This document shows positions 1 through 64,000 of a DNA stretch of 64,000 nt, one piece after another. Source of the DNA: Mesoplasma lactucae ATCC 49193. Lineage in GTDB: Bacteria > Bacillota_I > Bacilli_A > Mycoplasmatales > Mycoplasmataceae. Each line of letters opens with the position of its first letter. Position 1 is the stretch's first letter. The translations under genes and the position numbers were made by a program. The notes under the pieces were generated by a model that did not search any database, was not told the DNA's origin, and saw nothing but the letters and a program-made list of their open reading frames with translations. The stretch lies in assembly GCF_002441935.1 (NCBI RefSeq), contig NZ_CP023668.1:248001-312000 (forward strand), in the 5' to 3' direction.

Positions 1-2110
1 CACTACTTGAAAAGATGACGTTATGAACGTTATTTATAAAGTAATTCCTTCATATGTTAAAGGTTATGTACAAAAATCAGAATCACGTAAAGATCAGTAT
101 GCAATTTCATATCAAAATGATATTTATACTCCAGGAAAAGAAACATTAACTACCTTGGTTGACGGTAATTCTACTGGAATTAATAAAAACCTAACTTTAA
201 CTGGTTTAGATGAATATCAAAACTCAATCGTTATTTCTGATGATGTTAAAAATAAAGCTTACTTACCTGAAAATGTTAAAGAACAAATTTATAAAGTCTT
301 AGATAATGACCCACAAGCAATGACAAAAGACATTGTTTATAATGGTGAAATGTTATTTAACCACTCAACTAAAACTTTAACTTTACCAGTTGTTCCAAAC
401 CAACAAGCAAAGTCTGCTTATGAGTTTAAAAAACATGATAATCAATTAACTAATTGAACAAACAATGTGCAAAGAATTGAATATCAATCAAAAAACGGAA
501 CCATTCCTTTACCAAAAGAAGCTTGAATTTATGATGATACAGATTATGTCAATTACGCAAGTAAACAAGATAATAAATATTATGTAAATAAAGATTCTAA
601 AGTTTATGAAAAGGCTGAAAAAGGTTCACAAGAACATTACTTCTTAGACCCTTATACATTATCAAATAATAAATATACGCAAAACGTACAATATGATTTA
701 GATGCAAACAAGAACTTAAGAAAAAATGCTTATCTATTTAGTGATTGAAAAGAAGATGAAAAAGGACAAATTACTGGAGCTTATGTTCGTCCTTACTACA
801 CTTTCACAAACCTAAAAATGATGATTCCAAGAAGTCAAATTGGAGATTTAGATTCATTCTTATATCCTGATGGAGTTAAATCAATTGATGGTAATAAAAC
901 CAATACTTGATATGATGAAAACTATGATGCTGCCTTAGTGCCAGAATCTACTAAAGCGGCTTATAAGAAAATTGGTTTAAGTGATGCTGATATCAACGGT
1001 CCTTGATTAGCAATTAACCCATATGATATTTCTTTCTATGATCGTGAAATCTATAAAAAAGCTGCAACTGCAAGTGGGGGAGAACTTTCAAACCTACTAA
1101 GTGGTCCTGCTTATTGATACAGATATGTTACAAAAGGTGCTAAACCTCCATTAGTAATGACTAGAAATCAACAAAATTATTACAACAATAACGTAACTAT
1201 TAACTTGAAATCTGTTGGAACAATCGATGCTTACAACGATAAATTAGTTGTTATTGATTCTGATTTAGCTAACCGCATGTTAGATTATTCAAATAATCGT
1301 GATTATCACTATGATTATCAAATCTTTGATAGAAAAACACCTGGAAGCTTTGTTCCTGCTGGAACACCTGCACGTGATGGAACTATTTCTAGATTTGATA
1401 GATATCGAATTCTTGATGTAAATGACATTATGAATGTTGATGGATTTGAAAATAATTTATGACAACCAAAATCATTTAAATTAGAAAATCCTCAATTATA
1501 TGCCCCTCATGCTTGATATAATGCGAAATTATCTAACTACGAAGAAGCTGTAAACTTCACTTCTCAAGTGTCATTTACAAGAACTGATCGTTGAGGACAA
1601 TTCTCAATTAACTTAGGTGGTTCAACTAGTGGTGATTCATCAATTATTAATGGTTCACAATTATTAAGTGAATCTAAAGCTTTAATTCGTCAAGTTTCAA
1701 TGCTTGCTATTGCAATTGGAATGATGTTAATCATTGCTTTAATTATTACTGCTTCATTATTGATTATGTTAACTGGAGATATTTATATTTCTCAATACAA
1801 ACGTTTTATGGTCTTATTAAGAGCCTTAGGTTACTCAAATAAACAAATTATTGGTTATACTTTTGGAACCGTAACAATCTTAAGTATTCTTGCTTGATTG
1901 GGTGGAACAATTGTTGCTTGAGTCTTAATCTTTGTTGGAGTAAGAATGATTGGAAATGCTGGATTTGCTTTACCAGTTGGAATTACTTGATGACCAATTG
2001 TGGTTTCATTCTTAATCATGGCTTTAAGTTATGTTGGCTCATTAACAGTCTCATCACACAAAGCAAGAACAGAAAACCCAAGCGTTATCTTAACTGAAAC
2101 AGCTGAATAA
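1..2110 (+). CDS. FtsX-type ABC transporter permease, 3' part
   Basis: The gene enters the window from the left; codons start at base 2 and 702 residues are visible. Most of the visible part is a large, mainly polar extracytoplasmic region. The last ~140 residues hold three membrane segments (about 567-590, 612-640 and 657-680). The sequence around the first (LIRQVSMLAIAIGMMLIIAL) and the following RALGYSNKQI motif are typical of the C-terminal FtsX domain of MacB/LolE-like permeases. Such proteins work with a separate ATPase to move lipoproteins or lipids or to drive mechanical signalling; substrate cannot be read here. TGA is used as Trp many times. It ends with TAA and is followed at once by a strong terminator, so it is the last gene of its operon. 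Confidence 0.8.
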
Positions 2111-2120
2111 AAATGGATGA

Positions 2121-2150
2121 AAAAATGAGCTTGAAGCTCATTTTTTTATT
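2121..2150 (+). terminator. Rho-independent terminator after the FtsX permease
   Basis: Inverted repeat AAAATGAGC / GCTCATTTT with a short loop, followed by a run of seven T. It starts 11 bases after the permease stop codon. Confidence 0.85.
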
Positions 2151-2162
2151 CCTATTTTGTTA

Positions 2163-2168
2163 TATAAT
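2163..2168 (+). promoter_or_regulatory. -10 box of the DJ-1 family gene
   Basis: A perfect TATAAT lies 28 bases before the ATG at 2196, right after the preceding terminator. No convincing -35 box is visible, which is common in AT-rich Mollicutes. Confidence 0.5.
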
Positions 2169-2195
2169 CAAACGGAAAGTAAAGGGAATGATAAA

Positions 2196-2759
2196 ATGAC
2201 AAAACGCTTAGCAATGATAGTTGGAAACAACTTTGAAGAAATTGAAATGATTACAACTGTTGATGTTGTTCGTCGTGGGGGAATTGAAGTTGATATCGTA
2301 TCTTTATATGATCAAGATGTTATGACTGGAGCTCACAAAATTAAAGTAGTTCCAGATGTAATGTTTAAAGACTTTAACGCTGATTTATATGATGCTATCT
2401 CAATGCCAGGAGGAGCTGGAGTTGATAGCGGAGAACTTCCATTATTAGGATCAAAAGAATTAGTAAACCTTGTAGGACAATTTAATAAAGATAAAAAAAT
2501 GGTTGGAGCAATTTGTGCTGCACCACAAGTTTTAGGAAAAGCTGGGGTTTTAAGCGGTAAGTTTATTACTCATTACCCTGGTTGTGATAAATACCTTGAA
2601 GGAAGCAAATCAGATATTAGCGCTCGTGCAGTAGTTGATGGAAACATCATTACTGGAAATGGGCCTGCTGGAGCGATGGACTTTGGATTAGATATTGTTG
2701 GTTATTTAGCTGGCGATGAAAAGAAAAAAGAAGTTGCTAACAAACTACTTTGAGATTAA
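2196..2759 (+). CDS. DJ-1/PfpI family protein
   Basis: The product has 187 residues, the usual length for a one-domain DJ-1/ThiJ/PfpI protein. The nucleophile elbow is present as AICAAP with Cys107, and the conserved acidic residue lies in the N-terminal EEIEMITTVDVVRRGG segment, as in DJ-1. Family members act as cysteine-based glyoxalases or deglycases, or as stress chaperones; which applies here is not visible. The ATG at 2196 follows an AAAGGGA ribosome site and fits better than an upstream alternative start at 2157, which would precede the -10 box. The penultimate Trp is encoded by TGA. The gene stands alone with its own promoter. Confidence 0.85.
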
Positions 2760-2819
2760 TTTAAAATTTAATAGGACAAAAGACATTATTTCTTCTTATT
2801 CTTATGTAAGGAGGAAATA

Positions 2820-4637
2820 ATGTCTTTTAATTTACTAAAACAACAAGATTTAAACGATTGTGGGATTAGTTGCTGTGCGATGTTGGTAAACCACTTCTTA
2901 AATACTAATTTTTCATTAGAAGAGTTTAAATATCAAAATAAATATAATCGTCAACAATTAAGTTTCTATGAGATTGAAACAATTTTAAATGGTTATCAGA
3001 TTGATTGTGAAAGTTATCATATTACTGATTTTTCTGAATTAATGAACTTGAAAGGACCAATTTTAGTTGATATTAAACTAGATGATGGTGATTATCATTA
3101 TTTAATTTTAGAAAAATATCATGATAATAAATTTCTAGCGATTGATCCAAGAAAAGAAAGCAAAAAAGAAATTGTTTTTGACAAGCTAGTTGAAAAACTA
3201 AACGGTAATTTGATGCTTTTTAAATTACAAAAATATCAAAAACAATTTCGTAGTGAACAAATTAAACTTCGTAAACAATTCTTATTAAAGATTGCTAAAG
3301 AAAACTTAGCAATCTATTTAGGATTGTCTTTTTTAAGTTTTCTTAGTTTAACCTTTTTCTTATTTTCAAATATGTTTTTAAAGATTTTAATTAGTAATTA
3401 TCAGTTTTTAGATTTAAATCATTTAATTAAAGTATTGGGAATCTTCTTTTTCTTTATTATTGGTTGAGTTTGTTTAAGTTTATTAATGTATCAATTGAAA
3501 TACAGGTTTATTTCTAGTCTTGTTGCTAAAGAGTTAAGAAAACTTGATAGAAAATCACCAGTTATTATTCAATATTTAGAAAATACAAATGAAGAACAAG
3601 CGTATAAAAACCTTTTAAAAACCATTGATTATTTAAAGGTTTCTCAGGATTTAATTATTGATTTTTGAAGTTTATTTTTCTTTTCAATTTTAGTTAGTTT
3701 TATGACGATTAAATATTCTTTAATTCTCTTTTTTGCTTCTTGTTTATTAATTGTTATTATTGTTATTTTTAAATACTTTAAAATTAAAAAACTAATGAGA
3801 ATAAATAATCAAAATTTATTTTTAAATTATCAACAACAAAAAGTGATGAGAAAAATAATTTTTGATTATCCAAAAATCATGAATAAAACTAGTTTAAATA
3901 ATTATCTTTTAGCAAAAGAAAAACTGATTATGATTAAGCCAAACCAACAAATAGTTTCAGTAGTTTTCCTAGGATTAGAAAAAATCTTAACTTATTGTTA
4001 TTATGCTTTAATGTTTCTTTTATTAAACTTTAATGAATTTGATATTTCTACTTTTTTAATCTTTTCAAATATCGCTTTAATTTATTCATCACAATTAGAA
4101 AGATATTTAGAAAATATCTTAAGAATTAGAAGAGAAAAACCTTACATGTTAAACTTTAACAATTTAGAAACTAAAACTTTTAATAGCAAAGATATGATTA
4201 CTTTTAAAAATAATGAAGTCTTAACAAATGAAAAAACTATTAACTTTGCTGATTTACAATATTTTCTAATTAATTATCAAAGTCTAAAACAATATTTCTT
4301 AAATAATGAAATTTATCTAGCTTCAAATGCTTTGATTAATGAAGAAACAATTGTTAATAACTTATTTAACTTTGGTAATCCAACTTCTTTAAAAGTCTTT
4401 CAAACTTTAGAAATGCAAACCTTGCTAGATAAATATCAAATTGATTTAACAAAAGAACTTTATCTAAAAAATCTTTCAAGAGATCAAAGTGAAGTTTTAC
4501 AACTTTTAAGCTGTTGTTTTGCAAAACAAGAAATTCTCATAATCCCGAAAATGCACTTCAAAGAATTTAGTGAGTATAAGAAAAGAATGATTAATTATTG
4601 TGATAAAAGGTTATTCATCTTTTTAAAAGATGAATAA
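2820..4637 (+). CDS. C39 peptidase-ABC exporter-like protein with degenerate ATPase domain
   Basis: The product has 605 residues. The first ~150 are a peptidase C39 domain with all expected residues: oxyanion Gln8, nucleophile Cys14 in NDCGISCCAM, His93 (GDYHYL) and Asp109 (AIDP). Such domains cut double-glycine leaders from bacteriocin-like peptides during export. Several hydrophobic segments follow (about 160-235, 285-325 and 375-430). The last ~140 residues sit where the ABC ATPase should be but show no Walker A; only a weak echo of the signature and Walker B region remains (LSRDQSEVLQLLSCCFAK then ILIIP). It overlaps the next gene by 8 bases. It may process peptides while relying on another ATPase, or be losing function. 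No leader-peptide substrate was found nearby. Confidence 0.75.
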
Positions 4638-4968
4638 AATCAAAAAAAATCTTGGGATTGCAATTTTATTAATACTTTTCTTAACTTGTTTAACTATGCT
4701 ATTGGTTTTAAAAGTACCAATTTATGAACCATTAAGTTCAGAAATCATTAATAATAAAGCTTATTTGAAATCAGAAATTCACCTTCATGAAGTTTATTGT
4801 AATATCAATAAACAAGTCACAATTTATAATAATTTAGACTATTTAGGTGATGGAGTTTATGAAGTTAAAAACGATTATTTTATAAAAACTAGTAAACCGT
4901 TTTTTTATTTTAAACGAGAAGAAATGAACTACCTTCGTTATTTTTTAAACGCTGTTTTTAAGTTATAA
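4630..4968 (+). CDS. Small membrane-anchored protein coupled to the C39 protein
   Basis: The product has 112 residues: an N-terminal membrane segment (about residues 8-27, after a basic start) and a polar, probably extracytoplasmic tail of ~80 residues. It starts within the stop region of the C39 gene (ATGAATAA, 8-base overlap), so the two are probably translated together. Exporters of this class usually have a membrane-fusion partner of the HlyD/LcnD type with one N-terminal helix. This protein has that placement and orientation but is far too short to be a full one and shows no coiled coil. I do not recognise the family; a reduced accessory protein is an inference. Confidence 0.6.
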   Translation: MNKIKKNLGIAILLILFLTCLTMLLVLKVPIYEPLSSEIINNKAYLKSEIHLHEVYCNINKQVTIYNNLDYLGDGVYEVKNDYFIKTSKPFFYFKREEMNYLRYFLNAVFKL

Positions 4969-4969
4969 T
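4964..4969 (+). promoter_or_regulatory. -10 box before ybeY
   Basis: TATAAT overlaps the stop codon of the preceding small gene, 25 bases before the ybeY ATG. It probably starts the ybeY-era-recO transcript. No clear -35 box. Confidence 0.45.
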
Positions 4970-4993
4970 TACTATAAGAAAAGTAGTGATTTT

Positions 4994-5485
4994 ATGAGTG
5001 AAATGTTCTTTTATAACCATACAAAAATGGATATGACAGATTGAGAAGATTTATACAACAATCTTTTCATAACAGCAAAAGAAATATTAAATTTAGAAAA
5101 TAATAATTTAAGTTTAGCAATAACTTGAGTAGATAAACCAGAAGCTTTAAAGCTAAACCAAGAATATCGTCATCAAGAATATGTTCCTGATGTAATTAGT
5201 TTTCCAACCGAAATGGATGAAGAACTAGTTAAAGAGATGGGCGAACATGAATTAGGAGATTTATTTATCTGTTATGATGTTGCTTTAGAGAAAGCTGATA
5301 AATATCATCATAATATTTATGAAGAAATGGCCTTTTTATTTGTGCATGGTTTCTTACATTTATTAGGATATGATCATGATTTAAGTCTGGAAGACGAAAA
5401 AGAAATGTTCACAATTCAAGATAAAATTTTAAAAGCATACAACATCAACTATGAAGTTATTTATGATGATGAAGATTACTTATAA
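4994..5485 (+). CDS. ybeY: Endoribonuclease YbeY (rRNA maturation factor)
   Basis: The product has 163 residues, normal for YbeY. The zinc-binding signature of the family is complete near the C-terminus: His118, His122 and His128 in HGFLHLLGYDH. YbeY is a single-strand endoribonuclease needed for 16S rRNA 3'-end processing and ribosome quality control, and it is known to interact with Era. Here era follows after 10 bases, as in many Firmicutes. The ATG at 4994 gives an N-terminus that aligns with the family. TGA encodes Trp twice in the N-terminal third. Confidence 0.95.
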
Positions 5486-5495
5486 GGAGAAATAG

Positions 5496-6437
5496 ATGGA
5501 TAACATTAACAATCAAGAGTTAGGAGCTCAAGCAAATAAAGATTTTAAATCAGGATTTGTAACCGTTGTTGGAAGACCAAACGTTGGAAAATCAACTTTA
5601 ATCAACCGTTTGGTTGGTCATAAGGTTGCTATTGTAACTAACAAACCACAAACAACAAGAAACAACATTCGTGCGGTTTTAAATAAGAAGGATGAATATC
5701 AAGTTGTTTTATTAGACACGCCAGGAATTCATACCCCAAAATTAGAAATTGACCGTTTTATGAATGCTAACGCATTTAGAGGAATGAAAGATACTGATTT
5801 AATCTTATTTTTAGTTCCAGCTGATGAAACTATTGGGAAAAACGATCTTTATATTGCAGAAGATTTAAAGAAAAAAGAAGATACCCCAAAGATTTTAGTA
5901 ATTACTAAAGCAGACACAGTTTCAAAAGAAGAGCTAATGCAAAAAGTTCAAGATTGAAAAGAAATCTTTCCAGCTGACGACACAATCGTTATTTCAACTT
6001 TAATGAATGATAATATTGATAAATTATTGGATTTAATTTTAAAATATATGCCAAACGACTTTAAATTCTTTGGCGATGATCAAATTTCTGATCAACCAAA
6101 TCGTTTCTTTATTAAAGAATTAATCCGCGAACAAGTTTTATTAAAAACAGGTCAAGAAGTTCCACACTCAAGTGCTGTTTCAATTGATATGTTAGAAGAT
6201 GAACCAGATCATATGGATATTGATGCAACCATTTATGTGGAAAGAGATTCACAAAAAGGAATCATTATTGGAAAAGGTGGAAGCAAAATTAACGACATTA
6301 AATATAAAGTTCGTCGTGAATTAGAAGAAGCTTACAACAAACCTGTTGATTTACAAATCCATGTAAAAGTAGAAAAAAACTGAAGAAGTTCACCTTCACT
6401 ATTAAAAAGAATGGGTTATGACAAGGATAAATATTAG
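5496..6437 (+). CDS. era: GTPase Era
   Basis: The product has 313 residues. The GTPase domain shows G1 GRPNVGKST (26-34), the switch segment TNKPQTTRN, G3 DTPG and G4 TKAD. The C-terminal KH domain is visible (IIIGKGGSKINDIK). Era binds the 3' end of 16S rRNA and helps 30S subunit assembly. An AAGGAG ribosome site precedes the ATG at 5496. The neighbours ybeY (upstream, 10 bases) and recO (9 bases downstream) match the usual Firmicute order, so these genes are probably one transcript. Confidence 0.97.
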
Positions 6438-6446
6438 GAATTAATA

Positions 6447-7199
6447 ATGAAAGAAATTGAAGGATATGTAATTAAAACAGAAGATTTTGCTGATAAAGAT
6501 AAGATTTTAACTATCTTTACAAAAGAACATGGTGTTTTAGGTGTAGTTGCTCTTGGTGTTAAAAAACAAGAATCAAAAAACAAATTTGGAACCCAGTTAT
6601 TTGCAAAATCTTCATTTGAAATTTTTAAATCAAATCTTAATCGTTTGTCAAAACTTAAAAAAGCTCATTTGATTAAGAACAATTTCAAGATTTCAGAATC
6701 TTACTTTAATTATGTTTTAGCAACAATCGTTTCAAATGTGACAATCGCTTTCTTTCAGCCTAATGAAAAAAGTTTTGAATATTATCGTTTGTTAGACTGA
6801 ATTATTACTAAGTTAGATAACAATCAATTTCCATTAAAGAACTTTGCAATTTATTTATTTCGCGCTTTGAAGTTTAATAACTCAACTTGAGATTTATATC
6901 ATTGTGTAAAATGTGAGAAAAAACTGAATAATGCTATTTATTTTAAAATTGATGAATATGGTGTTTTATGTGAAGAAGATTACATTAGCTTAAGAAATAA
7001 GGATGGAATTATTACAGATCCTGAATTTATTGAGACTTTAAAAGAAATTAATTCTAAACCAGTTGGTGAACTTGATAATATTTCTTTAAACATTGAGCAA
7101 GCAATTCTAATAATAAATATTTTATTAGAATATTATGAAAGCATTTTAGGTGTTTGGTCACCAGCTTTCAAAGAACTAAAAAGTCAATCGTTCATGTAA
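6447..7199 (+). CDS. recO: DNA repair protein RecO
   Basis: The product has 250 residues, the family's normal length. The N-terminal OB-fold region (EGYVIKTEDFADKDKILTIF) and glycine-rich GVLGVVALGVKK are typical. A CVKC pair lies in the central zinc-binding region, with one further Cys in GVLCEED, so a four-Cys zinc site is not complete. RecO loads RecA onto SSB-coated single strands in recombinational repair. Position between era and glyS is the same as in Bacillus. One of the rare TGG codons of this window is near its end (GVWSP). Confidence 0.92.
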
Positions 7200-7219
7200 C
7201 TTACAACACTTATAATAGG

Positions 7220-7259
7220 TTGACAAAATGTCCTTTGAATCGTAATATTGTGATACAAT
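7220..7259 (+). promoter_or_regulatory. Promoter of the glyS-dnaG-rpoD block
   Basis: TTGACA at 7220-7225 is the clearest -35 box in the window. Two -10 candidates follow: TAATAT at 7243-7248 (17-base spacing) and an extended TGATACAAT ending at 7259 (28-base spacing from TTGACA, so it would act alone). Transcription from here would carry glyS and probably dnaG, rpoD and beyond. Confidence 0.6.
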
Positions 7260-7276
7260 TTACGAAATAGTAGTTA

Positions 7277-7305
7277 AAAGTTTGGTGCCAAAAACACCAG
7301 ACTTT
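7277..7305 (+). promoter_or_regulatory. Leader hairpin before glyS
   Basis: Inverted repeat AAAGTTTGGTG (7277-7287) and CACCAGACTTT (7295-7305) with a 7-base loop, one G-U pair. It lies in the predicted 5' leader, 31 bases before the glyS ATG, and is followed by AATAATTTTT. It could be a weak attenuator or a leader structure. I see no T-box conserved core. Confidence 0.45.
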
Positions 7306-7336
7306 AATAATTTTTAGAAACAAGTAGGGGAATAAA

Positions 7337-8713
7337 ATGATTAAAAAAATGGATGAGTTAATTGCGCACCTTAAATCAAGTGGATTCGTTTTCCAAGGAT
7401 CTGAAATCTATGGAGGATTGGCTAATAGCTGAGACTACGGACCATTAGGAGCTCAAATGAAAATGAACGTAAAAAATCTATGATGAGATTTTTTCGTAAA
7501 ATTTAATCCATATAACATGGGATTAGATAGTTCAATTATTTTAAATAATAATGTTTGAAAAGCATCAGGGCATATTGATGGATTCAATGACCCATTAATT
7601 GATTGCAAAAACTGTAAATCAAGATGAAGAGCAGACAAACTTATTGAAGAAAAATACCCAGATGTAAATGCTGGAAAAATGACAAATCAAGAAATTGAAG
7701 ACTTCATTAAAGAAAAAAATATCACATGTCCAAAATGCGGGAAATGTGATTTTACTCAAATTAGAAACTTCGGGTTAATGTTTAAAACTAACCAAGGAGT
7801 AATTGAGGATGAAAATAGTGTTGTTTATTTAAGACCAGAAACTGCTCAAGGAATCTTTATTAACTTTAAAAATGCTCAACGTGCATTAAGAAAGAAATTA
7901 CCATTTGGAATTGGTCAAATTGGTAAATCATTTAGAAATGAAATTACTCCAGGTAACTTTATTTTTAGAACTAGAGAATTCGAACAAATGGAATTAGAGT
8001 TCTTCTTTAATCCAAACGATGGAAATGATTGATTTAATTACTGAATTAATCAAGTTGAAAAATTCTTAACTGAAAAGATTGGGATTAATAAAGAAAACTA
8101 TCGTTTAAGAAAACATGATAAAGAAGAACTAGCTCATTATTCTTCACAAACAACTGATGTGGAATTTAACTTCCCATTTGGTTGAGGAGAACTATGAGGA
8201 ATTGCTGATAGAGGAAACTTCGATTTAACTCAACATGCTAAACATTCTGGAGCAGATTTATATTACTTAGATCCAGTAACAAATGAAAAAATCTTACCAA
8301 ATGTTATTGAACCAAGCGTTGGTTTAGAAAGAATGATGCTAGCAATTATGTCTCAAGCTTATGAAGTTGAAACATTAGAAGATGGAACTGAAAGAGTTGT
8401 TATGAGATTAAACAAACAAATCGCTCCATACTTAGTAGCAGTTATGCCTTTACAAAAGAAGATCGGTGATGGTGCTTATAAAGTTTATGAAGACTTATTG
8501 GCAAGTGGGATTGCTGCAACTTATGATGAAACTGGAAATGTTGGAAAACGTTACCGTCGTCAAGATGCAATCGGGACTCCTTACGTAATAACTTACGATT
8601 TTGATTCTGAAACTGATGGAATGGTTACTATTCGTGATCGTGACACAATGGCACAAGAAAGAATTAAAATCAGTGATTTAAATGATTATTTGATTAACAA
8701 TCAAAAGAAATAG
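7337..8713 (+). CDS. glyS: Glycyl-tRNA synthetase (single-chain, dimeric type)
   Basis: The product has 458 residues, matching the GlyQS/GRS1 type found in Mollicutes rather than the two-subunit enzyme. Class II features are visible: the N-terminal FQGSEIYGG segment, motif 2 around [23 protein letters not shown], and motif 3 at the conserved [12 protein letters not shown]. The zinc-type Cys pairs (CKNC and CPKCGKC) are in the insertion, and the C-terminal anticodon-binding domain follows ([13 protein letters not shown]). It charges tRNA-Gly in the cytosol. AGGGGAATAAA precedes the ATG. dnaG follows after 9 bases. Confidence 0.96.
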
Positions 8714-8722
8714 GTAGATAAA

Positions 8723-10681
8723 ATGGCTAAAATACCAGAAGAAAAGATTCAAGAAGTCATCAACAAAGCAGATATTGTTGATGTCATTTCTAAATATACT
8801 AACCTTCAAAAACAGGGCCGAAACTATGTTGGTTTGTGTTTGTTCCACCAAGATCAATCACCATCAATGATTGTTTCTCCTGACAAAAAGATTTTTAAAT
8901 GCTTTTCTTGTGGAGTTGGAGGAAACGTAATTCAGTTTGTTGAAAAAATGAACGGAATTTCTTTTCCAGAAGCAGTTGTTAAATTAGCCAAAGACTACAA
9001 CGTTGATTTAGGTGATTTTGAAAAAATGAATTTCAAAAAAGATCCTTATTCAGCAAAACAAAAGCTTCTTTTTGAAATCAATGAAGAAGCTATGAAATAT
9101 TATCAAGCAATTCTCTTTGGCCAAAAAGGAAAAGAAGCTAAAGACTATCTTGATAAAAGAAAAATCGACAAAAACCAAATCATTGAATGAGGAATTGGTT
9201 ATGCCTATGAAAACAATTTATTAAAACACCTAGTTGAAGTTGGATATCATGAAGATGACATCATCACAGCTGGATTAGCTACTAGAAATGATGAATCTGG
9301 AAGAGTTTATGACTATTTCAGAAATCGTGTTGTTTTTCCAATTAAAAATCGTGATGGTTATGTAATTGGATTTAGTGGTCGTGTTTTAACAGACGAAAAA
9401 CCGAAATATTTAAATACTCGTGAAACTCCAGTGTTTAAAAAATCAGAAGTAATGTTCAATATTGATTGAGTTTGAAGAAACAAAGAACGCTATCAATATA
9501 TCCTTGTTTTAGAAGGTTTCATGGATGTTATTTCCTTAAAGAAAATTAATTATGATAATTCTTTAGCCTTAATGGGAACTAGTGTAAGCACTTATCACTT
9601 AAACACTTTTAAACAATTGAAAAAACCATTAAAGATTTTCTTAGATGGTGATGGTCCTGGAATTAAAGCGATGTTTAAAATGTCAAAAGCTTTATTAACA
9701 GAAAATATTCCTTTTACTATTGTTGATAATCTAACTAATTCAGATCCTGATGAATTAGTTAATGGTGGTAAACAAAAAGAACTTGAAAAGATGATTGATA
9801 ATTCAGTTAATGTTTATGATTTCTTTATTACCAAGTTCATGCAAAACAAAGATTTAACAATTGATTTAAAAAACGAAATCATTAATAAGATTTTTGAATT
9901 ACTTGCTTGTGAAAAAAACTTAATTACAGTTGATAGTGTTATTGATGAATTAAGCCAAAAACTAAATATTTCAAAAGAAACTTTATTAGCAAGTTTTAAA
10001 CAAAAATCTAATAAAAAAATCTATGAAACTAATCGTGATCAACCAATGATTCCAACTAGACAAGAATATGTTGAGAATAGAAGACAAGTTAATAAAATAA
10101 CTCCTAACCAAGCTAAAAAAGTATCATTGAAATCTAAAAATGATGATATGAAATTAAGTGTTTTAGTTTCATTGGTAAAATCAGATGATTATCTGAAAAA
10201 GATTGAAGAGAATATCTCTTATATTTCTGGAAGTGGACCTAAAAGTTACTTTTATCAAACTTTATATCAAACTATTATTGGTTATTACCAATCAGGAAGA
10301 TATGAAGGAAATAACATTGAAAAATTAGTTTCGCTTTTATCAGCTGAAAAACAACCGGTGCTTAGCACCAAAACTGACGAGTTAATAAAAATTTTATCAA
10401 CTCCAAGTTCAGATCTTAAGTTCAAAAATAAGTTCACAGAACAAGAACTTGACGATATTATTTATCAAGCTAAATTAGAAATGTTTGAAAAAGAAGTTAA
10501 CGAAGTTACCAAAGACATTTCTAAAATTGAAAACCAATTAGGTAATCAAGATTTAGCTGAAGATAAACAAAAAGAATTAAGAAGTGATTTAGTTCATAAA
10601 CTAAATGAAGCTAGTCATCTACTTAAACAAAAAAGTTGTCTAATTGATAGCTATACAACAAAAGAAAGAAAGAGAAGATAA
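8723..10681 (+). CDS. dnaG: DNA primase
   Basis: The product has 652 residues. The N-terminal CHC2 zinc finger is present ([11 protein letters not shown] ... CFSCGVGG), then the primase core with EGFMDVIS and the TOPRIM acidic segment FLDGDGPG. The C-terminal part, which normally binds DnaB helicase, is lysine-rich and poorly conserved. DnaG makes RNA primers at the fork. It lies 9 bases after glyS and 2 bases before rpoD, forming the classic dnaG-rpoD operon. TGA Trp codons occur in the middle. Confidence 0.95.
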
Positions 10682-10683
10682 TA

Positions 10684-12105
10684 ATGGCAAAAACAAAAAA
10701 ATTAAACTCTAAAGCCCAATTAAAAAATATCAAAACTATTCCTCAATTTATGGATTATGTAACTGAATATTTAGAACAAAACGATAATCGTTTAGAACAA
10801 GAAGATTTATTAGCTGCTTTAAATACTGCAATCATTGGAATCACCGATGAAGAAGTTAATGAAGTTTTAGATGAACTTAACAACAAAGATGTAATCTTTA
10901 CAGATGTTGATGAAGAAGATTTAGACATTGATGAAGAAGATGTTGATTTAGATTCATTATCATACGATGATGAAGAAGATGAAGAAGAATCTGATGATGA
11001 AGATGAACCAAAAGCTAAAAAACCAAAAGCTAAAAAGAAAGCAAAAGAACCTGTTAGAGTAAACGGAATCTCAAACGAAACTAAAATTCAAGATATTATT
11101 AAAGCTTACTTTAACAAAATTGGGAATTCAAAAATCCTTTCTAAAAAAGAAGAAGTTGAATATGCTAAGATGCTTGAATCAGATGATCCTGAAGAAGTAA
11201 AAGAAGGAAGAGAAAAATTAATCACTTCTAACCTAAAATTAGTTATTTCTGTAGCTAGAAAACACTTAAATCGTGGTTTAGATTTTGCAGATTTAATTGA
11301 AGAAGGAAACGTTGGGTTAATGAAAGCTGTTGATAAATTTGACTATACAAAAGGGTTCAAATTCTCAACTTATGCAACTTGATGAATTCGTCAAGCAATC
11401 ACTCGTGCGATTGCAGATCAAGCAAGAACTATTCGTATTCCGGTTCACATGGTTGAAACAATTAACAAATTAACAAGAATTGAAAGATCACTAACTCAAG
11501 AATTAAGCCGTGAACCTACACCAGAAGAAATCGCTGAAAAAGTTGGTGGGGGAATGACTCCTGAAAAAGTTATTGATATTAAAAAACTTTCAGTTGAACC
11601 AGTTTCATTAGAAAAACCATTTGGTGATGAAGATGATACTCACTTTGGAGACTTTGTTGAAGATAAAGATATGATTTCTCCAGATGACTATGCAGAAAAA
11701 CAATCATTATGCGAAGTAATTGATGGTTTATTTGTTGAAATGTTAGCACCACGTGAAGAAAAAGTTATTCGTATGCGTTTTGGAATTATTCCAACTAAAT
11801 TACGTACAATTATTCGTTTAGCAGTTGAATGTGAAGACGAACAAGCAGAATTATTAAAAGAAACTGTTAAAGAATTAGGGTTACATTACGACACTCCAAT
11901 TGAAAAAGTTAGAGCAATTGATAATCCTGTTTTACAAGAACAACTAAGTAAATATGATTCTCCAAAAACTTTAGAAGAAGTTGGAAAAGAATTAAAAGTT
12001 ACTCGTGAACGTATTAGACAAATTGAAGCAAAAACAATTCGTCGTTTCAAACCAAGTGCAAATAATCCAAAAGCAAAAATTTTAAGAGAATTCTTTAAAG
12101 GATAA
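10684..12105 (+). CDS. rpoD: Main RNA polymerase sigma factor (RpoD/SigA)
   Basis: The product has 473 residues. Order of parts: an N-terminal region-1.1-like domain (~1-75), a very acidic stretch followed by lysine-rich [13 protein letters not shown] (~76-122), region 1.2-2 ([40 protein letters not shown]), region 3, and region 4 with [22 protein letters not shown] as the -35-binding helix-turn-helix. Region 4 is split: RMRFGI and TLEEVG are separated by ~60 residues where Bacillus SigA has only a few. It recognises the housekeeping promoters and is probably the only major sigma factor. The stop overlaps the trmK start by one base (TAATG). Confidence 0.97.
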
Positions 12106-12818
12106 TGAAAATTAAAAATAATGCACGTTTAGATTTGATTGTTGAACAAATCAACCCAAATTCAGTTATTGCTGATATTGGAACAGATCACGCTTATTTA
12201 CCAATCAAAGCGATTAATAATAAGCAAGCTAAACATGCATATGCAGTTGATGTAAATGAAAAGCCTTTACATCAAGCAAGTGAAAATATTAAAAAGGCTA
12301 ATTTATCAGATGACATTGAAACCATTTTGTCTGATGGATTAGACTTTTTTAATAAAAACAAGACTTATTTGGATTATGTTGTAATTGCAGGATTAGGTTC
12401 AACAACAATTTCAGAAATTTTAGCAAACGATTATGAAGGAATACAAACTTATCTTTTATGCTCTAACACTAACCCTAGTTTAATTCGTAAAAAACTTCAA
12501 GAAAAAGGTTTAATGATTAAACAAGAAAAGTTCTTTTTAGACAATAATAAGAAATATTGATTAATTGAAGCTGTAAGAGAAAACGGAAGGGTTATAAAAA
12601 CTAGTTTTGATGTTAATATTGGTACAGATGAAACACTTTTCTTTGATCCTGAATACCGTAATTGACTATTTGAAGAGCTGGTTAAAAACGAAAATATTAA
12701 AAATGTTTCTAAAGATAAGAAAAAACAAAAAGAAGTTAAAAAAGTAATTAAACAAATTAGAAAGGCTATTAAATATGGAAACCGCGAAATTAATAAAATA
12801 TCTCGAAAAGAAATTTAG
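12105..12818 (+). CDS. trmK: tRNA (adenine(22)-N1)-methyltransferase
   Basis: The product has 237 residues. The SAM-binding motif VIADIGTDHAYLPI and the downstream VVIAGLGSTTISEIL segment are those of the TrmK (YqfN) family, which makes m1A22 in tRNA. The C-terminus is a lysine-rich helix. It follows rpoD with a one-base overlap and its 3' end overlaps the next gene by 44 bases. The order sigA-trmK-nif3 is that of Bacillus subtilis, which supports the assignment. Confidence 0.92.
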
Positions 12819-13563
12819 CCCGAAATTAGCAGCAGATTGAGATAATGTTGGGGTACAATTGTTTTCTAAAACAAACCCTGATTTAACTGCTGATATTAAT
12901 AAAGTTTTAGTTTGTTTAGATGTTACTAATTCAATCGTTGACTTTGCTTGTGAAAACAATTATCAAATGATTATTTCTCGTCATCCCTTAGTTTTTAACG
13001 AACTAAGTCAAGAAAAGAAAACTAAAAAACAATTATTTAAGAAATTAGAAGAAAACAACATTGTTGTTTTTTCTATTCATACAAATTATGATGCTTCGCC
13101 AAATCAAGGATTGTTAGAAATAATTGATAAAGTGATGCCAATTTTAAAAAATAAGCGTTTTGGATCTGATAAAGAAGGATATTCTATTCGCTTAAAAAAT
13201 AGTTATCGTTTGAATGACTTTATTAGTAATCTAGAATTAATCTTTAAAAAAGCAAATGTTCAAGTTAATGAACAAATGCTAAACCAAACTGACATTAATG
13301 AATTTGATATTATCAGTGGATCTGGTGCATCAAGTCTAATTGAAGAAAAAACAACAAATACAATTTTTATCACTGGAGAAGCCAAATGAAATGAACTTGT
13401 ATATGCTGCTGATAACAACATTGCAATGGTGTTATTAGGACATTACATGGAAGAATACTTTGTGCCTCAAATTGTAGATCTATTGAGAAATAGTTTTAGT
13501 GATATGACAATCGATGGATTCGATATAGGAAATAAAATATTAAATTATAAAGAGGTGAAATAA
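12775..13563 (+). CDS. Nif3/DUF34-family dinuclear metal protein
   Basis: The product has 262 residues, the short form without the inserted PII-like domain of Bacillus YqfO. Family motifs are WDNVGVQ near the N-terminus, SRHPLVF, HTNYDASPNQG and the C-terminal LGHYMEE. The metal ligands His70, the Asp of NYDAS and the C-terminal His/Glu pair are present, but the first His of the usual HHP motif is Arg69. The family is old and widespread and its reaction is not settled. The start ATG lies inside the end of trmK and the stop overlaps the helicase ATG (TAATG). Confidence 0.88.
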
Positions 13564-14945
13564 TGAAATTTAGTGATTTTGGATTTAAAAAATTTATAAA
13601 TGATGGTTTAGAACAAAAAGGTTTTGATAAACCAACAACCATTCAAGCTGAAGTAATCCCGTACTTTAAAAAACACCAAAATGTTGTTGCTAAGGCTCAT
13701 ACTGGAACTGGAAAAACTTATGCTTTCTTACTACCAATTTTAAATAATCTAAACTATAGCAATCATGATGATGTGCAAGCTTTAATAATTGCACCAACTC
13801 GTGAATTAGCAAAACAAATTTATAGTGAAACTCAATACTTCAAACAATTTAATCCCGATTTAACAATCGGATTATATATTGGTGGAGAAGACACTGAAAA
13901 ACAAAAACAAGGTTTAGAAAATAAACAACCAATGATAGCAATTGGAACTCCACAAAAAGTTAAAGAATTATATGATGAAAACTTATTAAGAGTAACAACA
14001 GCTTCTTGAGTTGTTGTTGATGAGTTTGATATGATTTTTGACTTAGGTTTCTTTGATGATCTTGATTATTTAATGGCAAGAATCAGAAAAGACTCTGTTA
14101 AATCATTATTTTCAGCAACTATGAACCCTCAATTAATTCCGTTTGTTAAAAAATATATCAATAATCCAGTATTTATTGATCAAGTTGAAAACAATACTGA
14201 AAAAGAAAACATTAAAAACATTATGATTGATGCTAAAAACCGTGATGATAAATTAGTTTTACAAACTTTGGTAAAACAAATTAATCCATATATTGCAATT
14301 GTCTTTGTTAATAATAAAGATGAAGTTTCAGAAGTTGTTAACTGATTAAGAGAAGTTGGGATTCAAAACATTGGAGAAATGCATGGTGATTTACAACCAA
14401 GAACTCGTGCTTCAATGTTAAAGAAAATTAAAAACAATGAATTTAAATATATTGTTGCTACTGATATTGCTGCTCGTGGAATTGATATTGAAGGAGTTAG
14501 TCATGTTATTTCAATTGATTTACCAAAAGATTTATCATATTACATCCATAGAGCTGGAAGAACTGGTAGAGGAAAATTAACTGGGGAATCTTATGTTATT
14601 TTCAACGCTAAAAACCAAGAAAAAATTCAATTCTTAAAACAAAAAGGAATTAATTTTGAAATGATGCGTTTGATTGATGGAAAAATTGTTCCAGAAAAAA
14701 CAAAAGTAGCTAAGAAAAAGAAACCTGGACAAATCTCTGCTGAAGAACAACTTGTATTAAGTAAATATAAAGATAACAAGGGTAAAAATGTGAAACCTGG
14801 TTATAAGAAAAAACGTAAATATGAGATGGAAAAAATCAAAAAACAAAAGAGAAGACAACATATTAAAGAAAATATTGAGAAAATAAAGAAAAACAAATAT
14901 CGTAAAAGAGCTCAAGAAGTTTTTGGAAAAGATATTGAAGATTAA
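13563..14945 (+). CDS. DEAD-box RNA helicase (CshB-like)
   Basis: The product has 460 residues. Motifs in order: Q motif TTIQAEVIP, Walker A AHTGTGKT (45-52), PTRELAKQ, motif II DEFD (153-156, in place of DEAD), SAT, and the C-terminal HRAGRTGRG (from ~329). A strongly basic tail of ~90 residues, rich in KKKRKYEMEK-like segments, follows and probably binds RNA. The enzyme should unwind RNA during ribosome assembly or mRNA turnover. The position after nif3 is that of cshB (yqfR) in Bacillus. Start ATG overlaps the nif3 stop, so translation is coupled. Confidence 0.93.
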
Positions 14946-14964
14946 AAAATAGGAAGAAGATTTG

Positions 14965-16656
14965 ATGTCTGAACAAGTAAGTAAAAAAACTAAAAAAACA
15001 ACAATCGATAGTGAAGAAATCTACAAAAGTCCTTTATATGAAAAAAATAAAGATGACTTTATTTCAAAATCACAAAAAAGCTTAGCAAATAAGTATTATT
15101 TTAAGCACCAATTTAAGAAAGATTTATTATTAATTATTCTTTCAGCCTTTTTAACAATGATTGCTTTTGACTACTTCGTGTCGCCAACAGGGGGACAAGG
15201 GGTTTATCCTGGAGGACTTGGTTCAATTGCTAAGTTTATTGCTGTTAAAACAAATCCAGGAACTAGTGCTGAAATCATTGCAAAACAAGGAACTTATTAC
15301 TACATTTGATACTTAGTAATTAATATCCCTTTTATTGCTTTTGGATTATGAAAGCTTGGTTTAAGGTTTACATTATTAACCTTATTGTACATTTTGTTAC
15401 AAATTGCTTTTGATCAAATTGTAAGTCACATTCCAGTTATTAATCCTCAATCATGACACATGATTATTGATTATCCTTTAATTTCAAAATTCGGAAGCGT
15501 TTGAAACTCAGTTATCTGATTATTCGTTTTCGCATTTATTGGAGGAGCTTTAGTTGGGTATGCTTATTCATGAGTTTATCGTGCTAATGGTTCAGCTGGA
15601 GGAACTGATTTTGTAACAATGTATGTTTCTCAAAAGAAAAACAAAAACATTGGATCAGTTAATGCTTATGCTAACTATATAATTCTTGCTTTAATTATTA
15701 TTTTAAATACTGCTTTAATGGGAGTTAATGAAATTTCAGCTCAAACTAAAGTCAGTGTTTTAAACCAAGCAAGTGACTCAGAACTAACTGATTTTGCAAA
15801 ATGAATTTATACAAATCAAAGTGATTTAACTTGATTTCAAGAGCTGCAACATTCATTTAATGTTCAATCAACCGCTAACAAAATTGCCTTAAATGGTTCA
15901 ACTGATGCTGATAGATTTGCGGATGCAATGGTTAATCATAAAATGGAATTTGAAAAAACTTATCAATTAATGATTACCTCATTGGCTGATGAAAGTTTAT
16001 TTGATGTTAAATATACTAAAGGTATGATTAACAAAATGCGTTTCTACTACGTATTTGGGCCATCATTATTTGCATCAATTGTTTATGTAATTATTTCTTC
16101 AATTACTACAAATGCCGGATATCCTAAATTCAAAGTTCGTACCTATGTAATTAGTACTGAACAACCTGATGCTATTATCAAAGTCTTACAAGACAATGGT
16201 TATAGAAATGAAATCACAATTGAAAAACCTGATGAAATCTTAGTAAAAGGAATTCAATCAACTGATAAACGTATTATGACTTTATCAATGACTGTAATTA
16301 ACTGAAAAAACATCAAACAATTTATCTTTGAACAAGATGAAAACATGCATGTAAAAGTCATTGCAACTAAGAAAATTGAAGGAAAATTTGACTATGAGTT
16401 TAGTAATGACCATACTCAAAACTACTTCCACTCTCAAATTGTTAATGATCCACGTCAAATGAAAAAAATCGAACGTGCTTCATTTCAAAAAACCAAGAGT
16501 GAAATCATAGAAAACAGTCAAAAAGAAGCACGTAGAAAAAAAGCTGCTGCTAAAAAAGCTAAAGAACACGATGCAAAAGTGAAAAATAGACATCAACGTT
16601 GGCCATATACAATGTTTGATAAGATTAAGAATTTTTTCAAAAAGAAATCTAAATAA
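14965..16656 (+). CDS. YitT family membrane protein, enlarged
   Basis: The product has 563 residues, about twice the usual YitT length. It has a charged N-terminal cytoplasmic part (~1-52), then membrane segments with SPTGGQGVYPGGLGSI and the family's signature ANGSAGGTDFVTMYVSQKKN. A polar insertion of ~100 residues (about 255-355) interrupts the membrane domain. The C-terminal DUF2179 ligand-type domain follows (KVRTYVISTEQPDAIIKVLQ), then a tail rich in Lys and Ala. YitT proteins are membrane proteins of unknown transport role. The ATG at 14965 is preferred over TTG at 14962 because AGGAAGAAGA precedes it at the right distance. It is the last gene of the block. Confidence 0.8.
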
Positions 16657-16703
16657 TCTCGTTAAAATACAGAAATTCAAACACAAAATTCATAAGATAT
16701 TCC

Positions 16704-16709
16704 TATAAT
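16704..16709 (+). promoter_or_regulatory. -10 box upstream of secDF
   Basis: Perfect TATAAT in the 170-base gap between yitT and secDF. A start near 16716 would put the hairpin at 16745-16790 into the 5' leader of secDF. No good -35 box is seen. Confidence 0.45.
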
Positions 16710-16744
16710 AAAGGTATAAATGAAAGTGTTTATCATATATAATT

Positions 16745-16790
16745 AAAAAAGTTATGACAACACTAATCTAGTGTGTCAGACTTTTTTATC
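16745..16790 (+). terminator. Terminator-like hairpin between yitT and secDF
   Basis: Interrupted stem AAAAAAGT-TGAC-ACACT pairing with AGTGT-GTCA-ACTTTTTT, ending in a T run. It can be the terminator of yitT (89 bases after its stop) or, if the -10 box at 16704 is used, an attenuator in the secDF leader. It lies 37 bases before the secDF ATG. Confidence 0.65.
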
Positions 16791-16826
16791 TTTTATGAGG
16801 AAATAATTAACAAGGGAAGTAGTTAC

Positions 16827-19800
16827 ATGGACAAAAAAACTAACGGACGCAAAATAATTCGTCTTTTAAGCATTTTATTATTAACTGTTGCCCTTGTCTT
16901 AGGGATTGTTTTATCAAGCGTCAAGGTTGGTAAAGATGCTAAATATGGCGCTGAATACAATGGAACATACCAAGCCTCTGTTTTAGTTAAAAGTGATAAT
17001 ACAAAACAACAAGATAAGTTAAATATGAAAGAGATGTCTAAATCTCTTCAAGAAAAACTTTCACCTTTTAACGATGAACAAATTAATATTAATATCCAAG
17101 GAAAAGATCGTTTACAAGTTCGCGCTTCTAAAACTGCTTATAATAATAATCCATTAAATTTCCGTCAACAAATTGAATCAAATGGTGGAATGTTCATATT
17201 AAAAGATGTTAATGGAATTTATTCTGATATTTATTCAGAAGATGCAGTTAAAAAAGCGGTTGAAACAAATAACGAAAGAGCAACTTCAGATTTAATTTTT
17301 GATAAATCTGTTTCAACTGCTTCTTTAGGCAATGGTCAAGGTCGTTCTCCGTTTGTAAACATGTCATTAAAAACTTCTAAAGGCGCTAATGACCATTATG
17401 TTTTACAGGATGTGATTAGCGCTTTAACACAAGACCAAAAACAACCAAGGCTAACTTTTGTTACCGATTATGAACAATTGATTAATGAATTACGTTACTT
17501 CTATACCCTTGATGATACAAGAGAAGATTTTACTCAAGCATACTATGATCAAATTATTGTTCCCGCTCAAAAACAATATGAATTATTTAAAAAAAGCGAC
17601 AAGCGAGAAGATCAAATCAAAGCTCTTGTTTTAAGAAACTTATTCTCTGGGACAATTACTTATACAATCACTGGTGCTGGAACTGTAATAAATCAAACTA
17701 TTTCTTTATTAGACAAAACTAATCAATTTAATGGGGGTTCAAGTTCAATCAACATTGGTGGTCTAACTGTTTCCGGAACCGGTAACTACAATTCTTTTAA
17801 AGCTATGTTGTCAATTTTTACTCCTGCTAGCACCTCTTCATCTGTAGCTGTTACTAAATTAGGGTACACTCCAGCTATTACTTCAAACTTTATTTATGAT
17901 TCTGGAACCCCAAATGGCTTAAATGATAAATTAAAATTTGAACTTGACTATGCTGGAACTACTGGACTAAACTCTTTAGAAATCACTAAACAAGAAGCTT
18001 TTAATATTACAACAAGCTTCTTTATGACACAAATTATCTTTGCTGATTCAGCAAACAATATTGATAAGAATACTGGTGCTTATGGTTTAAATAAAGATCT
18101 TGTGAAACTATATCCTTCTCTACAAAACAACTTTTTATATAGAAATTATAAAAGTCCATATGCAATTATTGATGCAACTTCACAAAAAGACAATAAAGTC
18201 TCAGTGCCAGGTCTAGTTTCAAGCGACGTTGCCTTTATTGCTGAAAAGGACTTGGGTTCTGGGTCTTCTGACAGATTAAAGAGCACAGGATTTTACATTC
18301 CAACTGATAGTCAAACTACTGCAAGAAAAGCTGTTGCTTCAATCCAACAAAATACTCTTGGAGTTAGTTATATTGTTGAATCTGTTGTACCTATGACACC
18401 TTCAGTTAGTCATGGCGCATATATTGCTTCAATCGTTTTCTTAAGTATCATTGCTTTAGCTTTGGCCTTATTCTTGTTATTCTTCTACAGATTAATGGGG
18501 TTATATACAATAGTAATTGCAGCAACTTCTGCAGCGCTCTTATTATTAATTGGTTCTTTAGGATTCCATATCGCTATTGGTCCACAATTCATATGTGCGT
18601 TATTCTTAACTATTGCAGTAATTGTTGATGTAAGTATGATTCTGTTTGATTCATTCCAAGATAACTTCTATAAGAAGCATCAAGGAGCTATGACATCATT
18701 CAAAATTAGTAATAAAGAAACTTGATCAATTGCAATTGACGCATTAATTGCAGCCTTCATTCCAAGTGTTGTCTTATTCTGAGTTGGAAATGGTGAAATT
18801 AAAAACTTTGCTACATTAGCAACAATCGGGGTGTTCTTAGCATTGATTCTAGGATTATGTTTAGGACGTTTAATCTATTGATTATTAATGAAGAGCAAAT
18901 GAGTTATCGATAACCCATGATTATTACCAATTGATACTGAATTTAGATCATTTAAAACAGCTAAATTAGAATACGACATTAATCAATGCCAACAATATTT
19001 AGCAAAAATGGACAAGAAGACTAAATATACAAGTAAAGAATTAATAAAGATTAAACAAATGACTGATAAATTAGCAAAACTTCAAGCTGAGTATGCTAAA
19101 AAAGAAGTCGAACTTGATAAAAAAACTGTTCTTCAAGATGAAAAAACTGTTAAGTCACTTAATAAACAAAAATCTCGCTTAGAACAATGAAAACAAAAAG
19201 TTCTTAAATTCTTTAAAAAAGAAAATAAAGAATCTTGAATTGGAAATAAATTTGATGAACAAATCGAAGATATTGATTATCTAACTCAATTAAACAGTGA
19301 ACAAGCAGTTGATGAAACTGAACAAAAAGATTTAGATATTAACGACTTATCAATTTCTCAAAAGACTAACGTTTATAACAAGACAAAATGAGTTAGTCGT
19401 GTAGGAATGATTCTTGTTCCAATAATTCTATTAATTGGTGTTTTAGCAGCAATTATTGGTGGAACAATTGGACCAAGATATAGTTCTGCTTATGGTAAAG
19501 GACAAGTCTTTGTAGTTTATAATGCAAATAATTCAACCGCTGCTTTATCAAACACTTATGACAAAATTATCGAACCTGGAGCAATGATTAATGATGATAA
19601 TAAATCAGATGATGCTCAAAAATTAAGAAACAAGCTTGCTGAATTAAGAAAAGAAGCAGCTGATAGTAAAAAACCATTAACTGATGCAGAAAAAGCTAAT
19701 ATTGTTTCTGAATTTTATAAATATGTAATTGATGAAAATTTATACACTACAATCAATGGTTCAGCTACTGGAATTAAGCTAAAATCAAGTAGGTTAGATT

Positions 19801-20903
19801 TCGAAGTCATACCAAATTACATATTCTTGAATCCAAGTAATGATCCTACTCCAAGTGCAGCTGTTCAAATTACTTCAAATTCAACAGACCAACACTCAAG
19901 ATCACAATTTAAAAAATTATTACGTTTTATTGCAAACGGACAATGAAACATTAATACTGATGAAGACGCAAACGTTGATGATGGATTAAAAGCTTATGAT
20001 TTAGCTCCTTACTCATCATCACAACAATTACGTGATATCGGAATTGTTCTTGGAATTATGCTTGCAGCCTTAATCATCTACATGGTAATTAGATTTAAAT
20101 GAACTTACTATGTGGCTTTAGCATTAGGATTGGTTTTAGCTGTTGGATTAGTATTCGCTTTAGCGGTAATCTTCAGAATTCCTTTCTCAGTTGAAATGTT
20201 AAGTGGAATTGCCTTCTTAATAACTTTCACATTAATTACAATGATGTTAGTTTTAGGAAAAGGTAAGAATACTTTAAACGCTGAAAAGAAAGACAAATTA
20301 GAAACTTACTTTGACAAAGAAATTAAGTTAAACGCTGATATTCGCCAAAAGAAATATGATTATAAACAAAAACTTGCAAATCTTAAAAAAGAAATCAAGA
20401 AATTGAAAAAAGAATTGCATTCATACGAAAAACGTGAAAAACGTGGAGTAAGTATTGATGCTGAAGCAAAACAAAATACGCAGACTCAACTTGAACAACT
20501 TCAAGAACAATACAAAACAGTTAAAAAAGTTGATGGCGAAGAATTCAAACAATTCAAAATTAAAACTGATAAACAAATTAATGAACTATCACGTAAGAAC
20601 CTTTACTTTAAAGACTTATATGGTAAATTAATTGACTTCTCAGTTTGAAGAATGATAACAATTGGAGTCTTATTCTTAGCAACTGCATTAGTGATGACTG
20701 TTACAATGCCATCAATCTTCAGTTTAGGACTAATTATTTTAATTGGAATTATTGTGGGATCAATAGTATCATTATTTATTGTGGTACCTGTTTGAGTATT
20801 CTTTGAGAAGAAACGTATCAGAAGTGCATTCGGTTATAAAAACTTCGTGAATTCACTTAAAGTATCCCAAGAAGAACAAATCGTTAAAGGAATTAACGAT
20901 TAA
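16827..20903 (+). CDS. secDF: SecDF protein-export membrane protein (fused, very large)
   Basis: The product has 1358 residues with SecD and SecF fused. It has an N-terminal helix, a large extracytoplasmic P1-like domain (~60-540), then a cluster of helices with VIVDVSMILFDSFQDNF, the counterpart of the SecD transmembrane-4 motif with its Asp. A charged coiled-coil-like stretch (~705-850) leads to the SecF half: a helix (~865), GGTIGPRYSSAYGKGQ, a second extracytoplasmic domain and further helices, with another lysine-rich coiled coil (~1150-1270) inside. The second half lacks the usual SecF helix-4 motif. SecDF uses proton motive force to pull exported proteins. An AAGGGAAG site precedes ATG 16827; an upstream in-frame GTG at 16773 lies in the hairpin and is rejected. 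In Bacillus, secDF also lies close to apt and relA. Confidence 0.85.
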
Positions 20904-20924
20904 TAAAACAGAGGTGGAAGAGAA

Positions 20925-21437
20925 ATGGATTTTAAAAAATATATTACAGATGTTCCAAATTTCCCAAAAGAAGGGGTAGTGTTTAAAGACATTACTACTC
21001 TTTTAAATGATCCTGAGGCATTTAAAGCTGTGATTGATGAAATGTCACAATTTGTAAAAGAACAAGGAGCAACTGCAATTGTTGCTCCAGAAGCAAGAGG
21101 GTTTGTTTTTGCAAGTGCTATTGCTTATGTAACAGGAACTAAATTTGTTCTAGTTAGAAAACCTGGTAAATTACCAAGAAAAACTAATGAAGTAGAATAT
21201 ACTTTAGAATATGGAACAAGTAAATTACAAATGCAACAAGGTGATTTAACTCCAAATGATAAAGTTGTTATCGTTGATGATATCTTAGCTACAGGAGGAA
21301 CAATTGATGCAATTATCGAATTAATCGATAAAGAACATGCTGAAATTGTTGGTATTGAATTTTTAGCTGATATTACCGAATTACACGATAAAGAACTAGA
21401 AAAGAAATACAAAGTTAAATCATTAATTAACTACTAA
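20925..21437 (+). CDS. apt: Adenine phosphoribosyltransferase
   Basis: The product has 170 residues, full length. The N-terminal YITDVPNFPKEGVVFKDIT and APEARGF segments and the PRPP-binding motif VVIVDDILATGGT are typical of Apt. It converts adenine and PRPP to AMP, the purine salvage route on which Mollicutes depend. AGAGGTGGAAG precedes the ATG. It lies 21 bases after secDF and is closed by a terminator before relA; this order is conserved in Bacillus. Confidence 0.96.
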   Translation: MDFKKYITDVPNFPKEGVVFKDITTLLNDPEAFKAVIDEMSQFVKEQGATAIVAPEARGFVFASAIAYVTGTKFVLVRKPGKLPRKTNEVEYTLEYGTSKLQMQQGDLTPNDKVVIVDDILATGGTIDAIIELIDKEHAEIVGIEFLADITELHDKELEKKYKVKSLINY

Positions 21438-21449
21438 TAATAACGATAG

Positions 21450-21479
21450 AAACGAACTTTTTGAGAGTTCGTTTTTATT
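21450..21479 (+). terminator. Terminator after apt
   Basis: Stem AAACGAACT / AGTTCGTTT with a short loop and a following T run. Confidence 0.85.
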
Positions 21480-21495
21480 TATCGTGTTCATAGAA

Positions 21496-21501
21496 TATAA
21501 T
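21496..21501 (+). promoter_or_regulatory. -10 box of the relA-hisS-aspS operon
   Basis: TATAAT lies 26 bases before the relA ATG, directly after the apt terminator, with ribosome site AGAGGAG at 21512. Confidence 0.55.
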
Positions 21502-21527
21502 TATTTTAATTAGAGGAGTTTATTAAC

Positions 21528-23798
21528 ATGGCTATTCAAAAAGAAAAAAACTATCAAATTCGTTTAAAAGAAATTCATGACCCTGAAGTGTTAATGAACG
21601 AAGTTAAAACTTATATTAAAGATGAAAAAGCATTAGCAGACATTCAAAGAGCATATGATTTTGCCAAAGAAAAACATGGTGAACAAAAAAGAGCTAATGG
21701 CGATCCATATATTTATCACCCCTTAACTACTGCTTATTTCTTAGCACAATACAAAATGGGTCCAACAACAATTATTGCTGGTTTATTACATGATGTAATT
21801 GAAGATACACCAATTAAACCAGGAGAAATTACTGAAGCATTTGGTGAAGAAGTTAATATGTTAGTTGAAGCCGTAACTAAAGTTAGTTATTTTGCAAAAG
21901 ATAATCGTCAACAATTAAAAGCTACTTATTTACGCAGATTGTATTTATCAATGGCTCAAGATATTAGAGTAATGATTATTAAAATTTGTGATCGTCTACA
22001 TAATATGTTAACTATTGGAAATTTACCAGAATATAAACAAAAAATTATTGCTAAAGAAACTCTAGATACTTATTCAACAATTGCTCACCGTATCGGAATG
22101 AACGGGGCTAAGTCTGCTTTAGAAGAATTAAGCTTCCAAGTTCTTGAACCAAAAGAAGCTAAAAAAATTGGCAAACTTTTAGAAGAACAACGTAAAGAAC
22201 GTATTGTTGAAGTAAACCAAATCATTACTGATTTAAATGAATTTTTAAATGATGAAAAACATATCGAAATTAAAGCAATTTTTGGTCGTGAAAAATCTAT
22301 TTATTCTGTTTATCGTAAAATGATGTATGGAAAAACATTTGATGAAATCAATGATATTTTAGCGATCCGTATTATTGCTAAAAACGTTGATGATTGTTAC
22401 AAAATTTTAGGATTCATCCACCAAAAATACATTCCGATTCCTGGTCGTTTTAAAGACTATATTGCAACACCAAAAAACAATTTATATCAATCATTACACA
22501 CAACTGTTTCTAATAAAAATGGAATGATTTTTGAAGTTCAAATCAGAACTGAAGAAATGGATGAATATGCTGAAATGGGGGCTGCTGCTCACTGAAGATA
22601 TAAAGAAAATGACAACTCTTCAGCTGCTCAAAAACAACAAGAAATTGATGACAAATTAGATATTTTCAAACGTATTATTTCTATGAATAATGATGAAACT
22701 GATGCTGCTAATCTTGAAAAAGATTTACAAGAAGATATCTTTACTTCAACAATTTATGTTTTAACTCCAAATGGAAATGTGCTTACTCTTCCATATGGAT
22801 CAACAGTTTTAGACTTTGCTTATCGAATTCACTCTGAAGTTGGAGAAAAAGCAATTGGAGCTAGAATTAATGGAGTCTTTTCTCCATTAAATACAGTGAT
22901 TCATTCAGGAGAAGTAATTGAAGTTAAAACTTCACCAACTCAAACCCCTAACTTAAATTGATTAAAAATTGCAAAAACTTCTTCTGCTAGAAACAAAATC
23001 AGAAAATGATTAGCTGCTAATATGAATTCCGATTCTGAAACTCAAAATAAAAAAGATAAAGAAGAAGCAACTTTAGTTAAAGGAAAAGGACAAGTAATTT
23101 CTTATATTAACTCTGAAAATATCAGAAATAAACGTCGTAGCGAAAAAGAAACTTTAGAATTACTTAAAAAAGACGGATATCAAAGTCTTGAAGATATTTA
23201 TTTAGAAATTGCAAATGGTAAAATTAAAGTTGAAGATGCTGTTGAAAAATACTTTGTAGATTTAACTGTTGATAAAGATGATGCTTTATTAGACCAAATC
23301 AACAAAGGTGATGAATGAGCACCAGATATTAACAATGATTTAATAGTTGATGGAATTTCAAATATGAAGGTTGAAATCGCCAACTGTTGTTTACCTATTC
23401 CATATGAAGAAGTAGTTGGGTATGTAACTAAGGGAAATGGAATTAAAGTTCATCTTCCAAATTGTACCAATGTTCAATCAGAAGAAGATAAAAAAAGATT
23501 AGTTTCTGTTCGTTGAAACAAAAACTATATTCAAAATAAGAATTATGTTACAAAAGTTAGATTTGTCTCAAATGATAGACCAAACCTTTTATATGACATA
23601 ACCAAAGTTTTATCTAGTTTACATGCAGCAATTATTTCTGCATCAGCTAATACTAATGAAAAAACATTTACTTCAACTGGAGTTGTGAAACTAAAAGTTC
23701 ATAATTCAGATCAGTTAAGACAAATTATTACTGCCATGAAATCAATTCCTGGTGTTTTAGAAGTTGATCGTGTGATTGAAGAACCAAATAATAAATAG
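21528..23798 (+). CDS. relA: Bifunctional (p)ppGpp synthetase/hydrolase, RSH family
   Basis: The product has 756 residues. The hydrolase HD domain looks intact: His64 in YIYHPL, His88-Asp89 in LLHDVIED, and Asp155 in CDRLHNM. The synthetase domain follows with GREKSIYSVYRKM (~253-265), GRFKDYIATPKNNLYQSLHT (RFKD type, Asp310) and EVQIRTEEM. A TGS domain (about 402-460) and a C-terminal zinc/ACT region (NCCLPIPYEEVVGYVTKG, then ~680-756) complete the long form, so both making and removing the alarmone is expected. It sits next to apt and before hisS as in Bacillus. It probably couples amino-acid starvation to GTP levels and growth. Confidence 0.95.
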
Positions 23799-23812
23799 TA
23801 AGAGGATTTAAA

Positions 23813-25078
23813 ATGATTAAAAGACCACGCGGGACTAGCGATATTTATGGAAGAAGAATGGAAATCTTGAGTTATGTAACTGAAGTATTCCATGAAGTTT
23901 TAGAAAAAGCTAATTATCATGAAATTGTCACTCCAACTTTCGAAGCAAAAGAATTATTTGTCAGAAGTGTTGGTGAAACTTCTGATGTTGTTTCAAAAGA
24001 AATGTATGACTTTCAAGATAAAAAAGGTCGTGACCTTGTTTTAAGACCAGAAGGAACCGCTGGTGTTGTGCGTGCTTTAATTGAAAACAAACTTTATGTT
24101 TTAAACAACTTACCTTTAAAGCTTTTTTATCAAGAAAGCATGTATCGTTATGAACGTCCCCAAGCTGGAAGACAACGCCAATTTAACCAATTAGGTATTG
24201 AAACTTTTGGTGCTGATGATGTTAAACAAGATTTAGAAATCATTGTTGTAGCTATGGATATTTTAAAAGCATTACAACTTGATACTAGAGCAAACATTCA
24301 CATTAACTATTTAGTTAATGGAGAAGAAAGGGTTAAATATACTGAAGCTTTAAGAACTTATTTGAAATCATTTAATGATTTATGTTCTGATTGTCAAATT
24401 CGTATTGAAAAAAACCCTTTAAGAGCTTTAGATTGTAAAATTGATGGTGCTAAATTTACTGATGCACCAGTTATGAGTGATTATTTAAAACCAGAAGACC
24501 AAACTCGTTTTGATGATTTAGTTGAATTACTAAAACAAATGGGATATCAAACTACAATTGATGCAAATTTAGTTCGTGGTTTAGATTATTACACTGGTTG
24601 TGTTTTTGAAATAAAATATGATAGTCAAATCAATAAAGACCAATTAACTTTAATTGGTGGGGGAAGATATAATAATTTAGTTCAAGAATTAGGTGGCCCA
24701 AGTACTCCAGCTGCTGGATTTGGATTAGGAATTGAACGTCTATTAGATATCTTAGAAAATGAAGAAATTAATTTACCAATTAATGGTGATTTAGATATTT
24801 ATGTAATTGTTTTAACTTTTAATGATCAAGTTATGAAAGCTATTAATAATTTAAGACAAGAAGCTAATTTAAAAGTTGATTTCAATTTAATGAACAACAC
24901 AATGAAATCAGGGTTCAAAGAAGCTGAAAAATACCGCGCTAAAGAAGTTATGATTCTTGGAGAAAAAGAATTACAAACTAATAAAGCAAAATTAAAGAAC
25001 CAAACTTCAGGAGAAGAAGTTGAAGTTGATTTAAATGATTGATTATCAATCGCTAAAATAGTGGGAGAAAACAAATAA
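23813..25078 (+). CDS. hisS: Histidyl-tRNA synthetase
   Basis: The product has 421 residues. Class II motif 1 (the GTSDIYG start and PTFEAKELFVRSVGETSDVV), motif 2 (YRYERPQAGRQRQFNQLGIETFG), the histidine-binding signature LVRGLDYYTGCVFEI and motif 3 (AAGFGLGIERLLDIL) are all present, followed by a C-terminal anticodon-binding domain. It charges tRNA-His. AAGAGGATTTAAA precedes the ATG, 14 bases after relA. The stop overlaps the aspS ATG (TAATG). TGA encodes Trp near the end. Confidence 0.96.
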
Positions 25079-26820
25079 TGATTAGAACAAATAATTGTGG
25101 TGACTTAACATTAGCTAATGTTGGAGAAAAAGTTACCTTGCAAGGATGAATTAAAAAAATAAGAAAATTAGGTGGATTAACTTTCATCGATTTAAGAGAT
25201 ATTCATGGAATTACGCAATTAGTAATCGATGAAAATCATGAAGCTTTAATTCAAGATTTGAAACCTGAATATGTAATTCAAGTTGAAGGAATCGTTAAAG
25301 AAAGAAAATCAAAAAACTTAAATATTCCAACCGGAGAAATTGAAGTTGAAGTTAATGATTTAAAAATCATTAACAAATCAGAAACAACACCTTTTGAAAT
25401 TAAAGATGGAGTTGAAGCTTCAGAAGACACTCGTTTAAAATATCGTTACTTAGATTTACGTCGCCCTGAAATGCAACATAATTTAAAAACTCGTTCAAAA
25501 GTTAACAATATTATTCGTAATTACTTCAATGATAATGATTTTATTGAAGTTGAAACGCCAGTTTTTGCAAAATCTACTCCAGAAGGAGCTAGAGACTTTA
25601 TTGTTCCTTCAAGATTAAACCCAGGTAAATTCTATGCTTTACCTCAATCACCACAATTGTTTAAACAATTATTAATGATTGCTGGATATGATAGATATTT
25701 CCAAATTGTTAAATGTTTTAGAGACGAAGATTTAAGAATCGATCGTCAACCAGAATTTACTCAATTAGATATGGAAATGAGTTTTGCTGATTCAAATGAT
25801 GTTATGCAAATGACTGAAACTTTAATTAAACAAATCTTAAAAGAAATTAAAGGAATTGAAATTACTGAACCATTAGAAAGAATGCCTTATAAACAAGCAA
25901 TTGATTTATATGGTTCAGATAAACCAGATTTAAGATTTGGTTTAGAAATTCATACTTTAAATGATATTTTCAAAAACTCTGAAAATAAATTAATGCAAAA
26001 ATTAAATGATGAAAAAGCTTCAATTCGAGGAGTTGCTGTTGAAGAAATCCTAAGTAAGTCTCAATTAAAAGAAATTGATGAAATGGCTCGTCAATTCCAT
26101 ATTTCCGGAATTGCTTTTGCAAAATATGAAAACAAAGCTTGAAGTGGAAGTTTAGCTTCAACTATGAGTGATGAAGAAAAGAATGCTTTATTAAAAGAAT
26201 TTAATATCCTAGTTGATGGAAAAGCAACTTTCTTAATTAATGGGGGAGAATACGATAAAATTTCTCAAACATTTGGAGCAATCCGTAACCAATTAGCAAA
26301 AATGTTTAATTTATACACAACTGATTACAAATTATTATGAATTGTTGACTTCCCATTATTCGAATGAAGTGAAGAAGAAAACCGTTATGTTGCATGTCAC
26401 CACCCATTCACAATGCCAAAGGAAGAATCACTAAATGACTTTGATACTAATAAAAAAGAAGCTTTAGCTGATGCTTATGATATTGTTATGAATGGATTTG
26501 AAATTGGGGGAGGTTCTCGTCGTATTACTGATCCTCAATTACAAGAAAGAATGTTTAAAGCAATTGAATTAACCGATAAACAAGTTGAAGATAACTTTGG
26601 ATGATTCGTTAACGCTTATAATTATGGTGCACCATACCACGCTGGTTTAGCACTAGGATTAGATAGAATTGTGATGTTATTAACTAATGCTGATTCAATT
26701 CGTGATGTGATTGCATTCCCTAAAAATGCTAGAGGAATTGATCCAATGACAAATGCACCAGATTCAGTTACAGATCAACAATTAAAAGAAGTTCACATTA
26801 AATTAGATTTAGAAAAATAA
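25078..26820 (+). CDS. aspS: Aspartyl-tRNA synthetase
   Basis: The product has 580 residues, the long bacterial form with the GAD insertion domain. It has the N-terminal OB-fold anticodon domain ([21 protein letters not shown]), motif 1 ([20 protein letters not shown]), [23 protein letters not shown], motif 2 ([24 protein letters not shown]) and motif 3 ([20 protein letters not shown]). It charges tRNA-Asp. Its start overlaps the hisS stop by one base and it ends in a strong terminator shared with msrA on the other strand. Confidence 0.96.
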
Positions 26821-26856
26821 AAAACTTCTCAAGTTATTAAGCTTGAGAAGTTTTTC
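26820..26856. terminator. Bidirectional terminator between aspS and msrA
   Basis: Long stem AAAACTTCTCAAG / CTTGAGAAGTTTT with A and T runs on the two sides, between two convergent genes. Confidence 0.88.
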
Positions 26857-26858
26857 TT

Positions 26859-27353
26859 TTATTTATTATTTCCAAATTGTGATAAATCAATATTACAATG
26901 TCTGTTTGGATTCTTTTTTAAGAATTCTTGGTGATAGTTTTCTGCTGGGTAGAAGTTTACAAGTGGTTGAACTTGAACTACAACAGGTAATCTATATTGT
27001 GGTTGAACATATTTTTGAATATATTCGCTTGCGAATTCTAAATCTTTTTCATCAGTTGAATAAATACCAGTTCTATATTGAGTACCAGCATCAGGTCCTT
27101 GACGATTTAAAGTTGTTGGGTTAATCATTTTAAAGAAATTATCTAAGATTCCTTTTAAATCAATAATACTTTCATCATAAGTTACTTCAACAGTTTCAGC
27201 AGCACGAGTTAATCCAGTACATACTTCTTCATAACTTGGGTTATCAATAATTGATTGAGCATAACCAACAACTGTTTTAGTTACACCTTTTACTAAATCA
27301 AAGGCTGCTTGAGGTCCTCAAAAACATCCTCCGGCTAAATAAATTTTTTTCAT
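26859..27353 (-). CDS. msrA: Peptide methionine-S-sulfoxide reductase MsrA
   Basis: The product has 164 residues. The active-site motif GGCFWG carries Cys10, with Trp encoded by TGA. The GPDAGTQYRTGIY and NYHQEFLKKN segments are typical. No clear C-terminal resolving cysteine pair is visible, only one Cys near the end (RHCNIDL). MsrA reduces the S form of methionine sulfoxide in damaged proteins. msrB lies just upstream on the same strand, 33 bases away, so both stereoisomers are handled by one transcript. Confidence 0.95.
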
Positions 27354-27386
27354 TTTGCTTTCCTTCTTTCTTTTTTTGTTTAAAGA

Positions 27387-27824
27387 TTAATTAACGTATT
27401 TTAAATAATCTCCATATCCTTCTTCTGCCATTTTATCTTTTGGGATAAATCTTAAAGCAGCAGAGTTAATACAGTAACGTAAACCACCTTTGTCTTGTGG
27501 TCCATCGTTAAATACATGTCCTAAGTGTGAGTCACTATCTTTTGAACGAGCTTCAATTCTGTTCATTCCGTGTGATAAATCTTGATTGTATTCAACTTCA
27601 GCTTGTGAAATTGGTTGAGTAAAACTAGGTCATCCACAACCAGAATCATATTTATCTGTTGAAGAGAATAAAGGTTCTCCTGTTAAGACATCAACATAAA
27701 TTCCTTTTTCATGATTATCCCAGTATTTATTTCTAAATGCAGGTTCTGTAGCTGCATTTTGAGTTACTTCATATTCAAGTGGGTCTAGTTCACTTTTATT
27801 TAATTGTTTTCATTTTTTATCCAT
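27387..27824 (-). CDS. msrB: Peptide methionine-R-sulfoxide reductase MsrB
   Basis: The product has 145 residues. The family motifs SGCGWPSF (Cys63), [12 protein letters not shown] and [12 protein letters not shown] (catalytic Cys118) are present. The two CxxC pairs that bind zinc in many MsrB proteins are absent, so this is the zinc-free type. It reduces the R form of methionine sulfoxide. A standard-code search splits the gene because Trp5 and another Trp are TGA. It has a rare TGG codon (KYWDN). The ATG at 27824 follows AAGGAAGTG on the minus strand. Confidence 0.95.
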
Positions 27825-27899
27825 ATAATTCACTTCCTTGAAAGTATTTTACTACTTTAAGGTTGAAAAACCTAACTAACTAAAAGAAAGTTTGAAAAT

Positions 27900-27926
27900 A
27901 AAAAAGACATTTTAAAAATGTCTTTG
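27900..27926 (-). terminator. Terminator of the 238-residue unknown gene
   Basis: Stem AAAGACATTT / AAATGTCTTT; read on the minus strand it is followed by a T run, 6 bases or so after the upstream gene's stop at 27932. Confidence 0.75.
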
Positions 27927-27931
27927 AGATA

Positions 27932-28648
27932 TTAATTATAATTACGAATACTGTTTACAAAGTTTTGTGAATAAAAGCTTAAATTTACTCAATAACTGTT
28001 GGCAAACAAGGTATTGAAATAGATTTCATTAAATTGTTCTTGTGAGATTTTTTTACTTCTAAAAGCTAAAGAAGCGAATTTGAAAAGGATTTTTAAACTT
28101 GGAATTGGATCAAAAACTTTATCATAATAAACTCGGTCGTTTTCAAAAACTTGTTCAACTTTACTTTTTAAATCAGGGTCATGTTCCATATTGTGTAGAT
28201 ACATTTTTTGAAAAGCTTGGTAAAGTTTAAGAATGGTTTTATTAACTAAACTAACTACTAATTTTTGACGATCTCAAATTTCTTTTTCATTAATTTCATT
28301 GAAATATTCATTGATGATTTCTAATAAAGAAACTAAAGCAGATTGTTCACCAAATTCATTTATCATTTTTCTGAATTTACGAATTACTTTCATATTTGCT
28401 TCCATGCCTTCTTCTTTAGCAACTAAAAGTTGGAAAGAAATATTAGCATTTCTAATAAAGGCATTATAGTCAATTTGATCTTTTGACTTCATTAAATTAT
28501 TAGTAATTTTTGATTCTCAATTAAAACGTTTTAAATATTTCATTAAGTCTTTTTGGTTTTTAATAATTGCTTTATCAAATCAAGAATTTATATAATTTAA
28601 ATTTTTAACATCAATTTCTTTTTGGTTTTGTTTAATAATTTCAATCAC
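27932..28648 (-). CDS. Unknown helical cytoplasmic protein
   Basis: I do not recognise this 238-residue protein. It is charged, rich in Lys, Asn, Glu and Ile, predicted largely helical, and has no signal peptide or membrane segment. The reading frame is interrupted by several TGA codons, all consistent with Trp. The first likely start is GTG at 28648 (minus strand), 9-12 bases after AAAGGGAAA; an ATG nearby is out of frame and ends after 8 codons. An internal ATG at 28543 would shorten it by 35 residues. It is divergent from the next unknown gene, with a 172-base gap between them. Confidence 0.6.
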
Positions 28649-28763
28649 AATTAATCATTTCCCTTTTTTCTCGTTTGTTACTTTCAATTATAAAGAAAAT
28701 CTTAATTAAAAACTTTGTTATAGCAAGAAGAATGTAGTTTTTAAAAAAGAAATAATAATAAGA

Positions 28764-28769
28764 TATAAT
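28764..28769 (+). promoter_or_regulatory. -10 box before the 216-residue unknown gene
   Basis: TATAAT 51 bases before the ATG at 28821. It lies in the divergent gap that must also hold a promoter for the minus-strand gene. Confidence 0.45.
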
Positions 28770-28820
28770 ATAACTAACAAGGTGGTCAGATGAGAGATGA
28801 CTATTTAAAGGAGCTTTAAA

Positions 28821-29471
28821 ATGATGAACAACCCAAAAAAACAATTAGATAATGAATTCGAATTCTTTGAAAAAGGAATCGCCTTAGTAATCGCTAATTT
28901 AGATTATGCAGCAGAATTATTAGATAGTTTAAACTACAAAGACATTGAACATTTAGAAAAAATTATTGCCAACTATGAAGAAGTTGAAGATTACCATCAA
29001 TGAGAAAAAGAAAACAAAAAATTATTAGATTTTACTAACAAAATTTTTAAAGATGAAGCATGACAAGGTGAATATGAATTATTTGCTTTATTAAATGAGC
29101 CAATCTTTTTAAACAAATACATGGATAACTTATTAGTTTCATCAGACTATCAAGATATCGGTGTTGACGTTGTTGTTAAACACCTAACTGATAACTTTAA
29201 AACAACAATTCAAAAAGTTTTAGATTATCCAAATATTGCTAACTACTTAAATGCTGAATCAATGAACGTTTTAAGAATCATTGAAAGAGATGAAAAAGTT
29301 AAAGATTGAGCAGAAGGATTAGGAATTGTAATGTTATTTGCAACTAATACTTTTAAAACTTTAACAGGAGCAGATTTAGATATCTATACTTTATTAGTTG
29401 AAGCTGACGCTTTATTGTCATACATTTATTTCTTAAATGATGATAGTGAAGATCTTGAAGACGAAGAATAA
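28821..29471 (+). CDS. Unknown acidic helical protein
   Basis: The product has 216 residues, is acidic and predicted all-helical, and ends in an acidic tail (NDDSEDLEDEE). There is no membrane segment or signal peptide. I do not recognise the family. AAAGGAG sits 7 bases before the first of two adjacent ATG codons. It starts a run of three unknown genes leading to engB, spaced so closely that a single transcript is likely. Trp is encoded by TGA throughout. Confidence 0.65.
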
Positions 29472-29493
29472 TTTTTAAGGAAGGAATAAAATA

Positions 29494-30147
29494 ATGGACG
29501 CTAAATATATCGCTTTGATTGTTGTAGTTGGTGTTTGACTTTTGTCCCTTCTTATTTTTGGAATTTTAGCTTTTAGCTTTAATGCTAAACATAAAGTCAT
29601 GAGTTCTGATCGTGAAAAATACTTTCAAGAATTTGATGAATTAAAAGCTTTGAATCAAGATTTAATTCCCTTAGCTACTGATTTAAAATTACGCGATGGT
29701 GAAGAATTATTTGTGTATGAAAAAATGGTGAGATTGTACAATGATGGAATCGGTAAGAGTAAAAAACAGTCTCGCTTATATCGTAAATATAACCAAAATC
29801 CCGATCCTGATGAAGACGAAGATGATCGTCTTTGACAAACCGAAACCGGGATTTTGCGTTGAACTTATTCTTTAAAAAGCACCCGCCATAAATTTGAACA
29901 ACCTGATATGAAAGGGCCTTTGATTGTTACTAATGAAAGAGTTCTTATTGTTGATGGTGGAAAAAATCTTTTAATCCCAATTGAGGATTTAATCAGAGTT
30001 TATCCTTCAATGATTCCTTTAGGAAAAGAATTCTATAGAGGGTTTATGATGACTACAAAGTTTGGTGTTTATGAAGTTGTAAATCAAAATATAGAAACTG
30101 TTGTTGTTTTACAAGAATTAATTGAAAGAGGAAAAGAAAATGAATAG
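29494..30147 (+). CDS. Unknown single-helix membrane protein
   Basis: The product has 217 residues with one N-terminal membrane helix (~5-28) and a cytoplasmic part. That part has a long helical segment, an acidic linker (DPDEDEDD, ~110) and a C-terminal beta-rich region around GPLIVTNERVLIVDGG and FGVYEVV, which resembles in outline the bacterial PH-like domains that lie under a membrane helix; this is an impression, not an assignment. AAGGAAGGAA precedes the ATG. Its stop overlaps the start of the next gene by 8 bases. Confidence 0.65.
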
Positions 30148-30700
30148 TGGAATGATAATTTCTGGATTTGTTCTGGCTACAGTTGTAGCCATAATTGTTG
30201 GTCTATTTGTTTTTTCTACCTATAGAAGCATTAAACAAATTTATGCTTTTAAAAAACAAGGCTTACCAATCTTTGAAGATAAAAAAGTTTTTAAAACTTT
30301 ATTAGCTTTATTAATCGTAATTTGTTTATTTTACATAGCAGCTTTAATTCTATTTATCGTTTATGAATGTATTAAAGACTCACATGAAGATGCTAGCAAA
30401 ATTGTTGGCTATATCTTTGAATGTTTATTCTTAATTGAAATTGTTTTTGCAATTGCCTATATCTTAGTTTCACAAAAGCAAGCAAACGCGTTAATTATAG
30501 CAATTAAGAATAATACCTTAATTTCATCAAGTGATATTATTGATAGAAATTCAATTACAAAAATATCAGAATCAAACCATAGAAAATATCTTTATATTGA
30601 TTATCGTGACAAAGAAATCACTGGTAATATTAAACGCATGAAAGTTATTTATTCATGACAATTAAAAGATTTTTTAAACGATAATGGTTTTTGAAAATAA
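30140..30700 (+). CDS. Unknown three-helix membrane protein
   Basis: The product has 186 residues with three hydrophobic segments (~4-26, 53-78 and 90-112) and a C-terminal soluble part of ~70 residues. The ATG at 30140 lies inside the end of the preceding gene and follows AGAGGAAAAG. The C-terminal part (NNTLISSSDIIDRNSITKI ... YLYIDYRD) looks beta-rich, much like the end of its upstream neighbour, so the two may work as a pair in the membrane. I do not recognise the family. engB follows after 21 bases. Confidence 0.62.
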
Positions 30701-30721
30701 AAAAGAAAGGAGATTTAAATA

Positions 30722-31330
30722 ATGGAACAGAAAGTAAAATGATCAGAATTTATTAAATCTGCAGCTGGAATTGAAGGCTGAATTGATGATGATATTCCTG
30801 AGGTATTATTTGTAGGACGTTCAAATGTTGGGAAATCATCATTTATTAATGCTTTAACAAATAATAAAAAACTAGCAAAGATTTCTTCAACACCTGGGAA
30901 AACTAGACTATTAAATTTCTTTGATATTAATAAAGGATTATTTCGAATAGTTGATGCTCCTGGTTACGGTTATGCTAAAGTAAATGGTAAAATGAAAGAA
31001 CAATTCTCTGATATGATGAACCAATATATGGAAACTAGACCTAATTTAAAATTGGTTGTGATGTTAGTAGATTTACGCCATAAACCAACCACTGATGATC
31101 TAGGAATGTATAAATATTTAAAATACTACCAGCTTCCAGTAGTTGTTGTTGGAACTAAATTAGATAAACTAAAACAAAACGAAATCAAGAAAAATGAAAA
31201 AATGATTCGTGACACTTTAGAATTAAAGCCAAGTGATGGTTTTATTAAAATTTCAAACACTGATAAAAGAAATGTGAATGAAGTTTATGATGAAATTTGT
31301 AAACGTTTGGAGGTTAACCCTGAAGTTTAG
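30722..31330 (+). CDS. engB: Ribosome biogenesis GTPase EngB/YsxC
   Basis: The product has 202 residues, normal for YihA/EngB. G1 is GRSNVGKSS (about 33-41), then STPGKTRLLNFF, G3 DAPGYGYA and G4 GTKLDKL. The family takes part in late assembly of the 50S subunit. GAAAGGAG precedes the ATG. The P-type ATPase gene starts 17 bases downstream, so co-transcription is likely although the functions differ. Confidence 0.95.
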
Positions 31331-31347
31331 GGATTGAAAGGAAAGAA

Positions 31348-34284
31348 ATGGATAATAATATTGATAATTGAGAATCCTTACCAACTCAGGAAGTTGAAAA
31401 GGATTTAGATACAAATATTGAAACTGGATTAACAGATAAACAAGTTGAAGCTCGTTTAAGTAAATATGGTAAGAACGTTCTTCCACAAGGAAAAGTTCGT
31501 CCTTGATACATCACTTTTTTACTAGCTTTAGTTGAACCTCTACAAATCATTTTAATGATTGCTGCTGTAATTTCAGTTTTAGCGCCAAGAATTGGTGATT
31601 GACATCAACCAGTTCATGCTAGTGACTTCATTGATTTTATTGTGATTATTGCAATCGTTGTAATTGATGCAGTTTTAGAAACTGTACAAACTGTAAAGGC
31701 GAGAAAATCAGTTGATAGTTTAAAAACATTGTCAAAACCACGGGCTGTTGTCATGCGCGATGGCAAGCAAATGGAAATCGATGCTGCAGATCTTGTACCT
31801 GGTGACATCGTTTTAATTGAAGCTGGAAGATTTATCCCAGCTGAATTAAGAATTTTAGAAAGTTCTGAATTCACAGTTGATGAATCAATCCTGACTGGAG
31901 AATCTTTACCAGTTAATAAAAACGCCAATCCAATTAAACCAACAACCATTCTAGCTGATAAAACAAATATTTGTTTTATGAATACTTTTGCTGTTAATGG
32001 TCGTGCTGTTGGAGTTGTGATTAAAACTGGTGAAGAAACTGAAATTGGTAAGATTGCTGCAACTATTAATGCAAATACTGATACCAAAACCCCTTTAGAA
32101 AAGAAATTAACAAAATTCAGTTACTGAATTTCTGTTTTTGCAGTTTTAATTGCTGTTGTAATCTTCGTTTCTCTATACTTTACTGGAGAAAAAAACGCAT
32201 GAAGTAACTATCTAATGGTTGCGATTACTTTAGCAATCGGAGTTATTCCAGAATCACTTGCAGCTGTTGTTTCAATTACACTTTCATTTTCAACTAAACG
32301 TTTAGCTGAAGAAAACGTGATTGTTAAAAAACTAGCAAGCGTGGAAACTTTAGGTTCAGTTAACGTTATTTGTACAGATAAAACTGGAACCTTAACTCAA
32401 AATAGAATGACTGTTCAAAAAGTTATCACAGATAATAAAGTTGTTGATGCTAAAGAATATGTAAACTTGGCTAATAACTTTGAAAAAGATATCTTCAAAA
32501 AACTTCTATTACTACCAAATGATGCAGTAACTGAAGGCGAAGAAAGAATCGGAGATCCAACTGAATTAGCATTAGTTGATTTTGCTGAAAAGATGGGCGC
32601 TGATGAACAAGAATATCGTAAGAAATTCAAACGTATTGATGAGCTACCTTTTGATAGTGAAAGAAAATTAATGACTACAGTTAACAAAGATGGAAAAAAT
32701 AATATCATTTGTGTTAAAGGTGCTATTGATGAATTATTAAAAGTTTGTGACCGTATTTTATTAGATAATAAAGTTCAACATTTAGATGAAAAAATGAAAA
32801 AAGAAATCCTAAAAGAAAGTGGTTCACTTTCTAAAAACGCACTTCGTGTTTTAGGATTTGCTTATTCAGACGAACAAAAGAAAAAAGATTATGAAAAGAA
32901 CTTAATTTTCGTTGGTGCCGTTGGAATGATTGATCCGGTTCGTGATTCTGCTGTTAAAGCTGTTAAAGAAGCACACGATGCTGGAATTAGAGTTGTTATG
33001 ATCACAGGAGATCACCCGACAACTGCTTTAGCAATCGCTAAAGACTTGGACATTGCTTATACAGAATATGAAGTAATGACTAGTGCTACTTTAGAAAAAT
33101 TAAATGACCAACAATTATTACGTGTCATTGATAATATTAAAGTTTTTGCTCGTGTTAACCCTGAACATAAAGTTCGTATTGTCCAAGCTTTACAAGCTAA
33201 AGGAAATATTACTTCTATGACTGGAGATGGAGTTAACGATGCTCCAAGTTTAAGCATTGCTGATATTGGAGTTGCCATGGGGATTACTGGAACTGATGTT
33301 GCTAAACAAGCGGCCGACGTAATCTTAACTGATGACAACTTCTTAACAATGATGAAAGGGGTTAATGAAGGAAGAAACGTATGACAAAAAATTCGTCGTA
33401 CAATTGTTTTCCTTCTAGGAATTAATATTGCTAACGTTTTAGGAATTTTAATTATTTCCTTAATTAACCATACTTCACCATTAGAAGCTACTGACATTTT
33501 ATGAATCAACTTAGTTGTTGAATCATTATTAGCTATTTCAATGGGAATGGGTCCAAATGATGATTCTTTAATGTCACTTCCGCCAATTAAAGGAAACAAT
33601 GGTTTATTAAAAGGACTACTATGACCAATTATTAAAATCTCAACTATTCTTGCTGGATGTTTAATTGGTGCTTTCTATGTTGGAATGTTAGCAACTCCTG
33701 ATAATTTATTAACTATTAATAAAGATCAATTCGTTGCTGGTTCAACAATTCTTGGAGATGGTCCTTCTCATCAATTTGATTCATGAAAAGAATTATTAAA
33801 ATGTAACGAATTTATCCGTAACAGTGATGCAAAAATTAATGCAATTGTTTATGGCCGTACTGCAATGTTTATCGTTGCTACTTTATCACCAGCAATCATT
33901 GCTCACATCATTCGTTTATCAAACTGAAAATCATACAAACGTGTTGAATTTTCAATTAATAAATCATTATTAGTTGCTTCAATCATTGCTGTTGTTTTAA
34001 ACACTTTAATCTTATTTATTCCTGGATTAAATGATACTGTGTTTAGTTTAGTTGGAGATAAAAGTTGAACATCAAGCAATTGTTGAGTTATCTTTATGGC
34101 TATCGGATTTGCATTTGCAGCTCCAGCCTTAATCTTATTAACAGACGCAATTGTGTTCTTCGGATACCACTATGCTATTAACCCTTGAGAACGTAACCGT
34201 AAAATGGTAAGTGATCTTGTTAGAAAAGATCAAGCTCAAGAAAAAGCTGCTAAAAAGAAAAATAAACAAAAAAGAACAATATAG
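31348..34284 (+). CDS. P-type cation-transporting ATPase (P2 type)
   Basis: The product has 978 residues and carries all catalytic motifs: TGES in the actuator domain, phosphorylation site Asp344 in ICTDKTGTLTQNRM, KGA in the nucleotide domain, MITGDHPTTA, and MTGDGVNDAPSL (~625-636). The helix-4 ion site reads GVIPESLAAVVSIT. The overall plan (N-terminal cation-ATPase domain, ~10 helices, C-terminal membrane block) matches Ca2+ or Na+/K+-type P2 pumps; the ion cannot be fixed from sequence. A long polar loop after helix 7 (near GSTILGDGPSHQF) is unusual. It ends in a Lys-rich tail and a strong terminator. Compare the motif-less homologue at 57774-60506. Confidence 0.93.
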
Positions 34285-34299
34285 TTCAAAAATAGTTCA

Positions 34300-34338
34300 A
34301 AAGAAACCATCTCTTGCTTACGAGAGGGTTTCTTTTTT
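34300..34338 (+). terminator. Terminator after the P-type ATPase
   Basis: Stem AAGAAACC-CTCT / AGAG-GGTTTCTT followed by TTTT. Confidence 0.85.
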
Positions 34339-34340
34339 AG

Positions 34341-34346
34341 TATAAT
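34341..34346 (+). promoter_or_regulatory. -10 box of the MATE gene
   Basis: TATAAT directly after the terminator T run, 72 bases before the ATG at 34418. Confidence 0.45.
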
Positions 34347-34417
34347 TATTTAATACGTAAAAAGACTTTTCATAGTCCGAAAAATCAACAAAATTTATTA
34401 ACAGAAAGGGGATATAA

Positions 34418-36883
34418 ATGGATAATAACGGACAAACAACCACTCTAGATGAATTAGAAGGCCTTTCAAATGATGCTTCTAATAATAAAGATGATAAAAG
34501 CACTGATAACTTTGACAAACAATCTTCTTTATTTACTAAACGTGAGTGAATTATGCGTTATGCAACACCTTTTAAGGCTTTAATGTTTATGGCTGGGCCA
34601 ATGGTTATCATTCAATTGGTTAACTCATTATACGGAATCGTTGATAAACAATTAGCTTTAAATTTCGCTGTTGATAATGTTTTATCAATGGTTATAGATG
34701 GCAAAATTACTGGTTATCTACATAATAATTTATCTGGTACAACACCAATATCGATTGATCATACTTCCATTGGAAGTATTGGAAATTGAAATGATAATGG
34801 ATTATTATTTGCGAAGCAGCTAATTAATGTTTCAACTCAATATTCAAATACGATTATTACTTTATTATCTGCTTTATCATTATTAACAGCTGTTGGAACC
34901 TCAATTCAATGAGGTCAAGCAATGGGTGCTCGTGATAAACAAAGAATGGATAGTGTTTTAGTAAACGGATTAATCCAAACTTTAATTATTAGTGCGGCTG
35001 GTATTCTAGTTCTACACTTTGTAGCGCCATACATTATTACAGCTCAAGCTAATATTTCTTATAGTATGCATGATACTTCATTAATCTTCATGCTATCAAA
35101 CAGTTATACTCAAATGTTTATTTGAGGATTTCCATTATTAGCTTTATCTGCATTCCTATCAACATTATTAAGAACTGAAGGAAAAGTGTGATGAGTAATC
35201 GGAATTAACTTAGCTTCAGTTATCTTAAACGTTGTTTTTGGAGAAATTTTCATGAACGCAGCTGCACCTGATAAGAAAATGCAAGCAGCCGTTTATGGAT
35301 CATTCTTAGCATGATCATTTGCTATTATTGCCATTTTAATGGTTATTTGTTTTTCTAAAAACACCTTATTAAGACCAAACTTTAAACACGTTCAATTGAA
35401 ATTAAAAACTGCAGGACAAATTTGATTAAATGGTTTATCACCATTCTTAGCAAACTTTATCTTCGCTGTTTCTAACTTTGTAACTACATTACTAATTACA
35501 ACAGCACATAATGGACCAGAAATTCGTGATGCAATTGTTGTTACTTATGAAGGTGGGGTTACTGATACAACTTATATTTCACCAACATTAAGAGTTATGT
35601 CATCTGCGTTCCCATGAATGAACATCTTATACGCACCAATTATCGGAATGATGGAAGGGGCTAATGCCAACTATTCATACTGTAAAGGTGCTCAAAAACG
35701 ATACAGATTAGTTCAAATTTGAAGAATCCACGTTTTAATGAGTATTGTTTGAGGAGTCTTCTGCTTAATCTTAATTGCTGTCGCAGGAGGCCCTATGATG
35801 AGAGCCTTTGATGGGCCAGCAGAATTAAAATGATGGTTTATGGCATATGTTTGTGGAATTGTCTTTGCGGCAATTTCTTATAGTGCTTTATCCTTATTCC
35901 AAGGAACAGGTCATCCAATTGATGCAACAATTACAGCGGTATTCCGTTCATTAATTTTTGGTGTTGGATTTATTGTAATTGGTTGAGCTATCGCTAGAAA
36001 AACACCTGATGGAACTGGCGATTGAGCAATCTTCTTATTAAACGGATTAAGTGAAATTCCAGCTACAATGGTTGCTTTCTTCTTCCTATACAGATTAGCT
36101 AAAAAAGAAATCGCAAGATATGCAATTAACGATTTACCTGATGATTTCAAATCACCAACTCTTCAAGATGCAGCTCAAAACGAAGTTACAATGTCTACTC
36201 AAGCTTCTATTAAAAACCTAAATCGTTGATTAAAAGGTAAAAACGACAAGTTAGACAAAGAAACTAAAGAAATTGAAGAACAAAAATCTGAATTGATTGC
36301 TTGAAAAAATAAAGAATTACAAACTGCAAGTCAACAAACTAATCCAAAAGAAGCTGAAAAAGCTGTATTAGATAGTTATGAAATCAAACTTGATGATATT
36401 AAAGCGAAAACTGAAAAAGTTAATGAAAAACATAAAGTTCTTCTTGCAAAATATGATTTAAATAAAGAACAAATCTATTACAAAGAAAAAATTAAACGTA
36501 TTAAAGTTGCTGAAAAATACAAATTTGATGTGTTTACTTTTGGAATCTCCCCAAGAGATACAGCAATTAAATTACTAGATCAAAAAGAAATGAAAGAAAT
36601 TTATAAGATTACAGTAAGTATTAATATTGCTACAAAAGAAGATGATATTAAAGAAACTGTTAAAGCTTACAATATTCGTCGTCAAAACCTTCAAGAAAAA
36701 ATGGACAAACATGATGCTAAATACGAAAAAATCGTTAGTGGAGAAAAGAAATTAACTCCATGAGAAGTATTATTTTCTCCAATTGAACCTCAACCTTTAT
36801 GAGCACTTCCAGCTAACAAAGAAGCGGAAGTTAAAAAGAAACGTTGAAAACAAATTAAAAGAACTGATAAAAAAGTCGATTAA
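34418..36883 (+). CDS. MATE-family efflux protein with long cytoplasmic tail
   Basis: The product has 821 residues against ~450 for most MATE transporters. Residues ~1-45 are a polar N-terminus. The membrane domain of about 12 helices follows, with MFMAGPMVIIQLVNSLYGIVD at helix 1 and the family-like AVGTSIQWGQAMGARDKQRMD and TLLRTEGKVWWV segments, including a polar loop after helix 1. From ~575 on, a tail of ~245 residues is hydrophilic, with a coiled coil around 600-690 and a Lys-rich end. MATE proteins export drugs or lipids using H+ or Na+. AAAGGGG precedes the ATG. It is a single-gene unit between two terminators. Confidence 0.82.
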
Positions 36884-36918
36884 AAAAGATTCAAGAATTA
36901 CTCTTGAATCTTTTTTTG
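36883..36918. terminator. Bidirectional terminator between MATE and the 329-residue gene
   Basis: Stem AAAGATTCAAG / CTTGAATCTTT with A and T runs on both sides, between convergent genes. Confidence 0.85.
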
Positions 36919-37908
36919 TTAAGCTTCGAAGTAGGGTGTTGCTAATAGAGAAAGAACTTGGTTCTTTTGATCTATTTTTTTAATTCTACTTACGTTGTTT
37001 GAGTTACGGATTGTTTTTTTAATATACAATCTGTTTTGTTTATTACGTTTTGTTGTAATTTGTTTTAAATATTGGAAGCGTTTTGTATTATTTGAATTAA
37101 ATACTACCAATAGTTCTTTAACAATTTTAATTTGGATTTTGTTATATAAATCAATTTGTTCTTTTGATTTATTTTCTGATGAGTTGTCGAAAATAAGTAC
37201 ATCAGGATTTAATTCTAAATCTGATGAAACTTGTTTTCATGAAAAGTCTTCAGCATTGTAATCAATTTTATCAATATAGTTAACTTTAGAAATTCCGTTC
37301 ATTTTAACTCATTCATCAAAGTGACGGAAGTCTTTTCCGTTTTTTAAAGAACGGTTGATGAATTGCATTAAGATAGGAACAATTAAAGCTGGAACTAAAA
37401 TTGAAATTGCTAATAAGATAGGCATTGCATCTTTATAATAAGTTAAGTTATCAGATCCAGTTAGCATAGTCATATCAGCTCCATAGAATAAGAAGAAATC
37501 GATGGTACAAATAATTAAGGCAAAAACTAACATTGCGTCATTTACATAAGTTACTTCATGTAAGCGACGGATAGTTTTTCCAGAATAATAATATGCATCA
37601 TCATATTCATAACTTGTAACTCCTCTATGGAAAAGGATGAAGTAAATTCCAAAAGATCAACACATAACTATGATGGTAACAACTAAGTTAATTCATAGTT
37701 TTTCTGGTTTTCTATTTAAAATTAGTAACGGAATTTCTCCAATAGTTACAAGTGTAATTACAATTAAAGACGTAACTGCAAATCAGTAAAGTCAACTATG
37801 AACAACTTTTAATTTTGAAAAGTCATTTGATATATCATCTGGTGATTTTATTTGATCTTTACTATCAGAATCTATCTTATCCAACTCTTCGAGGATTTCA
37901 CGATTCAT
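36919..37908 (-). CDS. Unknown four-helix membrane protein
   Basis: The product has 329 residues. After ~34 polar residues come four hydrophobic segments (about 35-64, 71-93, 123-145 and 158-185), then a soluble C-terminal part of ~140 residues with a basic end. A segment DLELNPDVLIFDNSSENKS could be a small alpha/beta unit, but no family is recognised. AAAGGAG stands before the ATG on the minus strand. The gene has its own promoter region (37909-38000) after the terminator of the small membrane protein cluster. Confidence 0.68.
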
Positions 37909-38000
37909 TTTTGGTTTGTCTCCTTTTTTCAGTACCTTCTAATTTTACTAAAAATAAGAAGTAATGTTAGGGTTATAAACAAATTGGTTTATGAAGAATA

Positions 38001-38030
38001 AAAAAAAGAACCTGATACTTATCAGGTTCA
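38001..38030 (-). terminator. Terminator of small membrane protein gene 1
   Basis: Stem GAACCTGAT / ATCAGGTTC; on the minus strand followed by a run of T. It ends the last gene of the three-gene family. Confidence 0.83.
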
Positions 38031-38038
38031 GACACTTA

Positions 38039-38326
38039 TTATAATACAGTTGATGTATTTTCTCATTTGCTATAGAAAGTGTATGCAATGATAACAAAGA
38101 TTCCTGGAATCAATGCTAAAAAGATTAAAGAACAAATTCCTAATCCTAAACATTTTTGAGGCATTGCAGCTTTTCTTTTATTGTTAATAGCAATTGTCAT
38201 TGGAATCATTCAGCACATTGGAATAATTGCAAATGCTCCAATTACTGTAGCAACTACTGCAAAAGCATAGGCAATTGTCATCATTGTTCTATAATTGTTT
38301 GCAGCATTTTGTTTAGCGTTATACAT
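38039..38326 (-). CDS. Small membrane protein, family member 1
   Basis: The product has 95 residues and two membrane regions (~17-52 and ~63-84). The shared family pattern is visible: a Tyr-Arg/Lys-Thr-Met start, YAFA, IIPMCWMIPMTI, a short basic loop NNKRKA, then CLGLGICSLIFL and PGIFVIIAYTFYSKW. Paralogues at 38420-38821 and 38916-39209 share this plan, so the three arose by duplication. A standard-code search misses it because Trp is TGA. I do not know a function; the shape suits a small integral membrane protein that acts in oligomers. AAGGAGAAAT precedes the ATG. Confidence 0.75.
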
Positions 38327-38370
38327 TTATATTTCTCCTTATTTATAAACAATATTTTTATTTTAAATGA

Positions 38371-38413
38371 AAAACCCATCTACAAGTTAAAAAACTTATA
38401 GAGGGTTAAAAAA
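38371..38413 (-). terminator. Terminator of small membrane protein gene 2
   Basis: Stem AACCC-CTACAAGTT / AACTTATAG-GGGTT, one mismatch, with T run on the minus strand. Confidence 0.72.
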
Positions 38414-38419
38414 ACTTTA

Positions 38420-38821
38420 TTAATCTTTTGATTCTATATCAACATTCACTTGACTAAAATTTCCAAAGTCAGGTGGAGCTGTTTGTCATTTATTGTAGTA
38501 AGTGTGAGCAATAGTTACAAAAATACCTGAAACTAATCCTAAGAAAATAATAGAACAAATTCCTAAAGCAAGACACTTGCTAGGTTCACTAGCTCTTCTT
38601 TTATTATTCATTCTTAATGTCATTGGGATCGCTCAAGCGAACGGAATAATGGCACAAACCATTAAAATAATTCCATCCTCAGTGTAGTAATATCCTCCTA
38701 AAGTTTGAAATAAGAAACTTAAGAATAATAATCCACAACCAACACAAGCTACAATTGCAAAAGCATAACCAATTGTCATCATAGTTTTATAACTGTTTGC
38801 ATAATCTCTTTTTGTTTGCAT
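38420..38821 (-). CDS. Small membrane protein, family member 2
   Basis: The product has 133 residues, the longest of the three paralogues. The start YKTMMTIGYAFAIVACVGCG and the core IIPFAWAIPMTLRMNNKRRA, CLALGICSIIFLGL and SGIFVTIAHTYYNKW match member 1 closely. It differs by an extra ~25 residues in the first loop (FQTLGGYYYTEDG) and an acidic, hydrophilic C-terminus (~110-133). Three hydrophobic stretches are visible. It has its own ribosome site (GGAGGT) and terminator, so expression can be separate from its neighbours. Function unknown. Confidence 0.75.
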
Positions 38822-38864
38822 GTTTTGATACCTCCATGTAAGCAACCATATGATTTTAAAGTAA

Positions 38865-38900
38865 AAAAATAGTAATTTGGGAAAACAAATTACTATTTTT
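38865..38900 (-). terminator. Terminator of small membrane protein gene 3
   Basis: Stem AAAAATAGTAATTT (38865-38878) and AAATTACTATTTTT (38887-38900) with a T run on the minus strand. Confidence 0.82.
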
Positions 38901-38915
38901 AATTTAAGTTTTTTA

Positions 38916-39209
38916 TTAAGCTTGTAAAGCTCTATTGAATCTTCTAAAGTTTGTGTGAGCAACTCAAGCACAAACTGCAGCAGGGAAGCTTAAGAAGAAG
39001 AAAGCACATGTACCTCAACCAGCACAACGAGTGATGTCAGTTGAATAAGTTTTTTTCTTCATTCTAATTGTCATTGGAATCATTCAACACATTGGAATGA
39101 TTAAGATTGAAAATAAAATAGTCCCTAAAATTGCAAAAACATAAGCCATACTAATCATTGTTCTATAATTGTTTAAATAATTTTTAGCAGCAAATTTTTG
39201 GTTATCCAT
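38916..39209 (-). CDS. Small membrane protein, family member 3
   Basis: The product has 97 residues: polar start, NNYRTMISMAYVFAIL, core IIPMCWMIPMTIRMKKKTY, then a second membrane region CAGWGTCAFFFLSFPAAVCAW and a short basic C-terminus. It is the most divergent of the three paralogues, but the IPMCWMIPMTI core and the N-terminal Tyr-Arg-Thr-Met are the same. It is the first gene read in the minus-strand series. AGGGAGTTAAT precedes the ATG. Function unknown. Confidence 0.73.
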
Positions 39210-39524
39210 AATTTATTAACTCCCTTCTATAGAAATAATATGTGGTAGTAGATAAATCTTTAAAAGTAAAAACCACTTATCTATATTTTAACGATAAACA
39301 TTAATTAATTGTTATAAAGGAAGTCATTTCTAATTAAATTACTTAGTTTTTACTTGCTATAGTCATAATTCATTCTTTCTACAGGCTATATAGGAATATG
39401 ACTATAGCAATTATTGATTGATAAACTAATTTTCTTTTCTGAATAGGGAATGATACTTATAAAGTTTTGAAAAATATTGTAAAATCATATCATTGAAAGA
39501 AAACTTAAAGGGAGATAAATTTTA
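39210..39524. other. 315-base gap upstream of valS
   Basis: This gap separates the divergent small membrane protein gene 3 (-) and valS (+). It holds no ORF of note. It contains a perfect 13-bp inverted repeat (39355-39367 and 39397-39409) listed separately. The valS ribosome site AAAGGGAGA is at 39508-39516. No clear promoter pair was found; AT-rich candidates such as GTAAAAT near 39478 are weak. Confidence 0.6.
39355..39409. repeat. 13-bp perfect inverted repeat upstream of valS
   Basis: TGCTATAGTCATA (39355-39367) and TATGACTATAGCA (39397-39409) with a 29-base spacer that holds a further ACAGGCTATATAGG segment. No T run follows on either strand, so it is not a plain terminator. It could be a two-site operator or a leader stem for either divergent gene. 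Confidence 0.6.
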
Positions 39525-42179
39525 ATGGCTAAAACTGATGAATTAAGTAAAAAATACAATCATGATGAAGTTGAAAACGGAAGATATGATTGATGAGTTG
39601 AAAATGGTTATTTTAAAGCTAATCCAAAAAGCAATAAACCTAAATTTTCAATCGTTTTACCACCACCAAATGTAACTGGTAAATTACATTTAGGTCACGC
39701 TTGAGATGGAAGTTTACAAGATGCATTAATTCGTTTTAAAAAGCTAAGTGGATATGAAACTATTTACTTACCTGGAATGGATCATGCAGGAATTTCAATG
39801 CAATCTAAAGTTGAAGAACGTTTGAGAAATAATGGAATTAATCGTTTTGATTTAGGTCGCGAAGGTTTCTTAGAATGAGCTTGAGATTGAAAAAAAGAAT
39901 ATGCTGAAACCATTCGTCAACAATGAAAAACCATCGGTTTATCATTAGACTATAGCCAAGAAAAATTTACTTTAGATGAAGATATTAACCATTTAGTTAA
40001 TTGAGTTTTTGTAAATATGTACAACAAAGGTTTAATTTACAAAGGAAAACAAATTGTAAACTGAGACCCACAACAAAAAACTGCCATTTCTAATGTGGAA
40101 GTTATTTATAAAGACACACCGGGAAAAATGTATTACTTTAAATACAGATTTAAAGATAATAAAGATAAGTATTTAGAAGTTGCTACAACAAGACCAGAAA
40201 CTATGTTTGCTGATCAATGTATCGTAGTTAACCCAAATGATGAACGTTATAACAAATACATTGGTAAAGAAGTTATTAACCCTGTTAATGGAGAAACTTT
40301 ACCAATCATTGGGGATGATTATGTTGAAATAGACTTTGGAACTGGAGTTATGAAAGCAACTCCAGCTCATGATATTAATGACTTTGAAATCGCAAAACGC
40401 CACAACTTAGCAATGCCAATTTGTTTAAACGAAGATGGAACTGTTAATGAAATGGGTGGAAATGAATATGAAGGTCTAGATAGATTTGCTGCTAGAGATA
40501 AGATTGTTGAAAATCTTAAAAAAGCTGATGACTTAATTAAAATTGAAGATATTGACCATCAAGTTGGATATTCTGAAAGATCTGATGCAATTGTTGAACC
40601 TTACTTATCAACTCAATGATTTGTAAAGATGCAACCATTAGCAAAAATGATTTTAGATTTACAAGCTTCTGATGATGCTATTAAATTTTTCCCAGAACGT
40701 TTTAATGAAGTCTTAAAAAAATGAATGGAAAACATTCATGACTGAACTATTTCTCGTCAATTATGATGAGGGCACAGAATTCCTGTTTGATATCATAATG
40801 AAACTGATGAAATGTATGTTGGTGTTAACCCGCCAAAAGATACAGAAAATTGAACTCAAGACCCAGATGTTCTTGATACTTGATTCTCATCAGGATTATG
40901 ACCAATGGCTACATTAGGGTGAAATCCTGATGCTCAAGAACAAAACGAATACTTTCAAGCCTTTTTCCCAACTTCTGTTTTAGTAACTGGATATGACATT
41001 ATTTTCTTCTGAGTTGCTCGTATGATTTTCCAAAGCCTAGAAGCTGTTGATGAAAAACCATTTGACGATGTTTTAATCCATGGTTTAGTTCGTGACTCTG
41101 AAGGTCGTAAAATGTCTAAATCTTTAGGAAATGGAATTGATCCTATGGATGTAATTCATGAATATGGGGCTGATGCTTTAAGATTCTTCTTAACAACTAA
41201 CTCAACTCCAGGACAAGACATTAAATATAGCGAAGAAAAAGTTCGTAATGCTTGAAACTTTATTAATAAACTTTGAAATGCTTCAAGATTCGTTTTAATG
41301 AATCTTGGTGATGATTTCAAACCAATGAACATTGATGAAATTACAAATAATGCTAATTTATCAGATGCAAATAAATGAATTTTAAGTGAATTAACTTCAT
41401 TAAAAGAAGTTATTATTCCAAACATTGAAAAATACGAATTTGGAATTGTTGGAAGAGAACTATATAGCTTTGTTTGAGATAAATATTGTTCATGATTCAT
41501 TGAACTTTCAAAAGTTGAATTAAACAATGGGGATAGTGATACTAAACAAGTTCTATTCTATGTTTTAAAAGAAATCTTAATCTTATTACATCCATTTATT
41601 CCGTTTGTAACAGAAGAAATCTATGGAAAATTAGGATTGAAAAAATCAATTCTTGAAGAAACAATTGATACTACTAAACATGAATTTGAATCAGATTACA
41701 TTAATTATGTAATTGAAATGATTACTGCTTTGCGTGACTTTAGAGCTTCAAATGATATTAAAAAAGATGTTCATTTAGATGCTAAATTATCTAATTTAAC
41801 TTCTGAACAAGAACAATTAATTAATAACCATTTAGCTTTAATAAATGATTATTTAGAAAACTTTGTTAATACTAAAGTTGATAACAACTTAGATTTAACT
41901 AATAAAAAAATCACTTCAATTCCAGTAGATACTTTCTTTATTGAAATTGATAATGCCACATTCTTTGATTTTGAAAAACAATTAGAAGAATTAGAAGCGA
42001 AAAGAGCTGAACTAAAACAAGAACTAGATCGTTCTGAAAAGATGTTAGCGAACGAAAACTTTGTAAAAAGAGCTGCACCTGAAAAAGTTCAACAAGAAAA
42101 AGATAAATATCAAAACTACCAAGAACAATTCAAAAACTTGGAATTAAAAATAAATGAACTAAAAAGCGAAAAAAACTAA
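39525..42179 (+). CDS. valS: Valyl-tRNA synthetase
   Basis: The product has 884 residues, full length. Class I motifs: HLGH at 55-58 ([15 protein letters not shown]) and KMSKS at 529-533. The editing domain is intact ([21 protein letters not shown]), and the C-terminus is the ValRS coiled-coil arm ([20 protein letters not shown]). It charges tRNA-Val. The gene contains a great many TGA Trp codons (for example WWVENG near the start). The following small gene starts 38 bases downstream with its own GAAGGAGAG site. Confidence 0.97.
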
Positions 42180-42217
42180 GACTTTTTTCTTACTCTTATT
42201 GAAGGAGAGTTTAGAAA

Positions 42218-42502
42218 ATGAAAAAACGTCTTAGTTTTTCTTTTGTCTTAATTTTGATAATTAGCTTATGAAGTCTAATTATCTTTTTAAGCATCCCTAA
42301 ATTAGAATATGATTTAAAGTTTAGAAACATCGAATTATATAAAGATAAATATCTTCTTTATCCTAATAAAGTTAACTTTAAACCAAATAAAATTAGTGAT
42401 TTTGAAAAGCATTATCACATTAGTATATATAACTTTTATTATCATTTGGATCAAAGTTATTTTGAAATTGAAGGTCAAACTATATGATTAAGATTAGTTT
42501 AA
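42218..42502 (+). CDS. Small membrane-anchored protein before comEC
   Basis: The product has 94 residues: a basic start, one membrane helix (~6-28) and a polar, aromatic-rich tail. It overlaps the comEC start by 19 bases, so translation is coupled. In Bacillus the place before comEC is held by comEA and comEB. This protein has the membrane-anchor topology of ComEA but no helix-hairpin-helix DNA-binding motif, so homology is unproven. Its size and layout recall the 112-residue gene at 4630-4968. I do not recognise the family. Confidence 0.6.
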
Positions 42503-44535
42503 AACCTTCAACTTATTTTCTGATCTACTTTGCTTTTACAACAATTTGTTGTTTATTATCAACAAACAAATGATATTTCTTATTGGTTGGAATGCTTGTT
42601 TCAATCATTTTCACCGTTTTTAAATGAAAAGAAAGACTATTACCTTTTATCTTCACTCTCTTAATCTTTATAAGTTTTTTAATAGGTTTCTTCTTAACTG
42701 AAAAATTTATGACAAACATTAACTTTCAATCAGAAACTTTTAGGATTCAAGAATTAAAACCAAGTTATTTAATTTTAAGAAAAGGCTTTCATAAATATTA
42801 TTTAAGTCGTTTTGAATTGCCAAATGACAATGTTGTTTTAAATCAGAAGCTAATTATTTCTGGAACTTTTGAAAAACTTAATTTAAAAAGTAATTATTAT
42901 GAATTTGATTTTCAAAAGTTCTTAAATCAAAAACAGGTCTATCAAGAATTAAAACTATCAACTATTTTTTATCAAAATAAAGGTTGGTTATCTCAACTTA
43001 ATTTGTTTTATCAACGTTTCTTAAACAATGATTTAGCTCAAGTGTTTCTTTTAAACAACCGTGATAAAACAATTGAATTAAATGAAAGTATTAATAGTTT
43101 AGGTATTGGTTATTTATTAAACTTTAGTGGAATACCGATCTTTTTATTAAGTTATTTATTTAAAAGATTGATGAAAAGATTTAATGTAAATAAAATCGGA
43201 ATCAATATTTATTGTTTAAGTTTAGATTTATTCTTATTATTCTTTGCTTTCACTTTAAATTTTCCGTTTATTTTAACAAGAGTTGGTTTAACTTTATTAG
43301 TTAAAAATATTCTTAGTTTTTGAAGAACAAAAACAAGTAATCTAGCGATATGAGTAATTGTTTATTCTTGTTTAATTAGTTTAGATAATAGTTTAATTCA
43401 AACTAAAATATTTTTATATTATTTAGCAGCTTTAATCTTTTTAAAATACAATCCGCTTAAAAGCTTTTGAAAACAAATTATCTTTAACTTAATTATTTGT
43501 AATTTAAGTTTTGGAGTTGTAAATATGATTGTCGATTATCGTTTTTATTATTTAAACGAAGTTTTTGATTTGTTATTTGCTCCAATTTTAGGAATCTTAA
43601 ATATCTTTGTTTTACTAAGTTTCTGAATTCCTAAAATTGTTGTTGTTTATAATTTTATTGATCAAATTTTAGTTAATCAGTTTATCTTTTTAAAACCAGT
43701 TAATATTTTTTATGCTTGTGGCTTTATCCCATTATATTGATACTTATTTTATTTTAGTTTATTAAAGGTCTTTTTAATAAACCAACAACATGAAATCTTA
43801 AAATGAAGTATTTTTAGTTTATTAATTATTAGTATTATTTGATTATTCGTTTATAAATTAATTTTCTTTAAAGAGGGAATGGAATTATTAAATGTTGGAA
43901 ATGGACAATCTTTAATTTTTAAACAAAGAAAAAAGATTGTTTTATTTGATGTTGGAGTTGGACCTGGTCAATCAAAAAACATTCTTCCTAGTTATTTAAA
44001 TTATTATGGAATCCAGAAAATTGATTGTATCTTTATTTCCCACTTTCATGATGATCATTACAATCAATTTGATAATTTAATTAAAAACAATATCAAAATT
44101 AAAGAAGTTGTTACTAGAGAAAATGCAAAAGAAGCATATCGTTTTTCAAACGCGATAATTAGTATTTTTAATAGAAACCAGTTAAATAAGAATGAAAATA
44201 ATAATAGTTTAGTTTATTTAGTTAACTTTAATCACAATAATTTCTTAATTATGTCAGATTTAGAACAAGATCAAGAACAAGTTCTTTTAAATGACTCACA
44301 ATTTGTTTTAAGTATTAATGCAAATCCGATTGATTATATGCTGTTAGGACATCATGGAAGTAAAACTAGTAGTTCTTATGAGTTATTATCTTTTATAAAA
44401 CCAAAAATAGTTTTTATATCTGGAGAAAATCGTGGGATGAGAAAATTTCCAAACGAAGAAACAATTAAAACGTTAAATGATTTACATATTCCATATAAAA
44501 TTACTAATAATCAAACAAATTATTTCTTTAAATAA
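42484..44535 (+). CDS. comEC: ComEC/Rec2-family DNA uptake channel protein
   Basis: The product has 683 residues. Start ATG 42484 lies within the end of the preceding gene. The N-terminus has several helices and a polar OB-like segment (~75-180). The competence domain follows with LNNRDKTIELNESINSLGIGYLLNFSGI and more helices. The C-terminal metallo-beta-lactamase domain (~460-683) has ISHFHDDH with His520, His522, Asp524 and His525, and LGHHGSKTS. ComEC forms the inner-membrane channel for single-strand DNA and its MBL domain is thought to cut the second strand. No complete comEA or pilus genes are in the window, so a role in competence or nucleotide scavenging stays open. holA and rpsT nearby match the Bacillus order. 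Confidence 0.88.
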
Positions 44536-44566
44536 AAAAAGTAACTAATTTCTTAGTTACTTTTAC
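44536..44566. terminator. Bidirectional terminator between comEC and rpsT
   Basis: Stem AAAAGTAACTA (44537-44547) / TAGTTACTTTT (44554-44564) with A and T runs, between convergent genes. Confidence 0.85.
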
Positions 44567-44593
44567 AAAATATATATATTTGCAGGATTTGTC

Positions 44594-44839
44594 TTAAGCA
44601 GCCATTAAGCGAGATTTTTCTCTTGCTACTTTATTAGGTTTAAATACACCTTTTGATTGTGATTTATCTAATAAACGTACAGCTTCGTTGATTAATTCAA
44701 CTTTGTTTGCTGCGTCTTCTGCTTTAGCGATTTTAGCTTTTTTAACAGCTTTTCTCACTTCAGATTTTAACGCTTTGTTAGCCATACGAGATTTTTCGTT
44801 AGTTAAAACACGTTTCTTTTGTGATTTGATATTTGCCAT
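44594..44839 (-). CDS. rpsT: 30S ribosomal protein S20
   Basis: The product has 81 residues, rich in Lys and Ala. The start MANIKSQKKRVLTNEKSRMAN and the end GVFKPNKVAREKSRL are those of S20, which binds 16S rRNA in the lower body of the 30S subunit. AAGGAGTTGAATTT precedes the ATG on the minus strand. A TATAAT box lies 44 bases upstream. It is a single-gene unit next to comEC and holA, as in Bacillus. Confidence 0.96.
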   Translation of the reverse strand: MANIKSQKKRVLTNEKSRMANKALKSEVRKAVKKAKIAKAEDAANKVELINEAVRLLDKSQSKGVFKPNKVAREKSRLMAA

Positions 44840-44882
44840 AAATTCAACTCCTTACAAATTGTTTCTTTGCCAATACTTCTAA

Positions 44883-44888
44883 ATTATA
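44883..44888 (-). promoter_or_regulatory. -10 box of rpsT
   Basis: On the minus strand the sequence reads GCTATAATTTAG, a perfect TATAAT 44 bases before the rpsT ATG. It shares a 203-base divergent gap with the holA promoter. Confidence 0.55.
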
Positions 44889-44997
44889 GCAAAAAATACT
44901 TATAAAAGAATTAAGTTAATTATTGTCATAATTTTAATTAAAAAGAAATATCATAAACCAAATTGATAGGTTTAATTTTATGGTGAATGTTATCTAG

Positions 44998-45003
44998 TAT
45001 AAT
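44998..45003 (+). promoter_or_regulatory. -10 box of the holA operon
   Basis: TATAAT 40 bases before the TTG start of holA, with ribosome site AAGGGAG at 45026-45032. Confidence 0.5.
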
Positions 45004-45042
45004 TAAAATTAGAAAAAGGGTTATAAGGGAGTTTGATTAGTT

Positions 45043-46020
45043 TTGTATTTAGTTTATAGTGTTGATACTTTCCTAATTAAAAAACAAGTTAATAAAATTG
45101 TTAAAAAAGAATTAGAACAAAACAGTGAAACTGAAATTCATGAATATTCTTGATTAGATTCTAACCTTAACTTAGTTTTACAAGATGTTAGAACTAGAAC
45201 TATCTTTGATGATCCTAAAATTATTATTTTAAATGACTGTTATTTCTTAACTGATAAGAAATTATCAGAAAAAGAAAAGAAACAAAAAGACTATAACAAC
45301 CAAATGTTAGAAATCTTAAATACTAATAATGAAAATTTAACCATTATCTTTACTGTTTGTTATGAAAAACTTTCCAAAAAAGCTAAGATTTCTAAAGAAT
45401 TTCAAGATAAATGTAAAGTTATTGAAATTCCAGAACTAACTGATAAGCAAATTTTTGAATATGTTGAAAAGAAATTTCAAAGTAGCGGAAAAGAAATTTC
45501 AAATAAAGATATTAATTACTTCTTATCTCAAATCCCAAATGATTTAGTTGTGATTAATAATGAAATTCAAAAGTTATCTGCTTTAAATAATGAAAAAATC
45601 ACTAGAAAAGTGATTGATGATAACTTAACAAGATATGCTGAAGTTGATATTTTTAAACTAAGTGATTATTTTATTAATGATGAAGTTTCAAACTTTATTC
45701 ATGAATTTAAAAATTATATTGATTTAAATAATGACTTTATTAACTTAATTTATCTTTTAGCAAGTAATATTTCTTTCACTCGTGATTGTTTAATCTTAAA
45801 AAAACAACATAAGAGTGAGAAAGAAATCGCCGAATTATTAAAAGCTCATCCATATCGAGTAAAAATGGTTTTACAAAAGAATAATAAACTCGATATTGAA
45901 GCATTAAATGATAAAATATTAATACTTTATAATTTAAATAATTTACTAGTTAACGGACAACTTAATTCCGAAATTATTTCAGAAATAGAGTTATTAAAAA
46001 CAATGAAAGGAGTGAAGTAA
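45043..46020 (+). CDS. holA: DNA polymerase III, delta subunit
   Basis: The product has 325 residues, normal for HolA (YqeN). The start segment MYLVYSVDTFLIKKQVNKIVK matches the family's opening, which fixes TTG 45043 as the start; there is no in-frame ATG nearby, and AAGGGAG lies 10 bases upstream. The three-domain plan is visible: an alpha/beta clamp-loader fold, a helical middle (FEYVEKKF, IPNDLVVINNEIQKLSAL) and a C-terminal collar domain with the HPYRVKMVLQ motif. It opens the beta clamp during loading. Its stop overlaps the next start by one base. The comEC-holA-rpsT grouping is that of Bacillus. Confidence 0.9.
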
Positions 46021-47561
46021 TGGATTCACAAAAAGTTTATCACAGTATTGTTGAACTACTTTATAACGTAGTTAAAAACGACAAACTAAAATATTGAATT
46101 TTAAGAGACTTAGAGTATCGTCAACAAGCAGTTACTTTAGTAAATGATTTAATCACTTTAGAAAAAGAACATGATGCTAAATATAAAGATGAACAATGAT
46201 CAACTACTTTTGCTAAAGCAATCGTGATTATCACTGATACAAAACTACGTTTTGAGAGATTAAATGATCGTTCTGTTGAAAAAATGTATCAAGATTATTC
46301 TGATTTCATCGCTTACTCAAATAAAAATTTTGACACTAATAGATTAGAATTAGAACACAATAATCTTCCCTTTACTTCAGAAACAGTTCTTCTAGATGCT
46401 AGAATTACTCCACAAAAAGTGGCGCATTATGACGAAGAAGAGCTTAAGAAAAAAGAAGCTAAATTAAAAGAAGAAGAATCTCGTAAAAAAACAGAAGAAT
46501 ATAATCAACAACAATGAGGAGCAGCTGGAGCTGGTGCTAATGCTGGACAAACTCAAGCAGACCAACAAGCTTATAATCAAGCTGAAAATATGTTTGAGAG
46601 TGTGATGCAAAATATGCCTCAACCTCCAACTCAAGACCCAAGATTTTATCCTTACAAAACTAAACCCAAATGAATGCCTACATTCAAAATCGTTTTAGGA
46701 GTAATTGTGATTATTTCAGCAATTATCTTAATTGCTGCAAATGCTTGAGCAAGCGCTACAACATTTACTTTAAGTGATTCTTTAGATAAAATTGGTAATG
46801 CTCAATTACAAGAAGCAATGATGAAATGACACTTGAACGATGTTCAAAATGGACAAATAGTTCAAGGAACAAAAACGATAGCAGATATAAATAATGTAAA
46901 ATTTCACCTTGATACAACTCAAGGAACAGGATTTATGATGGTATTTACATATATTTTATATGCAATTCCTGCGATTTATCTAGGATTCATATGCTTTAGT
47001 AAACCAAAAAACACAATCCAAAAATACAGAGTTGGTTATGGTGCATTAATCTTTACAATTATTTTCTTTGCAATAACAATTGTTCAAATTTATCACTATG
47101 CAAATCCACATGAACTACAATCTACATGAGACAAATTCTTTAATAAGTATTTTGATAAGTCAGATGGTTATAGTACAACTTTAGTCAACGAATGATGAAA
47201 CGGAATGGAAGATGTTTATCCAGTTAAAGGAATTTGTGCCTTTATGGATGTAGCGCTAGCATTCTTATCATTAACTATTGTTATGTGTTTAGTTACTTGT
47301 TTCTTAAACCCAAAACAAGATCGCCAAAAAATTGCTTTAGCAAACGCTGAATACCAAAGAGCAGTTATGGCAGCTTACCAAGGTCACAAATACAATATGA
47401 GTCCAGAATTATTCGACGATGAAGATGGAGCGGTTTTAAGACCAAAATCTAAATTCTCATTATGACTGGAATCAAAATTTAAGAAAAAACCAAAAACACC
47501 AAAAGAAGACAATTCAAAATCTGATAATGATTCAGATGATAAAAAAGACAAAAATAAATAA
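46020..47561 (+). CDS. Unknown membrane protein with large cytoplasmic N-terminus
   Basis: The product has 513 residues. Residues ~1-160 are charged and helical with a coiled coil (EEELKKKEAKLKEEESRKK). A linker rich in Gly, Ala and Gln (~165-185) and a Pro-rich stretch follow, then four hydrophobic segments (about 221-245, 305-327, 340-361 and 404-429). The end is a Lys/Asp-rich tail. I do not recognise the family. Its ATG overlaps the holA stop (TAATG), so it is translated with holA. A terminator follows. Confidence 0.7.
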
Positions 47562-47570
47562 TGTTAGAAT

Positions 47571-47603
47571 ATAAAAGTACAAAAAATGTACTTTTATTTT
47601 TTA
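47571..47603 (+). terminator. Terminator after the 513-residue gene
   Basis: Stem ATAAAAGTAC / GTACTTTTAT with a T run. Confidence 0.82.
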
Positions 47604-47629
47604 TTGTAAAAGGGGAAGGTTAAGAAAAA

Positions 47630-47914
47630 ATGAGTTATTATCAAAGAAATAGTTTTCACTTCACCGATCATGGATTACAACGATGTCGTGAACGTCTTAA
47701 CCTTCAAGGAAAAGACGAATGAGAAGTTAGAGATGAAGTTAATCGATTAATGAAAGAATCAGTTCATAGCTTTGAAACTAAAAAAGACTTATATGTTTCA
47801 GTTGGTAAATCAAGAACAAAGTATTTTGTTATTAATAAAGCAGGGCAATGCATAATAACAGTTACTAATGTTTCTGCTGAAAAACAACTTTCTTTAATGA
47901 AACACAATTATTAG
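47630..47914 (+). CDS. Small unknown protein, DUF4258-like outline
   Basis: The product has 94 residues and no membrane segment. The sequence FHFTDHGLQRCRERLNL near the N-terminus, then a beta-rich half (DLYVSVGKSRTKYFVINKAGQCIITVTNV), recalls the DUF4258/RelE-like plan of a His, an RxxER pair and an antiparallel sheet ending in a VITV strand. That would suggest RNA binding or an RNase-like toxin fold, but the resemblance is by eye only and no antitoxin gene is adjacent. GGGGAAGG precedes the ATG. coaE starts 20 bases downstream. Confidence 0.6.
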
Positions 47915-47934
47915 AAAGCATTGGTTCTTTAGAA

Positions 47935-48555
47935 ATGATTATTGGAATTTTTGGCAATATTGGTTCTGGGAAATCAACTGTTGCTAAATATATAGCAAAT
48001 AATTACAACTTTAGTTATTTAAACCTAGATGAAGTAGCTAAAGTTGTTATGTCAAATAACATTGATTTACAATATGATTTATTTAAATTAAAACAAGACG
48101 GAATTGACGTCTTAGATAACAATAATGAAATTGATCATGAAAAAATGACTGAAGTTATTTTTACTTCTCAAAAGAAGAACAAAAAGGTTTCTCAAGTCAT
48201 TTGAAAATACTTAAAAAAAGAAGTAAATCAAGTTTTAAAAATACTTAGTGAAGCTAATGTTAATGTGGTTGTTGAAGGCGCTTGTCTTCCATCAATCGGA
48301 ATTAAATCAATTGATGTTCAACTATATTTAGCAAACCCTGAAATTGATTCTTTCTTATATTCAAATAAATGAAAAAGAAAAATTGCTAAAGAAAAAAACA
48401 AAACTTTAAAAGAGATTAACAAAGTTATTTCAATCCAAAATAACTATAACCTTCATCAAAGAATCGATTATGTTTTAGAAAACGATCCTTTAACAATGAA
48501 TGTTGAAGTTTTAAACAATAAAGTAAATGAATTTATGAAATTAATTATCAAATAA
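47935..48555 (+). CDS. coaE: Dephospho-CoA kinase
   Basis: The product has 206 residues. The P-loop is GNIGSGKST (7-15), followed by the CoaE motif YLNLDEVAKVV, and the Lid-like region KWKRKIAKEKNKT. It phosphorylates dephospho-CoA, the last step of CoA synthesis; other CoA genes are not in the window. The start ATG at 47935 gives the family N-terminus. No strong ribosome site is seen; coupling with the preceding gene is possible. The sequence is more divergent than the other enzymes here. Confidence 0.85.
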
Positions 48556-48588
48556 TAAACTTTTTTAGAAAAGGAATTGATAATTTAA

Positions 48589-49389
48589 ATGGATATTTTA
48601 GAAATATTTAAAAGGTCACTGAGAAAACCAAATACTATTCAACCAAATGAGAGTGTTTTTGAAAACGCACCAAAGAAGAGAAATATTAACTGTTTAACTT
48701 CTTTTAAAAAGGAATGCAAGATTGATCTTCATGATTTGCATCCCATCATCGTTAAAACAAAAATTATGGTTGAAGAGAATCATGATTTAAAGGATTTTTA
48801 TATTGAAACAAAACGGTTTTTAAACTATATTGATGAAGAAATTCAATGATATCAAAATCATTACCAAATAGATTTTTTAAATCATAATTCTTTTAGAGCG
48901 GTTAACCTATTTACTAATATTGTTGATTTTTATGACAAACTAGCTTTTTTATATGATGCAACAAAAGAAGGAATTGGGTTAGAAAATAAAATTAATGATG
49001 ATCAATCATTAACTAAAGAACAGGCAAAAGCAATGTGAGAGAAGTTGTTTTTTTCTGATTTAAAAACTCATACCTTTGTTGTAACTATTTTAAGTGATGT
49101 TGAAGAAAACTTTGATAAATGTAACTTCTATCGTTATTATTTAAAAGAAAAAAGAAATTTCTTTGTTCATGAACCAAGTATTTTTACTTATAAAGAAAAT
49201 GAATACCAACAAAAAGAATATCATTTGATATATGAAGCTTGTTTAAAAAATACTGGAAGCGGAGTTGCAAATACTTTAAGAGATAATGTCTATTTTGCGA
49301 CTTTATATTTAATCCTATTAATTCAATTTTTAGGATTTAAAACAAAAGATTTAAAAGAAAATAACCCTGATTCTATTTTCTTTAATTAG
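48589..49389 (+). CDS. Unknown cytoplasmic protein
   Basis: The product has 266 residues, charged, with no signal or membrane segment. Predicted mainly helical and rich in aromatic residues, with a segment RYYLKEKRNFFVHEPS and GSGVANTLRDNVYFATLYLI that recalls the helical, RNase-like HEPN type (N-x(3-4)-H pattern: RNFFVHE), but this is weak. AAAAGGAATTG precedes the ATG. It lies between coaE and another unknown gene with short gaps, so it is probably in the same transcript. Confidence 0.6.
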
Positions 49390-49404
49390 AAAGAAGAGAT
49401 TAAT

Positions 49405-50049
49405 ATGAAAAAAATGTCAGAATTTGAAAAAGAACTTCATGATTTAAACCAATCTTTATATCCTAAAATTGATTTCTTCTCTGATAAGGTAGTTGCTTAT
49501 CCTGCAGCTGTGAAAGAACAATTTCAAGAAAAATTAAAAAAGATTGATGATTTTTGTGAAGCAAATGATTATTTCATTGGAGAATTTATTAATTTAGAAG
49601 AATGTGGTACTTGTAAAGTTTGTTTAGAACAAAACATTGGTACTAAAAACTTAGAATTTATCAACCTTGATACGTGCCAAGAAGGTTATTATGGAGTTGA
49701 TGGTTTTGAGTTTATTAATTGTGGACAAAAATACTCTCGTGTTTTTGAAAATAAAGAATCAACAGGTCCAGTTTTAGCAAGTGATACTAAAAGAGGAATT
49801 TATATTGCTGATGGTTTTTTAAATTATGTTTGTATTTCACAATTATTCTTAAAAGAAAATCGAGATAAATTATCTGATATCTTAAGTGAAATGATTCAAA
49901 AAAATGATTGAACTTCAGAAGATGATTTACAAAACAATTGAACTGAAATTAATAACCAAATTAAACAATATTTCATCAATGGTCAAGAAAGTAAAATTTA
50001 TGATCAACGCCAAGATGGTAATACTGGCATTAGAAGCAAATTCTATTAA
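49405..50049 (+). CDS. Unknown cysteine-containing protein
   Basis: The product has 214 residues, acidic and soluble. A cluster of Cys residues in ECGTCKVCLEQ (~67-77), plus further Cys in DTCQEG and NCGQKY, could bind zinc or form disulfides. I do not recognise the family. AAAGAAGAG precedes the ATG, 15 bases after the preceding stop, so the two unknown genes are likely co-transcribed. A terminator follows directly. Confidence 0.62.
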
Positions 50050-50050
50050 T

Positions 50051-50078
50051 TAACTAGCAAATTAATGCTAGTTTTTTT
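50051..50078 (+). terminator. Terminator after the cysteine-containing gene
   Basis: Stem AACTAGCA / TGCTAGTT with a T run. Confidence 0.8.
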
Positions 50079-50139
50079 ATTTATAATAAAATTATTAAAT
50101 TTTTTTCTTGAAATTAATAGTCTTTTTTTAAGAATGTCT

Positions 50140-50145
50140 TATAAT
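50140..50145 (+). promoter_or_regulatory. -10 box of the 65-residue gene
   Basis: TATAAT 37 bases before the ATG at 50182. Confidence 0.45.
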
Positions 50146-50181
50146 GAAAATTAACCGGTAACGGTAAATGGAGATGACAAA

Positions 50182-50379
50182 ATGAAAAGAAAGGAAAAAA
50201 TTCGCCTTGTTAATAAGATTATTAACAAACAAGAAGAATTAAATCACCTTATCCATCAACTAGAAGCAGAATGACCCACTCTACTTTCAGAAATGGATGA
50301 AGGAATTCGCCTTGGCGTGATAGAACCTGATGATGATTATTACATCCGAAGACAATATCGTAAAGGTAGAACGCAATAA
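50182..50379 (+). CDS. Small basic/acidic protein of unknown function
   Basis: The product has 65 residues: a basic helical start (KRKEKIRLVNKIINKQEELNH), an EAEWPTLLSEMDEG segment with Trp encoded by TGA, and a basic end (YIRRQYRKGRTQ). A standard-code search cuts it in two and so misses it. AATGGAGATG precedes the ATG, a TATAAT box lies upstream, and a strong terminator shared with dinB follows, so it forms a complete one-gene unit. Function unknown. Confidence 0.6.
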
Positions 50380-50424
50380 AAAAATAGATAAGTGAATGCT
50401 CAATCATTCGCTTACCTATTTTTT
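50378..50424. terminator. Bidirectional terminator between the 65-residue gene and dinB
   Basis: Long stem AAAAAATAG-TAAGTGAATG / CATTCGCTTA-CTATTTTTT with flanking A and T runs; it overlaps the last codons of dinB. Confidence 0.85.
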
Positions 50425-51687
50425 TGCTTTTGGTGAAAAATGGATTTCATCTTTTTTAATATATTTAGTTTGACCAGATAACTTTCCGTGAGCTGCTTCG
50501 ATATCTTTAGCACGCTTAATCTTATGTTGGGTTTGTAAAGAAAAGTAATTACTTAAATTATCACTATCATTATCCATAAATGAGAATTGATAAGGTATCA
50601 ATTCTCTTCTAATTGTATTTCTCATTCCAACTGAAACTAGTTTAATTCCTTTTGAAACATCAATTTTTTCTAAAGCTAATTGGTTTAAATAAGCATACAT
50701 AACTTCAGAATCTGCTGTGTACTCTTCTGTTTTTATTTGATGAGATTCTCTTTTATGGTGTTTGATTTGATCAAAATCTTCACCCATATCCCCTTTTCAA
50801 GCATAATGAACACTAATTGCTAAAGTCTTTGCAACCATTTTTCTTTGTGAAGCCCTATTTGCAACGTGAATTGTTAAGTTATGAATTAATTCTAAAAATT
50901 CTTCTTCATTATAAATTGGGTTTGATAAAGTAACCTCATTTGAAATATTTTTATAATCGTTGTGTTTTGTTAACACAACGTCAGAACCAAATCCATTAAC
51001 ATTTCTTTTTAATTCTAAACCATATCTTCCAAAGTTCTTTAAAAGAAAATCATCATCACTTAAAGCTAAATCCTTAACTGTATTAATATCTAGTTTGTGC
51101 ATTTTTTTAGAAAGAGCTTTTCCAATTCCATGGATATCATCAACGTTTTTATCTCATAAAATATTTTTTATATTTTTAGGATTAGCAACAGTTACTCCAT
51201 TTGGTTTATTAACTTTTCCAACAACTTTGGCTAAGAACTTATTATCACTAATTCCAATTGAACAAGTTAAACCAAGAACTTCATTGATACGATTCTTAAT
51301 TGCAATAGCCATTTTTTTCGGTGTTCCATAACGTTGTCATTCATTTGTAACATCAATATAACATTCATCGATTGAAGCTACTTCTAATTGTTTAGAAAAC
51401 TCATTATAAATAATTGAAAAAACTTGTTCTGAATAAGTTGAGAACAATGAATATTCAGGATCTACTTGAATAATCGCATTATTAGTTTGCTTATAAGCAC
51501 AATATAAAGGCATTCCAGTTTTAACCCCTAATTTACGTGCTTCATAAGAAGACGTCACAATTATCGATGATTTATCTTTATAAGCTACTACGATTGGTTT
51601 ATTTCGCAAATATGGGTATTTTAACTGCATACAAGATGCAAAAAAAGCATCCATATCTAAATGCATGATTACTTTTTTACTATTCAT
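50416..51687 (-). CDS. dinB: DNA polymerase IV (Y family)
   Basis: The product has 423 residues. Catalytic acidic residues are in LDMDAFFAS (Asp11) and SIDECYID (Asp107-Glu108). The thumb region with the helix-hairpin-helix (VDDIHGIGKALSKKMHKL) and the little-finger domain follow. The steric gate is the aromatic FF pair. It copies past damaged bases. Several TGA Trp codons split the gene under the standard code. tlyA lies just upstream with a gap of three bases. The gene ends within the shared terminator. Confidence 0.95.
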
Positions 51688-51690
51688 TTT

Positions 51691-52509
51691 TTAAAGTTCT
51701 TTTCAGGCTTCATTAATTTCATGATGAATAACTTCATTAGTTAACTTACGATAAGCTTTTAGTTTTTCATCTCGTGATAATAATAAAAGATATTCAATGT
51801 TCCCTTTTTTATTCCCTTTAATTGGAGAATAAGTTAAGTCATTAACAATAAAATTATTATCAGTAGCTAAGTTAATTACCTTTTTAATTGCTTTAAAATG
51901 GTCTTCTTTTGCTTTAACTTTTCCGTTAGTAATTTCTTTTTGTGAAAGTTCGAATTGTGGTTTGATTAAAAATACTCCAAAAGAATTCTTAGCTAAATTT
52001 AGATTAGTTAATGGTTTTAAAATGTGTTCTAAAGAAATAAAACTTACATCACAACAATAGAAGTTAATTTCATCACTAATTATCTTAGTTGTGATGTCAC
52101 GGAAATTAACATTATCAAGTTGATGGACTCTTTTATCATTACTTAGGCTTTCAACTAGTTGATCGTGTCCAACATCAACTGAAAAGACTTCTTTTGCGTT
52201 ATTTAATAAACAGCATTGAGTAAATCCACCAGTTGAAGCACCAATATCTAAACAAGTTAAACCAGTTAAATCTAAGTTTCAATATTTAATTGCTTTTTCA
52301 AGTTTATAGCCAGCTCTTGAAACAAATTCAACCTCATTTTTTTGAATTACTTTAATATCATCATCACTTGAGACTAAAAAAGAAGGTTTCACAATCTTTT
52401 TGTTGTTCACAAAAACATCACGTTCACCCTCAATAAAACTTTTAGCTCGACTTCTTGAATCAATTATTCCTGATTCAAATAGATAAACATCTAATCGTTT
52501 TTTATCCAT
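51691..52509 (-). CDS. tlyA: TlyA-family rRNA (cytidine-2'-O)-methyltransferase
   Basis: The product has 272 residues: an N-terminal S4 RNA-binding domain (RLDVYLFESGIIDSRSRAKSFI) and an FtsJ-type methyltransferase domain with SAM motif CLDIGASTGGFTQC. The family methylates rRNA (C1409/C1920 in mycobacteria) and was first described as haemolysin; a haemolytic role is not implied. It sits between xseB and dinB. In Bacillus the homologue (yqxC) also lies near xseA and xseB. The end of the gene includes a TGA Trp. Confidence 0.92.
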
Positions 52510-52514
52510 TATTT

Positions 52515-52727
52515 TTAGTTAAAGTCTTCTAATTTGTTATCTTCTAAAACTTTTTGAATTTTAGCTTTGTTTTCACTTAATTTAGCTTTAGCTTCATTTA
52601 AGTTTTTAACTCCTAATTCAAAAAGTTTCATAGCTTCATCCATTGTGATATCGTTTGAGTTTAGTTTATTAATATATTGGTTTGTTTCGTTCATTAATTC
52701 ATCGAAACTTTTATCTTTGTTTTCCAT
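52515..52727 (-). CDS. xseB: Exodeoxyribonuclease VII small subunit
   Basis: The product has 70 residues. The segment SFDELMNETNQYINKLNSND and the following ELGVKNLNEAKAKL helix are typical of XseB. It forms the exonuclease VII complex with XseA, which starts 7 bases upstream on the same strand. tlyA follows after 5 bases. Confidence 0.93.
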   Translation of the reverse strand: MENKDKSFDELMNETNQYINKLNSNDITMDEAMKLFELGVKNLNEAKAKLSENKAKIQKVLEDNKLEDFN

Positions 52728-52734
52728 TGTGGTT

Positions 52735-54150
52735 TTAACTTCTTTCTATTGTCTTTTTAACTGTAGCAATTACAGTTTCTATTTCTCTAATGATTTTAAT
52801 TTCATCATTTGGGTTTAATTTATCTTTGTTTGCTAAAACTTTTCCGTTCGCTTCAATTAAAGCATAACCGTTTTCCAAAGGTCTTTTTGGATCTAATAAT
52901 TTAATTGTTTTAATTTCATTATCAATTTTAGTTTCATATTTTGAAACTAAGTTCTTAATTCCAACCTTAATAAATTTATAATCGTTTGAAATTTCATTTT
53001 CTGCTTTATAAACCAATTGTTGAATTGATTTTGTTAATTCATTTGAAGAAAATTCGAAATTACGACGATCATTGTTATATCTTTGGACGATTTTAGTCTT
53101 TAAAGCGTCAAAATCGCTTGATATTAAGCGTTCTTGTGAATTTATGATATTCTTTATAGCCATAGATAAAATACTCTTATAGCTAGTGATTTTGTCATCG
53201 TTGTTTTTTACAAGACTGTTCATTAAACTATTAAGTCTATTATCAGCATTCTGAACATCATTAACTTTGTTTTTATAAACTTGAACCATATCCTTTTTTA
53301 AAGATTGGTATTGATGTTGAATTGCTTCTTCAATTTCTGTAATATTTGGAGTAATAATTTCTCCAGCAGCAGTTGGGGTTGCTGCTCTTTTGTCAGCTAC
53401 ATAATCAGCTAGAGTCACATCAGGTTCATGCCCAACTGCTGAAACAATTGGAACAGCTGAATTACGAATTGCTTCAAGAACCGGCATTTCGTTGAATTCT
53501 CAAAGATCTTCATAACTTCCCCCACCTCTTCCAACAACTAAAACGTCTAAGGTTTGATTAAAGTTATTAGCTTGAATGATTTTCTTAGCTAAATCTTCAC
53601 TAGCGCCTTCACCTTGAACTTTTGAAGGAAATAAGAAGATGTCTGCAATAGGTCATCTTCTTTTAATTGTGGTAATTAAATCGTGAATTGCAGCTCCAGT
53701 GTCAGCTGTAACAATCCCGATTTTAGTTGGGTATTTTGGTAATGGTTTTTTTAAAGAAGGACTAAATCATCCCTCTTGTTCTAAAGCATGTTTTCGTTCA
53801 TCAAAGATAAGTTGAAGTTCGCCAATTCCTTCGATTGTGACATCGTGAATTACTAAACTAACTTTTCCATAAGGAACATAATAATCAATCTTACCAACAA
53901 CATTAATCTTCATCCCATCGCTTGGTTTTAATCTCTTTAATTTATCAGCATTATTTTTTCAAATCATGCATGAGATTGTTGAAGATTCGTCTTTTAAAGA
54001 AAAATATACGTGTCCGGATTTATTGAAAACTAGATTACTAATTTCTCCTGTAACGTATATATCTTGTAAGAATTGATTATCTTGTAAAACAGATTTTAGA
54101 TAAGTATTTAATTGATTAACACTTAAAATTTGCTTACTGATAGTAATCAA
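52735..54150 (-). CDS. xseA: Exodeoxyribonuclease VII large subunit
   Basis: The product has 471 residues. It has the N-terminal OB fold ([11 protein letters not shown]-like start, [17 protein letters not shown]), the catalytic core with [38 protein letters not shown] and [26 protein letters not shown], and a long helical C-terminus. It degrades single-stranded DNA into short pieces in repair. The nusB-xseA-xseB order is as in Bacillus (without folD). TGA Trp codons split it in the standard code. Confidence 0.95.
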
Positions 54151-54163
54151 CTTCTTTCTGTTT

Positions 54164-54565
54164 TTATTGTTCTTTAACGAATTTATCTAAAATTGCGTTA
54201 ACAAATTTGTAGTCATAATCTGGTTCCATATCTTTACAATAGTTAACCATTTCATTAATAACAATCGGTTTATCTGTATTGGTGTATTTGATTTCTCAAG
54301 CACCAACTAAAAGAATTGCTTTGATTAAAGCTGGAAGTCTATCTAAATCTCATTTGTCACTTAGTTTATCTTTAATTTCATTAAAGATTTCAGGTGATTT
54401 TTCAGCGATGTCTAAAGCCACATCTTCACCTTTATCAGATAATTCTCCTTGGCTTTGATCTAGAATTTGTTGTTTCATTTCTGAAACAGTATTATTCATT
54501 AATAAATAACGATAAAACATATTCACTAATGTGTATCGTTCTTTTCTTAAATTAACTTCTTTCAT
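54164..54565 (-). CDS. nusB: Transcription antitermination factor NusB
   Basis: The product has 133 residues. The N-terminal RKERYTLVNMFYRYLL and the C-terminal ALIKAILLVGAWEI and PIVINEMVNYCK segments match NusB, an all-helical RNA-binding protein that with NusE binds boxA in rRNA transcripts. It lies just upstream of xseA. AAAGGGAAAC precedes the ATG on the minus strand. The lipoprotein gene upstream is 33 bases away. Confidence 0.88.
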
Positions 54566-54598
54566 TTTGTTTCCCTTTCTTGTTATTAATTATTTATT

Positions 54599-55663
54599 TT
54601 AAAGACCTACTGCATTTTGGATTCATAATGTTCCTAAGGAATCATTTTTAACTTCAATTGAGGCTTTACCGTTAGGAGTTTGAGTCGTTCTAACTCCACC
54701 AATAGGATATTGTTTAAGACTATAATTGCTTTTTTGAGTTCTTCAATCTTTTTCAGCCTTTTGATCTCTTTGAAAATTGATGATATTTTTAGCTCATGAA
54801 ATTATTTGTGGTCTATAAGTTAATATAGCAGTTGTAACATCGTTTTTTAAAAGCAATGCTAAATTTCCAACGATTTTATTGTCTGCGTTTGCACCAGGTA
54901 TTCATTTAGTTTTGTTAAGTGTTCCGTCTGATACATTGTAGACATTTGTTCCATTTTTTAAATTCATCACAAGATTCGCTCTATAATCATTAACTAATTT
55001 TGATCATTGAGGAGCTTTTTCTTCATTTTGATCAAAAGCAGGCGTTCATTTATCTGTGCTCACATCATAATCTTTTACGGTTTTTGATAAAGCTTCAAAT
55101 ATAGGCGAAGTTGAACTAGCCATATCGTCCATATAAGCTAAACCAGCCATTCCGCTTAAATAATTGTATTCATTTTCATCTAAAATCTTTACGCTTAATA
55201 AATCTGTAGTTTTTTGAGTTCTTGGATCCATTACTTTAAAATTGACATAATACTGCGAAACGTTATGATAGACAAAATCTTTTCCATCTTTTTTATTTGT
55301 TTCGGCATATTTAGGAACGTTTATTTGTTTTGAAGAAACACCAATAAAATTTATTTCAAAATTTGAAATTATTGGTTTTGCAGTTCCATAGTTATCAAAT
55401 CCACTAGCTACTAAGTTTTTTACTAATTTAATATTTTCAGGATCCTTAAATGTGGTTTCTATCGCATCTGCATTTCCAATTGTTTCACTAGGGACTAGAA
55501 TTGCGTTAGCATCACTAGTTCTAGCTCATGAAGCTTGAGTGATGTCTTTAATAGAGTTAAATATTGTGTTTTGGACATTTTTATATTTTGAACAAGATAC
55601 AACACTAGTTGAAGCAGTGGCAGTTAACCCAACTGCAGCTAAAATTGATAAGAATTTTCTCAT
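54599..55663 (-). CDS. Lipoprotein of unknown function
   Basis: The product has 354 residues with a lipoprotein signal: a basic MRKFLSILAA start and the lipobox VVSC (Cys24), giving a Cys-Ser lipidated N-terminus on the cell surface. The mature part is polar, rich in Asn, Lys, Thr and Trp (mostly TGA). I do not recognise a domain. GGGGAGAAC precedes the ATG on the minus strand. It lies upstream of nusB with no terminator seen between them, so it may lead the nusB-xseAB-tlyA-dinB transcript. Confidence 0.78.
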
Positions 55664-55738
55664 TAAAAGTTCTCCCCTCAGGCATATTTGTTTATTATCT
55701 CATTTATCTTATTTTTATAAAACAATTTAGAGATTTTT

Positions 55739-56644
55739 TTAAAGACTTTCTTCAATAGTTTTTACAAAGTCAGTAAATTTTTTATCACGTAACATTTTGA
55801 TTTCGTATTTATAAGGAGCAACACCTTCAACTAAAGGAGTTTCTAAATATTTAGGTACGTTTTTAAATTGTTCATCTCAAACAATTTTGCAAAGTGCATC
55901 AAAACCGATTTGTCCATACCCAATGTTAGCATGACGATCAGATCCTGAATCTAATCCATTTTTTGAATCATTAATATGCATACATCATAATTTATCAAAA
56001 CCAATTTCTTTGTTAAATTCTTCTTTAACTCCATCTCAGTTATTTTTAATATCATATCCTGAATCAAAGACATGACAAGTGTCCATACATACTCCAAGAT
56101 CACTACTATCTTTAACATTTTTAATAACATAAGCTAGTTCTTGAAAATTTACTCCAAGTTCAGTTCCTTTACCAGCCATTGTTTCTAAACAGATTTTGAT
56201 TCCTTTTGGTTTAGTTGCAATAATATCATCTAAGCCTTTAACTAGTTGGTCTAGTCCTTGTTGTACAGTTGCACCAACCGCGCTACCTGGATGTAAGACA
56301 ACTAAGCTAACACCAATTTCACTAGCTCTTTGTAATTCTTGTGATAAGAATTGCACACCAAAATCAAAAGTATGTGCTTTTAAAGAATTTCCCAAATTTA
56401 CAACATACGGTGCATGAATAGCAACGGTGTTTAAATTAATATCACTATTTGCAATATCAGTTCTAAATTCTGGAACTTCTAATTCACTTACTGGAACTCT
56501 TTTTGTATTTTGTGGAGCTCCTGTATAAAACATAAAGCAGTTAGCATCTTCGCTTTCTGCAATTTTAACAGCACCAACTAAGTAATCTGTTGATTTACTC
56601 ATTGGTACATAACTTCCTAATAAAGGGTAATTAATTTCACTCAT
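55739..56644 (-). CDS. nfo: Endonuclease IV
   Basis: The product has 301 residues, normal for this TIM-barrel AP endonuclease. Metal-binding segments are present: [48 protein letters not shown] and [23 protein letters not shown]. It cuts at abasic sites in base-excision repair. Its ATG overlaps the ribF stop by one base (TAATG), so the two are translated together. In Bacillus nfo lies near cshB; here it has moved. Confidence 0.95.
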
Positions 56645-57534
56645 TATTTATTTCCTCCTAAATAATTTTTTTCGACGTTTTCCTCGTCGTTTTTTAATAG
56701 CTTTTTAAGTTCTTCATCACTGTTAACAGCAACACCATCTCTTAGAAAGTTAACAAACTGTGTTCTAATATTTCAACCATAAATTTCTTGGTTGAAGTTG
56801 AATAAATAAGTTTCAACAACACATTCTTGTTTTTCGTTAATTCAATAACAGCTCATTCCATCAAAAGGTTTTTCAATATTTGGAAGATAGTTCTTAGTAT
56901 AATAAACACCCTTTTTTAAAGGGAAATCAGGTGAAACTTTACAGTTTGCAGTTGGATATCCCAATAGACGTCCTTTGTGTTTTCCTTCAACTACGTGACT
57001 TTTCATTTCAAAATAAGCACCAGCGTCTTTAAAGTATTCTTCAACGTTACCATCAGCTAAGTTGTTAGTTAGCTTTAATAAACGAGGTCCTTCACTTATG
57101 GTATTAGGTAAAAAGACTGAACTTTCGCCAAAAATATTATTTATTTTCTTTTGGTTTACTTGCTCTTCACCAATTAAAAAAGTTTTATTCATCACAACTT
57201 GATCAACATTTAAGTTTTTACCAATACCATTAAACATATTTTCTTGACCAAATTTTTGTTCATAATCACCAATGGCATAGGTTACAAGATAATCAATGTT
57301 TTGTTCTTCAGCTCATAATTGAATGACATCATCAGAAATAATAGCATTATTTTTTTCTTCTAAAGTAACCATATTCATGATTGCTAAAGATTCACCTTTA
57401 ATTTGTTTTTCTTTAGCTAATTTAATTAAGGCATCTTCATTAGCACCTCATTTCGAAAAGTTGCTAATAACCATAACGTTATTATTAAAATTTCAAAGCA
57501 TCATTAGCAATGGATTGTAATTAACTATTCTCAT
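56644..57534 (-). CDS. ribF: RibF-like protein: intact riboflavin kinase, degraded FAD synthetase domain
   Basis: The product has 296 residues. The C-terminal riboflavin kinase domain is recognisable: GRLLGYPTANC (PTAN at 194-197) and CVVETYLFNFNQEIYGW, then IRTQFVNFLRDG. In normal RibF the N-terminal half is the FMN adenylyltransferase with GxFDGxHxGH and a later ISSTxIR motif. Here the matching segments are SNFSKWGANEDAL (about 24-36) and ISEGPRLLK (~146-154), so the nucleotide-binding histidines and the STxIR motif are gone. It should make FMN but probably not FAD. A TATAAT box (minus strand, 57561-57566) precedes it. nfo overlaps its end. Confidence 0.8.
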
Positions 57535-57560
57535 TTTTAAATCCCCCGTTTGTTATTCTA

Positions 57561-57566
57561 ATTATA
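57561..57566 (-). promoter_or_regulatory. -10 box of ribF-nfo
   Basis: On the minus strand GCATTATAATTAG contains TATAAT 26 bases before the ribF ATG. Confidence 0.5.
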
Positions 57567-57588
57567 ATGCAAAAAGAATAGACAAAAT

Positions 57589-57620
57589 AAAATTCCCTAG
57601 TGAAACACTAGGGAATTAAT
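57589..57620 (-). terminator. Terminator after tRNA-Lys
   Basis: Perfect stem AATTCCCTAGTG (57591-57602) / CACTAGGGAATT (57606-57617), downstream of the tRNA on the minus strand, followed by TTTTATTTTG. Confidence 0.8.
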
Positions 57621-57628
57621 TTTCTATT

Positions 57629-57704
57629 TGGTGTCCGCTGAGGGGATCGAACCCTCAACCCACAGATTAAGAGTCTGTTGCTCTACCGGTTGCGCTAAGC
57701 GGAC
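57629..57704 (-). tRNA. tRNA-Lys (anticodon CTT)
   Basis: Read on the minus strand, the 76 bases fold into a full cloverleaf: acceptor GTCCGCT / AGCGGAC, D-stem GCGC / GAGC (one mismatch), anticodon stem ACAGA / TCTGT with loop CTCTTAA, and T-arm GAGGG-TTCGATC-CCCTC. Discriminator A and an encoded CCA end are present. The anticodon CTT reads AAG lysine codons, the minor Lys codon in this AT-rich genome. It lies between ribF and the ATPase-like gene. Confidence 0.96.
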
Positions 57705-57773
57705 ATATTTAAGAACCATTATTAATAATATAATAGATTCTTAAATAATTTTAATTTGTTTATGAATTTTTGA

Positions 57774-60506
57774 TTAGAATCATTGTTTTTGACGACGGAA
57801 ATAGATTTCTTTATTAAGGTCGACAAGACTCATCAATCCAAGCATGGCAATTGGCAAGATAACGAAGAATTCTCATTGTGGAGTTCTCATGCTAAATGCT
57901 GATTGTACTTTTGGAATTGTTGGTAAAGCAATGAAGAACACTGCTGCAAGAATCAAGGCAATCAACAATGGTTTTGTTGGTCTTGATTTTCAGAAACGCA
58001 CGAAGTTGTCTCTGGCTACAAAAATGAAGACTAAGTGAGAAATAGAATCTTCAATAAAAGCAGTTGATTGTAACTGTTGTAATTGAGCTTCTCAGTTTCC
58101 TTTTTCATTTCTGATGTCTGATAGCATGGTTGTATCAAAGGCGAAAATCATAATAATCATAACTATGATATGAATAAATAAGATAATTGCTGTATTTGAA
58201 AAGGCAAATGGAAGTAAGGACTTCGTGTCTCATTTAACTGGTTTTAACAAGTACTGCTCGTTAACATCATCGTAGATAATAGTATATTCAACAACGTTGT
58301 AAACCATGTTTTGAGCTAGTAATTGAATTGCCGTCATTGATTCATGGTTTAAAAGAATAATTCCAAATAATAATTTAGCAACTAATGAAATAGCTCCAGT
58401 ATTTTTTAACTTGATGTATTTCATTGTATTCATTAAACCAACACGCGAAGCACGAATTGAAGTGACGATTTGCATTAAATCTAAGTGGTTAACAACAAGA
58501 GTTGCAGCACTTTGAGCAAAGTTATCAGAACTATCAGTAGTGATTCCGATATCTTCTGTTAATAATTGGAAAGTATCTTCAATATCAGATCCAAGATATC
58601 CAACTGTATTTTCTTTTTTCTTGTATAGTTTTAAAACTCTTAATTCATCAGCTAAGTTCATGTTATAAAAAGCATTAGAAGTTTTCATTTTTTTATACAA
58701 TTGAGCGTCGCTTAATTTAGAAATTTCTTGACCATTAATAGCTTCTTCTAATTTGAAATCAAGCTCACGAGATAAGGCAATTAATTCACCTAAACTCTTT
58801 CTTGAGAATAAAACAACATTAATTTCTTCTTTTTGAATTTCTTTAATAATTGATGAACTTCCAGGTTTTACTGAGTTTTGGAAATCAACTCTACCTAAGA
58901 AATCATAATTTTTAAAGAATAATTCTTGGTTATTAAAGTTTTCATATTCTTTTTCTAAATATTTAAAGTCGATACCATAACTTAGGATTGCTCCTTGGCG
59001 TTCGTCTTTATATAAGTAGTTAACTTTTTGAGTTGGAGTAATTTTATTTAATTGTCCTTCTGCATTCATAGCCATTGTTGCCAATCCTAAAGAAGTGTCA
59101 ATCTTATCTCTTTTAATAATTAATTCTTTGTTTAATTGTTTATCTAAGAAATGTAAATAAACTCCTGAATCAACAGTAATACGGTTAATAAAGACATAAC
59201 GTTTTTTAAGTTCTTGTAATCTTGCTTTATATTCAGCAGCTTCTAAAACTGTTTTATTAAGATTTAAATCGGCTGAAGGTGATTCAGCAAATGATAATAA
59301 TAGATAGTCTATAATCAACGGATTGCTATAGCCATATAAATCTGAATAACTTTGAATACGGTAGTCATCATTTAAGAATGTTTTTGCAATATCAACTGCT
59401 AAAACATTCATAGATCCAATATTTTGAACTGAGGATAAATCACGAATTTGAATGTTCTTTTTAGCAAGTTGTCCTCTTGTTCTAGAAAAGGCTGCAGATA
59501 ACATCATTGGTAATCCATCAGGACTTAAAGCAATAGCTAAAGACATTGCAAACAGAATTGAGTCCACTCAAACACTGGCATTTCCAAATCCAGCTTTTGA
59601 ACCTTTTAATAAGGCTACAAGAATGAAAATTGTTGGTACAGCTATGATAACTGTATAAATAATTGTTCTTGTAATTTTTTTAATTTGAGTTGTAAAAGTA
59701 CTTTTGTTTTCTTGATTAGAAATTTTAGCAACTTGTTCTGCATAAACTGATTTATCAGGCGAAGTTAAAACTAATGCTCAACATCCACCACGAGTAACTT
59801 TAGTCCCACGATAAATAATGTTTGATAATTTAAAGATATCTTTTGAGAATGATGAATTGAAATATTTTTTATTAACAGGAACATTTGAACCAGTTAATAA
59901 TTCTTGGTCAACATAGAAGTCATCACCATATAAAACTCTTGCATCAGCTGGAATTACATCTCCCGCTTTAACATAAATAATATCTCCAACTAACATATTT
60001 TTAATATTAATTGTAGTTAAGTGTGTTTCTAATTGTTTTTCTTGATCCGGGGATGCAAACGGGTTTCCATTTTCATTTAAAACCACATTTCGCAAGACGT
60101 TAACGTTTTCAACGACACTAGATTGTTTTTGGTTTCCTTTTCAAATTCCATAGTTCGTAAATTCAGTTACGATAATTGAAATTGCAAGAGAACAAATAAT
60201 TAACCCAGCTCCAGCAATATATGTGTATTCTTCAGGATCAATTGAGAACATAACTAAGTTATAAACAACAATCGCACACAAAATTAAAGTAAAAGCATCT
60301 TTGAATGAATCAATAAAGTATTTAAATCATGGAAATTTTTCCTTTTTTCCAACTTTTTTGGTTTTATCAGCCACATACTTTTCAGTTAAACCGAAAGTTG
60401 GTACATTTAAAGCGTCTAAAGTTTCTGGAATTGAACTATTGGCAAATTTTGTAATTTTACTTGCTGATGGAGACTTGGTTTTTTTTCTTTTTTGTCTTTT
60501 AGCCAT
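57774..60506 (-). CDS. MgtA-like P-type ATPase lacking catalytic motifs (pseudoenzyme)
   Basis: The product has 910 residues and keeps the full P-type plan: N-terminal cytoplasmic part, helix pair, actuator domain, helix-4 segment ALSPDGLPMML (MgtA-like), P/N domains and a C-terminal block of about six helices including SISHLVFIFVARDNFVRFWKSRP as in Mg2+ pumps. But the catalytic motifs are changed. TGES reads TGSN (205-208), DKTGT reads DIAKT (Asp372 kept, Lys-Thr-Gly lost), no KGA motif is seen, TGD reads SRK in VVLFSRKSLGEL, and GDGVND reads GSDIED (639-644). The frame is open throughout, so it is maintained, not a simple pseudogene. TGA Trp codons split it in the standard code. GGAGAAAAATAG precedes the ATG. 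Confidence 0.85.
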
Positions 60507-60562
60507 CTATTTTTCTCCAATCCACATAACAATAATAAAAGTATATTCAATATTCTAATTCT

Positions 60563-60568
60563 ATTATA
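60563..60568 (-). promoter_or_regulatory. -10 box of the MgtA-like gene
   Basis: On the minus strand TAATATAATAG contains TATAAT 57 bases before the ATG at 60506. Confidence 0.45.
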
Positions 60569-60607
60569 TTAATCAACTAAAACAAAGACTAAAAAGTGAG
60601 AAAAATA

Positions 60608-60639
60608 AAAAAATAAGACTATGATAGTCTTATTTTAAA
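60608..60639 (-). terminator. Terminator of the YhgE/Pip gene
   Basis: Stem AAAATAAGACT (60610-60620) / AGTCTTATTTT (60626-60636) with a T run on the minus strand, just after the gene's stop at 60641. Confidence 0.82.
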
Positions 60640-60640
60640 A

Positions 60641-63388
60641 TTATTCATTTCTAGTGATTGTATCTTCATCACTATAGTTAGGTTTTTGAACAAAATCATG
60701 TTCTTTTCTTCTTCATCATTTGAATGATCCTTCATAATCAGACATTTCATGACATTTGAAGTATAAGTCAGGATTAAATCCATCTGGTAAAGCTTTTCAA
60801 TTATATTTGTAGTGTTTTTTACCAGTTCTTGAAGTTCATTTTACAGTTCTGAAGTTGTTTAATTCTTCAGTTCTTCCAAGTTCTTCTAGACCTTTTGAAA
60901 CTTCGTGACCATAACGTGATCCATAATCCATATCTTTCATTAAAGCAGGAGCTGCTACGAATAACCCGATTGGGAAGAAGATGGCAATGTAGATTCATAA
61001 GAATCCGAATTGTTGGAGAATGAATTTTGTTGAAGTTGCGGTAGTTCCATAGTCACCAACCCCGTAGATAATTTCACCAGTCGCTCTCAATACATATGTA
61101 AATGGAACAACATATGAAATTGCGTTGAAGAATCCGAATTGTGAGAATGCTGGGAAAGTTCCCCCTCCAGCTGTAAGTGAAAATACCATTACAAGTACAC
61201 AACAGAATCTTCCGATTGCTTCATCTTCAACTAAGAACCATAAGGATTGAACTATGGTTATAAAGACGAGATCTGCAAACAAGAGCATTAACCAAATGTA
61301 GCACATTGTTGTAGCTCCAAGTTCATGCCATCCGACGGCATAGGCAATTCAAACTTCTAATGTAGTTTGGAAGAATGTTACTGTTGCAAATAACATGAAT
61401 TTAGAGATATATCAGTTTGATCATTTAGCACGTGATAAACGTTTAGCTCTATCGAAGATGAATGTTTGTAATAAACATCCGATGTATAGACCAATCACTA
61501 AGAAGAATTGTCCTAAACCAAATCCATAAATTCCAAATTGTTTTCCTTGGATTGTTAAATTAGTAACATGTTCTGGAGTTAATCCATGAGTTGCACTACT
61601 AATTGCTGAAGAAAAGATTTTTGGTAATAATTCTTTAGCAGTAGTTGCTCCAAAGAAAGTGTCTTGGTTTAAAGAAATAAATTTATCAAAGTTTTGACTA
61701 AATGAAACTTGTCCTTTAGCATCATTTTTTAATGGCATAATTGAACCATCTGAGTTAAATAATGGAGTGAATTTTAATGAAGTAATGTCTCCAATATCTT
61801 TTCCAGTTGTTGATTTAATAATAGCTTTAATAATTTTTGCTAAATTGGAATTAGCACTTGGCGTTTTTCCAGTTCTAGCGACCTCATAAGCTTCATTATT
61901 TAAAGCAATTAATACATCATCAGTAACATTTGATCCAAGAACACTTTTAACTGCATCAGCAATTTCAGTGATTAAGGAAATAATATTTTGGATATCAGGA
62001 CTAATTCCTAAAGCTTTTCCAATTGACCCAAGAGTATTTCCGAAATTAGGATCATTTGCTAATGTTAGTAAGGTTTGAATTGTAGCTATGAATTTTCCAC
62101 CAACTTCGTCAGCTGAGGCCCCAGCTGCAGCACCGGTATTACCAAACAATGAATATCCTTTAACAACTTTGTTGTCTGAACTCATTGGTAAGTTTGCAGC
62201 TGTTGGAATTACATATTCAGTTGCATCATCTAAAGTTGGAGTAATTTGTTCGTTTGCACCAATCGCAGCACGAATTACAGCACCTTTATAAGAAATTTTT
62301 GCTCCACCTTGTGAGACAAGAGTTGAATTCACTAAGGCTGGAATCGATTTAATAACTACTCCATCAAGTACACTTGAAGCAGTATTTAAGATATATCCGA
62401 AAATAAAGTTTCTTTCGAATGTAGTTCAAATATCTAATGGTTTCATTGAATTAACCAAATCATTTAAAGCTTGATCTGAATCACTTGGACTTGTCATCAT
62501 AGCTCCTAAATATGAAGTTAATTTTTCCATATAACCATCAGGAATATTAAATTGAACGTAATATTTAGTTCCTTGTCATTGTTTTTCAATTTCTTTAGGA
62601 TCATTTACATATTTTACGTTTGTTAACTGTTTTCCATCAGCTCCCATTGATGAGAACTTATAGTCAGTATCTTTTTTATTCGGATCTGTTTTTGGTTCAA
62701 ATCCTTTTTTCATCATGTCTCAACCACTAGCAACTTTTAAGCTAAAAGTTGGGTTAGTGTTGTCATATTGGAAACGTTGTTTTTCTTGTTTATCATTTTC
62801 AGTTGTTAAGACAATATCAGGAGCACCCTTGGTTGCTTCTTCATTTAATAAACGATTTAATGTTGCTTCAACACCAGCTACAGCAGCTTCTGTTTCTAGA
62901 AGTTGTGATGGGATTACTCAAGAACCCATTTCAGAATAATGAATTGGATAATTATCAGTATCATATCCACCATATTCTGGTTTTCTTAATTCTTCATTTA
63001 ATCTTTCAGGAGTAATTACCTGGCTATTGGTTGTTGTTTTAACAATTTTGTTCAACGGCCCATAGGCATAATTATCTTTATTATTATTTGTTGTTTTTGA
63101 TGGGTTTTCTTTTGATGACTGTACTAAAATAATGCTATTTTCATTATTTAAGACAACAGTTGGTGCCTTTCCTAATTCGTCAATTGGATTTCAGAAGGCT
63201 ATTACACAAAGAACCCCATAAATAATTGGGATACAAGAGATCCCAATAAATTTAATAATACGTTTTCAGCTTCTAAAGATTCTGTCTTCTAACTCAACTA
63301 CATAAGAGTCTCAAGTTAGTTTACATCATTCTCCAGTACGCTTAAAAAAACTTTTTTTGGGTTCTTTTGGGTTTTTATTTTTTTTCAT
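60641..63388 (-). CDS. YhgE/Pip-family membrane protein
   Basis: The product has 915 residues. A basic cytoplasmic start and one helix (~34-56) lead into AFWNPIDELGKAPTVVLNNE, the family's opening signature (YhgE, phage infection protein Pip, EsaA-like). A large extracytoplasmic domain of ~550 residues follows, then about six helices with the family's SLTAGGGTFPAFSQFGFFNAISYVVPFTYVLRATG-type region (61080-61190) as in ABC-2 permeases, and a polar tail of ~120 residues rich in aromatic and charged residues. Known members take part in phage adsorption or type VII secretion; here the partner is unknown. AGGAAGG precedes the ATG. The tail is longer than usual. Confidence 0.85.
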
Positions 63389-63596
63389 TTTTAAACCTTC
63401 CTCTTCGTTATTTTTAAAATATAAAAAATAAAAACTTCTATATTCTCTATTTACCTAAAAAGTATAAAGCTTTGAAGTTATTTTATCACCTTTAAGTGTG
63501 GATATGCTTTTATAGCTTTGTAATTTATAGATTATTTTTCTATCTATAAAAATGTTACAAGTGCTTCTTTGATTATATTTAAGGGTAAAAAGAAAG
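63389..63596. other. Gap upstream of the YhgE/Pip gene
   Basis: This 208-base gap holds the promoter region of the minus-strand YhgE/Pip gene: on that strand GGTGATAAAATAAC (near 63485) offers a TAAAAT box. It also contains a stem TTTATAGAT (63524-63532) / ATCTATAAA (63542-63550), extended outward by TTGTAA / TTACAA, with no T run. No ORF is visible. Confidence 0.45.
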
Positions 63597-63640
63597 TAAA
63601 CCTTTTTATAGTCAGAAATCAACTTTAAGGTTTACTTTTT
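63593..63640 (-). terminator. Terminator of the 113-residue gene
   Basis: Stem AAAGTAAACCT (63593-63603) / AGGTTTACTTT (63628-63638); on the minus strand it is followed by CTTTCTTTTT. Confidence 0.75.
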
Positions 63641-63980
63641 AATTATTATTGTTTTGTTTAATTAATTGTTCTTGGCGTCTTCTAATAAAAGCATCTTGAA
63701 CTTCACATTCAGCAATATGAGTTTTAATTAAAGTTAATTGCATAGCAACATTTTCGTTGTTTAAAACTTTTGATTTAACACTAAAATAAATCACTCAACC
63801 AAAAACTGGAATTGCTCATAGTCATTTGTATTTATTTAAAACACGTTTGTAGGTAGCTTTTAATTGTTCATTATAGCTATCACGTTTCGCATTGTTTTTA
63901 ATGATTAGTTCATCTAATTCGGTTTGGTCCATATTAGCAGGATCAATTAAATCATATTTTGATTTTTTAACTGTAGCCAT
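63639..63980 (-). CDS. Unknown small protein with one hydrophobic segment
   Basis: The product has 113 residues: a charged helical N-terminus (~1-50), one hydrophobic segment with several Trp and aromatic residues (KWLWAIPVFGWVIYF, ~52-67), and a charged helical C-terminus ending in Gln and Asn. It could be a single-pass membrane protein with both ends soluble. The Trp codons are TGA, so it is split under the standard code. The upstream region lies at the window edge. Family not recognised. Confidence 0.65.
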
Positions 63981-64000
63981 TATTATCCAGCAACCTTATC

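What the first reader, a model, noticed from the sequence alone, without database searches (positions are those of the whole stretch)
57774..60506. A full-length P-type ATPase homologue with all catalytic motifs replaced
Seen: TGES is TGSN, DKTGT is DIAKT, no KGA motif, TGD is SRK and GDGVND is GSDIED, yet the frame is open over 910 codons and the helix-4 SPDGLP and C-terminal Mg2+-pump-like helices are kept. Known: P-type pumps need Asp in DKTGT plus TGES and GDGVND to cycle. Inference: it cannot pump by the usual cycle and may be a sensor, a channel-like or regulatory subunit of a real pump (one is at 31348-34284), or a scaffold. A maintained P-type pseudoenzyme in a reduced genome is unusual.
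Basis: partly seen in the sequence, partly recalled or inferred. Interest (0 to 1): 0.72.

Follow-up and report, generated by a model that had tools for sequence, protein, structure and literature searches.

The report
Maintained, catalytically dead P-type pump relative
Six related mollicute genomes keep a full-length copy of a magnesium-pump-like membrane protein whose ATP-using machinery and ion-binding site have both been lost, so it probably does a non-pumping job that nobody has yet described.

Summary
Window 57774-60506 (-, code 4) encodes a 910-aa full-length relative of MgtA (P3B, Mg2+ P-type ATPase) whose catalytic motifs are gone; only the phospho-accepting Asp (D372) and a Ser/Thr of the TGD motif remain. 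It is neither an error nor decay. Five orthologues (29-58% identical) in three genera of the family share the loss, form one clade (100/100) and stay open. For the closest pair dN is 0.34 and dS about 2. None of 23 nucleotide-domain positions conserved in real pumps is kept. The Mg2+ site of M5/M7/M8 is also gone: N709 is Leu/Ile, S776 is I/L/F and D780 is H/N/S/A/M (E. coli numbering). In its place are substitutions invariant in all six: T702K, S712K, G810D and E331D. AlphaFold still gives a complete P-type fold, closest to MgtA. A second, separate pseudo-pump clade (three genomes) arose in the same family; one member occupies the same yhgE-ribF interval. All six genomes also carry a canonical MgtA. 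I read it as a neofunctionalised, non-pumping membrane pseudoenzyme, probably a scaffold or regulator beside an exporter or MgtA. That role is inferred. I found no published bacterial example; human TMEM94 is the nearest analogue.

The parts
57774..60506 (-). P-type pseudo-ATPase gene (PS1), 910 aa, MgtA-like
59883..59894 (-). TGES position, reads TGSN (205-208)
59508..59522 (-). M4 unwound segment PDGLP (329-333); E331 of E. coli MgtA is D330, Asp in all six orthologues
59379..59393 (-). DKTGT position, reads DIAKT (372-376); Asp kept in all six, rest lost
58917..59342 (-). N (nucleotide) domain, about 389-530; 0 of 23 pump-conserved positions kept
58797..58805 (-). TGD position, reads SRK (568-570)
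58575..58592 (-). GDGxND position, reads GSDIED (639-644)
58404..58406 (-). K701 in M5, invariant in the clade, Thr (T702) in pumps
58374..58376 (-). K711 in M5, invariant in the clade, Ser (S712) in pumps
58047..58049 (-). D820 in M8, invariant in the clade, Gly (G810) in pumps
60641..63388 (-). YhgE/Pip-type (ABC-2-like) membrane protein gene, upstream neighbour; also next to the pseudo-pump in G001 and G059, and next to a second-clade pseudo-pump in G005
60602..60635 (-). A+T-rich hairpin followed by a T run between yhgE and PS1 (possible terminator), read by eye; not flagged by the scan, whose GC threshold it misses. A TATAAT-like box and GGAG ribosome-binding site follow
57629..57704 (-). 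tRNA-Lys (CTT) just downstream of PS1, then a strong terminator-like hairpin at 57591-57617

Best explanation
It is a maintained pseudoenzyme derived from a P3B (MgtA-like) pump. Shown by sequence: loss of the phosphorylation, dephosphorylation, Mg-ATP and nucleotide-binding residues; loss of the known Mg2+ site; retention of the overall fold (model); purifying selection. Inferred: it cannot phosphorylate, dephosphorylate or transport Mg2+ as MgtA does; the invariant Lys711 (M5) and Asp820 (M8), which should lie at similar depth one turn outside the old Mg2+ site, form a buried ion pair that fixes the membrane domain; and the protein works as a non-pumping membrane scaffold or regulatory subunit. 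The best genomic hint for a partner is the adjacent YhgE/Pip-type membrane protein; canonical MgtA is the second candidate.
For: Six orthologues in 60 family and 320 order genomes, with a large score gap to real pumps (430-1937 bits versus at most 290; by profile 1335-1391, where the scored members are among the model's own sequences, versus at most 496). One clade 100/100. Shared motif loss. dN 0.343, dS 1.96 for G000-G001, in the range of the neighbours nfo and ribF. Site table: D780, N709, N706, S776 and F445 lost; K701, K711, D820 and D330 invariant. Pump-conserved columns: N domain 0 of 23 kept. AlphaFold pLDDT 82.3, pTM 0.77; best match 8uy7 MgtA, Z 38.9 over 850 residues. Mutating D373, E215, D780 or E331 impairs or abolishes MgtA function (PMC10925321). 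All six genomes also have an intact MgtA. yhgE is the upstream neighbour in G000, G001 and G059 (15-147 bp), and of a separate pseudo-pump in G005.
Against: No partner has been demonstrated. In the other three orthologue genomes the gene lies next to a MATE gene, a pair of ABC exporters, or convergent to an ABC transporter. In the window itself a hairpin seems to end yhgE before PS1. yhgE also occurs without PS1 in several genomes. dS is nearly saturated. D372 is kept, so residual phosphorylation cannot be formally excluded.
Confidence: 0.6

Rival explanations
1. Regulatory or dominant subunit of the canonical MgtA of the same cell: it would form heterodimers through the P and N domains and lower or tune pumping, as a dead protomer.
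For: E. coli MgtA is a homodimer through its P and N domains (PMC10925321); all six PS1 genomes carry an intact MgtA; the fold is MgtA-like; K548 of the dimer interface is kept in all six.
Against: Other interface positions (Q380, K382) are not conserved in PS1, and E582/E549 are not conserved in these MgtAs either. The N domain is the least conserved part (mean pairwise identity 0.23 versus 0.61 in MgtA). The genes are not linked.
Confidence: 0.2
2. A channel-like or facilitated transporter that uses the kept M4 unwound segment (P329-D330-x-L-P333) and M6 Asn733 without ATP.
For: The M4 Pro-acid-x-Leu-Pro element and M6 Q732/N733 are invariant; a P-type pump can be turned into a cation channel by palytoxin (the entry title of 9vj0 says so).
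Against: Two invariant Lys residues in M5 and loss of D780, N709 and N706 should oppose cation passage.
Confidence: 0.1
3. It still runs an unusual, slow phosphorylation cycle, or a nucleotide-gated switch, using D372 and Ser/Thr568.
For: D372 is invariant and the Ser/Thr of the TGD motif is kept in all six.
Against: K374, T375, the first Asp of GDGxND (S/A/R/K/K/K) and the motif-III Lys are lost in all six; N-domain ATP residues (F445, K468) are lost.
Confidence: 0.08
4. Ordinary pseudogene in slow decay after duplication of mgtA.
For: Faster evolution than MgtA (57.7% versus 76.5% identity for the same genome pair); patchy presence (6 of 60 genomes).
Against: Full-length open frames of about 910-934 aa in six genomes down to 29% identity; dN far below dS; invariant clade-specific residues; a confident fold.
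Confidence: 0.02

Closest known systems
MgtA/MgtB, P3B Mg2+ P-type ATPases (TIGR01524; PDB 8uy7)
   Same: Full-length collinear alignment (14-909), same predicted domain order (M1-2, A, M3-4, P/N, M5-10); best fold match.
   Different: Scores half the family cut-off; catalytic motifs, ATP site and M5/M7/M8 Mg2+ site lost; clade-specific Lys/Asp in the membrane.
Human TMEM94 / ERMA (PMC12134183)
   Same: P-type-like architecture without TGES; the reported structures show no nucleotide at the proposed site, no bound Mg2+ and no ATPase activity; a candidate Asp is kept.
   Different: Eukaryotic ER protein whose status is disputed (another paper calls it an ER Mg2+ ATPase, PMC13322241). No homology to PS1 was tested here; the likeness is of kind only.
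Second mollicute pseudo-pump clade found here (PS2: G004, G005, G051)
   Same: MgtA-derived, degenerate motifs (TGE to RGK/RGS, catalytic Asp to Asn in two, DVKGV in the third), full length; in G005 in the same yhgE-ribF interval.
   Different: Separate origin (AU p 0.0026 against one clade); lacks the K701/K711/D820 set and keeps N706 and D738.
P2-type Ca2+-ATPase-like pump at window 31348-34284
   Same: P-type ATPase.
   Different: Catalytic motifs intact, different subfamily (TIGR01522 and TIGR01116 are the best hits, below cut-off); no link to PS1 found.

Membership tests
P-type ATPase superfamily (active pump) | DKTGT phosphorylation motif | tested here: not met
   DIAKT; only Asp kept in all six orthologues
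P-type ATPase superfamily (active pump) | TGES dephosphorylation loop | tested here: not met
   TGSN in the window; Glu kept in one of six orthologues
P-type ATPase superfamily (active pump) | TGD and GDGxND hinge / Mg2+ motifs | tested here: not met
   SRK and GSDIED; the first Asp of GDGxND is S/A/R/K/K/K
P-type ATPase superfamily (active pump) | N-domain ATP-binding residues (Phe445, Lys468 and others) | tested here: not met
   0 of 23 pump-conserved columns kept in at least five members
P-type ATPase superfamily (fold) | A, P, N domains and membrane helices in order | tested here: met
   AlphaFold pLDDT 82.3; VIA Z 38.9 to 8uy7 over 850 residues; Pfam PF00122 and PF00689 in all six
P3B Mg2+ pumps (TIGR01524 equivalog) | Curated score of at least 610.75 bits | tested here: not met
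   310.5 bits
P3B Mg2+ pumps | Mg2+ site of M5/M7/M8 (N709, S776, D780, S813) | tested here: not met
   L/I, I/L/F, H/N/S/A/S/M; S813 is S/S/I/T/T/A
P3B Mg2+ pumps | Mg2+ transport or ATP hydrolysis | not testable with these tools
   needs biochemistry
Pseudoenzyme | Catalytic residues lost but gene kept under purifying selection | tested here: met
Pseudoenzyme | No residual enzyme activity | not testable with these tools
   needs purified protein
TMEM94-like proteins | Sequence homology to TMEM94 | not tested
   TMEM94 sequence was not compared; likeness taken from the text of PMC12134183

The most novel reading that the evidence does not exclude
Mollicutes have at least twice turned an MgtA-type pump into a 'pseudo-pump': a P-type ATPase fold that no longer uses ATP or carries its ion, with (in the clade of this finding) the ion path rebuilt around a buried Lys-Asp pair, and recruited as an accessory subunit of a neighbouring membrane exporter (YhgE/Pip or others). 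This would be the first described class of bacterial P-type pseudo-ATPases.
Probability: 0.25. Interest if true: 0.78.

Novelty: new variant of a known kind. Interest (0 to 1): 0.62.

Why it matters
P-type ATPases are treated as coupled pumps defined by DKTGT, and pseudoenzymes, well known elsewhere (from general knowledge), appear hardly described for them. A bacterial clade that has lost both catalysis and the ion site, yet keeps the fold under selection in genomes of about 0.8-1.0 Mb, gives a genetically simple case to ask what the P-type architecture can do without ATP. It bears on the TMEM94/ERMA dispute, and it warns that annotation as 'magnesium-translocating P-type ATPase' can be wrong.

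Tried and rejected
Sequence error: rejected, since independent assemblies of other species share the losses. Recent pseudogene: rejected. A single origin for both degenerate clades: rejected by AU test, p 0.0026, with the caveat of long branches. A simple operon with yhgE in the window: weakened by an A+T-rich hairpin between the genes (not flagged by the scan). Viral spread: no relative in IMG/VR with this method. The first single-protein scan of GTDB contigs found nothing; the alignment scan found three named relatives. Structure of the YhgE neighbour: too poor to use (pLDDT 52), so not searched. Literature searches for P-type pseudoenzymes gave no paper in the open-access library, which does not prove absence.

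Full report
What is there. Under genetic code 4, window 57774-60506 (-) is an open frame of 910 codons. The window lies in a single-contig 837,471-bp genome. Pfam finds the E1-E2_ATPase and Cation_ATPase_C domains; the HAD hydrolase and N-domain models do not match. The best whole-protein model is the Mg2+-translocating ATPase TIGR01524, aligned over residues 14-909 at 310.5 bits, half its cut-off of 610.75.

Not an accident. Among 60 genomes of the family and 320 of the order, only six encode an orthologue: the window's genome G000, its congener G001 (58%), G059, G054, G052 and G053 (29-35%). The next hits, at about 22-28%, include the ordinary MgtA pumps. By profile the two orthologues drawn in the class-wide sample score 1335-1391 bits (they are among the model's own sequences), canonical pumps at most 496. 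The six form one clade with full support and a long stem. For G000-G001, dN is 0.343 and dS about 1.96 (near saturation), in line with the neighbours nfo and ribF and slower than a nearby lipoprotein, though faster than MgtA. So the gene is kept by selection.

What is lost and what is gained. I aligned the six with E. coli MgtA (chain 8uy7, whose numbering matches E331 and D373 of the paper) and used the published sites (PMC10925321; PMC13174805). Of 23 N-domain positions conserved in real pumps none is kept. K374, T375, the first Asp of GDGxND, F445 and K468 are lost in all six. In that work, mutating D373, E215, D780 or E331 impaired or abolished MgtA function. The M5/M7/M8 Mg2+ site is lost too: N709 is L/I, N706 is A/T/S, S776 is I/L/F and D780 is H/N/S/A/S/M, while the MgtA of the same six genomes keeps Asn, Asn, Ser and Asp. 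In exchange, several residues are invariant in the six and different in pumps: K701 (T702), K711 (S712), D820 (G810), D330 (E331), D641 (G642), R355 (K356) and others. Positions 712 and 810 should be one helical turn outside the old Mg2+ site on M5 and M8. I infer, but could not measure, a buried Lys-Asp pair there.

Fold. AlphaFold with 35 window- and locus-derived sequences gives pLDDT 82.3 and pTM 0.77, with the P-domain segments mostly at about 80-90. The best solved match is E. coli MgtA (TM 0.77; Z 38.9 over 850 residues), followed by other P-type pumps. The predicted architecture is intact though the chemistry is gone. The alignment included real pumps, which may pull the model towards their fold.

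Surroundings. In G000, G001 and G059 the order is yhgE/Pip-type gene, pseudo-pump, ribF, nfo; in G055 and G056 yhgE and ribF are next to each other without a pseudo-pump. In G054, G052 and G053 the gene lies elsewhere, next to a MATE gene, two ABC exporters, or convergent to an ABC transporter. In the window an A+T-rich hairpin (60602-60635, seen by eye; the scan did not flag it) and promoter-like bases separate yhgE from PS1, so co-transcription is not assured; in G059 the gap is about 15 bp. A tRNA-Lys lies just downstream, so the spot may simply be an insertion site.

A second, separate case. Three other genomes (G004, G005, G051) carry another degenerate MgtA-like clade (100/100): TGE is RGK or RGS, the catalytic Asp is Asn in two, and DKTGT is DVKGV in the third. 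Holding both clades together is rejected (AU p 0.0026), though long branches are in play. In G005 this pseudo-pump also sits right after a yhgE gene upstream of ribF-nfo. Two losses, one shared address: suggestive of a link with YhgE/Pip, but resting on one genome. Of 59 P-type-like frames in the loci held, exactly these nine lack DKTG[TS] and/or GDGxND.

How it most likely works. Shown by sequence: loss of catalytic, nucleotide and Mg2+-site residues; kept fold (model); purifying selection; canonical MgtA present in all six genomes. Inferred: no pumping; a membrane domain held in one state by the new charges; a role as scaffold or regulator of a partner. I put YhgE/Pip or another exporter first and MgtA second; neither is demonstrated. 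YhgE/PIP proteins are themselves poorly understood; one paper speculates on small-molecule transport or a link to type VII secretion (PMC4999554).

Comparison. The nearest analogue in kind is human TMEM94, whose structures lack TGES and showed no nucleotide at the site, no Mg2+ binding and no ATPase activity (PMC12134183), though others call it an ER Mg2+ ATPase (PMC13322241). No open-access paper in the library pairs P-type ATPase with pseudoenzyme. PS1 belongs to the P-type fold family but fails the tests for an active P-type ATPase and for a P3B Mg2+ pump. I call it a new variant of a known kind: a P-type pseudo-ATPase clade.

Noticed in passing
G004:C1:785759-788434, G005:C62:2661-5354, G051:C1:222170-224827 (loci L051, L047, L049): A second, separate clade of MgtA-like pseudo-pumps with degenerate catalytic motifs (TGE to RGK/RGS; catalytic Asp to Asn in two).
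   Followed up: partly
Loci L042-L046, L048 (G054, G053, G052, G002, G004, G050): An MgtA paralogue group, mostly with intact catalytic motifs (L048 lacks the TGE Glu), that lacks Mg2+-site residues D780 and N709; several have a permease-like gene next to them. Substrate probably not Mg2+ by the MgtA site.
   Followed up: partly
window 60641-63388: YhgE/Pip-type ABC-2-like membrane protein of 915 aa, below curated cut-offs; a second, more distant copy at G000:C1:161995-164454 has an in-frame TAA in one matched stretch.
   Followed up: partly
L037:5807-6259 (G059): A MarR-type regulator gene lies directly before yhgE and the pseudo-pump in the same orientation.
   Followed up: no
window 34418-36883: A multi-spanning membrane protein (MATE-like to the eye) of 821 aa with a long charged, coiled-coil-like C-terminal extension.
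   Followed up: no
window 57629-57704: tRNA-Lys (CTT) between the pseudo-pump and ribF, a possible insertion site.
   Followed up: no
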